From contig JARGOF010000013.1 in assembly GCA_029212415.1 (NCBI GenBank), forward strand, positions 62,001 to 126,000: DNA of 64,000 nt. The letters run 5' to 3'. This stretch comes from Rhizobiaceae bacterium. Lineage in GTDB: Bacteria; Pseudomonadota; Alphaproteobacteria; Rhizobiales; Rhizobiaceae. Below are positions 1-64,000 of this stretch, piece after piece. The position numbers and the translations under genes were made by a program. The notes below the pieces were generated by a model that had not been told where the DNA came from, did no database searches, and saw nothing but the letters and a program-made list of their open reading frames with translations. Position 1 is the stretch's first letter, and every line of letters begins with the position of its first letter.

Positions 1-259
1 TCGTGTCCGTCTTTCCGGGCTTTGCCCACATATACAAATCTATATGCTGGTATCGAACAGGCCGATGGGCGATGTCCAATCACGACAGTTCACGATCCGC
101 TTTGCCGCCTGGCTCAGATGCAGGTATTTTCAAGGTGTATCGCCTGGAGCAGTATCATTGACCAGGAAAATGGGCCTCACTCTTGGCAAAGAAGTGCGGC
201 GCGCTAAATTGAAGGCAGGTGTTGAAACCTGCAATTGATCGCTTACCGGGAGTAAAACG

Positions 260-1165
260 ATGAATGAACACAGCTCAATCCAACGCAAGACCGCCAAGGA
301 CTTTCCGCAAAAACTGCTGGATCTCTACGACTATTATGCCCATGGAAAAATAACCAAGCGGGCGTTTCTGGATGGCGCGGCAAAATACGCCGCCGCAGGG
401 GTCACGGCAGCCATGCTGCTGGACCAGCTCTCGCCAAATTACGCATTGGCCCAGCAGGTAGCGCCGGATGATCCGGATATCGAGACCAGCCGCATCACCT
501 ATGCATCACCCAATGGCAATGGATCGGTCAATGCCTATCTGGTAAGACCGGCCGGGGCCAAGGGCAAACTCCCGGCGGTGCTGGTTGTTCACGAGAACCG
601 CGGGTTGAACCCCTATATCGAAGATGTTACGCGCCGCATGGCAAAGGCCGGCTTCATGGCGCTTGCCCCGGACGGCCTGACATCGGTCGGCGGCTATCCG
701 GGCAATGACAATGATGGGCGTGACCTGCAGCGCACGGTTGACGGTGAAAAACTGCTGAATGATTTTTTTGCCGGTTTTGAATATCTCATTGCGCGCGACG
801 ACTGCTCAGGCAAAGTCGGCGCGGTCGGCTTTTGCTATGGCGGCGGTGTCGTCAATGCACTTGCGGTGGCCTATCCCGAACTTGCGGCTGCCGTTCCCTT
901 TTACGGGCGGCAGCCCGATGCCGCTGATGTCAAGGACATCGAGGCTGCACTGCTCATTCAATACGCAGAACTCGATGAGCGGATCAACGCCGGTTGGCCT
1001 GCCTATGAAGCCGCGCTGAAGGCCGCTGGAACAGCCTATACCGCGCATATCTATCCGGGTGTCAATCACGGTTTCCACAACGACACAACACCACGCTACG
1101 ATGAGGCGGCCGCGAAACTGGCGGAAGAGCGCACTGTGGCCTTTTTCAAAGAACACCTCATGTGA
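260..1165 (+). CDS. Dienelactone hydrolase family protein
   Basis: 301-aa [23 protein letters not shown] and GFCYGGG nucleophile motif, C-terminal NHGFHND His region. Confidence 0.9.
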
Positions 1166-1224
1166 CCATTGCGCCAGCGGGCTGATCTGCGCTTGTCGCA
1201 CATGAAATTGCCGCGCCAGGCAGG

Positions 1225-1257
1225 ATGAGCCTGTGTCAAGGTTGGACACAGGCTCAT
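1225..1257 (+). terminator. Hairpin downstream of dienelactone hydrolase gene
   Basis: 13-bp perfect inverted repeat ATGAGCCTGTGTC-aaggttg-GACACAGGCTCAT; no strong U tract. Confidence 0.55.
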
Positions 1258-1333
1258 TGACCATGCATAAAGACAAAGGAGCGGCTGGGGATATCAGTTC
1301 CCGCATCAAAACGAACGTCGAAAGAGAACGCGC

Positions 1334-2362
1334 ATGACCTATACTCCCAATGCTGATCGCTACGCCAATATGGTCTATAACCGTTGCGGTAACAGCGGTT
1401 TGAAATTACCGGCTATTTCACTTGGTCTGTGGCACAATTTCGGCGACGACACGCCGTTTGATACAAAACGGGATATTTGCAGGACGGCCTTCGATCTGGG
1501 GATCACGCATTTCGATCTGGCCAATAATTACGGACCACCGGCCGGCAGCGCGGAACGCGCATTCGGGCAGATACTGCGCACCGATTTCGCCAATCACAGG
1601 GATGAGTTGATCATTTCCAGCAAAGCCGGATACGGCATGTGGGAAGGCCCCTACGGAGAATGGGGCAGCCGTAAATATTTGATTTCGTCCTGCGACCAGA
1701 GCTTGAAACGCCTGGGGCTCGATTATGTCGATATTTTCTATTCGCATCGGTTTGACCCGGATACGCCTTTGGAAGAAACAATGGGTGCGCTCGACCAGAT
1801 CGTGCGTTCGGGCAAAGCGCTTTATGCCGGCATCTCTTCTTACAATTCGCAGCGCACACGTGAAGCTGTCGCAATCCTGAAGGATCTGGGCACACCGTGC
1901 CTCATTCACCAGCCAAGCTACAATATGATCAATCGATGGGTTGAGCGGGATGGATTGAAGGATACCCTGAAAGATCTTGGTGTCGGGTCGATCGCCTTTA
2001 CGCCCCTGGCACAGGGCATGCTGACAAACAAATACCTCAAAGGCGTCCCCGAAGGCAGCCGGGCTTCACAGCACAAATCGCTCAAGCCGGAATTTCTGTC
2101 GGAGAAGGCCATAGACAACATCCGGCAGCTTGATCTCATCGCAAAACGCCGTGGTCAGACTTTGGCTCAAATGGCCATTGCCTGGGTGCTGCGCGACGGT
2201 GGCATCACCACAGCGCTGATCGGTGCATCACGGCCGCAACAGGTGGTGGATTGCGCCGGTGCGATCAACAATCTCACCTTCACGGCGCAGGAACTTGCCG
2301 AGATCGACACCTATGCCAACGAAGAAGGCGTCAATCTCTGGGCAAAATCCTCAGCCGATTAA
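1334..2362 (+). CDS. Aldo/keto reductase (YghZ / L-glyceraldehyde 3-phosphate reductase-like)
   Basis: 342-aa ORF; SLGLWHNFGDD, HFDLANNYGPPAGSAE, DYVDIFYSHRFDPDTPLEETM motifs. Confidence 0.92.
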   Translation: MTYTPNADRYANMVYNRCGNSGLKLPAISLGLWHNFGDDTPFDTKRDICRTAFDLGITHFDLANNYGPPAGSAERAFGQILRTDFANHRDELIISSKAGYGMWEGPYGEWGSRKYLISSCDQSLKRLGLDYVDIFYSHRFDPDTPLEETMGALDQIVRSGKALYAGISSYNSQRTREAVAILKDLGTPCLIHQPSYNMINRWVERDGLKDTLKDLGVGSIAFTPLAQGMLTNKYLKGVPEGSRASQHKSLKPEFLSEKAIDNIRQLDLIAKRRGQTLAQMAIAWVLRDGGITTALIGASRPQQVVDCAGAINNLTFTAQELAEIDTYANEEGVNLWAKSSAD

Positions 2363-2642
2363 TGTAAAATTCAACATCCAGATGTAAAACACCAAACAAG
2401 GGCCTGGCGTATTGCTTGCAATGCGCCAGATGGTTCGGGGCAAATGTACCAATTCCAGGAAATGGGACAATTGTGACCGGTTTGCCCGGTTCGTTTGGTC
2501 TGTGTGTCTTGACACAGAGGATGCGGGGATAAAGAGTTAAACCCGCAATGGGGATAATAACTGACGCAGCCGGATCTGAGAAACAGCCGCATCATGGTCT
2601 TTTGATGCAGGAGGATCGGGACGCGTAAGAGGTGGAGATCAG

Positions 2643-5357
2643 TTGGAGCGCAACCTTCTAAAATATATCTGGCGCCATTCGCGAAGTAAGCAGATATGGA
2701 TATTCATAGTTGTACTGGCAGCCATGCCAGTCTACTTCCTGATGTTGCAATTGCCCAAACTCATCGTCAATGGCCCCATCCAGGCGGTTGGCTTCGAGAC
2801 ACCTGAGGCCACGCAACCTTTTCTTTCGATCTCATTGCCTTTCACGCAGTATTTTACCGATCAGCAGATCATGCTGTTCGACGGCTTCCAACTGCAACGG
2901 CCGTCCATGCTGGTGGTCTTGTGTATTTCCTTTCTGCTGGCTGTTGCTCTGAACGGCTGGTTCAAGCTCTATATCAATACCTACAAGGGCAAACTTGGTG
3001 AAAGCCTGCTGCGCCGCTTGCGCTACGAGCTGTTTGATCGTGTGCTGCGTTATCCGATCGGCAAGATCCGCCAGGTCAAGCCGTCAGAGATTTCCAGCGT
3101 CATCAAGGATGAAGTCGAACCGCTGGGGGAGTTCTTCGGAGACGCCTTCTCAGCGCCGGTTTTCCTGGGTGCCCAGGCGCTGACAGGCATGACGTTCCTG
3201 TTTCTGCAAAACACCATGTTCGGGGCCATCACGCTTGGGATCGTGGTGTTCCAGGCATGGATCATCCCGCGCCTGAGGCGACGTTTGCTGGAGCTTGGAC
3301 GTCGACGTCAGCGGGCAGCGCGCAGATTATCGGGCAGAATTGGCGAATATGTCCAGGGAATGGATGACGTCCATCTGCATGGCGTTACCAACCGTGCCCG
3401 GGCAAATATCTGGAACATATTGCGCGGCATTCTTGCCACACGCTTCGAGCTCTATCAGCGCAAGTTCTTTGTCAAATTCATCAATAATTTCCTCATCCAG
3501 CTCCTGGCATTCATTTTCTACCTACTTGGCGGTTATCTGGTTATTACCGGCCGGATGGATCTTGGTGCTTTGGTTGCATCGATTGCCGCCTACAAGGATT
3601 TGCCGGCACCCATCAAGGGTATTATCGACTGGGATCAACAGCGTTTGATGAACCAGATCCGCTATGAACAGGCGGTAGAGGATTTTGCAGAAACCGAAAT
3701 CGTCCCCTATGAGCGGCAAGTGGCAACAGACCAGGTCCTGCCGCACATAAAAGAAGGGTACAAACTGAGCAATATTACGGTTGTGGATTCATCGGACCAG
3801 CCGGTGATCGAGTCCTTCTCAGCGACCCTGTCGCCGCGCGAAGCCGTGGCCATTGTCGGTGGCAATGATTCCGGTGCCGAACAGGTTGCTGAAGTTCTGG
3901 GCCGGTTGCTTCGTGCGCGGTCGGGCTCCATCACGCTGGACGGGAATGATCTGGACTCCATAGCGGAATCGCAGACGGGTCAGCGCATCGGCTATGCCGA
4001 CAGCAATGTGTTCTATGCCGGCGGCAGCATAAAGGCCACGTTGGCCGAAACATTGCCGTTTGTCGGGGATGCAGCGCCTGTTATCAAGAACGCCAGTTCC
4101 GGTGCCGATTTCGCCAACTATGAAAACGATGTGATGGTCAGTGCCGACGTCGACATGATCTACGATGTCGATGATCCGGTTTCCAATCCGTCCTGGCCCG
4201 ATGACGCCTTCTGGCCGCACCTGCTTTCGGTCATGCAGAGCACCAGACTGTATAATGATGTTCTTGAATTTGGTTTGCTGCGCACGCTGGACGATGAAGG
4301 TGATGAAACGATCAAGGCCAGTCTGCTGGAAGCACGGCGCGAGTTTGCCGATGACAAATCAACTGATGAACTCAGCGGTGCAGTGGAATTTTTTGATCCG
4401 GAAAAATACAATCATCAACTGACAATCGGCGAGAACCTGATTTTCGGCACACCCCTTGATGCGCAATTCAACCCGGAGAACCTGCCGTCCAACAAGACTA
4501 TGCTTGGCGTGCTCAAGGAAACCGACCTGATGTCGCAGCTGTTTGATGCGGGACGTGAGGTGGCTGAAAACAATGTGGAACTGTTTGGCGATCTGACCGA
4601 GGACAGCATGCTGCTGCAACGCACCGGCGGTCCCTCCCCCGAACAGATTGCAGCCATGAAACAGATGTTGGACCGGACATCCGGCAAGACGGTCACAACT
4701 GCTCCGGCAAATGATGTTACCGCCATATTGGCACTTGCATTTGGCTATAGCGAAACACAATCTCGATTTGGTGTGCTGAACGAAGCGCTGCAGGCACAAT
4801 TGCTCAATGCCCGCAAAAAACTTGCAGAAACTTTGGGAGCGCAAGGCAATGACTGTGTTGCATTCCTTGACCCGGCACGTTTCAATCCGTCATTGACCAT
4901 TATCGATAACATTCTGTTTGGACGCATTGATGCCAGGCGAACAGGCGCCCGCGACCGGGTTCTCAATGCGATCAAGAAAATCCTCGAGGAACGCAATATA
5001 TCCGAGACTATTTTCCGCATCGGTCTTTCCTACGACATCGGCGTTGCCGGCAGGAACCTGACAACCAGCCAGGCACAGAAACTCAAAGTCGCCCGGGCAT
5101 TGCTGAAGAAGCCGGATATGGTCATCCTCAATCGCGCCCTTTCTGCGTTGGATCCAGTCGAGCGCAAGGCCATCATTCATGATATCCTGTCTCTGGGAAG
5201 CGAAGACGGAAAACGTCAAATGGGTGTCATCTGCGTGCCTGTCGACAATGGTCCCTGGGATGATTTTGACCGCGTCATATTGATGGAAGGCGGCAGAATT
5301 TCGATTGATGGCACACCTGAGCAAGTCGCTCCACGCCTTGAAATGAGTAATGCATAA
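2643..5357 (+). CDS. ABC transporter transmembrane/ATP-binding-like protein with degenerate nucleotide-binding domain
   Basis: 904-aa ORF (TTG start); N-terminal ABC exporter-like TM region; Walker A position GGNDSGAEQ, signature position LTTSQAQKLKVARALL, Walker B position MVILNRALSALD. Confidence 0.8.
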   Translation: MERNLLKYIWRHSRSKQIWIFIVVLAAMPVYFLMLQLPKLIVNGPIQAVGFETPEATQPFLSISLPFTQYFTDQQIMLFDGFQLQRPSMLVVLCISFLLAVALNGWFKLYINTYKGKLGESLLRRLRYELFDRVLRYPIGKIRQVKPSEISSVIKDEVEPLGEFFGDAFSAPVFLGAQALTGMTFLFLQNTMFGAITLGIVVFQAWIIPRLRRRLLELGRRRQRAARRLSGRIGEYVQGMDDVHLHGVTNRARANIWNILRGILATRFELYQRKFFVKFINNFLIQLLAFIFYLLGGYLVITGRMDLGALVASIAAYKDLPAPIKGIIDWDQQRLMNQIRYEQAVEDFAETEIVPYERQVATDQVLPHIKEGYKLSNITVVDSSDQPVIESFSATLSPREAVAIVGGNDSGAEQVAEVLGRLLRARSGSITLDGNDLDSIAESQTGQRIGYADSNVFYAGGSIKATLAETLPFVGDAAPVIKNASSGADFANYENDVMVSADVDMIYDVDDPVSNPSWPDDAFWPHLLSVMQSTRLYNDVLEFGLLRTLDDEGDETIKASLLEARREFADDKSTDELSGAVEFFDPEKYNHQLTIGENLIFGTPLDAQFNPENLPSNKTMLGVLKETDLMSQLFDAGREVAENNVELFGDLTEDSMLLQRTGGPSPEQIAAMKQMLDRTSGKTVTTAPANDVTAILALAFGYSETQSRFGVLNEALQAQLLNARKKLAETLGAQGNDCVAFLDPARFNPSLTIIDNILFGRIDARRTGARDRVLNAIKKILEERNISETIFRIGLSYDIGVAGRNLTTSQAQKLKVARALLKKPDMVILNRALSALDPVERKAIIHDILSLGSEDGKRQMGVICVPVDNGPWDDFDRVILMEGGRISIDGTPEQVAPRLEMSNA

Positions 5358-5387
5358 TGATGGAACCGGAGATACTGGAGCGGCTTG

Positions 5388-5852
5388 ATGAGTACACTTA
5401 AAGATGATGTGGCCATGCTGCGCAGGGTCGCACTTTTTTCAAGTGTCGACCCGAGCAAACTCAAACTGATCGCCTACACTGCATCACAGCGGGTGTTTGA
5501 AGACGGAGAGATGGTTTTTGAGAAGGATTCAAACGGAACCTCTGCCTATCTGATCGTCCGGGGTGAAGCCGAAATCCTCGTTGAAAGCGGCGGCAAACAG
5601 GTGGTTGTGGCGGTGCATGGAAGAAATGCGCTTTTCGGCGAAATTTCCGCTTTTTGCGACGTGCCGCGAACGGCAGGCGTGCGGGCGCGCGGCCAATTGT
5701 CCGTACTGGAACTCAAGCGCGAAAATCTCATGGAACTCATCCACGAATTTCCGGAGGTTGCCGTTGAGGTGATACGCGAACTTGCCAGACGACTGGCAAC
5801 GACAACCAGTGATCTGGCACATGTGCTGGACAGCAAAGAAACACCCGACTGA
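5388..5852 (+). CDS. Cyclic nucleotide-binding (Crp-like) domain protein
   Basis: ORF directly downstream of the ABC-like gene; LRRVALFSSVDPSKLKLIAYTASQRVFEDGEMVFEKDSNGTSAYLIVRGEAEI ... FGEISAFCDVPRTAGVRA. Confidence 0.88.
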   Translation: MSTLKDDVAMLRRVALFSSVDPSKLKLIAYTASQRVFEDGEMVFEKDSNGTSAYLIVRGEAEILVESGGKQVVVAVHGRNALFGEISAFCDVPRTAGVRARGQLSVLELKRENLMELIHEFPEVAVEVIRELARRLATTTSDLAHVLDSKETPD

Positions 5853-6044
5853 TTTCAGCCATGTGCTGATTGAGAGTTTTTGGTGGTGCTGCCAAGACCG
5901 CTTGAAACGCAGGCCAATTGAAAAACAGGTTGCCGCAAAACCAGATATCGCCGTCGGCGCCTATTCAGGATTTTTCAGGGCGGTCAGAGGTTTGGTTGCT
6001 TGCAGCAGGCACAACCGCCGGGCGCGCTGTGCCAATGCCTGAAT

Positions 6045-6431
6045 TCAATTGGTCAGTTCCAGAATCATGAACAGCAAAATGATCACATAGGTCAGTTGGT
6101 GAACCAGCTGGTCTATACCGTGGGCGATCCAGTAGGAGCGCGTATGCGCATCGGCCTTGTTAACAAGACCATGCCGTCCCTTGATATAGTCGGTCAGAAA
6201 ATGAACGACAAACTCGAACGCCAGCAGCATTGCCACTGAGACCAATGACAGGCCGCACAACAATAGAACCGGGAGTGTGCCGGCAATATGAATGGCTGCA
6301 TGAATATAGCCACCTGGCCTGTTGAGGTAAGGTTTGTCAGCGATCATCGATCCCCACTGAAGGGAATAATCCGCTACAAAATGCTTTATCTGGAGGCCAG
6401 CCAGTGCCCACAGGAATACAAAATCCATCAT
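6045..6431 (-). CDS. DUF3307 domain-containing membrane protein
   Basis: 128 aa; KHFVADYSLQW, HAAIHIAGT and FLTDYIKGR motifs. Confidence 0.8.
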   Translation of the reverse strand: MMDFVFLWALAGLQIKHFVADYSLQWGSMIADKPYLNRPGGYIHAAIHIAGTLPVLLLCGLSLVSVAMLLAFEFVVHFLTDYIKGRHGLVNKADAHTRSYWIAHGIDQLVHQLTYVIILLFMILELTN

Positions 6432-6672
6432 TTTATCCTGGTGAGGAATTCACCTTCATCTGACAACATGAATTGTCCAGCGCACTAGTGCAAATTATTT
6501 AGGTCCAAACAAGCGTTTTTGCTGCGGATAATTGCAAGCGCCGAAACTGATGTGAACTCCGTGCAGACTGCAATGCCCTTTTCTGCGCATTGCAGATCTG
6601 CCCAATAGCCCAACTTGACAGGACGTTGTGACGCCTTCAATTTGAATGGTCGAATATCTATTGGGATTTCAC

Positions 6673-7671
6673 ATGACTCTTCGCGTGCTTTTCATCGGCG
6701 GAACCGGCCAGATATCATTGCCCTGTGTTCAACAGGCTGTCGCGGCCGGGCACGATGTCAGTGTCCTCAACCGGGGCAGTGCCAATGGCAAATTGCCCGG
6801 CGGTGCAAGACAGATCTCCGGTGACTTCCGTGACGACGTCTCCTACGCGGCGGCGGCTCAGGGCCACTATGATGTCGTCTGCCAGTTCATCGTCTTCGAA
6901 CCGCAGGATGCACAACGCGACGTGGCGCTGTTTGCCGGCAAGACCGGCCAATATATCTTCATATCGTCGGCATCTGCCTATCAAAAGCCGGCGCCCCGCT
7001 TTCCAATCACCGAAGATGTGCCGTTGGACAATCCGTTCTGGCAGTACAGTCAGAAAAAGGCTGCCTGTGAAACTGTCCTGATGGGTCAGGACGGCCTTCC
7101 GGTCACCATCGTACGTCCGAGCCACACAGTGCGCACGCGCTTTCCAACAGCCTTTTCGGAAGGCGACACGCTGCTTGCACGGCTGATCCAGGGCAAACCC
7201 GTGATTGTGCCGGGCGACGGCACATCCCTTTGGACATTGACACGCGCAGAAGATTTTGCGGCGCCCTTTATTCGCCTGTTTGGCAAACAGGCGGCATTGG
7301 GCAAAGCCTTTCACCTGACATCCGACAATGCCTTTACCTGGAACACGATCTATCAGGCAATCGGAAGGGCGGTCGGCAGAACCGCGGAGCTTGTGCACGT
7401 GCCGACAGACAATCTGATCCGTTTCAATGCGGATTGGGAAGGCCCTTTGCTGGGGGACAAGGCCCATTCGACCCTCTTTGACAATTCCCGAATCAAATCC
7501 ATCACCGGCACCTTTTCCTGTGAAAGCGACATCGACAGGATCCTTGAGCCCGTTGCCAGGCATTGGCAAGCCTGTGGCGGCGCGGACACGATACAGGCTT
7601 CCAGCGAACTCGATGCCCTGTTTGACACCATCATAAACGCACAGAGACTGGTCCAGCCACAATCACCTTGA
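6673..7671 (+). CDS. NAD-dependent epimerase/dehydratase (SDR) family protein
   Basis: MTLRVLFIGGTGQIS Rossmann motif, ISSASAYQK; start trimmed from ORF 6646. Confidence 0.85.
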   Translation: MTLRVLFIGGTGQISLPCVQQAVAAGHDVSVLNRGSANGKLPGGARQISGDFRDDVSYAAAAQGHYDVVCQFIVFEPQDAQRDVALFAGKTGQYIFISSASAYQKPAPRFPITEDVPLDNPFWQYSQKKAACETVLMGQDGLPVTIVRPSHTVRTRFPTAFSEGDTLLARLIQGKPVIVPGDGTSLWTLTRAEDFAAPFIRLFGKQAALGKAFHLTSDNAFTWNTIYQAIGRAVGRTAELVHVPTDNLIRFNADWEGPLLGDKAHSTLFDNSRIKSITGTFSCESDIDRILEPVARHWQACGGADTIQASSELDALFDTIINAQRLVQPQSP

Positions 7672-7745
7672 AACAAGTGCCCCTTTGACAGCGACCATAA
7701 ATCACCTAGTTTGTGATAGGCGCCCTCAAGCAGGAGTGACGACAG

Positions 7746-8810
7746 GTGCACACAACTGACCATGAGCGGCCCAGTCAGGCCACAGCCTTTGATGCTCCGA
7801 TGGCCGGGCGCAGTGCATTGCAGCTTGCGACATTCGACCCAGGCCGCCTGTCTGTCGCCAACAAGGCCATTTCGCAGACGCAGACACATTCACCGGCCGA
7901 GGCCCACAGGCTGCTGTGCAGCCGGTACAAATCGCATGACCTGAAATTGAGCAACGGCGCTTCAGACTTCGACTTCCTCCATGTCAGCACAAAAGTCAGT
8001 GCAGGCAGTCTGAACATCCTGAGATATGGCGCGGGCGTGACCATCGACCCGGATAATTTCGAGGATTTCTACATGCTGGAAGTGCCGCTGGAGGGCGGCG
8101 TCGATATTCGCATCAACAACCAGGATTTCAATTCGCGCCCCGAAGCAGGCCTGATCATTTCACCCGGTCAACGTCTCGTCTCATTCTGGCGGCCGGGTAC
8201 AACGCAATTCATGTTGAAAATCGATCGAGATTTCCTGCTAAAGCGCTGGAACCTGCTGACCGGCAGAGCGGAGAGGACGCATCCCATATTCCGGACCAGC
8301 GTTGATTTCTCGACGCCCGAGGGCTGGCGCATCAGGAACCTGATGGGGCTGTTGATGGAAGAATTTGTCCGTTTTGCCCATGATCCCGCCTGGAAAATTG
8401 AAACCTCCACTCTTTCGCACGCTGTGGTCGATGCCCTGCTGATGAGCCTTGAACACGATCAAACGCCCCTGCTGCCCAATGCCTCTGCCAATATCCTGCC
8501 CAGACACGTGCGCACCTGCACCCGGTATATCTCGGAAAATCTGGCCTCCCCGGTTTCTGTCGCCGCTTTGGCAAAGGCCGCCGATGTCAGTGAACGGTCC
8601 GTTTTCGAAGGCTTTCGGCATTATCTGAGCGCAACGCCCATGCAATATGTGCTGGAGACCCGTCTCATGCATGCGCGAAAAATGTTGCTATCGGAAAAAA
8701 CCACAGTCGCGGCTGCGATGAAGCAATGCGGCTTCCGGCATGCCGGGCGTTTTTCAAAATATTATATGGATCGTTTCGGGGAATATCCTTCCCGCACGGC
8801 CAAAAAATAA
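7746..8810 (+). CDS. AraC family transcriptional regulator
   Basis: C-terminal double HTH (VSVAALAKAADVSERSVFEGFRHYLSATPMQYVLETRLMHARKML), AraC_binding_2-like N-terminus; GTG start. Confidence 0.9.
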   Translation: MHTTDHERPSQATAFDAPMAGRSALQLATFDPGRLSVANKAISQTQTHSPAEAHRLLCSRYKSHDLKLSNGASDFDFLHVSTKVSAGSLNILRYGAGVTIDPDNFEDFYMLEVPLEGGVDIRINNQDFNSRPEAGLIISPGQRLVSFWRPGTTQFMLKIDRDFLLKRWNLLTGRAERTHPIFRTSVDFSTPEGWRIRNLMGLLMEEFVRFAHDPAWKIETSTLSHAVVDALLMSLEHDQTPLLPNASANILPRHVRTCTRYISENLASPVSVAALAKAADVSERSVFEGFRHYLSATPMQYVLETRLMHARKMLLSEKTTVAAAMKQCGFRHAGRFSKYYMDRFGEYPSRTAKK

Positions 8811-8948
8811 GATGGCGGCCTCTTTCTTCCGCCTGCTCTCGTCCTCAAACCGCATGATTTGTCCGCAACCGGAATGTTTGTCGATCGCGCTCTCTGCCGG
8901 GACCGGTTCGCGCTTGCGTCAGCTCCGCTTCACGGACACTTTAAACAC

Positions 8949-9749
8949 ATGCGTTCTCAGCCAACCCAAAAAAGCAGGATGGACGCCGTGGTTACAAGCG
9001 GCAAGAACATCCTTGTTGCCTATATGCCCACCAGCGACCCGCTGCTTGCGGCCTCGCTTGTTGATAGCTATTGCCGGAGCGGGGTCAATGTTCTCGAATT
9101 GGGCATCCGGTCCGATAACCCCTATCTCGACGGCGAGGCTGTTCGCGCATCGATGAAAAGATCGACAGGGGCCGGGTCTGTCCACGATGCCCGGGCAGTG
9201 CTGGACCGTCTGGCTGCAACGGATTGCGATGCGGCTGCGCTGATTTTCGCCTATGCATCGCGCCACCTGCTGCAATCGGGCGACGTCGATGCGTCGTCAA
9301 AAGAAAAGTCAGATGACTGGAAAGACATCGACGGGCTTTTGTGTTTGCCGGAAATTGGCACCAACCATCAGCTCGGAATTGAGCGAAAGGCGGTTGAAGC
9401 GGGAGTGAAAATCGTGGCGCTTGTGCCCTATCATTTTGACGAAAGCCATGTGGAACGCGCCCGCAACGCCTCAAGCTATGTGATGCTTCAGGCCTGTGAG
9501 GGCAGCACCGGCATTCGCAGCGGCTTTGACAGAACCTGTGGCCAGCGCCTGAAACAGCTGAGAAATGCCGGCTTCACCGCCCCCATTGTTCTGGGCATCG
9601 GCATCAGTACGCCTGAGCAATGCCGTCAGGCCATTGACTGTGGCGCCGATGGTGTGGTGGTTGGATCGCGCGCCTTGCTGGAGGGAATGAAGGGCGCGAA
9701 GGCTCTGGAAGACTATCTTCGCTCGATCAGGGAGACTTTGGATGGCTGA
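8949..9749 (+). CDS. Tryptophan synthase alpha-chain (TrpA)-like TIM-barrel protein
   Basis: ILVAYMPTSDPLLAASLVDSYCRSGVNVLELGIRSDNPYLDGEAVRASMKR; C-terminal LGIGISTPEQCRQAIDCGADGVVVGSRAL; start uncertain (8949 or nearby). Confidence 0.85.
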   Translation: MRSQPTQKSRMDAVVTSGKNILVAYMPTSDPLLAASLVDSYCRSGVNVLELGIRSDNPYLDGEAVRASMKRSTGAGSVHDARAVLDRLAATDCDAAALIFAYASRHLLQSGDVDASSKEKSDDWKDIDGLLCLPEIGTNHQLGIERKAVEAGVKIVALVPYHFDESHVERARNASSYVMLQACEGSTGIRSGFDRTCGQRLKQLRNAGFTAPIVLGIGISTPEQCRQAIDCGADGVVVGSRALLEGMKGAKALEDYLRSIRETLDG

Positions 9750-11241
9750 GGAAATGCTGCTCGGCATTGATGTCGGAACAACCGCGGTCAAGGCGATCCT
9801 GTTTGATGCGGGTGGCGCAGAGCTGGATTGCTACCGGGCATCCTATCCCACTATGCGACCGTCCAATGGCGTTGTCGAGCAGGATCCCGAGCTGTGGATC
9901 CATCATATCCTGCAGGCGCTGGAGCAATTCAACGCCGGTCGCGACCTTGGCAACATGAAGGCCATTGGCATCACCTCACAGGTAGACACCCACGTCTTCG
10001 TCGACGCGGATGGCAACAGCCTGGCGCCTGCCATCGTCTGGCAGGATGGGCGCTGTGCCAGAGAGGCGGCAGAACTGGACGTGCTGGTAAGCGACGAGGA
10101 TCGGACAAGCTGGTGGGGATCTCCCCGGCGCATTGATGCGAGCCATTGCCTGAGCCGCATGCGATGGATGGCCCGACATCACCCCGAAATCTGGGACAGG
10201 ACACAATATGTCATGCTTCCCAAGGATTTCTGCATCTACAGGCTGACAGGCGAATTCGTTTCCGATCCGATTTCCAATTTTGGCCTGGTGGACACGAATC
10301 TCGACTATATCCCCAAACTGCTAGGGCTGGTTCCGGGGGCGCGGGAACGGCTGGCACCGCTGGCACGGATCACCGACCTGGCCGGCAGGGTGCGCGCGGA
10401 CCTGCCCTGCGCGGGGGTTCCGCTTTGCGTGTCAACAATGGATGCCTGGGCCGGCATGTTCGGCGTTGGCGTGCACGACGACCGGCAGGCCATGTATCTG
10501 AGCGGAACCAGCGAAGTCCTCGCCATTGTTTCCCCGGATGTTCATCCGGTCCCCGGTGTTCTGGTGTTTCCCGACTATGACGCCATGAAGGTGCATATCG
10601 GCCCGACGCAATCGGGTGGCGCCTCCATCACCTGGTATTGTGATCTGTTCAATGTCACGCCTGCCGAGATGGCGGCACGGGTTGAGGCACTTGACCGCGA
10701 CGCCCCCTGCCCGTTGTTCCTTCCGCATCTGCAGGGCGAACGGGCACCCATCTGGGATATCCATGCACGTGGTACATTTGTGGGGATCGATGCACGCATG
10801 GGGGCCAGTGAAATCGCACGTGCCGTCTATGAAGGCGTGGGGTTTTCCGCGCGGCTTTTGCTGGATTCGCTGCAAAGGTCTTCGCAAACCGAGGTGCATA
10901 CAATCAATTGCGGTGGCGGTGGCTTTCAATCCGATATCTGGAACCAGATTCGCGCCGATATCCTTGGACGCAGCCTGAAACGGACCAAGGTATCGGATCC
11001 GGGTGTCCTGGGTGCCTCGGCAATGGCGGCAGTGGCGGCCAATCTGTTTGGCACGCTTGAAGACGCTTTGGCACAGATTGTCAAATTCGATCGCACATTC
11101 GAACCGGACGCTGCACGTCACAGGCGCTACAATGATTTGTTCAAACTCTATGAGGAGACCTATCTGGCAACACGCGACATCAATGCGGAGCTTGGCCGGA
11201 TCTACGCAATTGATTCAGGCAAGAAGATCACGGGCAGTTGA
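9742..11241 (+). CDS. FGGY-family carbohydrate kinase (xylulokinase-like)
   Basis: 499 aa; LLGIDVGTTAVKAILFD, VEQDPELWIHHIL, INCGGGGFQSDIWNQIRADILGR. Confidence 0.92.
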   Translation: MAEEMLLGIDVGTTAVKAILFDAGGAELDCYRASYPTMRPSNGVVEQDPELWIHHILQALEQFNAGRDLGNMKAIGITSQVDTHVFVDADGNSLAPAIVWQDGRCAREAAELDVLVSDEDRTSWWGSPRRIDASHCLSRMRWMARHHPEIWDRTQYVMLPKDFCIYRLTGEFVSDPISNFGLVDTNLDYIPKLLGLVPGARERLAPLARITDLAGRVRADLPCAGVPLCVSTMDAWAGMFGVGVHDDRQAMYLSGTSEVLAIVSPDVHPVPGVLVFPDYDAMKVHIGPTQSGGASITWYCDLFNVTPAEMAARVEALDRDAPCPLFLPHLQGERAPIWDIHARGTFVGIDARMGASEIARAVYEGVGFSARLLLDSLQRSSQTEVHTINCGGGGFQSDIWNQIRADILGRSLKRTKVSDPGVLGASAMAAVAANLFGTLEDALAQIVKFDRTFEPDAARHRRYNDLFKLYEETYLATRDINAELGRIYAIDSGKKITGS

Positions 11242-11484
11242 ATGCTGCAAAAATCATCCGCATTGTGCAGAAAACTGCAGGCCATAGCGCTGCGACGGCC
11301 TATTGGTGAGTGATGGCGCAGGCGGTTTGGCCCTAAGCTGAAGACAGTCTGCGACTGGCTGGCAGCCATGGAACGCGGCCTGAATCAAAACCGGGTGTTG
11401 ATCCGGGATACGAGAGGCCCGGCAAATGGGCTGAATAAATCGGGGATCACTGAAAATTTGATCACATATTTGGGAGAAAAGATC

Positions 11485-12432
11485 ATGCGTATATCCAAGA
11501 CACTCAAAACAATTGCCGGACTTGCAGGCACCATGGTGCTTGCCACCGGGCTTTCGATGGGTTTGGCACAGGCAGCAAGCAAGGTGGCCGTCATCACGCC
11601 TTATCTGGCACAACCCGGCACGCAGTTTTATGTCGAAGGCTTCAAGGCAGCGGCTGAGAAAAACGGTTGGGAGACCAATATCGTGGATACCGCCGGCGAC
11701 GTGGCTGCCGTCATCAGCCGTCTGGAAGACGCGGTCAACCAGAAGGTCGATGCCATCGTCATCAACGTTGACCCGCAACAGGTGGCAGCCGGACTTGAAG
11801 TTGCCAGGGAAGCGGGCATTCCCGTCGTTGGAATGGATTCTGGCTCTGACCCACTTCTGGCGACAAATGTGACCAGCAATGGTTATGCAATGGCGGCTGA
11901 AACTGCCGTCTATGTTGCCAACCGGATCGGCGGCAAGGGCCGCGTCGTGATGTTTGTTTTTGACGCCTTTCCGCCCGTGCAAATTCGCGGCGTTGTTGCC
12001 GATGCGATCTTTGGCAATTTTCCCGACATCAAGATCGTGGATCGCGTCACACCCGATGTGCAGGATGGCGGCATTGCCGATTCCCGTGCAAAGATGGAAG
12101 CGATCCTGGCGGCCAATCCCGACAAGGGCAGCATTGCGGCTGTCTGGGCTGCCTGGGACCAACCGGCACTCGGCGCACTGCAGGCAATCGAAGATGCCGG
12201 AAGATCCGATGAAGGCATTGTGATCGTCGGCATGGATGCCAATCCGCAGGCCCGCGATGCCATCGCCACCGGCGGCAATTTCGAAGCCTCCATGGCGCAG
12301 GACTTCATCGGCATCGGCAACAAGGCCGCAGAAATGGTCGGACGTCTTCTCAAGGGTGAAACCATCCGGGAACCCGTCGTCTATGTTCCGACCACGCTGG
12401 TGACATCATCCAATGTCGCAGATCTCGATTAA
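11485..12432 (+). CDS. Sugar ABC transporter substrate-binding protein (ribose/RbsB type)
   Basis: Signal peptide MRISKTLKTIAGLAGTMVLATGLSMGLAQA; periplasmic binding protein fold; start trimmed from ORF 11368. Confidence 0.9.
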   Translation: MRISKTLKTIAGLAGTMVLATGLSMGLAQAASKVAVITPYLAQPGTQFYVEGFKAAAEKNGWETNIVDTAGDVAAVISRLEDAVNQKVDAIVINVDPQQVAAGLEVAREAGIPVVGMDSGSDPLLATNVTSNGYAMAAETAVYVANRIGGKGRVVMFVFDAFPPVQIRGVVADAIFGNFPDIKIVDRVTPDVQDGGIADSRAKMEAILAANPDKGSIAAVWAAWDQPALGALQAIEDAGRSDEGIVIVGMDANPQARDAIATGGNFEASMAQDFIGIGNKAAEMVGRLLKGETIREPVVYVPTTLVTSSNVADLD

Positions 12433-12503
12433 TACCATTTCGGAGCGGAACAGGCCCCAAAAACCCATTCCGCTTCGGACAGCGTCGTTGCGCAGTATCA
12501 TCC

Positions 12504-14003
12504 ATGTCCTTTCTTGAAGTCGCACATGTCTCCAAAAGCTATTCCGGCGCTATCGCCCTGAAAGATGCGCGTCTGGACATTGCACCGGGTGAAGTGCATG
12601 CGCTGATGGGGGAAAATGGCGCCGGGAAAAGCACGATTATCAAAATCCTGGCCGGCGTCACTGCGGCTGACAGCATGGCGGCCACCATCGATGGCAAGCC
12701 TGTCACCATCACGGACGCGCAGGAATCCTATCGTCACGGGCTGCGCTTCATCCATCAGGAACTCAATATCGTGCCACACCTGTCCGTGGCGGAAAACATC
12801 ATGCTCGGGCTGCCCTATCCAAGACGCTTCGGCGCTCTGGTGGACTGGAGAAAACTGAATGCCATGGCCCGCGCGGCCCTCGATAAATTGCAGGTCAGCC
12901 ACATTGACACGCGGATCAAAGCGGCGCGGTTAAGCACCGGTGATCAAATGCTGATGAAAATCGCTGCCACACTGATTTCCGCAGGAGACAACATGGCACG
13001 GCTCTATGTCATGGATGAGCCGACAGCAGCGCTCACCGGTGCAGAATCGCGCAAGTTGTTTGAGGTGATTGACGAGCTCAAACAGTCGGGTGCGTCCATC
13101 CTCTATGTCTCACACCGGATGAACGAGGTGATGGAGATCTGCGACCGGGTGACCGTTTTTCGTGACGGGCAGACCATCGCGACCCGCAACCTTTCCGATA
13201 CCGACAAGAATGAAGTCATTCATCTGATGACCGGGCGCGATGTCAAGGATAGCTACCCGCCGCGCCGCGCCGCCAAGGGTGAAGATGTCCTGCTGGAAAC
13301 GAAAGCTCTGCGCACACGTCAGGTCAGGGACGTGGATTTCCAGGTCAATCGCGGCGAAATCCTCGGCATTGCCGGTCTGGCAGATGCCGGGCAGAGCGCC
13401 GTCCTGCTGGCTCTCCTCGGCGTAGACAGGGTGCAGGCAGGACACGTGACAATCCATGGCTCACCGATTGCTGCCCAAAACCCCTCGGCGGCCTGGCGCA
13501 ATCATGTGGCCTATATACCAAGGGAGCGTCGTCGCGAGGGGCTGATGTTACAGCGCAGGATTGTCGATAATATCAACCTGCCACATCTGCAAAAACTCAG
13601 CTTTGCTGCTGGCTTTCTCAGCCGCAGGCGCGAGCGACGTTTTGCAGATGCGCTGGGAAAAAAGGTACGGCTGAAATCCGGCGGCATGAACCAGGCCTGC
13701 TATCAGCTCAGTGGTGGCAACCAGCAAAAGGTCGTCTTCGCCCGGGCGCTTGGCGATGCACCGGAGCTGCTTTTGCTGGATGAACCGACGCGCGGTGTCG
13801 ATGTTGGCGCCAAATTCGACATCTACACATTGATCCGCGAGCGGAGCGCAGAAGGGGCAGCGGTGGTGATGACATCTTCCGATCTGCCCGAACTGATCGG
13901 TATGTGCGATCGCATCCTCATCATGCGCGAAGGGGCCCAGCATAGCATCATCGAAACGGACGGGCTGAGCCCCGCCGATCTGCTGGCGAAATTTTATGAT
14001 TGA
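12504..14003 (+). CDS. Sugar ABC transporter ATP-binding protein (two NBDs, RbsA/MglA type)
   Basis: GENGAGKST, MDEPTAALT, LSGGNQQKVVFARAL, LLLDEPTRGVDVGAK. Confidence 0.95.
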   Translation: MSFLEVAHVSKSYSGAIALKDARLDIAPGEVHALMGENGAGKSTIIKILAGVTAADSMAATIDGKPVTITDAQESYRHGLRFIHQELNIVPHLSVAENIMLGLPYPRRFGALVDWRKLNAMARAALDKLQVSHIDTRIKAARLSTGDQMLMKIAATLISAGDNMARLYVMDEPTAALTGAESRKLFEVIDELKQSGASILYVSHRMNEVMEICDRVTVFRDGQTIATRNLSDTDKNEVIHLMTGRDVKDSYPPRRAAKGEDVLLETKALRTRQVRDVDFQVNRGEILGIAGLADAGQSAVLLALLGVDRVQAGHVTIHGSPIAAQNPSAAWRNHVAYIPRERRREGLMLQRRIVDNINLPHLQKLSFAAGFLSRRRERRFADALGKKVRLKSGGMNQACYQLSGGNQQKVVFARALGDAPELLLLDEPTRGVDVGAKFDIYTLIRERSAEGAAVVMTSSDLPELIGMCDRILIMREGAQHSIIETDGLSPADLLAKFYD

Positions 14004-14985
14004 GACCAAAGGATCCGGCTTCATGATCTCACTGTTCAAACGCTACGGAACGCTGGTCGGCTTCATCGCCATCGTTGCCTTCTTCTGGTTCAATCTGCCC
14101 GATACGTTCATGACAGCGCGCAACTGGCTGAATATTTCGCAACAGATCAGCATGCTGGCGGTGGTTGCCTTCACCATGACCTTTGTCATGGTCATGGGAG
14201 ATTTCGACCTCAGCGTCGGATCCATGGCAAGCCTCTCGGGCATTACCGCAGCGCTTCTTTTCAGCCAGGGCTATCCGGTGGCCGCAGGGGTCGCAGCGGC
14301 ATTGGCAATGGGCATTCTCGGTGGCTTCTTCAACGGTTTTCTGGTCAGTATTCTTGGCATTTTGCCCTTTGTGGCAACGCTTGGCACATTGACCATGTTC
14401 AGTGGTCTGGCGTTCTGGCTGAGCGATGGCAAGACGATCTTTGGCCGCGACATACCAAAGACATTCAGCGGTTTTGCCCGGGGTGGTGTGGATATTGAAC
14501 TTGCCGGAACGTTGGCTCTCAAAATTCCCTATCTTTCCATCCTTGCTCTGGTGGTTCTGGCGGCCGTCTGGTTGGTGCTGGAGCAGACGTCCTTCGGTCG
14601 ACGCCTCTATGCCATTGGCGGCAATTACGAGGCGGCTCGGCTCGCCGGGGTCAAGGTGCGGCGGCTGCGCATGGCGGCTTTTGCGCTGACCGGCTTTGGG
14701 GCGGCCATTGGTGGACTGATGTATGCAAGCCGGGTCGCATCGGCCAACCCCACCCAGGGAAGCGGCCTGATGCTGGATGCCATCGCCGCCGTGTTTCTTG
14801 GCATGACCATGAGCGAAGAAGGCGAGCCACGGGTATTGGCAACCCTTGTCGGCGTGCTCATACTCGGGGTTCTCGACAATGGGCTGACCCAGATGAGCGT
14901 CGACAGCTACATTCGGGAAATCCTTGTGGGCGCGATCATCCTGACGGCTGTGGCATCATCCAGTGTCGGAAAATTCAGGCGATAG
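13996..14985 (+). CDS. Sugar ABC transporter permease (RbsC type)
   Basis: 329-aa polytopic protein; FTMTFVMVMGDFDLSVGSMASLSG; overlaps the preceding ORF. Confidence 0.93.
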   Translation: MIETKGSGFMISLFKRYGTLVGFIAIVAFFWFNLPDTFMTARNWLNISQQISMLAVVAFTMTFVMVMGDFDLSVGSMASLSGITAALLFSQGYPVAAGVAAALAMGILGGFFNGFLVSILGILPFVATLGTLTMFSGLAFWLSDGKTIFGRDIPKTFSGFARGGVDIELAGTLALKIPYLSILALVVLAAVWLVLEQTSFGRRLYAIGGNYEAARLAGVKVRRLRMAAFALTGFGAAIGGLMYASRVASANPTQGSGLMLDAIAAVFLGMTMSEEGEPRVLATLVGVLILGVLDNGLTQMSVDSYIREILVGAIILTAVASSSVGKFRR

Positions 14986-15001
14986 AGGCATTTACAGTCA
15001 A

Positions 15002-15015
15002 TTGACCTCCATCAA
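15002..15015 (+). promoter_or_regulatory. FNR/FixK-type box upstream of cbpA
   Basis: TTGACCTCCATCAA matches TTGAY-N4-RTCAA. Confidence 0.6.
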
Positions 15016-15142
15016 AGCGGGCATCGCTCAAAATGCATATTGAGAATAATTGCGTAAACCGTGATAAGGTTACGCAAAGACCAATAGCGGGATTTGTCCA
15101 CACAGCAGGCGCTGGTGGATGTGCGACCATCAGGTGAATTGA

Positions 15143-16102
15143 ATGGACTACAAGGACTATTACGAAACCCTCGGGCTGAAGCGCACCGCCACACAGGACG
15201 AGATCAAAAGCACCTACCGCAAACTGGCGCGCAAATTCCATCCGGATGTGAACCACGAGAAAGGCGCCGAAGACAAGTTCAAGGCGCTTGGCGAAGCCTA
15301 TGAAGTTCTCAAGGATCCGGAAAAACGTGCGGCCTATGACCAACTGGGGGCCAATTGGCAGGAAGGGCAGAATTTCCGCCCACCACCCGAATGGGATAGC
15401 GGCTTTGAATATTCCGGCGCCGGTGCCGGCGCAGCCGATGAAGGCGCTTATAGCGATTTCTTTGAAAATCTGTTTGGGCGGGCACGTGCAGCTGGTGCTG
15501 GTGGCCAACAGCGCAGCCGTCAGGAGTTTCATGCCACCGGGCAGGACCACCACGCAAAAATCACCATCGACCTGAGGGACGCTTTTGAAGGCGCGACAAG
15601 GTCGATTTCCCTGCGATCACCGGAAGTGGACGCATCGGGCCATGTGCAACTCAAGGAACGCACCATCAAGGTGAAGATTCCCAAGGGCATCACCCAGGGG
15701 CAGCACATCAGGCTGGCCGGTCAGGGAAATCCCGGCGTGGGCCGCGGCCAGGCAGGCGATCTTTATCTTGAGATTTATTTCCACGAGGACCCGGTCTTCA
15801 GTGTCGACGGGCGCGATGTCTATTTCGACCTGCCGATCGCGCCATGGGAAGCAGCATTGGGGGCAAAGGTCAAGGCGCCCACCCCTACGGGTGTCGTCGG
15901 CCTCACTGTGCCGAAAAGCGCACATACAGGGCAGAAACTGCGGCTCAAGGGGCGCGGCATTCCCGGCAAACCGGCGGGTGACCTTTATGCCGTGCTGCAG
16001 ATTGTCCTGCCACCGGCCAAAACGGACAAGGACCGGGCCTTTTACGAGCAGATGGAGCGCGAAATGGATTTCAATCCGCGCGCAAAGTTGGGAGTTAAGT
16101 GA
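15143..16102 (+). CDS. cbpA: DnaJ-domain curved DNA-binding protein / co-chaperone
   Basis: J-domain KDYYETLGLKRTATQDEIKSTYRKLARKFHPDVN; DnaJ_C region without Zn fingers; followed by cbpM. Confidence 0.92.
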   Translation: MDYKDYYETLGLKRTATQDEIKSTYRKLARKFHPDVNHEKGAEDKFKALGEAYEVLKDPEKRAAYDQLGANWQEGQNFRPPPEWDSGFEYSGAGAGAADEGAYSDFFENLFGRARAAGAGGQQRSRQEFHATGQDHHAKITIDLRDAFEGATRSISLRSPEVDASGHVQLKERTIKVKIPKGITQGQHIRLAGQGNPGVGRGQAGDLYLEIYFHEDPVFSVDGRDVYFDLPIAPWEAALGAKVKAPTPTGVVGLTVPKSAHTGQKLRLKGRGIPGKPAGDLYAVLQIVLPPAKTDKDRAFYEQMEREMDFNPRAKLGVK

Positions 16103-16105
16103 ACC

Positions 16106-16447
16106 ATGGAAAATCGATCTTCAGAAGCGCTTCCCGGTGAAGTGATCGAAATGGTGACGCTGACGCAATTGTGCCAATCCTGCGGTGTGCAAACCGATTG
16201 GGTGGTTGAACTGGTCAATGAGGGCGTTCTCGAACCACAGGGTCCCGACCCGAAGCGTTGGCAATTTTCTGCGGTCAGCATCACCAGAGTTCGTGTCGCC
16301 TGGCACCTGCAGCGCGACCTCGGCGTTAACCAGGCCGGCATTGCGCTGGCGTTGAACCTGCTGGAGGAGCGCGAAGCACTGCGCCAGCAATTACAGCGCT
16401 TTGGGCGTTCTGTGCCGGGCAGCATTGTTGATGCCGACGGTTTCTAG
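16106..16447 (+). CDS. cbpM: Chaperone modulator CbpM (MerR-like)
   Basis: 113 aa directly after cbpA; VTLTQLCQSCGVQTDWVVELVNEGVLEPQG, VAWHLQRDLGVNQAGIALALNLLEE. Confidence 0.88.
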   Translation: MENRSSEALPGEVIEMVTLTQLCQSCGVQTDWVVELVNEGVLEPQGPDPKRWQFSAVSITRVRVAWHLQRDLGVNQAGIALALNLLEEREALRQQLQRFGRSVPGSIVDADGF

Positions 16448-16511
16448 AAGAATTCTTGCCATTTGATAAATATTGCATTGCACAATTTGTTCGCATGCGC
16501 ACAATGGGCGT

Positions 16512-17117
16512 ATGTCTGTTGTACAATTGTCTGTTCTTGTCATTGATGAAAACCATATACGCGCATCGATCATAGAGGCGGGTCTGCGCGAGGCCGGATA
16601 TCAGGCCGTTTCCGTCATCAACGAACTGGATGGGGTTGCACAGCATATTGAGCGGTCCCAGCCCGATGTAATTGTCATTGATATCGAAAATCCCAACCGC
16701 GACATGCTGGAGGGTCTTTTTGCCCTGACGCGCTCCGTGCAGCGTCCGATTGCCATGTTTGTCGACAAATCGGATCAACGCTCCATCGAGGCAGCGGTCG
16801 ATGCAGGCGTTTCCGCTTATGTGGTCGATGGTCTTCGCAAGGAACGGGTCAAGCCCATCCTCGACATGGCCATCAGCCGCTTCAAGGCATTTTCACACAT
16901 GGCGCGGGAACTGGCGGATGTCCGCAGTGAACTGGAAGGCCGCAAGACGGTTGATCAGGCCAAAGCCATTTTGATCAAGGCGAGAGGCATCAGTGAAGAG
17001 GAAGCTTACCGGTTGTTGCGCAAAACCGCGATGAACCAGAACAGAAAGCTTTCCGAAATAGCCCAGAGCCTCGTCACCGCATCAAACCTACTGGAACCTC
17101 AGGAGCAGAAACCGTGA
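16512..17117 (+). CDS. nasT: ANTAR-domain response regulator NasT
   Basis: Receiver domain plus C-terminal ANTAR (AKAILIKARGISEEEAYRLLRKTAMNQNRKLSEIAQSLV); next to NasS and nitrate transport genes. Confidence 0.9.
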   Translation: MSVVQLSVLVIDENHIRASIIEAGLREAGYQAVSVINELDGVAQHIERSQPDVIVIDIENPNRDMLEGLFALTRSVQRPIAMFVDKSDQRSIEAAVDAGVSAYVVDGLRKERVKPILDMAISRFKAFSHMARELADVRSELEGRKTVDQAKAILIKARGISEEEAYRLLRKTAMNQNRKLSEIAQSLVTASNLLEPQEQKP

Positions 17118-18340
17118 GAAACGATCTTTTCCCTGTCCATGCCGGTTTTCTGCCACTGATTGATTCCGCGATTCTGGTTGTCGGCAGTGAAAAGGGTTTT
17201 GCCGAGGATGAGGGCATAGACCTGACACTGGTGCGGGAAAACTCATGGGCCAATATCCGCGACCGCATGGCCATCGGCCATTTTGAAGTGGCGCATATGC
17301 TGGCGCCCATGCCGATTGCGGCAAAGCTGGGCCTAACACCCATGCCGCTGGAGATCATTGCGCCCATGGCCCTTGGTCTTGGTGGCAACGCCGTCACGCT
17401 TTCGCGCAGGCTTGGGGAGAGTCTCAACATCGCGTCGGATGGAACGGCATTCGCTGCAGCACCCAGCAGCAAAGCCCTGTTTGGCGAGGTTCAGCGCCGT
17501 AGAATTGGCGGACTGAAAAAGCTGGTTCTTGGTGTTGTACATCCCCATTCCGGTCATAATTACGACTTGCGTTATTGGCTCGCGGCAAGCGGCATTGATC
17601 CCGAGAGCGACGTGGACATCGTTATCATTCCACCACCCTACATGCCCGACGCCCTGAAGGCCGGCCGCATTGATGGATTCTGCGTTGGTGAGCCATGGAA
17701 TTCAGTGGCCGCGCGTGATGGCAGCGGCGTAATCATGACAACAAAATCGGAAATCTGGCGGTCCAGCCCGGAAAAGGTACTCGGTGTCTCGCTCGAATTC
17801 GCAGAAAGGAATCCAGAGGTTCTCAAAGCCCTTCTGCGTGCCCTTACCCGTGCTGCCATGTGGTGCGAAAAGAGTGACAATCATGAGGAACTGGCCCATC
17901 TGCTCTCCCGCGTACACTATATCGGGATTGAGCCGGAAACGCTGCTTCCATCCTTGAGTGGTGCATTCGAAACAGCAGATGGCACGCTTCATCAGGTCGA
18001 AGATTTCTTCATTCCCTTTTCCCGGGCCGCCAACTTTCCCTGGCGCAGCCATGCCCTGTGGTTTTACAGCCAGATGGTTCGCTGGGGTCACGCCGACTGG
18101 GATGCCAGCCAGACAGAGGCCATTTCTCAAACCTACCGGCCGGATCTCTATCGCAGCGCTTTGGCCACTTTTGATATTCCGTTGCCTGCTGCCAGTTCCA
18201 AGGTGGAAGGTGGCCTGCCGCGCACTGTTCCAGTCGGTGCCAGCAAAGGCAGCCTGCTGCTTGGCCCCGATGGATTTTTTGATGGCAAGATTTTCGATCC
18301 GGATATGATTGAAGCCTACGTGCTGTCACAAAAAACCTGA
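17114..18340 (+). CDS. nasS: NasS-like nitrate sensor (CmpA/NrtA family, no signal peptide)
   Basis: GTG start overlapping nasT stop; NrtA-like fold with RYWLAASGIDPESDVDIVIIPPPYMPDALKAGRIDGFCVGEPWNS. Confidence 0.88.
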   Translation: MRNDLFPVHAGFLPLIDSAILVVGSEKGFAEDEGIDLTLVRENSWANIRDRMAIGHFEVAHMLAPMPIAAKLGLTPMPLEIIAPMALGLGGNAVTLSRRLGESLNIASDGTAFAAAPSSKALFGEVQRRRIGGLKKLVLGVVHPHSGHNYDLRYWLAASGIDPESDVDIVIIPPPYMPDALKAGRIDGFCVGEPWNSVAARDGSGVIMTTKSEIWRSSPEKVLGVSLEFAERNPEVLKALLRALTRAAMWCEKSDNHEELAHLLSRVHYIGIEPETLLPSLSGAFETADGTLHQVEDFFIPFSRAANFPWRSHALWFYSQMVRWGHADWDASQTEAISQTYRPDLYRSALATFDIPLPAASSKVEGGLPRTVPVGASKGSLLLGPDGFFDGKIFDPDMIEAYVLSQKT

Positions 18341-18491
18341 TCATCAGCCCCATTGATCGTGAACAATTATTATGCACTGCATAAATTTCATGCATTTTTG
18401 TGCATTGCGGCTGCATCAATTGAAAAATTGATTTCCAGATATTTAAAATCAACACGTTGATATCATTATATATTGTTAATTTTTGAAAAAC

Positions 18492-18507
18492 TGGCATGTA
18501 AATTGCT
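18492..18507 (+). promoter_or_regulatory. Sigma-54 (RpoN) -24/-12 promoter for nrtA
   Basis: TGGCATG-TAAA-TTGCT; GG-N10-GC spacing exact. Confidence 0.7.
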
Positions 18508-18543
18508 TTTGTATTGGTGATCCCAACCGGATCAAGAAATATT

Positions 18544-18561
18544 GCGTCCAAAGACGGGCGC
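18544..18561 (+). ncRNA. ANTAR-type (NasT) leader hairpin with A1/G4 hexaloop
   Basis: GCGTCC-AAAGAC-GGGCGC, 6-bp stem (one G-U), hexaloop with A at position 1 and G at 4, upstream of a terminator. Confidence 0.65.
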
Positions 18562-18569
18562 TTCAGGCA

Positions 18570-18636
18570 AAGCTGCCGAACCGTAACAGTGCGCTACCTC
18601 CTCCCGGTGCACCCTTGCGATTCGGCGGCTTTTTTT
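18570..18636 (+). terminator. Leader terminator upstream of nrtA
   Basis: AAGCTGCCGAA ... TTCGGCGGCTT followed by a T tract; 11-bp stem with one G-U. Confidence 0.65.
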
Positions 18637-18696
18637 GTTTGGGCCATGCCCTCGAGATCAAGAGCTCCAACGGAGCCAGCAAACGGAGAAACAGAA

Positions 18697-20094
18697 ATGC
18701 GCAAAGGCACCGCGACACGCCGGACATTTTTGGTGGCAGCCAGCTCAATCATGCTTGCAGCCACCGCGCTTCCCACAGCATCGGCAGAGATGCTTGATGT
18801 TGAAAAAGACGAATTGAAATTCGGATTCATCAAACTCACCGACATGGCCCCTTTGGCCATCGCCTATGAGAAGGGTTATTTCGAAGAAGAAGGATTGTTC
18901 GTTACCCTCGAACCACAAGCCAACTGGAAAGTTCTGCTGGACCGCGTCATCACCGGTGAACTTGACGGCGCGCACATGCTGGCAGGCCAGCCGCTGGCCG
19001 CGACCATCGGCTTTGGAACAAAGGCCCATATCGTGACGCCGTTTTCAATGGATCTCAATGGCAATGGCATCACCGTTTCCAATGAAGTCTGGGAAATGAT
19101 GAAGCCGCATATCCCGATGGGCGATGACGGCAAGCCGGTTCACCCGATCAAGGCGGATGCGCTCAAACCGGTGGTCGATGCTTTCAAGGCCGATGGCAAG
19201 TCTTTCAACATGGGCATGGTATTTCCGGTATCCACCCATAATTATGAATTGCGCTACTGGCTGGCATCTGGTGACATTCACCCCGGCTTCTATTCAGGAA
19301 CCGATATTTCCGGCCAGATCAAGGCTGACGCGCTGCTTTCCGTAACCCCACCACCGCAGATGCCATCCACTCTGGAAGCCGGAACAATCGACGGCTACTG
19401 CGTGGGAGAACCCTGGAATCAACAAGCTGTTTTCAAGGGCATCGGCGTTCCAGTGATTACCGACTATGAAATCTGGAAGAACAATCCCGAAAAAGTCTTC
19501 GGTCTTACCAAGGCATTCACCGAGGAAAACCCCAACACCACGCTGGCCCTGACCAAGGCGCTCATCCGGGCTGCCAAATGGCTGGACGAGAATGACAACG
19601 CCAACCGTGTGGAAGCCGTGGAAATCCTGTCCCGCCCGGAATATGTGGGCGCCGACGCGGAAGTCATCGCCAATTCCATGACCGGCACCTTCGAGTATGA
19701 AAAGGGCGACAAGCGCGACGTACCGGACTTCAATGTCTTCTATCGATACCATGCGACTTATCCCTTCTATTCCGATGCTATCTGGTACCTCACGCAAATG
19801 CGCCGTTGGGGACAGATTGCCGACCACAAGGATGACGCCTGGTACGAAGAAGTCGCCAAATCGGTTTACCGGCCGGATATCTACCTTGAGGCTGCAAAAC
19901 TGGTGGTCGATGACAGCAATGCCGATGCAGCGGACTTCCCATGGGATTCCGACGGCTACCGTGAGCCGACGCCGGCTACCGACATCATTGATGGTGTCGC
20001 CTATGACGGCAAAAAACCCAACGCCTATATCGACAGCCTCTCGATCGGTCTGAAGTCCAACCAGATGATTGAAGGCAATGAGGTTTCCGGCTGA
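18697..20094 (+). CDS. nrtA: Nitrate ABC transporter substrate-binding protein
   Basis: TAT-like signal [24 protein letters not shown]; NrtA/CmpA family; start trimmed from ORF 18514. Confidence 0.92.
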
Positions 20095-20108
20095 ACAAGA
20101 ACCAAAAT

Positions 20109-20132
20109 GGGCTGACCGCAATCGGTCAGCCC
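20109..20132 (+). terminator. Intercistronic hairpin between nrtA and nrtB
   Basis: Perfect 10-bp stem GGGCTGACCG-CAAT-CGGTCAGCCC. Confidence 0.6.
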
Positions 20133-20164
20133 GTCTGATATTCAACACTGCAAGGATCTGCATT

Positions 20165-21244
20165 ATGGTCGATGCGACTAACGAAATCTCATCCGAGCTC
20201 GCCGCGCCGCGCCGTGAAAAAATTTTCTCCGCGATCAACCGGGCAAGCAGTTGGCTTGAGGCCCTGGGTTTCAGCTGGCTTACACCGATCTTGAAATTGC
20301 TGGCCGGCGACGACCCTCGCGCGCAATTGCAGGAACTCAAGAAGGTTCTTGTCATTCCTCTGCTTGGCATCGCCATCTTCCTGTTGGCCTGGGGATTCCT
20401 GGCGCCCCGTGTGCAAACCTCTCTTGGAGCCATTCCCGGTCCCGTTCAGGTCTGGGAGCAGGCAGTCAATCTGGCAAGCGACCATCAGCGTGAACGCGCC
20501 AAGGCTGATGCCTTCTACCAAAGGCAGGATGTGCGCAACGACAAGCTCGTTGCCGATGGCAAGGCCGACAAGGTCAAATATCGCACCTATACGGGCAAAC
20601 CAACCTATCTTGACCAGATTGTAACCTCGCTGTTCACCGTGGGGCTTGGGTTTTTCATTGCGACTCTGATTGCCGTGCCGGTGGGCATCGCATCCGGATT
20701 ATCAAAAACGTTCAATGGTGCGATCAATCCGCTGATTCAGATCTTCAAACCCGTTTCACCACTGGCATGGTTGCCGATCGTCACGATGATCGTCTCTGCA
20801 CTTTATGTGGATACCAGTGATTTGATGCCGAAATCCCTGGTGATTTCAGCGGTAACAGTGACGCTCTGCTCGCTTTGGCCAACCCTCATCAATACGGCCC
20901 TGGGCGTTGCATCCATCGACAAGGACCTGATGAATGTCGGCAAGGTTCTGCAACTGCCGACCATGAAGACAGTTACAAAACTTGTTCTGCCTTCGGCCCT
21001 GCCCCTGATCTTCACCGGCATGCGCCTGTCACTTGGCGTGGGCTGGATGGTGCTGATTGCGGCGGAAATGCTGGCGCAGAATCCCGGCCTCGGCAAATTC
21101 GTCTGGGATGAGTTCCAGAACGGCTCCTCGCAGTCCCTCGCCAAAATCATGGTCGCGGTTCTGACCATCGGCATTCTCGGCTTCATGCTGGACCGCCTGA
21201 TGTTCGCTTTGCAGCGTGCATTCACCTTTTCGGCAAACCGGTAG
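20165..21244 (+). CDS. nrtB: Nitrate ABC transporter permease
   Basis: BPD inner membrane component; FKPVSPLAWLPIVTMIV; start trimmed. Confidence 0.92.
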   Translation: MVDATNEISSELAAPRREKIFSAINRASSWLEALGFSWLTPILKLLAGDDPRAQLQELKKVLVIPLLGIAIFLLAWGFLAPRVQTSLGAIPGPVQVWEQAVNLASDHQRERAKADAFYQRQDVRNDKLVADGKADKVKYRTYTGKPTYLDQIVTSLFTVGLGFFIATLIAVPVGIASGLSKTFNGAINPLIQIFKPVSPLAWLPIVTMIVSALYVDTSDLMPKSLVISAVTVTLCSLWPTLINTALGVASIDKDLMNVGKVLQLPTMKTVTKLVLPSALPLIFTGMRLSLGVGWMVLIAAEMLAQNPGLGKFVWDEFQNGSSQSLAKIMVAVLTIGILGFMLDRLMFALQRAFTFSANR

Positions 21245-21253
21245 GGGGCGAGC

Positions 21254-23014
21254 ATGACATTTTTGGAAATATCCAACCTGTCGAAACATTACGGTGAGGG
21301 CAAGAACCGCACCGAGGTTTTGAAAGACATCAATCTCAAGGTGGCGGACGGAGAATTCATCGCCATCGTCGGGTTTTCCGGGTCGGGTAAAACAACCCTG
21401 ATTTCGGCCCTTGCTGGCCTCATCAAGCCGGATGAAGGCGGCGTTATCTTCAAGGGCAAGGAAATTACCGGGCCAGGCCCCGAACGCGGGGTGGTTTTCC
21501 AGTCCTATTCACTGCTGCCATGGCTATCGGTTGCCGGCAATGTCTGCCTCGCCGTGGACGCCGTCTTCAAGGCAAAGTCAAAGGCCGAACGCAGGTCCAT
21601 TGCCGAGACCTATATTAACATGGTCGGGCTCACCGCCGCACGCGACCGCAAACCGGCTGAATTGTCCGGCGGCATGCGACAGCGCGTTGCTGTTGCACGC
21701 GCCCTTGCGATGCGCCCTGAACTGCTGCTGATGGACGAACCGCTTTCGGCACTCGATGCCCTGACCCGCGCCAAGCTGCAGGACGAATTTGCCGATATAT
21801 GCGAGCAGGAGAAAAAGACCATCATCCTCGTCACCAATGACGTCGACGAAGCCATCCTGCTGGCTGACCGTATCATTCCGCTCACACCTGGGCCGAGCGC
21901 CACGCTGGGCCCTGAGTTCCGGGTTGATCTGCCGCGTCCACGCGATCGGGCTGAGATGAACAGCAATGATGAATTCATTCGCCTGCGTGCTGCCGTGACA
22001 GATTATCTGCTGCAGCTTGGCAATGATCGCGGATCCGGCCTGGAACGCGACATTACCTTGCCGAACATTGTGCCGATCACCCAGGCAGCGGATCCGTTGC
22101 CGGACGCCTATTTGGAGGCAAGCGCTTCCGCCCATGACGAACGTTATCTGGAGTTCAGTGAAATCCAGAAGGTCTACCCCACACCCAAGGGCCCGCTCAC
22201 TGTCGTCGACGGGTTCGACCTGAAAATGAGGAAAGGCGAATTCATTACGCTGATCGGTCATTCAGGATGCGGAAAATCCACCGTGCTCTCCATGGTTTCC
22301 GGCCTCAATGAGATCAGCAGAGGCGGCATTATTCTCGACGGCAAGCATATCGTCGGCGCCGGGCCGGACAAGGCCGTCGTTTTCCAGGCACCGTCGCTGC
22401 TGCCATGGCTTTCAGCCTATGACAATGTCGCCTTGGGTGTGGACAAGGTTTATCCGAACGCCACCCGGGCAGAACGCAGAGATGTGGTGGAATATTACCT
22501 TTCCAAGGTTGGTCTTGGCGATTCCATGCAAAAGATGGCCGATGACCTGTCAAACGGCATGAAACAGCGCGTCGGCATTGCCCGCGCCTTTGCCCTGTCG
22601 CCCAAATTGCTGCTGCTGGATGAACCCTTCGGCATGCTGGACTCGCTGACCCGCTGGGAATTGCAGGACGTTCTGATGGACGTGTGGAAACGAACGCAGG
22701 TTACCGCCATCTGCGTGACCCATGATGTCGACGAAGCCATCCTGCTGGCCGACCGGGTCGTCATGATGTCCAACGGACCGAATGCCAGGATCGGTAATAT
22801 CATGGAGGTTGACCTGCCCCGTCCGCGTTCGCGCGCGGCGCTGCTCGGTCACCCCGATTATTACGCCTACCGCGAAGAGCTTCTTGATTTTCTCGAAGCC
22901 TACGAGGGTGGCGCAAACCCCAGCGAAGAACAGCTGGAATCCATCAAGCAGAAACGCGCAACCCGGATGGCACGGCAGGCAAAAACCGCCCGCATGCCCG
23001 CTGCGGCTGAATAG
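21254..23014 (+). CDS. Nitrate ABC transporter ATP-binding protein, two fused NBDs (NrtC/NrtD-like)
   Basis: Two Walker A motifs ([18 protein letters not shown]), two signature motifs ([18 protein letters not shown]). Confidence 0.92.
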
Positions 23015-23025
23015 GGAACCTGCAC

Positions 23026-25473
23026 ATGAAAAAGAAACTGGTCGTTGTCGGAAATGGAATGGCCCCGGGCCGGATGCTGGAACACCTGTTCGAGCTTTCA
23101 CCTGATGGCTTTGATGTCACGGTGTTCAACGCCGAACCCCGGGTCAATTACAACCGCCTGATGCTCTCGCCGGTTCTGTCGGGCGAGAAGACCTACGAGG
23201 ACATCATCACCCATGATGATGCCTGGTACGAACAGCAGGGCATCACCCTGCACAAAGGATCCAAAGTCAGCCGGATAGACCGCGGTGCAAAGACCGTGAC
23301 ATCGGACAACGGTATCACCGCAAGCTACGACACGCTGATTGTGGCAACCGGGTCCAACCCTTTTATCATTCCGCTGCCCGGCAAGGATCTTGAAGGCGTA
23401 CTGACCTACAGGGATCTGGATGATGTCGAGAAAATGCTCTGCGCTGCGCGCGCCGGTGGCCGCGCCGTCGTCATAGGCGGCGGATTGCTGGGGCTGGAAG
23501 CTGCCGCCGGCCTGCGCCAGCAGGGCATGGAGGTCACTGTGCTGCACCTGATGCCGAGCTTGATGGAACGCCAGCTCGACCCGGCTGCCGGATACCTTCT
23601 GGAAAAGGCCTTTGCCGATCGCGGCATCGATGTCATCACCAAGGCCAACACCCATGAAATCGTCGGCAAGGACGGCAAGGTTGCGGGCGTGAAACTCGAC
23701 AATGGCACCGTGATCGATGCCGCCATCGTTGTCATGGCTGTGGGCATTCGCCCGGGCATTGATCTTGCCAAAGAATCCGGCCTCGACGTCAATCGCGGTA
23801 TTCTGGTGGGCGACGACATGCAGACATCCGACCCCGATATCTATGCGCTGGGCGAATGTGTCGAACACCGCAGCCAGGTTTACGGGCTGGTCGCTCCGCT
23901 TTACGAAATGGCTGTGACCATTGCCGAGAACCTGTGTGGCAACAAGGCCGCCTATACAGGCTCTGTCACGGCAACCAAGCTCAAGGTCACCGGCATTGAC
24001 CTTTACTCGGCAGGCGATTTCGCCGAGGCCGAGGACCGCCAGGAAATCGTCCTGCGCGATGCAACGGCGGGGGTCTACAAGAGGCTTGTGCTGAAAGATG
24101 ACCGGATCATCGGTGCCGTGCTCTATGGGGAGACGTCGGATGGACCATGGTTTTTCGACCTTCTGAAGAAACAGACCGATATCAGCGACATGCGTGAAAC
24201 GCTGATTTTCGGACAGGCCTATCAGGGAGGATCCCCACTGGACCCCATGGCGGCCGTTGCAGCCTTGCCGGATGATGCGGAAATCTGCGGCTGCAACGGC
24301 GTTTGCAAATCAAAGATCAGCAATGCAATTGTTGGAAAAAACCTGAACTCGCTTGATGATGTGCGCGCTCACACCAAGGCTTCTGCCTCCTGCGGGTCCT
24401 GTACAGGTCTTGTCGAACAGTTGCTGTCGCTGGCGCTTGGCGAGGCCTATAATCCCGCCGCCGTTCAGCCCATGTGCGGTTGCACTGAGCTGGGCCATGA
24501 CGATGTGCGCCGGCTGATCGTGGCAAAACAACTCAAGACCATTCCGGCAGTGATGCAGGAACTGGAGTGGAAGACCTCCTGCGGCTGCGCCAAATGCCGC
24601 CCTGCCCTCAACTATTACCTGGTGTGCGACTGGCCGGATGAATATGCCGATGATTACCAGTCCCGCTTCATCAACGAACGCGTTCATGCCAATATCCAGA
24701 AGGATGGCACCTATTCCGTCGTGCCGCGCATGTGGGGCGGTGTCACATCCTCGAAAGAGCTGCGCGCCATCGCCGACACGGTCGACAAATTCGACATACC
24801 GATGGTCAAGGTCACCGGCGGGCAGCGCATCGACCTGCTGGGCATCAGGAAGGAAGACCTGCCGGCTGTCTGGGGCGACCTTGGCAAGGCGGGTTTCGTA
24901 TCCGGTCAGGCCTATGCAAAGGGCCTGCGCACGGTGAAAACCTGCGTTGGAACCGACTGGTGCCGTTTCGGCACGCAGGATTCCACCGGACTTGGCATCC
25001 GCATTGAAAAGTTCATGTGGGGATCATGGACCCCGGCCAAGGTGAAGATGGCGGTTTCCGGGTGCCCGCGCAACTGCTCGGAAGCGACCTGCAAGGATGT
25101 CGGAATCATTTGCGTCGACAGCGGCTTCGAAATTCACTTTGCCGGCGCCGCCGGGCTCGACATCAAGGGAACCGAGATTCTCGGCATGGTGAAAACTGAA
25201 GACGAGGCGCTGGAACACGTCGTGGCGCTGGTTCAGATGTACCGCGAACAGGGCCGTTACCTGGAGCGCATCTATAAATGGTCCAGGCGCATCGGCTATG
25301 ACGAGGTTCGCCGCCAGATCATGGACGATGCAGACAAACGCAGGGCCTATTTCGAGCGTTTTGTCTTCAGTCAGAAATTTGCCCAGGTCGATCCGTGGTC
25401 CGAACGCGTTTCGGGCAAGGACAAACACGAATTCCAGCCTATGGCGACCCTTTCTCTGGAGGCTGCGGAATGA
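23026..25473 (+). CDS. nirB: Nitrite reductase (NADH) large subunit
   Basis: 815 aa; FAD/NAD domains, BFD Fe-S region CGCNGVCKSKI, siroheme/4Fe-4S VSGCPRNCSEATCKD. Confidence 0.96.
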   Translation: MKKKLVVVGNGMAPGRMLEHLFELSPDGFDVTVFNAEPRVNYNRLMLSPVLSGEKTYEDIITHDDAWYEQQGITLHKGSKVSRIDRGAKTVTSDNGITASYDTLIVATGSNPFIIPLPGKDLEGVLTYRDLDDVEKMLCAARAGGRAVVIGGGLLGLEAAAGLRQQGMEVTVLHLMPSLMERQLDPAAGYLLEKAFADRGIDVITKANTHEIVGKDGKVAGVKLDNGTVIDAAIVVMAVGIRPGIDLAKESGLDVNRGILVGDDMQTSDPDIYALGECVEHRSQVYGLVAPLYEMAVTIAENLCGNKAAYTGSVTATKLKVTGIDLYSAGDFAEAEDRQEIVLRDATAGVYKRLVLKDDRIIGAVLYGETSDGPWFFDLLKKQTDISDMRETLIFGQAYQGGSPLDPMAAVAALPDDAEICGCNGVCKSKISNAIVGKNLNSLDDVRAHTKASASCGSCTGLVEQLLSLALGEAYNPAAVQPMCGCTELGHDDVRRLIVAKQLKTIPAVMQELEWKTSCGCAKCRPALNYYLVCDWPDEYADDYQSRFINERVHANIQKDGTYSVVPRMWGGVTSSKELRAIADTVDKFDIPMVKVTGGQRIDLLGIRKEDLPAVWGDLGKAGFVSGQAYAKGLRTVKTCVGTDWCRFGTQDSTGLGIRIEKFMWGSWTPAKVKMAVSGCPRNCSEATCKDVGIICVDSGFEIHFAGAAGLDIKGTEILGMVKTEDEALEHVVALVQMYREQGRYLERIYKWSRRIGYDEVRRQIMDDADKRRAYFERFVFSQKFAQVDPWSERVSGKDKHEFQPMATLSLEAAE

Positions 25474-25802
25474 ACGCATTGACCGAAAACTGGGTGGCCA
25501 TCGGCGCCGTCAGCGATATTCCGAGACGCGGTTCACGCTGTGTGAAGAACGGCGATACGACGATCGCCATTTTCAGGACAGTCGACGATCACATCTATGC
25601 GCTGGAAGACAAATGCCCGCACAAAAATGGTCCGCTCTCGCAAGGCATTGTCCATGATGGCTGCGTGACCTGCCCCTTGCACAATTGGGTTATTTCGCTG
25701 GAAACTGGCCAGGCGCAGGGCGCTGATGAAGGCGGGACATTGAGTTTCGGTGTGAAGCTCGACGGTGATTCCATATTGCTCGATATCGGAGGCGCGCGAT
25801 GA
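25470..25802 (+). CDS. nirD: Nitrite reductase (NADH) small subunit
   Basis: Rieske-like domain CPHKNGPLSQGIVHDGCVTCPLHNWVISLETG; ATGA overlap with nirB. Confidence 0.95.
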   Translation: MNALTENWVAIGAVSDIPRRGSRCVKNGDTTIAIFRTVDDHIYALEDKCPHKNGPLSQGIVHDGCVTCPLHNWVISLETGQAQGADEGGTLSFGVKLDGDSILLDIGGAR

Positions 25803-28456
25803 GTTCCACCTGCCGGACCACCTGCCCCTATTGCGGGGTTGGATGCGGGGTGCTGGCAACGCCGACACCGGACGGTAGCGTAAAGATAGAAGGCGACCCG
25901 GATCATCCGGCCAATTTCGGACGTCTGTGTTCCAAGGGGTCGGCGCTCGGCCAGACACTGGATATGGAAGGTCGGCTGCTTTACCCGGAGATTCACGGGG
26001 AACGGGCAAGCTGGGATGCATCTCTGGATCTGGTCGCTCAAAAGTTCGGTGATGCGATCCGCGAACACGGACCCGATTCCGTCGCCTTTTATGTTTCCGG
26101 GCAATTGCTGAGCGAAGACTATTACGTTGCCAACAAGCTGATGAAGGGTTTTATCGGTTCGGCCAATATCGACACGAATTCTCGCCTGTGCATGTCATCC
26201 AGCGTTGCAGGTCATCTGCGCGCCTTCGGCTCGGACACGGTTCCCGGCAATTACAAAGATCTTGAACTGGCTGACCTGATCGTCCTAGTGGGCTCGAATC
26301 TCGCCTGGTGCCATCCGGTGCTTTACCAGCGCATTGAGGCGGCCAAAAAAGCCCGGCCGGAGATGAAAGTCGTGCTTATCGACCCCCGCCGCACCATGAC
26401 CGCGCAACTGGCCGACATGCATCTGGCCATCAGGCCGGACGGCGACACCGCTCTGTTTGCCGGATTGTTTGCCCATCTTGTTGCCTCGGAGCGGATTGAT
26501 CATTCCTATCTGGATCATCACACCAGCGGTTTCGATGCAGCCCTTGAAGCGGCTGTCACCCTGCCCATGGAAGAACTGGTGCAGCAGACCGGCCTCAGCG
26601 CGCAGCAACTGACGCAATTCTATCACCTGTTCGCAAATACCGAGAAAACCGTCACGGCCTATAGCCAGGGCGTTAACCAGTCGATCTGCGGCACGGACAA
26701 GGTCAATGCCATCATCAATTGCCACCTGGCCACGGGCCGGATCGGCAGGCCCGGAATGGGGCCCCTTTCGCTGACCGGCCAGCCCAATGCCATGGGCGGG
26801 CGCGAGGTGGGCGGCCTTGCCAACATGCTGGCCTGCCATTTGGATCTTGGCAACCAGAAACATCGGGATCTGGTTCAGGACTTCTGGAACGCGCCTTTCA
26901 TGGCCACAAAGCCCGGCCTCAAGGCCGTCGAACTGTTTGAAGCGGTCGCCGATGGTCGCATCAAGGCCATCTGGATCATGGCGACCAATCCGGTCGACAG
27001 CCTGCCGGATGCCGGCGCCGTGGAAGAGGCCATCAGCAATTGCCCCTTTGTCGTTGTCTCCGATATCATGGCGCAGACCGATACCGTGCGCCATGCCCAT
27101 GTGAAACTGCCCTCTGCGGGCTGGGGCGAAAAGGACGGTACGGTTACCAATTCCGAGCGCCGCATATCGCGGCAACGCAACTTCCTGCCTCTTCCCGGAG
27201 AGGCAAGGCCGGACTGGTGGCAGATGGCGGAAGTGTCAAAACGCCTGGGATTTGACGCGGCCTTTTCTTTCACCGGACCGGATCAGATTTTCCGCGAATT
27301 TGCGTCCCTTTCGGCGCAGGGAAATGCTGGAACGCGCGATTTCGATATCGGCGCTCATGGCCGCATCAGCGCGGAAACCTATCAGGGGCTCGAACCTTTC
27401 CAGTGGCCACAGCGCGAAGGAGACATGCCCGGTGAGACCCGTTTCTTCGCAAAGGGTCGCTTCTATACGCCGGATGGAAGAGCCCGCCTTGTGGCAGTGG
27501 AAACAAAGCGCGCTGACATCGTCGAACTGGCCTATCCGTTGCGCCTGAATACCGGGCGGGTGCGCGACCATTGGCACACGATGACACGCACGGCGAAAAG
27601 CCCGCGACTGTCGGCTCACATGGCTGAGCCCTTTTGCGAAATGCACCCGCAGGACGCCGAACGGCTGGACCTCGGCCAGGCCGATATCGTCGATGTGGAC
27701 AGTGCCCATGGCACCATTCGCGTGCGCGTCCTGATCACTTCGCGCCAGCAGCGCGGCTCAATATTCGCGCCGATTCACTGGACAGATCAGTTTGCGTCCA
27801 ATGCACGGGTGGACAAGCTGGTGGCGCCGCGAACAGACCCGATCTCGGGCCAGCCGGCCTCGAAGAACGTTCCCGCCCTGGTCCGGCCATTCGCGGCGAG
27901 CCATTACGGCTTTGCCATTTGCCGGACATTGCCGGAACAGATGGAAGCGGCCTATTGGGCCAGGGCAAGATGTGCCGGAGGTTGGCGTGTCGAACTGGCC
28001 TTTGACGATGCCGATATGACAACGAAGGATCTTGTTCAAAGGGCACTTGGCCTTTCCATCGAGGCGGCCAGCGTTTCCTATGAGGACGACAGAAGCGGAC
28101 AACAGCGCTTTGCATGGTTTGAAGGCCCGCATTTGCAGGCGGCCATATTCCTGGCAAGAACACCCGTTGAAGTCTCCCGCGCCTGGGCAAGCGAATTGCT
28201 TGCAACGCGGCATGAAAATCCCCTTGAGCGCTTTCGTCTTGTTGCCGGAAGGCCCGGACAGGATGTGCCCGATCGCGGCGCCATCGTCTGTTCGTGTTTC
28301 GCGGTCGGGGTCAATGAGATCGCCCTGGCCGTCGGTGCTGGCTGCATCAGTGTCGAGGCCATCGGAAAACGTCTGAACGCGGGCACAAATTGCGGCTCCT
28401 GCAGATCTGAAATCAGTGGAATCATCAATGAACACCGTATCCTTGCTGCCGAGTGA
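25799..28456 (+). CDS. nasA: Assimilatory nitrate reductase large subunit with C-terminal BFD Fe-S domain
   Basis: N-terminal CPYCGVGCGV 4Fe-4S; molybdopterin oxidoreductase; C-terminal IVCSCFAVGVNEIALAVGAG...GTNCGSCRSEI. Confidence 0.95.
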   Translation: MSSTCRTTCPYCGVGCGVLATPTPDGSVKIEGDPDHPANFGRLCSKGSALGQTLDMEGRLLYPEIHGERASWDASLDLVAQKFGDAIREHGPDSVAFYVSGQLLSEDYYVANKLMKGFIGSANIDTNSRLCMSSSVAGHLRAFGSDTVPGNYKDLELADLIVLVGSNLAWCHPVLYQRIEAAKKARPEMKVVLIDPRRTMTAQLADMHLAIRPDGDTALFAGLFAHLVASERIDHSYLDHHTSGFDAALEAAVTLPMEELVQQTGLSAQQLTQFYHLFANTEKTVTAYSQGVNQSICGTDKVNAIINCHLATGRIGRPGMGPLSLTGQPNAMGGREVGGLANMLACHLDLGNQKHRDLVQDFWNAPFMATKPGLKAVELFEAVADGRIKAIWIMATNPVDSLPDAGAVEEAISNCPFVVVSDIMAQTDTVRHAHVKLPSAGWGEKDGTVTNSERRISRQRNFLPLPGEARPDWWQMAEVSKRLGFDAAFSFTGPDQIFREFASLSAQGNAGTRDFDIGAHGRISAETYQGLEPFQWPQREGDMPGETRFFAKGRFYTPDGRARLVAVETKRADIVELAYPLRLNTGRVRDHWHTMTRTAKSPRLSAHMAEPFCEMHPQDAERLDLGQADIVDVDSAHGTIRVRVLITSRQQRGSIFAPIHWTDQFASNARVDKLVAPRTDPISGQPASKNVPALVRPFAASHYGFAICRTLPEQMEAAYWARARCAGGWRVELAFDDADMTTKDLVQRALGLSIEAASVSYEDDRSGQQRFAWFEGPHLQAAIFLARTPVEVSRAWASELLATRHENPLERFRLVAGRPGQDVPDRGAIVCSCFAVGVNEIALAVGAGCISVEAIGKRLNAGTNCGSCRSEISGIINEHRILAAE

Positions 28457-29609
28457 ACGAACGACACGCAAAGCCCGCCAGAGGCATTCCCAACGCGTCG
28501 GCGAACTGGCGGTCCTGCCTGTCTTTTTCAAGTTGAAGGCCAGAAAGATCGTGCTGGCGGGCGGCACCGAAGCGGCTGCCTGGAAGGCCGAATTGCTGGC
28601 CGCCAGCGGCGCCAGGGTGCATGTCTATGCCGAAACACTGTCCCCCGAATTTAAAGAGATCATTGCGGCCGGAAAACCCGGGCAATATGTCCATCATGCC
28701 CGCCAATGGGGGCCTGATAGTCTCGAAGGCGCTGAACTGGCGCTGGCCGATGCTGAAAATGATGATGAGGCAGAGGCTTTCTTCACGGCGGCCAGAGCCT
28801 GCGGCCTTCCGGTCAATGTGATCGACAGGCCTGCCTTTTGCAGCTTTCAGTTCGGCAGCATCGTCAACCGCTCACCGGCGATCATCGCCATATCAACCGA
28901 CGGCGCGGCGCCGATCCTCGGACAGGCCATCCGCCGCCGCATTGAGGTGTTGTTGCCGCCTGCCCTGCAGGATTGGGCGCGCCTTGCCGCAAAGTTGCGC
29001 AGCAGCATCAATCAAAGGCTGAAACCCGGCCCGCAGCGACGGGCCTTCTGGGAGCGGTTCGTCGACAGGGCATTTGCCAGGGCGCCGGATCATAAAGCCG
29101 AAGCAGCATTGCTTGGCGATGTGGAAATGATCCGCACCGCCCCATCGCATCAAGGCGGCAAGGTGACGTTCGTCGGCGCCGGACCGGGTGATGCCGAACT
29201 GCTGACCCTGAAAGCCGTCCGTGCACTGCAGGCAGCCGATGTCATCCTGTTTGACGATCTGGTTTCAGGCGACGTTCTGGAACTTGCCCGGCGCGAGGCA
29301 AAACGTTTGCTGGTGGGCGAAGGCAAGGAATGTGAAACCAACGAGATGATGATCAGCCTCGTCAAGGGCGGCAAGAATGTCGTCCGGTTGAAATCCGGCG
29401 ACCCCATGACGTGTTGCCAGGCAGCCGATGAAATTGCACGGTTGGAAGCCCGGAATATTGCGGTGGGCCTGGTGCCGGGAATTGCAATGGAGCCAGTTGC
29501 AACAACAACGACGGGCATTGGGTCCAACGGCCTCGTAGGAGGCCCATCAAGCGTCAATGCCCGAGGCCAGTATTCGGCAAAACACATACACCAGACACGG
29601 CAACATTGA
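28416..29609 (+). CDS. cysG: Siroheme synthase CysG, C-terminal SUMT domain truncated/degenerate
   Basis: N-terminal LPVFFKLKARKIVLAGGTEAAAWKAELLAASGA (CysG_N), SUMT start FVGAGPGDAELLTLKAVRALQAADVILFDDLVS; family similarity fades after LVPGIA. Confidence 0.75.
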   Translation: MESSMNTVSLLPSERTTRKARQRHSQRVGELAVLPVFFKLKARKIVLAGGTEAAAWKAELLAASGARVHVYAETLSPEFKEIIAAGKPGQYVHHARQWGPDSLEGAELALADAENDDEAEAFFTAARACGLPVNVIDRPAFCSFQFGSIVNRSPAIIAISTDGAAPILGQAIRRRIEVLLPPALQDWARLAAKLRSSINQRLKPGPQRRAFWERFVDRAFARAPDHKAEAALLGDVEMIRTAPSHQGGKVTFVGAGPGDAELLTLKAVRALQAADVILFDDLVSGDVLELARREAKRLLVGEGKECETNEMMISLVKGGKNVVRLKSGDPMTCCQAADEIARLEARNIAVGLVPGIAMEPVATTTTGIGSNGLVGGPSSVNARGQYSAKHIHQTRQH

Positions 29610-29640
29610 AGCCAGCCGGCTGCTTGCCAAAAGCCCGTTT

Positions 29641-30020
29641 CTAATTCCGAACATTGGTACCGGCAGCGTGCAGGGTCAGCCCCACAGATTCCAGCAATGT
29701 CGCCGACGGATTGATTGCCGAAATCTGCTTGCAGGCATCAAGGCCCCGGAAATTGGTGCAGAAGCACAGGACCGTGTCGCAGCCCTAATCCAGACAGGAA
29801 CGCACCAGATCCGCGATCCGCTCGGGCGACACGTCCGCCATGTCGCGGCTTCGATCCAGTTCGAGGCAGTGATTCACCTTTGTGGCCACCCCTTCGCCTG
29901 CGAAATTTTGCACAATCGCCTCATGCACATCTGTTCGAAATGGCTTTATCAGGCCTAAGCGGACAGCGTTTGCCTTGCGCAGGGCTTCAAGCGCCAGCAG
30001 CGTGGTGCAAGTTCCGCCCG
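29641..30020 (-). pseudogene. Remnant of Asp/Glu racemase-maleate isomerase family gene
   Basis: Minus strand reads CTTLLALEALRKANAVRLGLI...SPERIADLVRSCLD*GCDTVLCFCTNFRGLDACKQISAINPSATLLESVGLTLHAAGTNVRN*; in-frame TAG and missing N-terminus. Confidence 0.75.
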
Positions 30021-30021
30021 C

Positions 30022-30255
30022 TCTGTGGCCCGTGTTCTGGGTCCTTACCGACGCCATATCACCTACCAGCCCGGTCGCATGGAAAGTTCACTGAGCGAAC
30101 ATGAGGCCTTTGTCAAAGCCATCGTGGCGGGCAATGGCAATGCCGCCGCCGACCAGATGCGTACACACGTGAACGCCCTTGCAAACAGGCTGTCGGATTT
30201 CCTCTATTTTCTCAACCGCACCGGCCGCAGCCAGATCATCGCCTCAGGGCAGTGA
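30022..30255 (+). pseudogene. C-terminal (FCD domain) fragment of a GntR-family regulator, no DNA-binding domain
   Basis: VLGPYRRHITYQPGRMESSLSEHEAFVKAIVAGNGNAAADQMRTHVNALANRLSDFL. Confidence 0.7.
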
Positions 30256-30397
30256 GGCCGGTCAGAAGGCCGATTTGAAGGAAGCAAAGCGACACTCCCC
30301 CTGGAGCAGCTCTGGTATCTGTCGGTGAACGGTTACGCCCGCCTTTGCATCGTGTTCAAAATTGGTCATCATGGGATTTCGCAGGGAGGAGTTCACC

Positions 30398-30784
30398 ATG
30401 GGGATCAAGGCTTATCTGCTTTTCTTGTTCATTGTGCCGGGGGGTAGTGTCGCAAGCCTGGCACAGGATGCCGCGCCGCTGGTTGCAGCGGGTGCGAAGA
30501 TCGCGGCTGTTCACTGCGCGCGCTGCCATGTTGTTGACGAGGTCAATGTTTTTGGCGGCATTTCTTCCACGCCCTCCTTTCCGCTTCTGGTCAAGGCGCT
30601 TGTCGATTGGGAAGACCGGTTTCAGAGTTTTCACACCCGCCCGCCCCACCCGGCTGTGATCCGCTTCGAGGGTGAAGTGTCTGCGCCCGATAAACCTGTG
30701 TCCATTGTCCCGGTCGAGTTGAACTATTCCGACATTGAAGCCATTGTGGCCTACGCCCGTTCGCTCAAGAAAACAGAACAATAA
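30398..30784 (+). CDS. c-type cytochrome, small
   Basis: Signal peptide plus CARCH haem motif. Confidence 0.8.
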   Translation: MGIKAYLLFLFIVPGGSVASLAQDAAPLVAAGAKIAAVHCARCHVVDEVNVFGGISSTPSFPLLVKALVDWEDRFQSFHTRPPHPAVIRFEGEVSAPDKPVSIVPVELNYSDIEAIVAYARSLKKTEQ

Positions 30785-30798
30785 GATCAAGGGACCGC

Positions 30799-31503
30799 AT
30801 GCGTGATTTATGGCAGGGGATGATCGAGGCTTTCTGGCTGATTGCCTCCTTCAATGCCGATCTTTATGAAATTGTCCTGCGATCATTGCAGGTTACCGTT
30901 ACGGCGGTGATCATTGCCTCGGCTATCGCCCTGCCCCTTGGCGCCGCTTTGGCGGTCAACCGGTTTCGCTATCGCAGGGCCACCATTTCGCTGCTCAATG
31001 CATTGATGGGTCTGCCGCCTGTTGTCGTGGGCCTCTTCGTTTATATCCTGCTGTCACGATCCGGGCCGTTTGGCGTTCTTGGTCTGCTGTTCACCCCGAC
31101 CGCAATGATCATCGCCCAGATCATCATCATAACACCGCTGATCGCGTCCATCGCCCATCAGGCCATTCGTGACCTGTGGGCCACCTACCACGACCTGCTG
31201 ATCTCGTTGAACACGACAAAATGGCAGCGCATGCGCACGCTGATATGGGACGCGCGCCGCTCGCTGATCACCGCATCGCTGGCCGGATTTGGCCGGGCGA
31301 TCGGCGAGGTCGGCGCCATCATGATTGTCGGCGGCAATATCGATCACCTGACGCGGGTGCTGACAACGGCCATAGCGCTGGAAACCGGCAAGGGTGATTT
31401 CTCACTGGCCCTTGGCCTCGGCTTTATCCTGATCGCCCTTGCCATTGCGGTCAATATGGCCATTCACGCCATTTCGCGCACCGAGAGGGCCAGCACATGG
31501 TAG
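30799..31503 (+). CDS. tupB: Tungstate ABC transporter permease
   Basis: 234-aa permease; EVGAIMIVGGNI motif; gene order with TupC and TupA. Confidence 0.88.
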   Translation: MRDLWQGMIEAFWLIASFNADLYEIVLRSLQVTVTAVIIASAIALPLGAALAVNRFRYRRATISLLNALMGLPPVVVGLFVYILLSRSGPFGVLGLLFTPTAMIIAQIIIITPLIASIAHQAIRDLWATYHDLLISLNTTKWQRMRTLIWDARRSLITASLAGFGRAIGEVGAIMIVGGNIDHLTRVLTTAIALETGKGDFSLALGLGFILIALAIAVNMAIHAISRTERASTW

Positions 31504-32213
31504 CCTCCATTCTGCCGCTCACCTTGAAAGACGCGACCGTGCGCAAGGGTGGCAAGACCATCATCGGTCCGATGAGCGCAACCATCGACTCCACGGGTTT
31601 CACCATTTTCATGGGCCCCAACGGATCGGGCAAGACCACCTTGCTGCGGCTCATGCACGGTCTGGAACATCCGCGTGGCGGCAGCGTCACATGGCAATTG
31701 CCGGCCGCGCAGGCGCGGGCCAGACAGGCCTTTGTATTCCAGACGCCGGTGATGATGCGCCGCACGGTGGTGGAAAACATCGCCTATCCGCTTCGCGTGC
31801 GGGGCGAGGTGAAAAACCGGGCGCTGGCGCAGGCGGCTCAATGGGCGGACACCATCGGTCTTGGCGATGCACTGGAGCAAAATGCCGAGGTGCTTTCGGG
31901 CGGCGAGAAGCAGAAACTGGCCGTCGCCCGCGCGCTGATCGTCCAACCGGAGGTGCTGTTTCTCGACGAGCCAACGGCCAATCTGGATGGCAAGGCGACG
32001 CGGGAAATCGAAGGTCTATTGCTGGCGGCACAGGCTGACGGGGTGCGCATTCTCATGGCGACCCATCATCTTGGCCAGGCGCGCCGTCTTGCGAGTGACA
32101 TCATTTTTTTATATCAAGGACAGGTACACGAGCGTGCAACGGCGGAGGCATTTTTCAACACACCAAAAACGCCGGAATCCAAATTATTTTTATCAGGAGA
32201 CATCGTCGAATGA
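31497..32213 (+). CDS. tupC: Tungstate ABC transporter ATP-binding protein
   Basis: GPNGSGKTT, LSGGEKQKLAVARAL, LFLDEPTANLD. Confidence 0.87.
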   Translation: MVASILPLTLKDATVRKGGKTIIGPMSATIDSTGFTIFMGPNGSGKTTLLRLMHGLEHPRGGSVTWQLPAAQARARQAFVFQTPVMMRRTVVENIAYPLRVRGEVKNRALAQAAQWADTIGLGDALEQNAEVLSGGEKQKLAVARALIVQPEVLFLDEPTANLDGKATREIEGLLLAAQADGVRILMATHHLGQARRLASDIIFLYQGQVHERATAEAFFNTPKTPESKLFLSGDIVE

Positions 32214-33034
32214 GATATATTTCCTCCCTCATGGGGCTTGTTTTTTTAACGGCCTTCAGCACCGCCGCTCTGGCTGATGACATCAAGGTTGCGGTCACGA
32301 CATCATTCCACAACTCGGGTCTGTCTGACATTCTGTTGCCGGAAATCAAGAAGGATCTCGGCCTTGATGTGCACCTTCTCGTGGTGGGAACAGGCCAGGC
32401 GCTCAAACTCGGCCGCGCAGGCGATGTCGATGCCATTCTGGTTCATTCCAGAAATGCCGAAGACACATTTGTCGCCGAAGGCTTCGGCACCCACAGACGT
32501 GAAATCATGTACAATGATTTTGTCATCGTCGGCCCCGGCAGCGATCCGGCCGGCATTTCGACAGCCGGCAAAGCCAATGAGGCGCTGGCCAAAATTGCCG
32601 ACGCCGAGGTCATCTTTGTCAGCCGCGGCGATGACAGCGGAACCCATCGCAAGGAAACCGCACTGTGGCAAACCGCTGGCCAGAACCCCGAAAGCTTTAA
32701 TGTGAGCTGGTACCGCGAAGCAGGCGCGGGCATGGGCGCAACGCTGAACACAGCTGTCGGCATGGATGCCTATGTCATTTCCGATCGCGCCAGCTGGCTG
32801 AAATTCAAGAACAAGGGCGATTCGAAAATACTTTTTTCCGGCGACCCGGTTCTTTTCAACCAATACGCCTATCTGCCGATCAGCAAGGAAAAACACGCCC
32901 ACGTCAAGGACGAGCTTGCGCTGCAGCTGGAAGAATGGCTGGTGAGCAAAAAAGCCCAGGACATCATCGGATCCTATACCATCGGTGGTGAGACCCTGTT
33001 CACACCCAACGCCAATGCCAGTGGCGGCACTTAA
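32210..33034 (+). CDS. tupA: Tungstate ABC transporter substrate-binding protein
   Basis: Signal peptide; KVAVTTSFHNSGLSDILLPEIKKDLGLDVHLLVVGTGQALKLGRAGDVDAILVHSR (TTS...GL.D.L.P.F motif of TupA). Confidence 0.9.
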   Translation: MRYISSLMGLVFLTAFSTAALADDIKVAVTTSFHNSGLSDILLPEIKKDLGLDVHLLVVGTGQALKLGRAGDVDAILVHSRNAEDTFVAEGFGTHRREIMYNDFVIVGPGSDPAGISTAGKANEALAKIADAEVIFVSRGDDSGTHRKETALWQTAGQNPESFNVSWYREAGAGMGATLNTAVGMDAYVISDRASWLKFKNKGDSKILFSGDPVLFNQYAYLPISKEKHAHVKDELALQLEEWLVSKKAQDIIGSYTIGGETLFTPNANASGGT

Positions 33035-33045
33035 CAGATCAATAT

Positions 33046-33080
33046 CGCAGAGCGTTTTCTGCTAGAGGAAACGCTCTGCG
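33046..33080 (+). terminator. Strong hairpin downstream of tupA
   Basis: 12-bp perfect inverted repeat CGCAGAGCGTTT ... AAACGCTCTGCG, 11-nt loop. Confidence 0.6.
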
Positions 33081-33130
33081 GATCACCGCGACCCAAATTG
33101 ACCAGAGGCAATTCAAGCCAGGAACAGATC

Positions 33131-33430
33131 ATGGATGAACAGGGACACAAGCCAAACCGCAAGGAGCGGCGCACCGCCGAGGCCAGCGGCGGCATGACAG
33201 ATCGCCTGTTCCTCGAAATTGCCGATCGCTTTATTGATGTGGCCAATCGTGAGAACAGGACGGTGCAGGCAACCGACCTGCATATGGCCTTTCTTTATGC
33301 GGCAGCCCGCTACAATGCCCATGTGGCAAAGAATGTCGTCGCGGTTTCAGAGCATGAGCCCTATGTGGAAGAAATGACCAAAGCCTATCAGGAAATGCTG
33401 CGAAACCATCTGGCCGACCCACAGGTTTAA
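33131..33430 (+). CDS. DUF3144-like small protein
   Basis: LFLEIADRFIDVANRENRTVQATDLHMAFLYAAARYNAHVA. Confidence 0.7.
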   Translation: MDEQGHKPNRKERRTAEASGGMTDRLFLEIADRFIDVANRENRTVQATDLHMAFLYAAARYNAHVAKNVVAVSEHEPYVEEMTKAYQEMLRNHLADPQV

Positions 33431-33453
33431 ACCGCTTTTCGGGCCAAACAGGC

Positions 33454-34158
33454 CTACCCGTTGTCTTCCATCATCAAACGCCGTCGCAGTGATACCTTGC
33501 GCGCCGGTACAGGTTCGGCATCTTCCAGTTCCATTTCCGCAGGCCGGGCCGAATTGTCTGGCAGTTCGTTCAACACCGCGGCATCATCGCTGACTGGCAG
33601 CGGTGCTTCGCCATCTGTCAGGAGCGCCGTTTCATCTGGCTCCGCCAAAGCCTCTTCTCCGGCTTCAGGATCATCCACATCAACGCTCGCCACCGCTTTG
33701 TCTTCAGCCTCGCCTTCGGTAAATTCCTCGACGGCTTTCAGGTAACCACGACCGGCCTGCCAGGCTGATTTGAACGTCTTCATGATGAGATCGGGACTGC
33801 CAAAATCCTCACCGTAATCGACAAGTCCATCGACATTGGCGTAGACGGGATTGGAGCGCCAGAGCGCCGCCATGGCCTGTTTTTTCAAAAGCTTCGGCAC
33901 ACCTTCCTTGAGAAAGACCGAAAAATCCGAACGCTCGTCCAATGTCGTCAGATCAACGGCTTCTGCCGCTTGCCGGTTGGCGGCAAGTTGTGCCTCCAGA
34001 GCCGCAGCCTCGGCCGCCTGGCGTTCCACCTCCTGCGGGCTTGGTTGCGGCACGACCTCCTCGACCTCGACGGCCGGAACCGCATCGGCTTTTGCACTGG
34101 CGAGCTTCTGCCTCGACCAGCGGGATAAACGCCCTTGTGTTTTGTCTTCAGGTGGCAT
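33454..34158 (-). CDS. DUF3306 domain-containing protein (formate dehydrogenase locus)
   Basis: GRLSRWSRQKLASA N-terminus, FLKEGVPKLLKKQAMAALWRSNPVYANVDGLVDYGEDF. Confidence 0.85.
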   Translation of the reverse strand: MPPEDKTQGRLSRWSRQKLASAKADAVPAVEVEEVVPQPSPQEVERQAAEAAALEAQLAANRQAAEAVDLTTLDERSDFSVFLKEGVPKLLKKQAMAALWRSNPVYANVDGLVDYGEDFGSPDLIMKTFKSAWQAGRGYLKAVEEFTEGEAEDKAVASVDVDDPEAGEEALAEPDETALLTDGEAPLPVSDDAAVLNELPDNSARPAEMELEDAEPVPARKVSLRRRLMMEDNG

Positions 34159-34168
34159 TTTCTATCCG

Positions 34169-34726
34169 TCAATGCTTTGTGTGTGTCTTGAAGATCGGCG
34201 TCTTGCCGAATTTCTGCTCCTCGGTATTCAGTCGATCCCGACGTCTCTTGATGAATTCCACATCGACATGGTGCTCTTCCACGAAGGCCTGGACAAAGGC
34301 TGCGACAGCCTCGGGCATCGCGATTTTCTCGATAATGTCATCTCCGGCATCGTGGTAATCCTGCGCTTCATAGGAAGAGGCGGTCACGATCAACGGAACA
34401 TATGGAAACTCGGAAGTCGCATCTTCATTTTCCTGCAGCACCACATAGAGTTCAGGTTGATCGAGCATCAGGTTCAGCCGCAATGCTTCCGTTTCCTTGC
34501 GATGCAATGTCAGGGGCAGAGTCGCGGCATGATATTGTGTAAAATCATCACCCGACACGAGAATTTCCCAGGACGCATCCTGCGATCCGTTCAGGAAAAC
34601 CGCCGTCGGCTTCCAGACCCAATCGGCCCAGGGATGGGATGATTTGCGTTTCTCGACAACAATGCCAAGCGGGATACTGACTTCTCGGTCAACGATGGAA
34701 CTTACAATAATGCGCCACTCCTTCAT
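34169..34726 (-). CDS. DUF3305 domain-containing protein
   Basis: MKEWRIIVSSIVDREVSIPLGIVVEKRKSSHPWADWVWKPTAVF; start trimmed from ORF 34966. Confidence 0.82.
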   Translation of the reverse strand: MKEWRIIVSSIVDREVSIPLGIVVEKRKSSHPWADWVWKPTAVFLNGSQDASWEILVSGDDFTQYHAATLPLTLHRKETEALRLNLMLDQPELYVVLQENEDATSEFPYVPLIVTASSYEAQDYHDAGDDIIEKIAMPEAVAAFVQAFVEEHHVDVEFIKRRRDRLNTEEQKFGKTPIFKTHTKH

Positions 34727-34862
34727 GCACCCAAGACCACAGAGTGTGTACGATAGCACAGCGCGTGCCAAGGACGAATACGCTTTTGGAACACTTCTAA
34801 GGATGTATAGGACAACCGGGTTTGCATGGGCTATGGTTGGTGCAACCGGGGAGGAGACAAGC

Positions 34863-36908
34863 ATGATACCAGCGGGACACAAGTGCCTGATATGCGATTG
34901 CGAAAAATCCATGCCGCTCAATGCGTCGAAACTGACAAAGGCACTGGGACAGGATGTCGATGTCATTCATACCCACCTTTGCCGTTCCGGCATTGGCGCA
35001 TTTGAAAGAGCCCTTGCAGACGATGCCCCGCTGCTGGTTGCATGCACACAGGAAGCGCCACTGTTTCAGGAGATCGCCGATGAAAACGGTCGGTCGGAAC
35101 AGGTGTCTTTCGTCAATATAAGAGAAAACGCCGGCTGGTCTGCAAAAGCTGCGGACGTCAGCCCGAAGATCGCCGCGCTGCTTGCAACAGCGCAGTACAA
35201 TTCCAGGCCGGCGCGGCTGAAATCGATCCAGTCCGACGGCATGTGCCTGGTCTATGGGGCCGGGCAACAGGCGCTGGACGTGGCAAAAATCCTGTCATCC
35301 AGACTTTCGGTCACCCTGCTTCTTTCTGATGACGAGGATCTGCTGCCGCCGGCGATCGCGGATGTTCCAATCTATCGCGGCGAGATTGCCCAGGCCGAAG
35401 GATCCTTTGGCGCATTTTCGCTGACGGTCAATCAATATGCCCCCATCATGCCTTCATCACGTGGTGGGCTGAATTTCCTGATGGCACGCGACGGCGCGAA
35501 GTCCGATTGCAGTCTGATACTTGATATCTCGGGGGGTGCGCCGCTGTTTACAGGCCATAGGCACCGCGACGGCTACAAACACGTCGATCCCGGCGATCCG
35601 GCAGCGGTTTTGCGCGCCGCAATCGAACTCTCCGACATGGTTGGCGAATTCGAAAAACCCCTTTACGTCGACTACAATGCAACGACATGCGCCCATTCGC
35701 GCTCAAAACAATCAGGCTGCAACAAGTGCCTTGATGTTTGCCCGGCTGGCGCAATCAGCGACGCTGGCGACATCATATCGATCGACAGCGGCATATGCGG
35801 TGGATGCGGGGCTTGCCATGCCGCCTGCCCGACCGGTTCGATCTCCTATCAGTATCCTGAGCGGGCAGATATGATCGGCCATGCCCAGACGCTGCTCGGC
35901 GCCTATCATACGGCCGGTGGGAAACAACCGGCTCTGCTTATCCATGATGAGCCATTCGGCAGCGACCTGATTGCCGCCATGGCGCGCTATGGCAGAGGGC
36001 TGCCGGCCAATTGCCTGCCGATTGCCATGCATGCACCGACCACTTTGGGTCATGTCGAAATGGCGTCCATGTTTGCCGGTGGCGCGCAGCATATCGTTTT
36101 TCTCTGCGATCCGGCAAAGGACGGTGAGATGGGCGGACTGCGGGCAGAATGCCATCTGGCCGACACGATCCTGTCAGGTCTGGGGTTTGGCGACGACCTG
36201 CGCGTCAGTCTCCTGAGCGATGCTGATCCCGACAGGATCGAAGAGGCATTGTGGTCGCTTCCCCAGCATAGTCCGATTGCGGGTGAGGCCTTCAACCCTG
36301 TCGGCTCGAAGCGCGATGTGGCACGCATGGCCTTTTCCAAGCTGCACCAACACTCCCCCACACAGCCTGACGTGATTTCACTGCCTGCCCAGTCGCCCTA
36401 TGGCCGGGTGGAAATCGACCAGACGGCCTGCACCCTGTGCATGGCCTGCACGTCGGCCTGCCCATCGGCAGCCGTGGTCGACACGCCGGGCGAACCAAAG
36501 CTGCGTTTTGTTGAAAGTGCCTGCGTGCAATGCGGTCTGTGCGTCAATACCTGTCCGGAGAACGCGTTGAAACTCGTCTCGCAAATCGATTTCACGCCCA
36601 AGGCCATGCAACCCATTACGCTCTATGAGGAGGAACCCTTCAACTGCGTGGAATGCGGCACACCCTTTGCCACCCAATCGACCATCGACCGGATCAAGGG
36701 ACAATTGGCCGGCAAACACGCGATGTTTGCCGATGCGGAACGCTCACGCATCATGGAAATGTGTGACAGATGCCGGATCGAGTTTCAGGCAAACAGCATC
36801 AACGATCCCTTTTCCGCCGGAACACGCCCGCGACCCCGCACCACCGAGGATTACCTTGAAGCAGAAAGCAAGGGCCTGAGTGTCGATGACTTCCTGATGG
36901 ACGATTAA
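34863..36908 (+). CDS. 4Fe-4S ferredoxin-type protein of formate dehydrogenase loci
   Basis: Several CxxCxxCxxxC clusters (CNKCLDVCPAG, CGGCGACHAACPTG, CTLCMACTSACPSA, CVQCGLCVNTCPE); divergent from DUF3305. Confidence 0.85.
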   Translation: MIPAGHKCLICDCEKSMPLNASKLTKALGQDVDVIHTHLCRSGIGAFERALADDAPLLVACTQEAPLFQEIADENGRSEQVSFVNIRENAGWSAKAADVSPKIAALLATAQYNSRPARLKSIQSDGMCLVYGAGQQALDVAKILSSRLSVTLLLSDDEDLLPPAIADVPIYRGEIAQAEGSFGAFSLTVNQYAPIMPSSRGGLNFLMARDGAKSDCSLILDISGGAPLFTGHRHRDGYKHVDPGDPAAVLRAAIELSDMVGEFEKPLYVDYNATTCAHSRSKQSGCNKCLDVCPAGAISDAGDIISIDSGICGGCGACHAACPTGSISYQYPERADMIGHAQTLLGAYHTAGGKQPALLIHDEPFGSDLIAAMARYGRGLPANCLPIAMHAPTTLGHVEMASMFAGGAQHIVFLCDPAKDGEMGGLRAECHLADTILSGLGFGDDLRVSLLSDADPDRIEEALWSLPQHSPIAGEAFNPVGSKRDVARMAFSKLHQHSPTQPDVISLPAQSPYGRVEIDQTACTLCMACTSACPSAAVVDTPGEPKLRFVESACVQCGLCVNTCPENALKLVSQIDFTPKAMQPITLYEEEPFNCVECGTPFATQSTIDRIKGQLAGKHAMFADAERSRIMEMCDRCRIEFQANSINDPFSAGTRPRPRTTEDYLEAESKGLSVDDFLMDD

Positions 36909-36916
36909 AACAGACC

Positions 36917-37243
36917 CTAAAGCGGATGCTGCGCCTGGCACAGATCCGTCGCGCGGGCCTTGAATGATGCATATTGGGCGTCATTGATGATGCCCTCCTG
37001 CTTCATCTGCTCGACATCGCCTACACGTTTTTCAAGGCAATTGGCTAATGCGGGATTTGTCTCGGTCACAGGAGAGGGTTTGGCGGCAATCGGGATGGGG
37101 CCTGCATCGCCGGAAAGCAGCTTGCCGATATCATTTGCCCAATTGCTGTAGAGCAGAAATGCGATCAGTGCCGCGACCACCAGTGCCAGCAGCCTGGCAT
37201 AGGGCGTATCCCAAAAACTGCGTGACGTTTGTGCATGTGCCAT
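36917..37243 (-). CDS. Small membrane-anchored hypothetical protein
   Basis: 108 aa, single N-terminal TM, SHOCT-like tail (KQEGIINDAQYASFKAR). Confidence 0.6.
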   Translation of the reverse strand: MAHAQTSRSFWDTPYARLLALVVAALIAFLLYSNWANDIGKLLSGDAGPIPIAAKPSPVTETNPALANCLEKRVGDVEQMKQEGIINDAQYASFKARATDLCQAQHPL

Positions 37244-37264
37244 ATTTGTCTCCCCCGGTGTCTG

Positions 37265-38275
37265 TCAGCCCCGTTGAATGGGCAGGTTCGTCAAAAGATT
37301 TTGCGGTTTGAAAACCAGCTTTCTGTCGGTCGTCATTGCCACCCCCAGATAGACGGGTTTTCCCCTCACCTGTTCCATCATGTCTGCCGGATCCAGAAAC
37401 TCCATCCGATAGAGCGCGATGATACGATAAAGGTCGGCTTCGGCAACATCCTCGCCATTATACAGGCAATTGAGAATTTTTGTGGATTCCTGATCACATC
37501 CAACATGCCAGGACCAGCTTTCATCCCGGATGGATTTCACCGCCTGAATGCGTGTGCGTATTCCAAGGAAATGGCCTGCCCAGGCTTCCATGACGCGGCC
37601 CAGCGCATCGGATGCCGGTTGGGTGAAACGAAAATCCACAGCCATGTCGAACTGGTCGGAGCGTTTCCAGTAGGCCGACTTGTTCTCCTCGGTCATGACA
37701 TCAAGGGCGATTTCCCGCGCCGGGGTTCCAGCTTCCGCCAGCAATTGTCCCAGGCCGCCAAAGCCGCTCTGGCTGCGCATCTCGACGATTTCCTGGTCCG
37801 CCAGCATCAGTTGGTCATCGCCCGTTGTCACGGCCTGTTCGCGAAAGAACAGTTCAGCGGCCCGCAACTGCATGACATCATCGGTGTCAGCCAGAATATT
37901 GCACAGGATGAGATGCACCATCTGGTCGATGAAAACCGGAGGGATGGAAATCGTATCGCCGGCAAAAAGGGCCGCATAGGCCGATTCCACCGTTCCATGG
38001 CGGGCGAGATGGTCACGAAATGCCAGCACAACGCGGTAATTGTCCGCCGTGTCATGATCGGCAATCGCGTTCAATTCATCATTTGAGACAGCTGCAAAGG
38101 GATCAGCCATCAGCTTTTCAAACAATGCATGTTCAGCGGCGCAGGATTCTTCCACCGGGTGAATTTCCGGCCGCGTCAGATAGGCCCGCAGATAATCCGC
38201 TGTCACCTTGAGCCAACCATTCGCGTCACGCTCGACCAGATGCATACCCGCAGATTTCCAAAATTCCATAGTCAT
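37265..38275 (-). CDS. DUF6352-like protein
   Basis: 336 aa; in the FDH accessory cluster; MEFWKSAGMHLVERDANGWLKVTADYLRAYLTRPEIHPVEESC. Confidence 0.7.
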   Translation of the reverse strand: MTMEFWKSAGMHLVERDANGWLKVTADYLRAYLTRPEIHPVEESCAAEHALFEKLMADPFAAVSNDELNAIADHDTADNYRVVLAFRDHLARHGTVESAYAALFAGDTISIPPVFIDQMVHLILCNILADTDDVMQLRAAELFFREQAVTTGDDQLMLADQEIVEMRSQSGFGGLGQLLAEAGTPAREIALDVMTEENKSAYWKRSDQFDMAVDFRFTQPASDALGRVMEAWAGHFLGIRTRIQAVKSIRDESWSWHVGCDQESTKILNCLYNGEDVAEADLYRIIALYRMEFLDPADMMEQVRGKPVYLGVAMTTDRKLVFKPQNLLTNLPIQRG

Positions 38276-38754
38276 TCCTCTACCACGTCCCAGACACGGG
38301 CGTGGCGTGTTTCGCCCGGCACATCGACGATGCGAAACTCTTCTTTTATGGCAGCATTGTCATCGAAAATGCGGCGCAGGGTAAAAACGCTGTTGATCGG
38401 TACCTCGGCACACAGGTCCAGCACGAAGGCAATTTCCTGTTGCGCGGCGGCCCCGGCGGCATCAGGCGATGGCGCACCATAATGATCGATAAAGTGCCGC
38501 ACCAGCCGGGCCGTGATCTCGTCCCTTTCTTCCGGGCTTATTTCGGCAACCGAGACGAAGGTTGAAAAGCCGAAACTGGCCAGCGACAGGAAGCCGTTGC
38601 TGAATGCCTGTTTTTCCTTGCCTGCCAGTTCATCTTCCACCGCGTTGGCAAAGCGAAAGCCACCGGGAATGGCCCATTCATCGGGACCGGCGGCCGTTTC
38701 GAAAACCTGGCTGTCGGACGGATCAAAACGGATGGTCTTCAGAAATTTCATCAT
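38272..38754 (-). CDS. DUF6505-like protein
   Basis: KFLKTIRFDPSDSQVFETAAGPDEWAIPGGFRF; overlaps neighbouring genes. Confidence 0.68.
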   Translation of the reverse strand: MMKFLKTIRFDPSDSQVFETAAGPDEWAIPGGFRFANAVEDELAGKEKQAFSNGFLSLASFGFSTFVSVAEISPEERDEITARLVRHFIDHYGAPSPDAAGAAAQQEIAFVLDLCAEVPINSVFTLRRIFDDNAAIKEEFRIVDVPGETRHARVWDVVEE

Positions 38755-39512
38755 TGGGAAGCGCGTCCGGCGCGCAGCCGCTCAAGGGCGTCACCAACGG
38801 GGACATTGATTGTGCTGCCACCATGTTTGACCAGCGCATTGCCCGTTTCATCCAGTCCGATCAGTTCGCGATCATCTGAATGGTCGGCCAGACCGAGCGC
38901 ACCCGTTTCCAGCGGAACCTTGGCAAACAGCCGGCCCTGCCAGTGCTGGTGGACTGGTTTGAACCCTTCCTCGGACCAGGTGTGGATCCAGTTGACAATA
39001 TGGCGCGCGACCGATTCCAGCAATTGCGTGTGGGAGATCTCGCCGCAGCCTTCATCCCACATTGTTGAACTGTGGATTTCATGGCCCGGCTCGATGCCAG
39101 TTGTCACCGGCGCAATGCGCACATCAAAGCCCAGAACCATCCATTGGGGAATACCGTCCTGCTCTTCATCGCTGATCACAAGATCGGCAAACCCAATCCT
39201 GGCATCATTCATCAGGATCGCCGATGGCCATTGATAGGTTATCGAAATTTCAGCCGGGCCAAGAGCGCCTGCCGCGTCGCCGAAGGCAACCAGGCCGGCA
39301 AACAGAATTTCCCCGCAGCGGCTTCGCGGCACGTCCGGTTCCAGCACCAGAGCAAAGCGCAGGTTTGCAATGTCCCGTGACCAGACAATATCACCGGCGC
39401 CGAGCGCCCCCTGCCCTGCCTGTGCTGCGGCCCACGCCCTTGCATCGGTGTCGGGGGAAACAGCATGCCCGGTCAACAACGGCGGAAATGTCGGAAGGGA
39501 ATTTTCCATCAA
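38751..39512 (-). CDS. Biotin/lipoate protein ligase-like family protein
   Basis: 253 aa; PPLLTGHAVSPDTDARAWAAAQAGQGALGAGDIVWSRD...ITYQWPSAILMNDARIGFADLVIS. Confidence 0.72.
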   Translation of the reverse strand: MMENSLPTFPPLLTGHAVSPDTDARAWAAAQAGQGALGAGDIVWSRDIANLRFALVLEPDVPRSRCGEILFAGLVAFGDAAGALGPAEISITYQWPSAILMNDARIGFADLVISDEEQDGIPQWMVLGFDVRIAPVTTGIEPGHEIHSSTMWDEGCGEISHTQLLESVARHIVNWIHTWSEEGFKPVHQHWQGRLFAKVPLETGALGLADHSDDRELIGLDETGNALVKHGGSTINVPVGDALERLRAGRASQ

Positions 39513-39517
39513 GCCAA

Positions 39518-39715
39518 TCAGGTTCCGGAAAGATCAATTTCGCTTTCAACGACGTGATTGAGATCGGTTCCCTCGGCCGTCAAAACCATCTTGACAGCCA
39601 GCGTCTTGCGACCACCCAGGTCATTTTCCCTTACGATCCGCTCGATTTCCTGCTGCGACGTTACCCCCACCTGTTTGAGGAACTTGCGCATTGACATGTT
39701 GAAATCTTCGCTCAT
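39518..39715 (-). CDS. DUF6494-like small protein
   Basis: MSEDFNMSMRKFLKQVGVTSQQEIERIVRENDLGGRKTLAVKMVL; start trimmed. Confidence 0.65.
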   Translation of the reverse strand: MSEDFNMSMRKFLKQVGVTSQQEIERIVRENDLGGRKTLAVKMVLTAEGTDLNHVVESEIDLSGT

Positions 39716-39743
39716 GACATTTCCTTCTTTCACTTGCATTTGC

Positions 39744-40733
39744 TCATTCCAGATGAAATGCAATGTCCTTGATATCGCCGCCGCGCGCAACCCGCAGAGT
39801 CAGGCGATTGCCGCTTCCCGTCAACGCCGCAGCGGCCCGATAGGACCCGGCTCTTTTGAGCCGCCTTCCATTGGCGGACAGGATGACGTCGTCGGCCCGC
39901 ATCCCGGCTTTTTCCTCTATTGAGCCCGCTTTCACCCGCACCACCAGCATGCCCGCAAAGGCCGGACTGGTGACAGCCTGTGTCGGTCGCACGACCATAG
40001 CCGATTTTGGATGGGAAACGATCCCATCATCCAGATAATCATCGAGAACGCGCTGCAGCAGCGCCGCTGATACGGCAAAATTCACGCCGATATTGGAATC
40101 CGAGCCCTTGGTGAATATGGCCGACAGGAGACCGATCAACGCGCCTTCTTCATTGACCAATGCACCGCCGGACATGCCGGGATTGACCGCCGCATCGGTC
40201 TGGACAAAATCCTCGATCGGGTTGAACCCGACGCCGGATACCTGCACAGCGGATACAATTCCGCAAGCCACAGATATATCCAGACCAAAACTGTTGCCGA
40301 TCGCACAGGCCCTGTGTGCCACTGCGAAAGAGGATGCAAAGCGCACAGGCGGCAAAGGTGTTTCGATACGCAAGAAGGCAATATCTGTGGCCGCATCGCG
40401 CAGGGCAATGGTTGCACGCATGCTGACACCATCTGACGTGCGCACAAAAACGTCGCGCGCCGGGCCGAGAACGTGATCGGCGGTTGCCAGCACCGTGCCA
40501 TCGCCGACGACGATTGCCGACCCCTCCGGTTCCTCGTTGCGATTGGCATTGTCTGGCCAGACGGGCAAAATGCTGACAACAGAACGGGCCGCACATGCAA
40601 TATGACCGGCAAAATCAAGAGCACCATTGCCTGCCGGGTCGCTCTCGCAGGGCGTCATGGCCAGCACCCCCTGTTGGGCACCGGCTGTCGCGCATAACAT
40701 CAACCAAAGGCAAATCTGGGCAAGAATCCGCAA
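39744..40733 (-). CDS. S1C trypsin-like serine protease with PDZ domain
   Basis: NPGMSGGALVNEEG catalytic Ser motif, DHVLGPA, AATDIAFLRIE, C-terminal PDZ-like. Confidence 0.85.
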   Translation of the reverse strand: MRILAQICLWLMLCATAGAQQGVLAMTPCESDPAGNGALDFAGHIACAARSVVSILPVWPDNANRNEEPEGSAIVVGDGTVLATADHVLGPARDVFVRTSDGVSMRATIALRDAATDIAFLRIETPLPPVRFASSFAVAHRACAIGNSFGLDISVACGIVSAVQVSGVGFNPIEDFVQTDAAVNPGMSGGALVNEEGALIGLLSAIFTKGSDSNIGVNFAVSAALLQRVLDDYLDDGIVSHPKSAMVVRPTQAVTSPAFAGMLVVRVKAGSIEEKAGMRADDVILSANGRRLKRAGSYRAAAALTGSGNRLTLRVARGGDIKDIAFHLE

Positions 40734-40739
40734 GAGCGC

Positions 40740-40874
40740 CTAATCCAACCGCACGGAATGATTGCTCGATACGAAAGCGTCACCGGATGATTGCCTTTGC
40801 GTGCCCAGGATGCCCCATGCAATGACGCTCACCACAACCATCAGGCCGACCCCCAATAAAACCGATTTCATCAT
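40740..40874 (-). CDS. 44-aa small membrane protein (not in the ORF track)
   Basis: Manual translation MMKSVLLGVGLMVVVSVIAWGILGTQRQSSGDAFVSSNNHSVRLD*; one TM; tightly packed in the FDH cluster. Confidence 0.55.
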   Translation of the reverse strand: MMKSVLLGVGLMVVVSVIAWGILGTQRQSSGDAFVSSNHSVRLD

Positions 40875-40933
40875 CTTCCCTTTTCATAACCGCGTGTTGA
40901 AACCACAGACCATCAAGGCAGGGCGCGACCCGT

Positions 40934-42325
40934 TCAATGGGGCGGCGCTGTCGCCTGCTTCAAAAAGCGAATGAGATCGTCTCGCCTCTCGACACTTTTC
41001 AGCCTTTGTATCGGCATTTTTGTACCCGGCAGCATCACATCCGGCCCGTCGTCGAACAATTGCCCCACCGTTGTCTCATCCCATACGATCTGGGTGTTCA
41101 GAAGCGCCGCAGAATAGCTATAGCCCGGCAGCGTTCCGGCCTTGCGGCCAAACAGATTATACAGCGTCGGCCCTGCCCGATTGCCATCATCCGGCGTCAA
41201 CGTGTGACACACGCTGCATTTGCGCTGGAATTCCAGTTCGCCCGGATCTTCGCTTTCGCGTATTTGAAACCGCCTCGGAAGCGCGGACTTGATCTGACTG
41301 AAATCGCGCGGCGATATACGCCTGAGGGCGGCAAAGTCATCAAGGCCGACGTGATAGACATGCATGGTCCCTGGCACAAAATCGAAATCCCAGACCGGGC
41401 CGAATGTGACGCTCATGTCTTCCAGTTGCGCGCCACTTTCGACAAGAAACACACCAATCGCGCCCGCGCCATCGCCATAACCGACCATCGTGCCATCAAG
41501 CGATGTCCTGACAGACTGTATGGGACGGTTGCTCTTGGCAAGGTCGGTGAGCTTTTGTGCCTGGCTGATGCTGACGACACCCATTGTTCCATCCAGCGCG
41601 CCAAAGACCAGACGATCCTCGTCCATCAATGTCAGGGTGTTGATGCCCCAACCGTGACTATGGATCCGCCGCAACATTGTGGCGCTTGCGACATCCCATT
41701 CGATGATTTCGCCGTCATGGGCCGCCGTGTAGATCTCTTTGTCATCCGATGAGAATATCGCAGCATTGACGTTGCCGCGGAGGGCTTTCAAGACGGCCAC
41801 TTCCCTTTGCATTGCCAGATCATAGAGCCGGGCTGTCCCGTCCCACCGCGCGGCAACGGCAAGCGTTCCGTCTGCAGATACGGCGACATCCACCACCTTG
41901 TGATCGGACGACGGAATGCGGGCGATGAGTTCACCGCTGGAAAGCTGCCAGATCCCCAGTGATCCATCGTCAGAGACCGAGACGGCCTGCGTGGTGCCCG
42001 GCACGAAAGCCACGTCGTTGACCGCATTGTCATGACCAATCAGGCGATGCAGGATCGTTCCCTCCAACCCGGAAAGCTTCCAATAGATGATCGAATAATC
42101 AAATGAGGCCGTGAGCGCATATTTGCCGTCCCGGGAGATGGAAATTGCCTTGATTGGACCACCATGGCCATTGAGTTGTTCAGGCAATTGGTCTGGCAGA
42201 TGTTCTGGCAATTGCCGATCCGACTGGCCGGGCAGCTCCGTTGCACAGGCCATGCCGGAGACCAGCCCTGCGGCTATGCCGATCATGAGTCTGTCAAGCC
42301 AATGCCATCGCGACAGCCCGAACAT
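40934..42325 (-). CDS. WD40-repeat protein fused to c-type cytochrome
   Basis: 463 aa; repeated GHDNAVNDVAFVPGTTQAVSVSDDGSLGIWQL units; C-terminal CSVCHTLTPDDGNRAGPTLYNLFGRKAG. Confidence 0.85.
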   Translation of the reverse strand: MFGLSRWHWLDRLMIGIAAGLVSGMACATELPGQSDRQLPEHLPDQLPEQLNGHGGPIKAISISRDGKYALTASFDYSIIYWKLSGLEGTILHRLIGHDNAVNDVAFVPGTTQAVSVSDDGSLGIWQLSSGELIARIPSSDHKVVDVAVSADGTLAVAARWDGTARLYDLAMQREVAVLKALRGNVNAAIFSSDDKEIYTAAHDGEIIEWDVASATMLRRIHSHGWGINTLTLMDEDRLVFGALDGTMGVVSISQAQKLTDLAKSNRPIQSVRTSLDGTMVGYGDGAGAIGVFLVESGAQLEDMSVTFGPVWDFDFVPGTMHVYHVGLDDFAALRRISPRDFSQIKSALPRRFQIRESEDPGELEFQRKCSVCHTLTPDDGNRAGPTLYNLFGRKAGTLPGYSYSAALLNTQIVWDETTVGQLFDDGPDVMLPGTKMPIQRLKSVERRDDLIRFLKQATAPPH

Positions 42326-42346
42326 GCTGCTGCTCCACTCCCGTCA

Positions 42347-43576
42347 TCACTCAGCCGGCTGTATGGACTCTTTGCCGGTTTCGGCAGTGCCCTTCTTCCC
42401 GGCTTGCACTTCCTCAACCCAGAGAGAATGGTGCTCCTTGGCCCAATTGGTATCCACATCGCCGCTGGTCATGGCATCCAACGCACCCTCCATGCCGATC
42501 GTGCCGATATAGATATGTGCAAGCACCACCATGATCATGAAAACGGCCATGATGGTATGCCAGAGCGATTGATATTGCTGTTCCTGAATGAGCGCCACAT
42601 CGGTGGGCAATTGCGTGCCAAAGGCGTCGTTGAGTGAGCTGAATGTATCACCAAACATTGTTGTGGTGAACGGATTCATCAAAGCCCAGCCGGACATGGA
42701 AATGGAAATGCCGCAAAGGATAACGACCCAGAAAATGATCTTCTGTCCGGCATTGAATTTGCGGGCCTTTGGATGGCCGCCACCCAGCATGCCGCCACCG
42801 CGCAACAACCAGACGACGTCATGGCGGTTTGGAATATTGTGGACCAGCCAGAGGATTGCCACGATGACCAGGCCCAGCATGAAGGCGAAAGCCACATAAT
42901 TATGGATGAACTTGCCGAAAATCGTGATGGTGGAAAAAGCATCCTTGCCGATCAGCGGGATCAGCAGTTTGCGTCCGAACAGCAGGTTGAGACCGGTCAG
43001 CGCCAGCAGAATAAAGCTTGAGGCGAGCAGCCAATGGCCCATCCTCTCAATGCCTGAAAAGCGCTTCATTGTCTTGCCGGATTTTCCATGGGAGATTCTG
43101 ATGCGCCCGCGCAGAGCGAAAAACAGGGACAGCAATAGAAGCGTACCGAGTATTGCCCAGGCCGAATACATCGCCAGAGGACCATTGCGGGTGAGCCGCC
43201 ATTGCTGGCCATCCGACTGGATCAGCAGGCCCGCCGACTTGTTATGTCCGACAACAGTTCCGGTTACGCCGTGGCGTATTTGCCGCCAGAGTTCCGCGTC
43301 GGAGGACGCACCGCTGTCCGTGCCGCCGGGTGTGGCGCCAGCCACCGGTTTGTCTGCGCCAGACACCTGAGCTGAGGCCGGGGAATTGTGCAGCCACAGG
43401 AGGGCGGAAATTGCCATCAGCACCGTCAGCGCAATGACCATGAAAGATCTTGCCTGATCACGCTGTTTCAGGGCGGCACTGCGGGCGCCTCGTTTCTGGT
43501 GACCATGATTCTGGTGACCATGATTCTGCTGGCCTGGGTTCTGGTTGAAGGATGCTTTGTTCGACATCGCATTCAT
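42347..43576 (-). CDS. Formate dehydrogenase gamma subunit (cytochrome b)
   Basis: FSGIERMGHWLLASSFILLALTGLNLLFGR, GKFIHNYVAFAFML; start trimmed to MNAMSNK. Confidence 0.9.
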   Translation of the reverse strand: MNAMSNKASFNQNPGQQNHGHQNHGHQKRGARSAALKQRDQARSFMVIALTVLMAISALLWLHNSPASAQVSGADKPVAGATPGGTDSGASSDAELWRQIRHGVTGTVVGHNKSAGLLIQSDGQQWRLTRNGPLAMYSAWAILGTLLLLSLFFALRGRIRISHGKSGKTMKRFSGIERMGHWLLASSFILLALTGLNLLFGRKLLIPLIGKDAFSTITIFGKFIHNYVAFAFMLGLVIVAILWLVHNIPNRHDVVWLLRGGGMLGGGHPKARKFNAGQKIIFWVVILCGISISMSGWALMNPFTTTMFGDTFSSLNDAFGTQLPTDVALIQEQQYQSLWHTIMAVFMIMVVLAHIYIGTIGMEGALDAMTSGDVDTNWAKEHHSLWVEEVQAGKKGTAETGKESIQPAE

Positions 43577-43718
43577 CTGAACTCTCCGGAATTCTTGCGA
43601 CTGCACCGATCGTGCCGGTCGCGGAGTTTGAGCATGCTCAACGAAAGAAAAGGCGGCCACTGGTGCAGCCGCCTCATGTCCTGTGATCGTCCCCGCGCAT
43701 CAGGCAGGGATGATCGGC

Positions 43719-44315
43719 CTAGCCGCCGACCTTGGAGCCGTAGGCAGTGCCCCAGCCCCATGCGCCAGCGCCGAACCCACGGGACACGACGCGCTCGCGG
43801 TACACCGCAGAGACAACATCACCGTCACCAGCGAGCAGCGCCTTGGTCGAGCACATTTCCGCGCAAAGCGGAAGTTTGCCCTCAGCCAGGCGATTGCGAC
43901 CGTACTTCTGGAACTCGGCCGAGGAATTGTCCTCTTCGGGGCCTCCGGCACAGAAGGTGCACTTGTCCATCTTTCCACGCGAACCGAAATTCGACGCCTG
44001 CGGGAATTGCGGCGCGCCAAAGGGGCACGCGTAGAAACAATAACCGCAACCGATGCACAGGTCCTTGGAGTGGAGAACCACGCCCTCTTCCGTGTCGTAG
44101 AAGCAATCAACCGGACACACCGCACGGCACGGCGCATCAGAACAATGCATGCAAGCGACCGAGATCGACCGTTCGCCCGGCTTGCCATCATTGATGGTGA
44201 CAACCCGGCGGCGGTTCACCCCCCAGGGCACTTCATGCTCGTTCTTGCAGGCCGTTACACAGGCATTGCATTCGATGCAACGCTCGGCATCACAAAGGAA
44301 TTTCATTCTAGCCAT
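43719..44315 (-). CDS. Formate dehydrogenase beta subunit (4Fe-4S ferredoxin)
   Basis: MKFLCDAERCIECNACVTACKNEHEVPWGVNRRRVV; CMHCSDAPCRAVCP; CIGCGYCFYACPFGAPQ. Confidence 0.93.
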   Translation of the reverse strand: MARMKFLCDAERCIECNACVTACKNEHEVPWGVNRRRVVTINDGKPGERSISVACMHCSDAPCRAVCPVDCFYDTEEGVVLHSKDLCIGCGYCFYACPFGAPQFPQASNFGSRGKMDKCTFCAGGPEEDNSSAEFQKYGRNRLAEGKLPLCAEMCSTKALLAGDGDVVSAVYRERVVSRGFGAGAWGWGTAYGSKVGG

Positions 44316-44329
44316 AGTCGTTTTCCTCC

Positions 44330-47224
44330 CTATGCCCGTTCGATACGACACAAGGTCGCTTTGGTTTCTTGCATCTGGGTGACGGAATCATATCCATAGG
44401 TCTGGGCCGTATTGCTTGATTCACCAAGCACATAGGGATCAGCACCCGCCGGATATTTGTCTCTCAGATCCTTGCCTTCGAAATGCCCGCCGAAATGGAA
44501 CGGCATGAAGGCAACACCCTTGCCGACCCTTTGCGTGGTCATGGCCATCACCTTGACCTTGGCACCTTCGGGACCGTGCACCCAGACCTGTTCCCCATCA
44601 CGAATGCCAAGATCATTGGCATCCGCCGTGTTGATTTCGACGAACATGTCCTGTTGCAGTTCCGCAAGCCACGGGTTGGACCGTGTCTCGTCCCCGCCGC
44701 CCTCATATTCGACCAGACGGCCGGAGGTGAGGATGATCGGGAAGTCCTTGGAGAAGTCATTCTTCTGGATAGACGCATAGGCTGTCGGAAGACGGTAGAA
44801 TTTCCGATCTTCGTAGGTGGCATATTTATCCAGCAGATCACGGCGCGGCGTGTAGAGCGGCTCGCGGTGAGTTGGTATGGGATCAGGGAAAGTCCAGACC
44901 ACGGTGCGGGCCTTGGCGTTGCCGAAGGGCGCGCAGCCATGTTTGATCGCCACCCGTTGGATACCGCCTGACAGGTCGGTTTTCCAGTTGGTCTTTTCGC
45001 CGGCAACCTTGTCGATGGATGCTTTTTCGTCCGCCGTCAGATCCCCGTCCCAACCCAGTTTGGTCAGCATGGCCATGGTGAATTCGGGATAACCGTCTTC
45101 GATTTCCGAATCCTTCGACCAGGAGCCTTCGGCCAGCAGGTTTTCCCCATCCCGTTCAACGCCGAAGCGCGCGCGGAATGTCAGACCACCTTCAGCCACC
45201 GGCTTGGATGGATCGTAGAGAATTGGCGTCCCGGGATGTTTCATCTCGGGCGTGCCCCAGCTTGGCCATGGCAGACCGTAATATTCACCGTCGAGAGGGC
45301 CACCCACAGCCTGCAGCGTCGTTTTGTCAAACGTATACTGATGGGCCATATGTTCACGCAGGCGCTCGGGCGACTGGCCGGTATAGCCAATGGTCCACAT
45401 GCCTCTGTTGAACTCGCGGGTAATGTCTTCGATCAGCGGTTCGTCGTTCTCGACCTTGATGTTCTTGAACATCTCGTCGGCAAAACCCAGTTTTTTGGCC
45501 AGCTTGTAGGCGATCGTGTGATCGGGCAGCGATTCAAACAGCGGATCAACCACCTTTTCACGCCACTGGATCGACCGGTTGGAGGCCGTTACCGAACCAT
45601 AGGTTTCAAACTGCGTACAGGCCGGCAACAGATAGACGCCGTCGGTGCGGTCAGAAAGCACGGCAGAAACAGTCGGATAGGGATCGATCACGACCAGCAG
45701 GTCGAGTTTTTCCATTGCCGTCTTCATTTCTTTCATGCGGGTCTGGGAATTGGGCGCATGCCCCCAGAAGACCATGCCGCGCACCTTGTTCGGATTGTCC
45801 ATATTGGCCGGGTCTTCAAGCACCCCGTCAATCCAGCGCGAAACCGGAATGCCGGTCACCGTCATCAGGTTCTTGTCCTTGCCGTTCTTGTCCTTGACGA
45901 CGGCAAAGCGGCCCTTGATATAGTCGATATCGGTTTCCCAAACGCGGGACCAATGGCCCCAGGCACCGGCGCTCAGGCCATAGTAACCAGGCAGGGTATG
46001 CGACAGCACGCCCAGATCTGTGGCGCCCTGAACATTGTCATGGCCGCGGAAAATATTGGTTCCGCCGCCCGCCTTGCCCATGTTGCCCAGCGCCAGTTGC
46101 AGGATGCAATAGGCGCGCGTGTTGTTGTTGCCATTGGTATGCTGCGTGCCACCCATGCACCAGATGACGGTACCGGGACGATTCTCGGCCAGCGTGCGCG
46201 CTACGCGCCTGAGCTGCGAGCCGGGAACGCCGGTAACATGCTCAACCTCCTGCGGATTCCAATTGGCGACTTCACTGCGGATCTGGTCCATACCCCAGAC
46301 ACGCTGGCGGATGAACTCCTTGTCCTCCCAGCCATTTTCAAAAATGTGCCAAAGGATGCCCCATACGAGCGCCACATCGGTGCCCGGACGAAAACGCACA
46401 TATTCGTCGGCATGGGCTGCCGTGCGGGTAAAGCGCGGGTCACAGACGATCATCGGCGCATTGTTCTGCTCTTTCGCCTTCAGCAGGTGAAGAAGAGAAA
46501 CCGGATGGGCTTCGGCAGGATTGCCGCCAATGACGAATATCGCCCGGGAATTGTGAATGTCATTGTAGGAGTTTGTCATCGCTCCGTAGCCCCAGGTGTT
46601 GGCAACACCTGCAACCGTGGTGGAGTGACAGATACGCGCCTGGTGATCCACATTGTTGGAGCCCCAATAGGCAGCAAACTTGCGCACCAGATAGGACTGC
46701 TCATTGTTGTGCTTCGCGGATCCGAGCCAGTAAACCGAATCCGGCCCCGACTCTTCGCGAATATTCAGCATGGAGTCGCCAATCTCATTGATGGCATCAT
46801 CCCAGGAAAGACGGGTCCATTTGCCGTCAACCAGCTTCATCGGATATTTCAGTCGGCGTTCGCCATGGGCGTGTTCGCGCACTGCTGCACCTTTGGCGCA
46901 ATGCGCGCCGAGGTTGAAGGGCGAATCGAAAGCAGGCTCCTGCCCGATCCAGACCCCATCGACGACCTCTGCCAGCACCGTACAACCGACGGAACAATGG
47001 GTGCAGACTGACTTGACAATATCGACCTTGCCGTTCGCCGCACCTGCGGCTGTCGCTTTGGTTGCCGTGCCTGCTGTCAACGCACCTGCGACCGCGAGAC
47101 CGCCGACCGTCAGGCCGGAGCGTTTCAAGAAGTCACGGCGATTGACCGTAGCATCCGACATTGAAGCGATGGTCGATGACAGACGGGGGCCTCTCGCAAC
47201 CCCACCTACCTTCTTCCTAAGCAT
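44330..47224 (-). CDS. Formate dehydrogenase alpha subunit, TAT-exported, Cys-type active site
   Basis: 964 aa; NRRDFLKRSGL TAT motif; CTHCSVGCTVLAEV; ARICHSTTVAGVANTWGYGAMT. Confidence 0.95.
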   Translation of the reverse strand: MLRKKVGGVARGPRLSSTIASMSDATVNRRDFLKRSGLTVGGLAVAGALTAGTATKATAAGAANGKVDIVKSVCTHCSVGCTVLAEVVDGVWIGQEPAFDSPFNLGAHCAKGAAVREHAHGERRLKYPMKLVDGKWTRLSWDDAINEIGDSMLNIREESGPDSVYWLGSAKHNNEQSYLVRKFAAYWGSNNVDHQARICHSTTVAGVANTWGYGAMTNSYNDIHNSRAIFVIGGNPAEAHPVSLLHLLKAKEQNNAPMIVCDPRFTRTAAHADEYVRFRPGTDVALVWGILWHIFENGWEDKEFIRQRVWGMDQIRSEVANWNPQEVEHVTGVPGSQLRRVARTLAENRPGTVIWCMGGTQHTNGNNNTRAYCILQLALGNMGKAGGGTNIFRGHDNVQGATDLGVLSHTLPGYYGLSAGAWGHWSRVWETDIDYIKGRFAVVKDKNGKDKNLMTVTGIPVSRWIDGVLEDPANMDNPNKVRGMVFWGHAPNSQTRMKEMKTAMEKLDLLVVIDPYPTVSAVLSDRTDGVYLLPACTQFETYGSVTASNRSIQWREKVVDPLFESLPDHTIAYKLAKKLGFADEMFKNIKVENDEPLIEDITREFNRGMWTIGYTGQSPERLREHMAHQYTFDKTTLQAVGGPLDGEYYGLPWPSWGTPEMKHPGTPILYDPSKPVAEGGLTFRARFGVERDGENLLAEGSWSKDSEIEDGYPEFTMAMLTKLGWDGDLTADEKASIDKVAGEKTNWKTDLSGGIQRVAIKHGCAPFGNAKARTVVWTFPDPIPTHREPLYTPRRDLLDKYATYEDRKFYRLPTAYASIQKNDFSKDFPIILTSGRLVEYEGGGDETRSNPWLAELQQDMFVEINTADANDLGIRDGEQVWVHGPEGAKVKVMAMTTQRVGKGVAFMPFHFGGHFEGKDLRDKYPAGADPYVLGESSNTAQTYGYDSVTQMQETKATLCRIERA

Positions 47225-47348
47225 GATATTTCTCCCAATTCGCGTTTCCAGAAGTCAAAGGCTTCTGCGGCATTCATTCACAATCCAAAATTGAATTGCA
47301 CAAGGGTATTTTTGCCTGCGGCTGACGCCACAGGCCGTGCCGGTGTCC

Positions 47349-47558
47349 TTAGAAACGGGACAGTTCGTAATAGGTTTTCACGTGATCCGTTTCCCGGTAA
47401 CCGCTGCCGTGCTCAACAGCAGGAACAGCTGCCTGCGCCTTGCCGCCGGTGGCGATTGCCGCACCGCCCAGCAAAGTGCCGGCACTTGCAAGTTTCAGGA
47501 AATCGCGCCGTTCTGCGACGCTTTTGTCGTCAGGGTTTTTGACCATAGGGCCCTCCAT
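47349..47558 (-). CDS. Small TAT-signal protein of formate dehydrogenase region
   Basis: AERRDFLKLASAGTLLGGAAIATGGKAQA; start trimmed. Confidence 0.75.
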   Translation of the reverse strand: MEGPMVKNPDDKSVAERRDFLKLASAGTLLGGAAIATGGKAQAAVPAVEHGSGYRETDHVKTYYELSRF

Positions 47559-47641
47559 GTCCGTCCTTCCTTTACCCAAAACGATCAACAGACCGGTTGG
47601 GCCGAATGCGCAGACGAAGCCGCACTCATATGAATTGGCGC

Positions 47642-48223
47642 CTATTCCATGGAGAAGGCACCCAGTTCAATGTCCATGAAAAGCCTGCCGAGCGTGCCCA
47701 CAGGCTGATAGAACCTGCTCAATTCGGCGGCTTCCAGATCCTTGTAAAAATGTGTTGCCCACGGCTCGATATGCGTGGTGAAAAATTCGCGTTGAATGTC
47801 AAGCGAAGCCGGCTCGCCGTAGCGCCCGGCAATCAGACCCGCCATCATTTCCATCAATGAGCCGATATGATCTTCAGGCTCCTTGATCTCATCGTGCCGC
47901 GCGATCCCCAGCGCAGCCATGGAATTGCGCAATTTGGCGAGGGGTTTTTCGTTCAGGAAACCGGTGAGGTAATAGGAGCCGTAGGGCAGCAATTCACCGC
48001 GCCCCATACCGATGAACAGGCCGTCATATTCCTGACGGACCGTTGCCACGGGGGTCGCTGCGGCCAGTTTGGCAAGTGTGTTGAAAGCCAGTCCCATGTC
48101 GGTTCCGTCACCGGACAAAGCGGCAAGCGCTTTTAGAGAATTCTGATCGGGAGGCGCAAAAAGCAGCTTGCCGAGCAAACCATAAAGGTCTGCGCGCATG
48201 GCGTCTTCCGCCCTTATCTTCAC
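47642..48223 (-). CDS. TorD/DmsD family molecular chaperone
   Basis: 193 aa; RADLYGLLGKLLFAPPD, EYDGLFIGMGRGELLPYGSYYLTGFLNEKPLAKLR. Confidence 0.87.
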   Translation of the reverse strand: MKIRAEDAMRADLYGLLGKLLFAPPDQNSLKALAALSGDGTDMGLAFNTLAKLAAATPVATVRQEYDGLFIGMGRGELLPYGSYYLTGFLNEKPLAKLRNSMAALGIARHDEIKEPEDHIGSLMEMMAGLIAGRYGEPASLDIQREFFTTHIEPWATHFYKDLEAAELSRFYQPVGTLGRLFMDIELGAFSME

Positions 48224-48375
48224 TTTTAAAGTGTGATTTTGCAGAACGCTCTCCTCCTGATTTAGGATTAGATACGAATTATTCTAAACTGGCAAGCACA
48301 CCAAAAGGATGAGATGTGCCATTTGGCTGGGCCTTTCCTGAACGGTCGGATCAAATCGCACTGCCCAGCCTCTGC

Positions 48376-49560
48376 CTATTCAAAGACAATGCTCGGCGCG
48401 CCAGCGCCAACAGAGGCGCTTTCGATATCCACACGGTTGATCACCGCTGCCGCAATTTCCTTGTATATTGCGGCATGGGGACCATCCGGCATGGAAATGG
48501 TGACGGGTGTTCCGCCATCCGAATGGCTGCGAATATCCATATGCAGCGGAATCTCTCCGAGAAACGGCACGCCCATGCGGCCGGCTTCATCACGGGCGCC
48601 GCCATGACCGAATATATCGGATCGTTCACCGCATTTGGGACAGATAAAGGTCGACATGTTTTCTATGATGCCGAGAATCGGCACGTCCACCTTGCGGAAC
48701 ATGTTCAAACCTTTGCGCGCATCAATCAGGGCGATATCCTGCGGCGTGGAGACGATGACCGCCCCGGCCAGAGGCACCTGCTGCGCCATGGTCAATTGCG
48801 CATCACCGGTGCCCGGCGGCATATCGACAATCAGTAGATCCAGTTCGCCCCAGGCGACCTCGCGCAGCATCTGGGTCAGCGCCGAAATGACCATCGGGCC
48901 ACGCCAGATCATCGGTGTTTCCTCATCCACCAGAAAGCCCATGGACATGACCTTGAGACCATAGCTCTCCAGCGGCGACAGAACGCGGCCATTGGCCGTT
49001 GGCCGATCCGATATGCCAAGCAAACGCGGCATGGAGGGTCCATAGATATCGGCATCGAGAATGCCGACTTTCTTGCCAAGGCCTTGCAGCGCCAGCGCCA
49101 GGTTCACCGATGTCGTTGATTTTCCCACACCACCTTTGCCCGAAGCGACGGCTACAATGGACCTGATGCCGGGCACGCCGGCCTTCTGATTGGGCTGTTC
49201 AGCTTGCGCTCGGGCGGCCTGTGCCTGCATGGGTGGTGGCACAGATGCCGCCTGGGCAGCGCTCGGCGCCGGTCGAATGGGGGCAGACTGGATGGACGGG
49301 GATCCCGCCGTCCGCTCGGCCGTCAGGACCGCTGTCACCTTGCTGACGCCGTCAATCATCATGACAGCCTTTTCAGCAGCGGCCCGCAAGGGTTCCAGTT
49401 CCTGCGCACGCTCGGCCGGTACGTTGACCGAAAAAATGACCCTGTCTTCGCGAACCAGAATGCCATTGACCAGGCCAAGCGAGACAATGTCGCCTTTCAG
49501 GTCAGGCCCCTTGACCCGCGACAGACGCGCGATGACCATTTCTTCGGTGATAATTGGCAT
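48376..49560 (-). CDS. Mrp/NBP35 family Fe-S carrier ATPase
   Basis: VASGKGGVGKSTTSVNLALALQ; NMSTFICPKCGERSDIFGHGGA; start trimmed. Confidence 0.93.
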   Translation of the reverse strand: MPIITEEMVIARLSRVKGPDLKGDIVSLGLVNGILVREDRVIFSVNVPAERAQELEPLRAAAEKAVMMIDGVSKVTAVLTAERTAGSPSIQSAPIRPAPSAAQAASVPPPMQAQAARAQAEQPNQKAGVPGIRSIVAVASGKGGVGKSTTSVNLALALQGLGKKVGILDADIYGPSMPRLLGISDRPTANGRVLSPLESYGLKVMSMGFLVDEETPMIWRGPMVISALTQMLREVAWGELDLLIVDMPPGTGDAQLTMAQQVPLAGAVIVSTPQDIALIDARKGLNMFRKVDVPILGIIENMSTFICPKCGERSDIFGHGGARDEAGRMGVPFLGEIPLHMDIRSHSDGGTPVTISMPDGPHAAIYKEIAAAVINRVDIESASVGAGAPSIVFE

Positions 49561-49823
49561 GCATTCTCCCTGGTCTGGCGCCCCGAACAGAACCACAGAA
49601 CCGCACCACAAAGCTTGGCAACAGACAATTTTCAGGCTGGCTCAGCCACTCTGATCGAGACCTGGAATGATTCTAATTGACTTTGGACGCACTGGAAATG
49701 CCCCGCTGCCAATTTGTTGTCAACCGCGACCCAATGTCCGCCGTCATTAAGGGTGCGGTTGCCTCCGTGCCATGCCAAGACTGTTTGAACAGGACCGGCA
49801 AGATTGGCAAGACCAGGGATAAA

Positions 49824-50543
49824 TCAAGTCCGGAACAGTTCCGACTGTTCGGCGGCAAGCACAGGCAGGGATATCAGAATCTCGCTCAGATGGGCGCGCA
49901 TCGCTTCTTCTGCCCGTTCGGGCGAACGCGAGGCGATCGCATCGGCGATATCGCGGTGCTGGGCAATGATCGATGTCATCGGCGTTGCCTGCGGCAGGCT
50001 GAGAAAACGCACCCGGTCCATCTGTACCTTGAGTTCTTCGACAACGCGCCAGGCGTGATTGCAGTCGACACTATTGGCAATCGCCTCGTGGAAGGCCTCA
50101 TCGCTGCGCAGGAAGCCGCTGTGATCATCGGCAAGGGCGGCCCGCTCCTGCTCGATCAGATGGGTCTTGATGGCCGCTATGCTTGCATCACTGGCTTCCA
50201 ACGCCGCCTTGCGCACGACGGCAACCTCCACCGCTTCACGGATGAAACGGGCATTTTCCACAGCCTTGCGTGAAATGAGCTGAACAAATGTTCCGCGCTG
50301 CGGCTGTATTTCGACCAGCCCCACATCTGCCAGTTTGAAAAAAGCTTCACGCACGGGTTGCCGCGAGACGCCAAGCTGTTTGGAGATTTCAGTCTCTCTC
50401 AAGGCATTTCCAGGGCGCAGTTGCAATTGCACAATTGCGTCCTTCAATGCCTGATAAACCCGGTTTCCTGCCGTCATCTGGCGCTGTGAAACTGAATCCC
50501 ATGAAAGAGAATTCAATTGTATTGGCGTGTCTGAATTGACCAT
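49824..50543 (-). CDS. GntR-family regulator (FadR/FCD type)
   Basis: LRETEISKQLGVSRQPVREAFFKLADVGLVEIQPQRGTFV. Confidence 0.92.
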   Translation of the reverse strand: MVNSDTPIQLNSLSWDSVSQRQMTAGNRVYQALKDAIVQLQLRPGNALRETEISKQLGVSRQPVREAFFKLADVGLVEIQPQRGTFVQLISRKAVENARFIREAVEVAVVRKAALEASDASIAAIKTHLIEQERAALADDHSGFLRSDEAFHEAIANSVDCNHAWRVVEELKVQMDRVRFLSLPQATPMTSIIAQHRDIADAIASRSPERAEEAMRAHLSEILISLPVLAAEQSELFRT

Positions 50544-50549
50544 TGTATA

Positions 50550-50561
50550 TTAGTATACTAA
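50550..50561. promoter_or_regulatory. Candidate GntR operator
   Basis: Perfect palindrome TTAGTATACTAA 7 bp from the GntR start, in the divergent intergenic region. Confidence 0.5.
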
Positions 50562-50627
50562 CCTCCGGTGACTCAGATTCATATCTGACTTGTTATACGT
50601 GATGTCAACATTTGGGAGGAAATAATC

Positions 50628-51602
50628 ATGAATGCGTTGAAGTTTTTTTCAGCGGTCAGCGTTCTGACCGTGGCTCTATGCGGCACAGCAATGGCCGCCG
50701 ACTACACTTTGAGTGTCAATACGGCGCTCACTCAGGACGATCCACTTTTCAAAGGCCTTGAAGCCTTCCGCGACAATGTCAGCGAACGCACGGACGGCAC
50801 GGTCGAAATCAAGATTTTTCCCAGTTCACAACTCGGCAAGGACGAAGATGTGCTGGAACAGGCCCGTGCGGGCGCACCGGTAGCGGTCGTGGTTGACGGC
50901 GGCCGTCTGGCGGTTTTTCAGAAGGAATTCGGCGTCCTTGGCGCACCCTTTCTTGCAAGTGGCTATGACGGCATCCGCAAGGTCGTTACTTCCGATCTGT
51001 TCGAAGAGTGGGTCGCAGGCCTGCATGACAGTTCCGGACTTCAGGTTCTTTCCTTCAACTGGTGGCAAGGTGAACGCCATCTGCTGACCAAAAAGCCGAT
51101 CACCGGCACAGCCGACCTTGCCGGCGTTCGCATGCGCACGCCTGGTGCACCAGTGTGGATGGAAACCATTCGGGCCATGGGCGCAACACCCACGCCGATG
51201 GGCTGGACCGAAGTCTACTCAGCCCTTCAACAGGGCGTCATTGACGCGGCAGAAGCACAGCATCCGGCGACGCGCGGCTCCAAACTGGATGAAGTGGTCA
51301 CCCACATCACCAAGACCGGGCATATCAACCTGATCACCGGTCTGGTCGGCAGTGCTGCATGGTTTGACAGCCTTCCTGCGGAAACCCAGGTCATCATTCG
51401 CGAAGAAGCCCTGAAAGCCGGTGATATCGCCTCCTACGGAACGCAGGATGCGCTGGCCGGCATCGAAAAGGAACTGACCGAGAAGGGTGTCATCATCACG
51501 GAAATTGACACCGCACCCTTCAAGGAAGCAACAGCACCGGTCTACGATTTGCTCGGTTATGGCGATCTGCGCGACACATTGCGCGCAATCGCAGCACAAT
51601 AG
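50628..51602 (+). CDS. TRAP transporter substrate-binding protein DctP
   Basis: Signal peptide; DctP fold, GWTEVYSALQQGVIDAAE motif. Confidence 0.93.
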   Translation: MNALKFFSAVSVLTVALCGTAMAADYTLSVNTALTQDDPLFKGLEAFRDNVSERTDGTVEIKIFPSSQLGKDEDVLEQARAGAPVAVVVDGGRLAVFQKEFGVLGAPFLASGYDGIRKVVTSDLFEEWVAGLHDSSGLQVLSFNWWQGERHLLTKKPITGTADLAGVRMRTPGAPVWMETIRAMGATPTPMGWTEVYSALQQGVIDAAEAQHPATRGSKLDEVVTHITKTGHINLITGLVGSAAWFDSLPAETQVIIREEALKAGDIASYGTQDALAGIEKELTEKGVIITEIDTAPFKEATAPVYDLLGYGDLRDTLRAIAAQ

Positions 51603-51614
51603 GTCTACAATTGC

Positions 51615-51648
51615 CGCGGGTCTGCTGAAATGGGCAGGCCCGCGTTTT
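51615..51648 (+). terminator. Intercistronic hairpin after dctP with short T tract
   Basis: CGCGGGTCTGC ... GCAGGCCCGCG then TTTT; one G-U. Confidence 0.6.
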
Positions 51649-51675
51649 CCTTGTGCTTGCGGAAAAGTGTCTCCC

Positions 51676-52191
51676 ATGAACAACGTACTCAAACGTTTCG
51701 AGCTGGTTTGCGGCGTCATCCTGCTGGGGCTGATCGTCTTTCTGGTGTTTATCGCCGCAATCATGCGGACATTCGGCCACCCGCTGATCTGGTCGGTGGA
51801 TCTCGCACAGTTGCTCTTCATCTGGCTTTGTTTCGTCGGGGCGTCCAGAGCCCTGCGCGCCCGGGCGCATCTGGGCATGGATATCGCCATCCGCCACCTG
51901 AGACATCGCAGCCGCCTGATCATCGAATTGCTGCTTGCCGCATTGTTCATTGCCTTTCTGGCCATCCTGACAGTGGAAGGCGTCAATCTGACCTTGCTGA
52001 ACCGGGAGCGCCTGTTCGGTGACAGCGGCCTGTCCTACGCCTATGTCACCATCGCCGTTCCCTTTGGCTCTCTCCTGCTGGTCGCATCCATTCTCTCCAA
52101 TGCCATGGAAGCCTGGAAGCAGCGAAATGTGCCTGCGGCAGATCTTGTCTTTTCCCAGTCAGAGAAATCATCCGAACAGGCGCTGCTATGA
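51676..52191 (+). CDS. TRAP transporter small permease DctQ
   Basis: FVFIAAIMRTFGHPLIWSVDLAQLLFIWLCFVGASRALRARAHLGMDI. Confidence 0.9.
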   Translation: MNNVLKRFELVCGVILLGLIVFLVFIAAIMRTFGHPLIWSVDLAQLLFIWLCFVGASRALRARAHLGMDIAIRHLRHRSRLIIELLLAALFIAFLAILTVEGVNLTLLNRERLFGDSGLSYAYVTIAVPFGSLLLVASILSNAMEAWKQRNVPAADLVFSQSEKSSEQALL

Positions 52192-53465
52192 TCTATCTGG
52201 GCATCGTCTTTCTCCTGCTGCTTGTTCTGGGCGCCCCGGTGGCCTTTGCCATCGGCATTTCCGGCTTTCTGTTTTTTCTGATGTCCGATGTGATGCCGAC
52301 ATCCATCGGTGTCCAGAAGATCGCCAGCGTCTCGCAGAGCTTTCCGCTGCTTGCGGTACCGTTCTTCGTCTTCGCCGGACACCTGATGAATGAAAGCGGG
52401 ATCACCGAGCGGCTGTTCCGATTTTCCAAAGTGGCTGTTTCCTGGATGTCAGGCGGACTGGCGCAAGTATCGATCATTCTTTCAACCCTGATGGGCGGCG
52501 TGTCCGGATCAGCTGTCGCCGATGCGGCGATGGAGGCACGTATTCTGGGGCCAACGATGAACGAGAATGGCTATTCACGCGGTTATTCGGCAGCGGTGAT
52601 TGCGCTGAGTTCACTGATCACGGCGACCATCCCGCCCAGCCTCGGTCTCATTCTCTATGGCTATGTGGGCAATGTTTCCATCGGACGGCTGTTTCTGGCG
52701 GGCATCGTGCCGGGCCTGCTGATGATGATCTTTTTGATGTGCGCCGCCTATCTGGTGGCTAAGAAGCGCAATTATGTTGACCGGGACGCCAAAAGGCCCG
52801 ACATGCGCACGTTTTTTCACGCCCTTTACGAAGCCAAATGGGCACTGGCCTTTCCGGTTCTTCTGGTCGTGGCGATCCGCGGCGGCGTCTTTACCCCCTC
52901 GGAGGTCGGCTCCTTTGCCGTTGTCTATGCGCTGGTGATCGGTTTTGTGGTGCATGGTGACCTGACGCTCGACAAGGTCTGGCGCGCGGCCACACACGCT
53001 GTCCAGGATATCGGCATGATCATGCTGATCATCCTGTTTTCGGGAATGATCGGTTTTGCCATCATATTCGAACAGGTTCCGCAATCCATTGCCGCCGCGC
53101 TGCTTGCCGGCATGTCGTCTCCGGTCGCCATTGTCGCGACCATATTGCTGATGCTTTTCATAGCGGGCCTGTTTGTCGAAAGCACGGTTCTGGTGTTGCT
53201 GCTGACACCCATCTTCGTGCCCATCGTCAAACAGGTCGGCTTTGACCCGGTTCACTTCGGCATATTGATGATGACCATCGTCACCCTTGGATCGATGACC
53301 CCGCCGGTCGGGGTTGCGATGTATACCGTATGCAGTCTGATCAACTGCCGCATAGAGGATTATGTGCGCGAGTCAGCGCCTTTCCTGGTGGCCATCATCG
53401 CCCTGGTTCTGCTGCTGCTTTTCGTGCCTCAACTGGTTCTGTTCCTGCCCAACCTGGTGTTTTGA
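52188..53465 (+). CDS. TRAP transporter large permease DctM
   Basis: 425 aa; VSGSAVADAAMEARILGPTMNENGYSRGYSAAVIALSSLITATIPPSL. Confidence 0.94.
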   Translation: MIYLGIVFLLLLVLGAPVAFAIGISGFLFFLMSDVMPTSIGVQKIASVSQSFPLLAVPFFVFAGHLMNESGITERLFRFSKVAVSWMSGGLAQVSIILSTLMGGVSGSAVADAAMEARILGPTMNENGYSRGYSAAVIALSSLITATIPPSLGLILYGYVGNVSIGRLFLAGIVPGLLMMIFLMCAAYLVAKKRNYVDRDAKRPDMRTFFHALYEAKWALAFPVLLVVAIRGGVFTPSEVGSFAVVYALVIGFVVHGDLTLDKVWRAATHAVQDIGMIMLIILFSGMIGFAIIFEQVPQSIAAALLAGMSSPVAIVATILLMLFIAGLFVESTVLVLLLTPIFVPIVKQVGFDPVHFGILMMTIVTLGSMTPPVGVAMYTVCSLINCRIEDYVRESAPFLVAIIALVLLLLFVPQLVLFLPNLVF

Positions 53466-53544
53466 ATGGGGTATTCTTGATGATCCGTATGCTGCTGAAA
53501 ATCCGTGATGCAACACGGCCGGATGGCCTTCGCAGGAGGAATGC

Positions 53545-54780
53545 ATGAGATCCACCTGGCGTTGGTTCGGACCGCAGGACCGGGTTTTGACGGATGACAT
53601 CCTGCAGGCGGGTGCACAGGGTGTTGTCACGGCCCTGCACCATGTCCCCTATGGTGACATCTGGTCGTCGCAGGAGATTGCGCAGCGTCAAAAAGAGGTT
53701 GCGACGTTGCAAGACGGCTCTGACAGCGGGCTTTCATGGGAGGTGGTGGAAAGTCTGCCCGTCTCCGAAGACATCAAGCAGCAAACCGGAAACTGGCGGG
53801 CCCATATGGAGGCCTACAAGATCAGCCTGCAGAATATCGCCAAAGCCGGCATCCAGGTCATTTGCTACAATTTCATGCCGATCCTCGACTGGACACGCAC
53901 GGATCTCAAATGGCGCTTGCCCAATGGGGTGACCTGCATGCGCTTCGACCTCATCGACTTTGCCCTCTATGACATTCATCTGCTCAATCGCCCCGGTGCA
54001 GCAGAGGCGTTCCCAGCGGAAATTGTTGCCGCAGCGGCTGAACGGCTGGCGCAGATGAGTGCCGCGAGCAAGGCCGTCCTGTGCGGCAATGTGGTCTGCG
54101 GCCTGCCAGGTGAAACCACGGCGCTTGGCCTCGACGACGTGCGCGGCCTGCTGCGCCAATATCATGGCATCAATGCCGATCGCCTGCGCCAGCATCTGAT
54201 CGATTTTCTGACAGAGGTGGTGCCGGTCTGCGAGGCGCTGGGCCTGCGGCTTTGCTGCCATCCGGACGATCCGCCCTTTCCGCTGCTCGGGCTGCCGCGT
54301 GTCATGTCGACAGAGGCGGATTACCGGCTGATCATGCAACAGATCGACAGTCCGTCAAACGGCATCACACTTTGCTCCGGTTCCCTGGGCGCGCGCAGCG
54401 ACAATGATCTTCCAGGCATGATGACACGGCTCGGCGCGCGGGTTCACTTTCTGCACCTGCGCAATGTGCGCAGTGAAAGCCCCCAGCCTCACGATGCTCC
54501 GGCAAGGCTGCATTCCTTCCACGAAAGCGAACATATGGACGGCAATACGGACATGGTTGCCCTGCTGGACGCCGTTCGCAAGGAAGAATTGCGCCGGCGC
54601 AGCGCCGGGCGATCCGACTGGCAAATTCCCATGCGCGCCGATCATGGACAGGACATGTTTGAAGACAGTCTGCTGGACGCCCAGCCCGGCTACCCGAAAA
54701 TCGGCCGGATGAAGGGTCTTGCCGAACTCAAGGCCGCCATGCGCGCCCTCGAACATCAGGCCGAAAGAGCAGGACAATGA
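53545..54780 (+). CDS. uxuA: Mannonate dehydratase
   Basis: WRWFGPQDRVLTDDILQAGAQGVVTALHHVPYGDIWS; CYNFMPILDWTRTDL; RADHGQDM. Confidence 0.93.
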   Translation: MRSTWRWFGPQDRVLTDDILQAGAQGVVTALHHVPYGDIWSSQEIAQRQKEVATLQDGSDSGLSWEVVESLPVSEDIKQQTGNWRAHMEAYKISLQNIAKAGIQVICYNFMPILDWTRTDLKWRLPNGVTCMRFDLIDFALYDIHLLNRPGAAEAFPAEIVAAAAERLAQMSAASKAVLCGNVVCGLPGETTALGLDDVRGLLRQYHGINADRLRQHLIDFLTEVVPVCEALGLRLCCHPDDPPFPLLGLPRVMSTEADYRLIMQQIDSPSNGITLCSGSLGARSDNDLPGMMTRLGARVHFLHLRNVRSESPQPHDAPARLHSFHESEHMDGNTDMVALLDAVRKEELRRRSAGRSDWQIPMRADHGQDMFEDSLLDAQPGYPKIGRMKGLAELKAAMRALEHQAERAGQ

Positions 54781-56192
54781 AGCAGCAAATCCATCTGCAC
54801 CCGGACCGTCTGCTGCCGCCGGGCGGCGCGCCGCTGGATGTCGCAAGAGCACTTTACAACGGTGTGTGCGACCTGCCGATCATCAGTCCTCATGGCCATA
54901 CCGACCCATCGTGGTTTGCGCGAAACAAAGCCTTTTCAAAGCCGGCGCAATTGCTGATCACTCCGGATCATTATCTGCTGCGCCTGCTGCGCTCGCAGGG
55001 ACGATCCTTTGACGCGCTGGGTGTGCCGGCCCATGATGACCGGCATGGCACAGTGGATGACCGCGCAATCTGGCGGCTTTTCTGCAAGGATTACGCGCTG
55101 TTTTCAGGCACACCATCCCATCTGTGGCTGATGCATTCGCTGCACCAGTTCTTCGGCATTGACGCGCCCCTGTCGGAGGCGACCGCAGACGCGACCTATG
55201 ACCGTATCGCCGAAGCGCTGGCCACGCCGCAGATGCGACCTCTGGCCATTCTCGATCGCGCCAATGTCGAAGCCATTGCCACCACGGAATACGCCACTGA
55301 CCCGTTGCTGCATCACCAGGTGCTGCAGGAAAAGGGCCTTACATCGCGCATTCGCACGACCTACAGGCCAGACGACGTCACCGATCCGGAAAACCCTTCA
55401 TTCACCAGCAATATGGCGCGGTTTGGCGCATTGACCGGTGAGGATGTCCAGACCTGGAAGGGCATGATCAATGCCCATGCGGCACGACGGGCCGAATTCC
55501 GGGCCTTCGGCGCCACGGCCACCGATCACGGCGTGCCCTCGGCCAAGACCTTCGACCTATCGATGCCGCAAAAGCAGGCGCTGCTGGACAAGGCCCTGAA
55601 ACAGACAATGTCGCCGCAGGAGGCCGAGGCCTTTCGCGGCCAGATGCTGACCGAAATGGCAGCGCTCTGCGTCGAGGACGGCATGGTGATGCAGATCCAT
55701 GCCGGTTCGTTCCGCAACCATGATGCGGCGCTTTTTGCATCGCGGGGACCGAACCTTGGCGCCGACATGCCGATGCGCACGGATTTTGTTCAGGGCTTGT
55801 ATCCGCTGCTCAATCGCTTCGGCAACGAACCGGGTTTCCGGCTGCTCCTCTTTACACTGGATGAAAGCACCTATGCGCGCGAGCTTGCGCCGCTTGCCGG
55901 ATATTGGCCAGCGCTGCGCATTGGCCCGCCCTGGTGGTTCCATGACAGTCCGCAGGGCATGCGTCGCTATTTCGACGCCGTTGTCGAAACCGCCGGTTTT
56001 GCCAATCTTGCCGGTTTCAATGATGACACTAGGGCGCTGCTTTCCATATCCTCCAGGCATGATGTCTGGCGACGGGAAGTCTCGCGGTTTCTGGCAGGCC
56101 TGGTCTGCGAGCGGCAAATGTCGGAAGAAAGCGCCGCCGATATCGCAATCCATCTTTGTTACACGGCGGCCAAACGGGCCTATAATCTTTAA
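54777..56192 (+). CDS. uxaC: Glucuronate isomerase
   Basis: 471 aa; LPIISPHGHTDPSWFARN; MQIHAGSFRNHD; ATG/TGA overlap with uxuA. Confidence 0.94.
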   Translation: MKQQIHLHPDRLLPPGGAPLDVARALYNGVCDLPIISPHGHTDPSWFARNKAFSKPAQLLITPDHYLLRLLRSQGRSFDALGVPAHDDRHGTVDDRAIWRLFCKDYALFSGTPSHLWLMHSLHQFFGIDAPLSEATADATYDRIAEALATPQMRPLAILDRANVEAIATTEYATDPLLHHQVLQEKGLTSRIRTTYRPDDVTDPENPSFTSNMARFGALTGEDVQTWKGMINAHAARRAEFRAFGATATDHGVPSAKTFDLSMPQKQALLDKALKQTMSPQEAEAFRGQMLTEMAALCVEDGMVMQIHAGSFRNHDAALFASRGPNLGADMPMRTDFVQGLYPLLNRFGNEPGFRLLLFTLDESTYARELAPLAGYWPALRIGPPWWFHDSPQGMRRYFDAVVETAGFANLAGFNDDTRALLSISSRHDVWRREVSRFLAGLVCERQMSEESAADIAIHLCYTAAKRAYNL

Positions 56193-56301
56193 ACCCGCAT
56201 TGCCGGCCGGCCTGTTGCCTTCAAGAGCTGCGGCATTGACCCGGCCTGCCGCTGGCGGCACACTTGCATCAGAAGATCAGTGACACCCAACCGATGGAGA
56301 C

Positions 56302-57882
56302 ATGGCCATGATCGCCAGATGCGTTGTTTTGCTGGGCGTTGCCGCAGGCGTCCTGCTTTCGGGCAACATGAGTCAGGCTGCAGAGATCACGCCACAGAGC
56401 GTCACGGCGGCGCTGCCGCGCCTTGAGGGCCTGATCACGGACGCCATGGCGCGCACCGGCGTGCCGGGGGTGGCCGTTGCTGTCGTTGTGGGAACCGAGG
56501 TGGTCTATCTGAAGGGCTTTGGCCTGCGCAAGGCGGGTGAGGACGCGCCTGTTGATCCAGACACTGTTTTCCAGATTGCCTCCATGTCAAAGCCGTTTAC
56601 CTCAACGGCCATTGCCAGCGTGGTCGGCACACCACTTACGGGTGGCGGCACATTTGACTGGGACAGCCGGATCGCCGATCTTGATTCCGGCTTTCGGCTT
56701 GCTGATCCCTGGGTGACAAGCCAGCTAACGATCCGTGATCTGCTGTCGCATCGCAGCGGCATGCCCGACCATGCCGGCGACCTGCTGGAGGATCTGGGCT
56801 ACAGCCGCGAGGAGATTCTGTACAGGCTGCGGTTTCTCCCGCCATCAAGCAGCTTGCGGTCACACTATGCCTATACCAATTTCCTGTTGACCGAGGCCGG
56901 CGTGGCCACGGCCAATGCGCTGGATACGACCTGGCGCGATCTGATCAGGACACGGATTTTCGAGCCACTGGGCATGAGCCGGACCAGCGCCCGTTTTGGC
57001 GATTTTATGGCCGAGCCAAACCGCGCCGCGCTGCATATGATGAACGAGGGCATGGCGACTGCCAGATATCAGCGCAACCCGCAGGCACAGGCCCCGGCCG
57101 GTGGCGTCACATCAAGCGCCCGCGATCTGGCAAAATGGCTGCAATTGCAACTCAATCAGGGCCGTTTCGAAGGCAGGCAAATCGTCGATGCCGCGGCGCT
57201 GGCTGAAACACGCCGGCCGCAGATCATCAGCGGCACCAGCCATGACAGCGGTCGGGCGAGTTTTTACGGCCTGGGATGGAACATCAGCTATGAGCCGCAT
57301 GGCCAGACATCACTCTCGCACTCGGGCGCATTTTTCGTCGGAGGGCGCACCATTGTCTCGATGTTGCCCGACAGCAATGTCGGCATTGTCGTTCTGGCAA
57401 ATGCTTTCCCCACCGGGCTGCCGGAAGCCATCAGCCGCAGCTTCTTGGACATTCTCATTGAAGGTGCGCCGTCGCGTGACTGGCTACCGCTGTTCGAAGG
57501 CCTGTTCGAAGCAATGGCGCAGGTTGAAAACGACGTTGATTTTTCCAACGCGCCGCCAGATCCTACAGCCGGCCTGCCCGCATCAGCCTATGTCGGCCTG
57601 TATGAAAATGCCTATTTCGGCCCTTTGGAAATTGCCCGGAAGGCAGGCGGATTGACGCTGAAATTCGGCAAGGGGCTGGATCCCTTTGCCCTCACCCACT
57701 TTGACCGTGATGTTTTTCATTTCGAGTTTGACGGCCGCGGCGATGATTCCGGCGTAATGGTCGGCGTATCATTCAAAAGCGATGATGGATCACGCGCCAG
57801 CGCCGTGACGCTGGATTTCTTCGACGAAAACGACAATGGCACATGGTCAAGGCAGACAGGGGCTGAAGGGAACGGTGGTTAA
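56302..57882 (+). CDS. Serine hydrolase (beta-lactamase/class C family)
   Basis: SMSKPFTSTAIA (SxxK), YAYTNF (YxN), LSHRSGMPDHAGD. Confidence 0.9.
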   Translation: MAMIARCVVLLGVAAGVLLSGNMSQAAEITPQSVTAALPRLEGLITDAMARTGVPGVAVAVVVGTEVVYLKGFGLRKAGEDAPVDPDTVFQIASMSKPFTSTAIASVVGTPLTGGGTFDWDSRIADLDSGFRLADPWVTSQLTIRDLLSHRSGMPDHAGDLLEDLGYSREEILYRLRFLPPSSSLRSHYAYTNFLLTEAGVATANALDTTWRDLIRTRIFEPLGMSRTSARFGDFMAEPNRAALHMMNEGMATARYQRNPQAQAPAGGVTSSARDLAKWLQLQLNQGRFEGRQIVDAAALAETRRPQIISGTSHDSGRASFYGLGWNISYEPHGQTSLSHSGAFFVGGRTIVSMLPDSNVGIVVLANAFPTGLPEAISRSFLDILIEGAPSRDWLPLFEGLFEAMAQVENDVDFSNAPPDPTAGLPASAYVGLYENAYFGPLEIARKAGGLTLKFGKGLDPFALTHFDRDVFHFEFDGRGDDSGVMVGVSFKSDDGSRASAVTLDFFDENDNGTWSRQTGAEGNGG

Positions 57883-57905
57883 GCTCCCCACAGCCAAACC
57901 CCGGT

Positions 57906-58310
57906 TTACTTGGACGCGTGTACTGTGCATTTGCCGCCATAGGCATGTGTCCACTTTTTGGTTCCTGACTGACACCCCCGCACAGCCAATGCCTCGGCTT
58001 CCGCGGTCGACCGTCTGTTGAGCGCAACACTGCAAATGACCCCATTGCTGCCATTCAATGCCCGCAGGGGCGTGGAGGCGTAAGCGGAATGTCCCTTGGC
58101 TGCAATATATCGGTCCACTGCTTTGCCACAGGCGTGAAGTCCGAAGGGCAAGCGACGCCTCACCTTGCCCTTCTTTCCTGCCAATGACGTGGAGCTTGCC
58201 TGTTTTTTCTTGGCGCTCGCGGCATGGGCGATGCCATCGGCCTGTTGCGCAGTGTAGGACATGGCAAAAGCCAGGCCGCACAAGATAAAAAGTCTGAAAA
58301 TTATTCTCAA
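57906..58310 (-). CDS. Small secreted DUF4189-like Cys-containing protein, copy 1
   Basis: Signal-like N-terminus from TTG start behind AGGGGA; 134 aa, paralogous to 58627..59031. Confidence 0.65.
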   Translation of the reverse strand: MRIIFRLFILCGLAFAMSYTAQQADGIAHAASAKKKQASSTSLAGKKGKVRRRLPFGLHACGKAVDRYIAAKGHSAYASTPLRALNGSNGVICSVALNRRSTAEAEALAVRGCQSGTKKWTHAYGGKCTVHASK

Positions 58311-58626
58311 GATATTCCCCTTCCAATGCTTGAAAAGCAGGATAAAGACACAGTCTCCTGCTTGCAATCCCATCAATCTCGCTACTGGAAGCTGCAGAAA
58401 AAAAGCGATTTCAAAGAATAGCGACCGAGGTGCGCGCGCTTATGCCAGAGCCTGTCGAGAGCATTGAACGGTATCTTTGACTGGAAAGACAATGATAAAC
58501 GGCAGGAATGGCGGGACATATCCCGCCATCCAGTTTGTATTGGTGATTTTCGGCTGAAATTGTTTCTTCGGTACCCAGGCTTGTCGCCTGGTTTAGCCGG
58601 AAAGCTTACAGCAACTGGGCCTCAGA

Positions 58627-59031
58627 CTATTTCGAGGCGTAGATTGAGCATTTGCCGCCGAAGGCGTTCTTCCATTTTCTGGTCCCATTCTCACAGGCCC
58701 TCAAAGCCAGTGCTTCGGCTTCCTTTATTGATCGCCTGTTGAGGGCCGAACCGCAAATATAGCTCCAGCTGTTGTTCAAGGCATACATGGGTGTAGACGC
58801 ATAGGCGGAATGTCCAGACGCCTTAATATAGTCCTCAACTGCTTTCCCGCATTCCCTGTGCCCCCGCGGCAAACGACGCCGCACGTTGCCCTTTTTTCCT
58901 GCCAGTGATGTGCTGCTCGCCTGCTTCTTCTTGGCGCTCGCGGCATAGGCAAGCCCATCGGCCTGCTGTGCTGTATAGGACATTGCACCCACCAGGCCGC
59001 AAATGACAAAAAGTTTGAAAATTGTTTTCAA
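58627..59031 (-). CDS. Small secreted DUF4189-like Cys-containing protein, copy 2
   Basis: MKTIFKLFVICGLVGAMSYTAQQADGLAYAASAKKKQASSTSLAGKKGNVRRRLP; same length as copy 1; TTG start. Confidence 0.68.
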   Translation of the reverse strand: MKTIFKLFVICGLVGAMSYTAQQADGLAYAASAKKKQASSTSLAGKKGNVRRRLPRGHRECGKAVEDYIKASGHSAYASTPMYALNNSWSYICGSALNRRSIKEAEALALRACENGTRKWKNAFGGKCSIYASK

Positions 59032-59352
59032 AATGATCCCCTTCCGATGTCTGATGGGGCCAGATTATGAGCACAATTTACCGTTTGCAAGCCCATTGAT
59101 ACCGCTATCAGAGGCTGCAGAAAGGTGACCATGAATCTGCACAGAGATTACTTAATGAAAATTGACAAAAGACGGCTTTATATAAAAACAATTCCCGTTT
59201 AGGTAGTTAAAAAACAAACCTCCCCGAATTAATTTTTTTTTAAAGTAAAAGAATTTTTTCTACAAACAGTTGAACCAGCGCTGGAATTTCCGAAACCGGA
59301 TAAATCCCATGCGCTGGTCAGATATTCGTTTGGTCGGCTGCGGCAATCACGC

Positions 59353-59541
59353 TTACGCCGTGACGCTGCCTGCGCCCTTGGGACCTGCGATCAGCCAGAC
59401 AATGAAGCCGACGACCGGGAAAATCAGAATGCCCAGGGTCCACAGAAGCTTCGCACCGGTGCTGGCGCCGCTCTGAAAGGTTTTGATGATCGCATAGATA
59501 TCGGCGATGAGCACCAACAGTCCGATTATACCATATTCCAT
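59353..59541 (-). CDS. PLDc_N-type small membrane protein
   Basis: 62 aa; LLVLIADIYAIIKTFQSGASTGAKLLWTLGILIFPVVGFIVWLIAGPKG. Confidence 0.8.
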   Translation of the reverse strand: MEYGIIGLLVLIADIYAIIKTFQSGASTGAKLLWTLGILIFPVVGFIVWLIAGPKGAGSVTA

Positions 59542-59570
59542 GAGTTCTCTCCTTTATATACTGTTCAATT

Positions 59571-59595
59571 AACGATTGTGCGTCGATTTGGTTCC
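59571..59595 (-). promoter_or_regulatory. EcfG-type promoter for the PLDc_N gene
   Basis: Minus strand GGAAC-N16-CGTT. Confidence 0.75.
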
Positions 59596-59672
59596 CTGGA
59601 ATTCGCAATTTTCTGACAAATAGCCAATAAATCGAGACCGCTCACCCGCCTGCAAAACGGATCAATCTTCCA

Positions 59673-59825
59673 TCAGTTCCAGTATGAGCTTTGATGACGC
59701 ACAGACTGAAAGCCATCGTGACCTTCGTCGTTTTGTTCGCCATGCATGGTGATGAGTGCGGCGCTCATTGTCGCCAGGAACATTCCGGCAATAAGAACAG
59801 CCAGGAGGGTCAGCAGAGTAATCAT
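59673..59825 (-). CDS. 50-aa small membrane protein (not in the ORF track)
   Basis: Manual translation MITLLTLLAVLIAGMFLATMSAALITMHGEQNDEGHDGFQSVRHQSSYWN*; overlaps the stop of the upstream PRC-like gene. Confidence 0.5.
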   Translation of the reverse strand: MITLLTLLAVLIAGMFLATMSAALITMHGEQNDEGHDGFQSVRHQSSYWN

Positions 59826-60217
59826 GATTGTCTCCTTTTATAATTCGGTTTCAGATCTCTATCGATTTCGGGCGTAAACGAATCCCGCGGATCGGAAGGC
59901 AAGCCTGTCAGCGACGCGTTGATCACCACCTGGCTGTCCTTCAGTTGAACAGTGGCAAGTGCAAAATTTGGAAAGGCCCCGGCATCATCGCCGGCAAATT
60001 CCAAACTCTTGATGCGAAGGCATCGCACATCACCATTGTCGCTCATGCGAGCGCCGGTCACAGTGCCGAGCGGTTCACCGCTGGCGGTGACGACGCTCAG
60101 ACCGAGCCAGCTATCCTCCGGCGGATCGCCGGCTGTTTCCACTTCATCAGAAAACGCAGTTTCTGTGTTGTCCGATGCTGAAAACCAGCCGAGAGCCACA
60201 CCAAGAACGGTCGACAT
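59822..60217 (-). CDS. PRC-barrel-like small protein
   Basis: WLGLSVVTASGEPLGTVTGARMSDNGDVRCLRI; N-terminal hydrophobic segment; start trimmed to MSTVLG. Confidence 0.6.
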   Translation of the reverse strand: MSTVLGVALGWFSASDNTETAFSDEVETAGDPPEDSWLGLSVVTASGEPLGTVTGARMSDNGDVRCLRIKSLEFAGDDAGAFPNFALATVQLKDSQVVINASLTGLPSDPRDSFTPEIDRDLKPNYKRRQS

Positions 60218-60286
60218 GATGATGAAATTACGCTCCACACAGCCACTTCCGTTTCCAATGCTATTGCTCTTTGTCTCTGGTTTGTT

Positions 60287-60311
60287 AACGCGCCGCGGCC
60301 AATAAGGTTCC
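60287..60311 (-). promoter_or_regulatory. EcfG-type promoter for PRC-like/50-aa gene pair
   Basis: Minus strand GGAAC-N16-CGTT. Confidence 0.75.
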
Positions 60312-60579
60312 ATAGGCGAAGAACCGATGGTTTCCCCTGAGCCTCCGCCGCGCTGCGCGGTCCATTCTCAACAGGCCTGTGACGCGGCATTCGCGCCGCG
60401 GGCGTTCGCAACCCCTGAGACTGACAAAATCCTGTTCCAAATCAGGTTGCGCCATCGCTGGCCCATGCCCCTCAGCCAGACAAAGTGGCGTCAGCGAAGC
60501 CGCAAGCAAAACCGACACAGCAAAAGGCCCCGATGTCTTCACACCGGGGCCTGCATATCTTCCGTGTAGTCGTGACAGG

Positions 60580-61098
60580 TCAGTCCTGCGACGAACGCAA
60601 TTCGATCTGGGTAACAGCCAGCGCAAAATTCAGACCGGTCTGTGTTGATACGCTGACCGGCTGCAGGGCAATGGTCTCACTCGATCCGCCAACCAGCACA
60701 TTGGCGCCAAGGCCAGCACCGACAGTGGCTTCCGCACTGACACCGCTATAGTCACCGGCGAGTGCACCTGGCTCATCCAAATCGGATGTCGGAGCCAAGA
60801 CAGCCCAGCTGATGACGCCTTGTCCTGTCCTGCCGATATCCAGTCCAAATTTCGAAATAACACCAAAATAGGTTTCAACGGGTCGGCCGCCGTCAGCCGA
60901 GGTGAATTCGCAGGACAGGTCCTTCGTTGAACCGAAGATGAATCCGTCTCCACCCTTCACCGCGCAGTTGAGTACACCAACTTCAACGCGGTTCGTTGTC
61001 TCAGCCACAGCAGCCGTTGGAACGCTCAGGGTCAGGGGCGCAAGCGCCAGGGCGGCAAGTGCCAGAGGAGCAAGTTTCATGTGCTTTGTCATCGTCAT
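60580..61098 (-). CDS. DUF992 domain-containing secreted protein
   Basis: Signal peptide; VEVGVLNCAVKGGDGFIFGSTKDLSCEF ... VLVGGSSETIALQPVSVSTQTGLNFALAVTQIEL. Confidence 0.88.
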   Translation of the reverse strand: MTMTKHMKLAPLALAALALAPLTLSVPTAAVAETTNRVEVGVLNCAVKGGDGFIFGSTKDLSCEFTSADGGRPVETYFGVISKFGLDIGRTGQGVISWAVLAPTSDLDEPGALAGDYSGVSAEATVGAGLGANVLVGGSSETIALQPVSVSTQTGLNFALAVTQIELRSSQD

Positions 61099-61249
61099 GT
61101 TCGGTTCCTTTTCTTTTCATTTTATGCATCGCACTGCCAATCATCTGACATGCAATGCTACAGGAATCTCAGGTCGCAGGATGGCATTTGATGCCCACCC
61201 AGACCTTGGCGAAACAGTAACGTCACCCCGTTCCGCCGTCCGTTAAACC

Positions 61250-61274
61250 AACGACCGAGCAGCGTAATGGTTCC
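61250..61274 (-). promoter_or_regulatory. EcfG-type promoter upstream of the DUF992 gene
   Basis: Minus strand GGAAC-N16-CGTT, about 150 bp from the start codon. Confidence 0.65.
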
Positions 61275-61408
61275 ATTGCCAATCCACTTTCTTTCGAAAA
61301 CCCTCAGGTCCTTCGAGAATCCATGAGCGCAACGTTTCGGCTGGCGATCCATTGATAATGCAAAACGGCTGGTCACAATTTGCGGCGCATCAACCCTCGA
61401 GGAGAAGT

Positions 61409-62431
61409 TCAGGCGCCGTGAAGCACAGGAAATACGATCTCGTATTTCAATCCACCATCGTCCGGAATATAGACGGCATGACCATTGAGAGATGCCGGAA
61501 CAATTTTTTCCAGCAGCATGCGTTCAAAATCCGGCAAAGGTGTGCGCTGCGCCGGCGGCGTGTCGGCAGGTGATTGCGCTATGTTCTCTTCCTGCCAGAC
61601 AAGCGTTGCCAGATCGTTTTGTCCGGTGCGTTTGCGCGTACATTTGACCAATATGGATTGTTTGCCCTTGGCCAGCAGCCTGTGTGATGCGGCCTGAACA
61701 ATCAGCTCATGCAAGGCAAGCCCCAGATAGAGGGACGCATTGGGCGACAGGCGTATATTTTCACCTTCAAATGCAATCGCTTTCATGCCGTCAGGAAAAT
61801 ATTTTTCCGCCTGTTGGCTGACATGGCTGCGAAGATGCGCACCTTTCCAGTCCGAATCGGTCACCAGATCCTGCGCATGCGCGAGGGAATGCAGACGGCC
61901 ACGAAATCGCTTTACATAGGCATCCAGCGTGTCGCTGTGTCTGGCTGTCTGAGTGGCCACGCTTTGTATGATGGAAAGAAGATTTTTTGACCTGTGACTG
62001 ACTTCTCGCAGCAAAGACAGGGTAATGCGCTCCGCCGTCCTCTTGGCAGACAGGTCGCGGATGACAGTCAACAGATAGGGTGATCCACTGCTTCCGTAGA
62101 TCAGCTGGACATCAAACTCGAATACGCTTTCCTGATCCGGCTTCAACTCAAGACGTTCTGTTTTGCCGGTCAACAGGACGCGCTCCTTCAAAGCCGCCAG
62201 AGGATGCGCGATTTCATCTCCAAAGATCGTCAAATCCTCGGGATCGCCTTCCTGTTCAACCGACCAGCGGTCGAAAAGATTGGTGATCAACAAATAGCGT
62301 TTCGCAGCGCTTTGAACGGTCATGCACAGACCTGACCTGGCCAGTGCTGCAACAAGGTAACTCTGGCGCTCTTTGTCGTCCTGATCTGCTCTTTGCCAAG
62401 TTACCCATTTTTCCACGACGATTACCCGCAC
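61409..62431 (-). CDS. HWE/HisKA_2 (HRXXN-type) histidine kinase-like protein with atypical catalytic domain
   Basis: PAS-like region then LREVSHRSKNLLSIIQSVATQTARHS; N-box position LALHELIVQAASHRLL. Confidence 0.78.
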   Translation of the reverse strand: MRVIVVEKWVTWQRADQDDKERQSYLVAALARSGLCMTVQSAAKRYLLITNLFDRWSVEQEGDPEDLTIFGDEIAHPLAALKERVLLTGKTERLELKPDQESVFEFDVQLIYGSSGSPYLLTVIRDLSAKRTAERITLSLLREVSHRSKNLLSIIQSVATQTARHSDTLDAYVKRFRGRLHSLAHAQDLVTDSDWKGAHLRSHVSQQAEKYFPDGMKAIAFEGENIRLSPNASLYLGLALHELIVQAASHRLLAKGKQSILVKCTRKRTGQNDLATLVWQEENIAQSPADTPPAQRTPLPDFERMLLEKIVPASLNGHAVYIPDDGGLKYEIVFPVLHGA

Positions 62432-62520
62432 TTGTTACGAAATTGCACCGAAGCAAACCGTGCTTCGAGAGGATCAGTTTCACGCCCGTAAGTCATTCAA
62501 CACTCATCAGGCAACACTCA

Positions 62521-62691
62521 TCAGGTATGAGGACGCCTCACCATGTCCATGAAAATCGAGATCCCCAGAGCCATGATGAAGATGAAAAACAGAATCTGGG
62601 CAATGCCTGATGATTCGCCGGCTATCCCGGCGAACCCAGCCACACCGGTGACCAGCGCAATCAGGAAAAACACAGCGGCGCAATACATCAT
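62521..62691 (-). CDS. DUF1328 small membrane protein (not in the ORF track)
   Basis: Manual translation MMYCAAVFFLIALVTGVAGFAGIAGESSGIAQILFFIFIMALGISIFMDMVRRPHT*. Confidence 0.85.
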   Translation of the reverse strand: MMYCAAVFFLIALVTGVAGFAGIAGESSGIAQILFFIFIMALGISIFMDMVRRPHT

Positions 62692-62723
62692 GACAGGCCT
62701 CCAGGTTGCGTCAACAGTTGGTC

Positions 62724-62748
62724 AACGCATGCCAGGCCATATGGTTCC
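62724..62748 (-). promoter_or_regulatory. EcfG-type promoter for the DUF1328 gene
   Basis: Minus strand GGAAC-N16-CGTT. Confidence 0.78.
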
Positions 62749-62767
62749 AAATTCATTTCATTGCCCA

Positions 62768-63562
62768 TCAGGCGGCCGTTGTTGCCTTTTCATCAAAGAA
62801 CAATGCCTGACTGATCAGGGCTTTGAGCATGGATGGGCTGAAAGGTTTCGTCACGACAAAGGCAGGTTCCGGCCGATCACCTGTCAGCAGCCGCTCCGGG
62901 AAGGCCGTGATGAAAATCACGGGAATCGTCTCATTGCCGAGAATCTCGTTGACGGCGTCAATGCCTGAACTGCCGTCGGCCAACTGAATATCAGCCAGTA
63001 TCATTTTCGGCCGGGTTTTGTTGAAAAGATCCACAGCTTCCGTATGGGTGCGTGCAATGCCGGTGACAGAGTGTCCGAGATCCATGACAATCTGTTCGAT
63101 ATCCACGGCAATCAGTGGCTCATCCTCGATGATCATGATGTCTGTGGCGATCTGACGTGAGATCTCCTCGGATGCCTCATCCAGAAGCGTTTCCACACGG
63201 CCTTCTTCGACGCTGAGAATCTCGGCTGTTTCTTCCTTTGAGAAAGTTTCAACTGCAACAAGCAGAAAAGCCTGACGTGGCAATGCAGGTATTGCTGCCA
63301 GATTGGCTGCGGCCCGCTGCTCCCAGACAAATGCGGACGGGCTCGGCTCAATTCTTATGTCGAGGGAACGAAATGCCGTGCAAAACAGTTTGTAGAGGGC
63401 GACACGATCGCTCGACGCATCGGGAAAAATGGAAATATCTGCAATCAGAGCTTCCAATGTTGCCGCCACATAGGCATCGCCGGATGTCTGTGAGCCGGTG
63501 AAGGCACGTGCGTACCGACGCAAAAGCGGCAGATACGGGGCGATCTTGGTGGACAATGACAT
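62768..63562 (-). CDS. phyR: PhyR general stress response regulator
   Basis: 264 aa; N-terminal ECF sigma-like domain plus C-terminal receiver (MIIEDEPLIAVDIEQIVMDLGHSVTGIARTHTEAV). Confidence 0.95.
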   Translation of the reverse strand: MSLSTKIAPYLPLLRRYARAFTGSQTSGDAYVAATLEALIADISIFPDASSDRVALYKLFCTAFRSLDIRIEPSPSAFVWEQRAAANLAAIPALPRQAFLLVAVETFSKEETAEILSVEEGRVETLLDEASEEISRQIATDIMIIEDEPLIAVDIEQIVMDLGHSVTGIARTHTEAVDLFNKTRPKMILADIQLADGSSGIDAVNEILGNETIPVIFITAFPERLLTGDRPEPAFVVTKPFSPSMLKALISQALFFDEKATTAA

Positions 63563-63609
63563 AGAGATCTCTCCTGAAAATCAAAATTTTTTGTGCTACT
63601 AACGGTTCC

Positions 63610-63634
63610 AACGCGCGTTGAAAAAAAAAGTTCC
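63610..63634 (-). promoter_or_regulatory. EcfG-type promoter for phyR
   Basis: Minus strand GGAAC-N16-CGTT. Confidence 0.78.
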
Positions 63635-63643
63635 GAAAAAAAT

Positions 63644-63668
63644 GGAACTTATTTCGTTTTGCCGCGTT
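63644..63668 (+). promoter_or_regulatory. EcfG-type promoter for nepR-ecfG
   Basis: GGAAC-N16-CGTT. Confidence 0.8.
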
Positions 63669-63703
63669 TGCTGAATTGAACACTACAGGAAAGACGTATT
63701 CCG

Positions 63704-63898
63704 ATGAACAGTAAAAAGCCAGCAGGAGGGTCGAACATCCCTTATTCTGACGACATGGATCCCAACAACGCAATATCGCGGCAACTGCGCGCTATTTATC
63801 AGGAAATCGAGTCGGAAGCGATTCCAGACCGTTTCCTGGACCTGCTCGAGAAACTTGATGCGGCTGAAGCGTCGCAGAAACGTGGGGCCGATAAGTGA
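63704..63898 (+). CDS. nepR: NepR anti-sigma factor
   Basis: ISRQLRAIYQEIESEAIPDRFLDLLEKLDAAE; between phyR and the sigma factor. Confidence 0.92.
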   Translation: MNSKKPAGGSNIPYSDDMDPNNAISRQLRAIYQEIESEAIPDRFLDLLEKLDAAEASQKRGADK

Positions 63899-64000
63899 CC
63901 ACAACTCCAGAACCTGAATTCAGTTTCAAGCGCGAGATGCTTGCGGCCCTCCCAAGCCTGCGTGCTTTCGCCATGTCACTGGTGAGAAACTCACATAACG
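63895..64000 (+). CDS. ecfG: EcfG-type sigma factor, 5' end only (truncated by window)
   Basis: GTG start overlapping nepR stop; VTTTPEPEFSFKREMLAALPSLRAFAMSLVRNSHN. Confidence 0.82.
   Translation, partial: MTTTPEPEFSFKREMLAALPSLRAFAMSLVRNSHN

Follow-up and report, generated by a model that had tools for sequence, protein, structure and literature searches.

Our results make it very likely that the sequence at positions 59571-63668 combines the core of the general stress response, phyR divergent from nepR-ecfG, with a run of transcription units that would depend on the sigma factor EcfG. By "the window" we mean the whole stretch of 64 kb that was analysed, positions 62001-126000 of contig 11 of the genome. 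A first-pass annotation had read the locus as an EcfG regulon. This reading is supported by the conservation of the specified promoter bases in a sister genome, by the sole full PhyR-NepR-EcfG set found in the genome, by the recurrence of the sites before DUF992, DUF1328 and small PLDc_N genes across the order, and by the promoter pattern itself. The pattern, GGAAC-N16-CGTT, had been attributed to EcfG sigma factors and is indeed identical to the experimentally derived promoter consensus of R. etli EcfG1 (PMC3892343). The units are predicted from sequence to depend on EcfG, and their effectors may act in the envelope. The system is well known and the locus is one of its dense examples; it yields well-supported predictions for several uncharacterised families.

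The six sites first proposed, listed in Table 1 with the coordinates and strands they had been assigned, are all exact matches. The count of six within 4.1 kb, however, overlooked a seventh exact match (59656-59680, minus strand), which shares sequence with the final codons of the 50-aa gene. We reject this match as a promoter and judge it a product of chance, because its -10 word CGTT has decayed in the sister genome. Only 0.046 sites are expected per 4.1 kb, against six observed (P(≥6) ~1e-11, or ~2e-8 once multiplied by the number of 4.1-kb windows). For the whole 64-kb window, shuffles gave an expectation of 0.92 sites with the N16 and N17 spacings pooled, and 0 of 100 shuffles reached 7. 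The first-pass annotation had suggested a genome scan to see whether the density is exceptional, and it is: no denser cluster of the pattern exists in the 5.84-Mb genome. The runner-up in the genome's site list is on contig 25, with three sites in 1 kb. These exact sites, at 29643-30631, are grouped with a DUF892 gene, an ORF of 47 aa and another, unnamed ORF.

Table 1. Promoter sites and genes of the locus. Positions above 64000 continue the numbering of the window along the contig; "sister" is the closest relative having the locus.
Feature	Position	Strand	Basis
PLDc_N 62-aa membrane protein, predicted EcfG target	59353..59541	-	Pfam PLDc_N 42.4 bits; site 30 nt upstream
Predicted EcfG-type promoter of PLDc_N	59571..59595	-	Exact match; 9 specified bases kept in sister, 3 spacer changes
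Seventh exact match, judged chance	59656..59680	-	CGTT lost in sister
50-aa membrane-type protein	59673..59825	-	Substitutions vs sister 1, 1, 8 by codon position
PRC-like protein	59822..60238	-	Pfam PRC 20.2 bits, just below cut-off
Predicted EcfG-type promoter of PRC-like + 50-aa unit	60287..60311	-	Exact match; specified bases kept in sister, 2 spacer changes
DUF992 protein, N-terminal signal-like stretch, predicted EcfG target	60580..61098	-	Pfam DUF992 167 bits
Predicted EcfG-type promoter of DUF992	61250..61274	-	Exact match; specified bases kept in sister, 3 spacer changes
HWE-family histidine protein, degenerate catalytic domain	61409..62431	-	Pfam HWE_HK 82.9 bits
DUF1328 56-aa membrane protein	62521..62691	-	Pfam DUF1328 38 bits
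Predicted EcfG-type promoter of DUF1328, probably HWE gene too	62724..62748	-	Exact match; specified bases kept in sister
phyR, anti-anti-sigma response regulator	62768..63562	-	NCBIfam PhyR family 375 bits, cut-off 240
Predicted EcfG-type promoter of phyR	63610..63634	-	Exact match
Predicted EcfG-type promoter of nepR-ecfG	63644..63668	+	Exact match; specified bases kept in sister
nepR, anti-sigma factor	63704..63898	+	Pfam NepR 56.5 bits; sole NepR in genome
ecfG, first 106 nt in window	63895..64000	+	Sigma70_r2 and Sigma70_r4_2 over cut-off
GGAAC-N16-GGTT variant before diacylglycerol-kinase-like gene (named by eye)	64521		Conserved
Exact site, gene assignment uncertain	72208-72232		Specified bases kept in sister
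GGAAC-N16-GGTT variant before DUF883-like gene (named by eye)	75308		Conserved
Exact site before 295-aa PRC-barrel gene	77684-77708		Specified bases kept in sister
Exact site at Dps-type ferritin gene	78476-78500		Specified bases kept in sister

There is no genome-wide excess of the pattern. With N16 spacing we find 73 sites in 5.84 Mb compared to 142 for the reversed control, so a lone match means little. The N17 spacing occurs 44 times in the genome and nowhere on the contig segment that carries the phyR locus. The 73 sites were placed relative to genes with an in-house caller based on codon usage, to which some very small genes are invisible; other promoter-placed sites precede catalase, universal-stress and SDR genes (these three named by eye) and DUF892, Dps and PRC-barrel genes.

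Conservation of the sites was judged in the sister genome, the closest relative having the locus (MAG contig JARGOX010000004, here L046; its PhyR is 99% identical). Across the six sites 0/54 specified bases have changed compared to 15/96 spacer bases (P 0.0008). When the three exact sites past the window are included, the footprint, which rests mainly on this one close relative, stands at 0/81 specified against 27/144 spacer changes (P 2e-6). The intergenic region around the DUF992 promoter is identical to the sister at just 212/312 positions.

The identities given to phyR, nepR and ecfG are borne out by Pfam and NCBIfam family models. PhyR has both a sigma-like and a receiver domain (Pfam PhyR_sigma2, PhyR_sigma-like and Response_reg). 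NepR belongs to its Pfam family without reaching the NCBIfam SigT-NepR equivalog cut-off, and its gene adjoins the sigma gene, overlapping the ecfG start. The sigma gene, identified from the continuation of the same contig, runs on to 64458. It is divergent from phyR and encodes an ECF sigma factor that has regions 2 and 4. A GGAAC-N16/17-CGTT promoter stands before both phyR and nepR-ecfG. NepR, full PhyR and close EcfG were each found once in the genome, all at this cluster; the next match to EcfG is 29% identical, and no other was found.

Under our reading, stress-sensing kinases would phosphorylate PhyR, probably via a single-domain response regulator and the phyR-linked HWE protein. Phosphorylated PhyR would draw NepR off EcfG, and RNA polymerase with EcfG would transcribe from the GGAAC-N16-CGTT promoters. 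Those of phyR and nepR-ecfG would provide positive feedback, and that of DUF1328-HWE would feed back on signal input. The remaining ones would drive the envelope-type genes: DUF992, PRC-like plus 50-aa, and PLDc_N.

To our knowledge, most EcfG targets have no known function. The domain calls of the first-pass annotation largely stand: PLDc_N, DUF992, DUF1328, PhyR and NepR all exceed their Pfam cut-offs, but PRC falls just under (20.2 vs 21.2 bits). The longest PRC-like ORF (59822-60313) has the promoter 60287-60311 inside it. Hence, if the promoter is real, the start should be GTG 60238 or ATG 60217. The start codon of the 50-aa ORF overlaps the PRC-like stop. Pfam offers no family for this ORF, but its substitutions relative to the sister, which fall 1, 1 and 8 by codon position, show that it is a real gene. 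Two other DUF992 genes are found in the genome, a copy on contig 63 with a site 50 nt upstream and one on contig 36 without. A single-sequence AlphaFold2 model of DUF992 was unusable (pLDDT 33). The DUF992 profile matched only EipA (5UC0, Brucella), weakly (E 0.02, about 50 residues). This is a lead, not evidence; a distant link to that periplasmic envelope-integrity protein is possible from the sequence. In the open-access literature searched, DUF992 is named in a single paper, as a Brucella outer-membrane protein, and no link of DUF1328 to PhyR and the general stress response was found there.

The sites recur across Rhizobiales. In 61 genomes spread over the order, counting N16 or N17 as a strict site, 13/49 DUF992 genes have a site at most 450 nt upstream of the domain, compared to 0/49 on the opposite strand; the 13 include the window's own gene, and the other 12 come from 11 families. 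For DUF1328 a site lies within 300 nt upstream in 12/30 genes vs 2/30 on the opposite strand. Small PLDc_N genes have one within 300 nt in 4/7 cases (own included; 3/6 elsewhere) vs 0/14 for full-length cardiolipin-synthase-type genes. We set aside a background taken from neighbouring genes at the order-wide loci (29/151) in favour of the opposite-strand and cardiolipin-synthase-type controls, since the tested promoters themselves lie within the neighbours' upstream stretches. Membership of the regulon is not universal, as most sampled DUF992 and DUF1328 genes of the order are without a strict site. A different genus of the family has DUF1328 and DUF992 side by side behind one site.

phyR itself has a strict site upstream in 75/80 Rhizobiales loci. 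Around phyR, in 69 full-length loci, there are on average 3.5 sites per 7 kb and at most 7. In Rhizobiales, EcfG sites commonly gather at phyR, and the locus described here is near the top of the range. The usual companions of phyR are DUF883-like, DUF1328, CsbD-like and PRC-barrel-like genes (assigned by eye except DUF1328).

The site at 62724-62748 had been assigned to DUF1328. It is exact, but the assignment omitted the HWE gene behind DUF1328, which is probably served as well. A site directly after phyR is found in 47/80 Rhizobiales phyR loci; what follows it is a DUF1328 gene in some of them and immediately an HWE gene in 21. In the sister genome an internal deletion has reduced DUF1328 to a remnant of a few codons (L046 10815-10990, equivalent to 62440-62748 of the window), and the promoter and the HWE gene are intact. 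Because the sister lost DUF1328 yet kept the promoter, and because the site stands directly before HWE in those 21 loci, the HWE gene is probably the constant target of the post-phyR promoter.

As a kinase, the HWE protein looks catalytically dead. We aligned 64 phyR-linked HWE proteins with one outside comparator, and every row has the phospho-His. Four rows have Gln in place of the N-box Asn; of the rows shown, these belong to the window, L046, L047 and L048. The same four have FER at the G-box, where the other rows shown have Gly (FGS or similar). The protein combines an HWE dimerisation domain, the phospho-His and linkage to phyR, which we took to mark a phosphotransferase, with a degenerate ATP-binding domain of the PhyT type; Pfam finds no separate ATPase-domain match in it. 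Since the N-box Asn and G-box Gly are lost, our best guess, by analogy, is that it is a PhyT/PhyK-like phosphotransferase to PhyR and not a kinase. C. crescentus PhyK (PMC5964349) and S. melonis PhyT (PMC5898713) are phosphotransferases between a single-domain regulator and PhyR. They are HWE-type proteins of the PhyR pathway with intact phospho-His, too, and their ATPase domain is degenerate (PhyT) or dispensable (PhyK). They have a putative periplasmic sensor domain. The protein described here is 340 aa long. On contig 18 an HWE kinase and a single-domain regulator form a candidate donor pair, which adjoins a catalase-like gene with its own EcfG-type site. The motif loss looks separate from PhyT/PhyK, since the N-box Asn is intact in most of the phyR-linked relatives in Rhizobiales. 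The broken motifs suggest an origin of phosphotransferase-type relays in this branch as well.

One could also argue that the HWE protein linked to phyR works as an ordinary sensor kinase, which autophosphorylates with ATP and phosphorylates PhyR directly. It keeps the dimerisation domain and the phospho-His, 60/64 of its phyR-linked relatives retain the N-box Asn, and an unusual ATP site is possible. We consider this unlikely given the Gln and FER replacements in all four of these proteins and the fact that PhyK and PhyT, acting at the same step, are phosphotransferases. Still less likely is that only the sites of phyR, nepR-ecfG and DUF1328-HWE are functional, and that those of PLDc_N, PRC-like and DUF992 arose by chance or belong to a different ECF sigma factor whose motif is similar. 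Sites at phyR and just after it do recur widely, whereas the DUF992 / PRC-like / 50-aa / PLDc_N set is found at phyR in just 1/80 loci, namely the sister. Chance does produce strict matches, as the seventh site shows. ECF26 sigma factors can recognise overlapping motifs, and S. meliloti RpoE6 shares targets with RpoE2 (PMC6180224). However, the three doubted sites show no change at any specified base in the sister, amid spacer changes, DUF992 and small PLDc_N relatives elsewhere in the order carry the site, and the genome offers just the one distant match to EcfG mentioned above.

A further alternative concerns not the regulation of the genes but why they are together. The cluster could be physical linkage only, with small stress genes gathered near phyR by shared inheritance and no functional reason for their proximity. 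On this our judgement is evenly balanced. Many EcfG-type sites in the genome lie far from phyR, so proximity is not needed for control, and the companions of phyR vary between lineages. On the other hand, EcfG sites peak sharply around phyR in the 69 Rhizobiales loci and the reversed pattern does not, hence the tendency to cluster recurs.

The regulon reading places the locus next to several characterised systems. It shares with the R. etli EcfG1 - NepR - PhyR (TcrX) - TcrY locus (PMC3892343) the divergent phyR / nepR-ecfG arrangement and an HWE-type gene near phyR. It differs in that the HWE catalytic motifs are degenerate and that DUF992, PRC-like, 50-aa and PLDc_N genes adjoin the core. No ReC64-type RNA was found here by Rfam, which gave no RNA at the locus at E 1. 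With S. meliloti RpoE2 (PMC6180224) and S. melonis EcfG (PMC6599016) it has in common an ECF15-type sigma factor, the GGAAC -35 element and many small uncharacterised targets; PRC-barrel genes are among the targets of both. Here the surroundings of phyR hold a large share of the promoter-placed sites, the genome-wide spread having been looked at in this genome alone.

It is conceivable, if doubtful, that the stress response of this lineage forms a compact module, in which a core switch, a catalytically dead HWE relay and lineage-specific envelope effectors are held physically together under one kind of promoter. Across the family, 171/200 genomes pass the PhyR family cut-off. In seven of nine congeneric genomes (G144, G210-G214 and G216; 98-100% complete) we find no NepR and only receiver-domain matches to PhyR, and their best sigma factors are 36-41% identical to EcfG. 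The exceptions are the window's genome (G000) and G215. Since the module is present in two congeners and the seven others sampled are without detectable PhyR, NepR or close EcfG, it may be acquired or lost as a whole.

The promoter wiring gives poorly known envelope genes beside the switch a testable role. EcfG-type sites recur ahead of DUF992, DUF1328 and small PLDc_N genes in several bacterial families of the order, not in this genome alone, which predicts that many members of these three gene families take part in the general stress response, a prediction that can be tested in genetically tractable Rhizobiales.

Two observations concern other parts of the window. Tandem genes at 57906-58376 and 58627-59031 (minus strand) encode similar secreted-type proteins with no Pfam match in either. 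An Mrp/ApbC-like gene (48376-49611, minus strand; named by eye) is 66% identical to a copy on contig 49, and the congener G215 has both. We rejected Mrp as a marker of genus kinship because there are two paralogues, one of them the window copy.

The effectors do cluster with phyR-nepR-ecfG, as claimed, but the extent of 4.1 kb was too short. The cluster continues for about 14.5 kb past the window, where further conserved promoters would extend the series (Table 1) and the companions are DUF883-like, PRC-barrel and Dps genes. For the site at 72208-72232 the next start in its orientation is that of a 103-aa gene, 190 nt away. At 68523-71634 a heme-oxygenase-like gene overlaps the start of a gene for an 897-aa phytochrome-like protein with a receiver domain (both named by eye; the receiver domain matches PhyR). 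The phytochrome-like protein is a possible light input near the stress locus.
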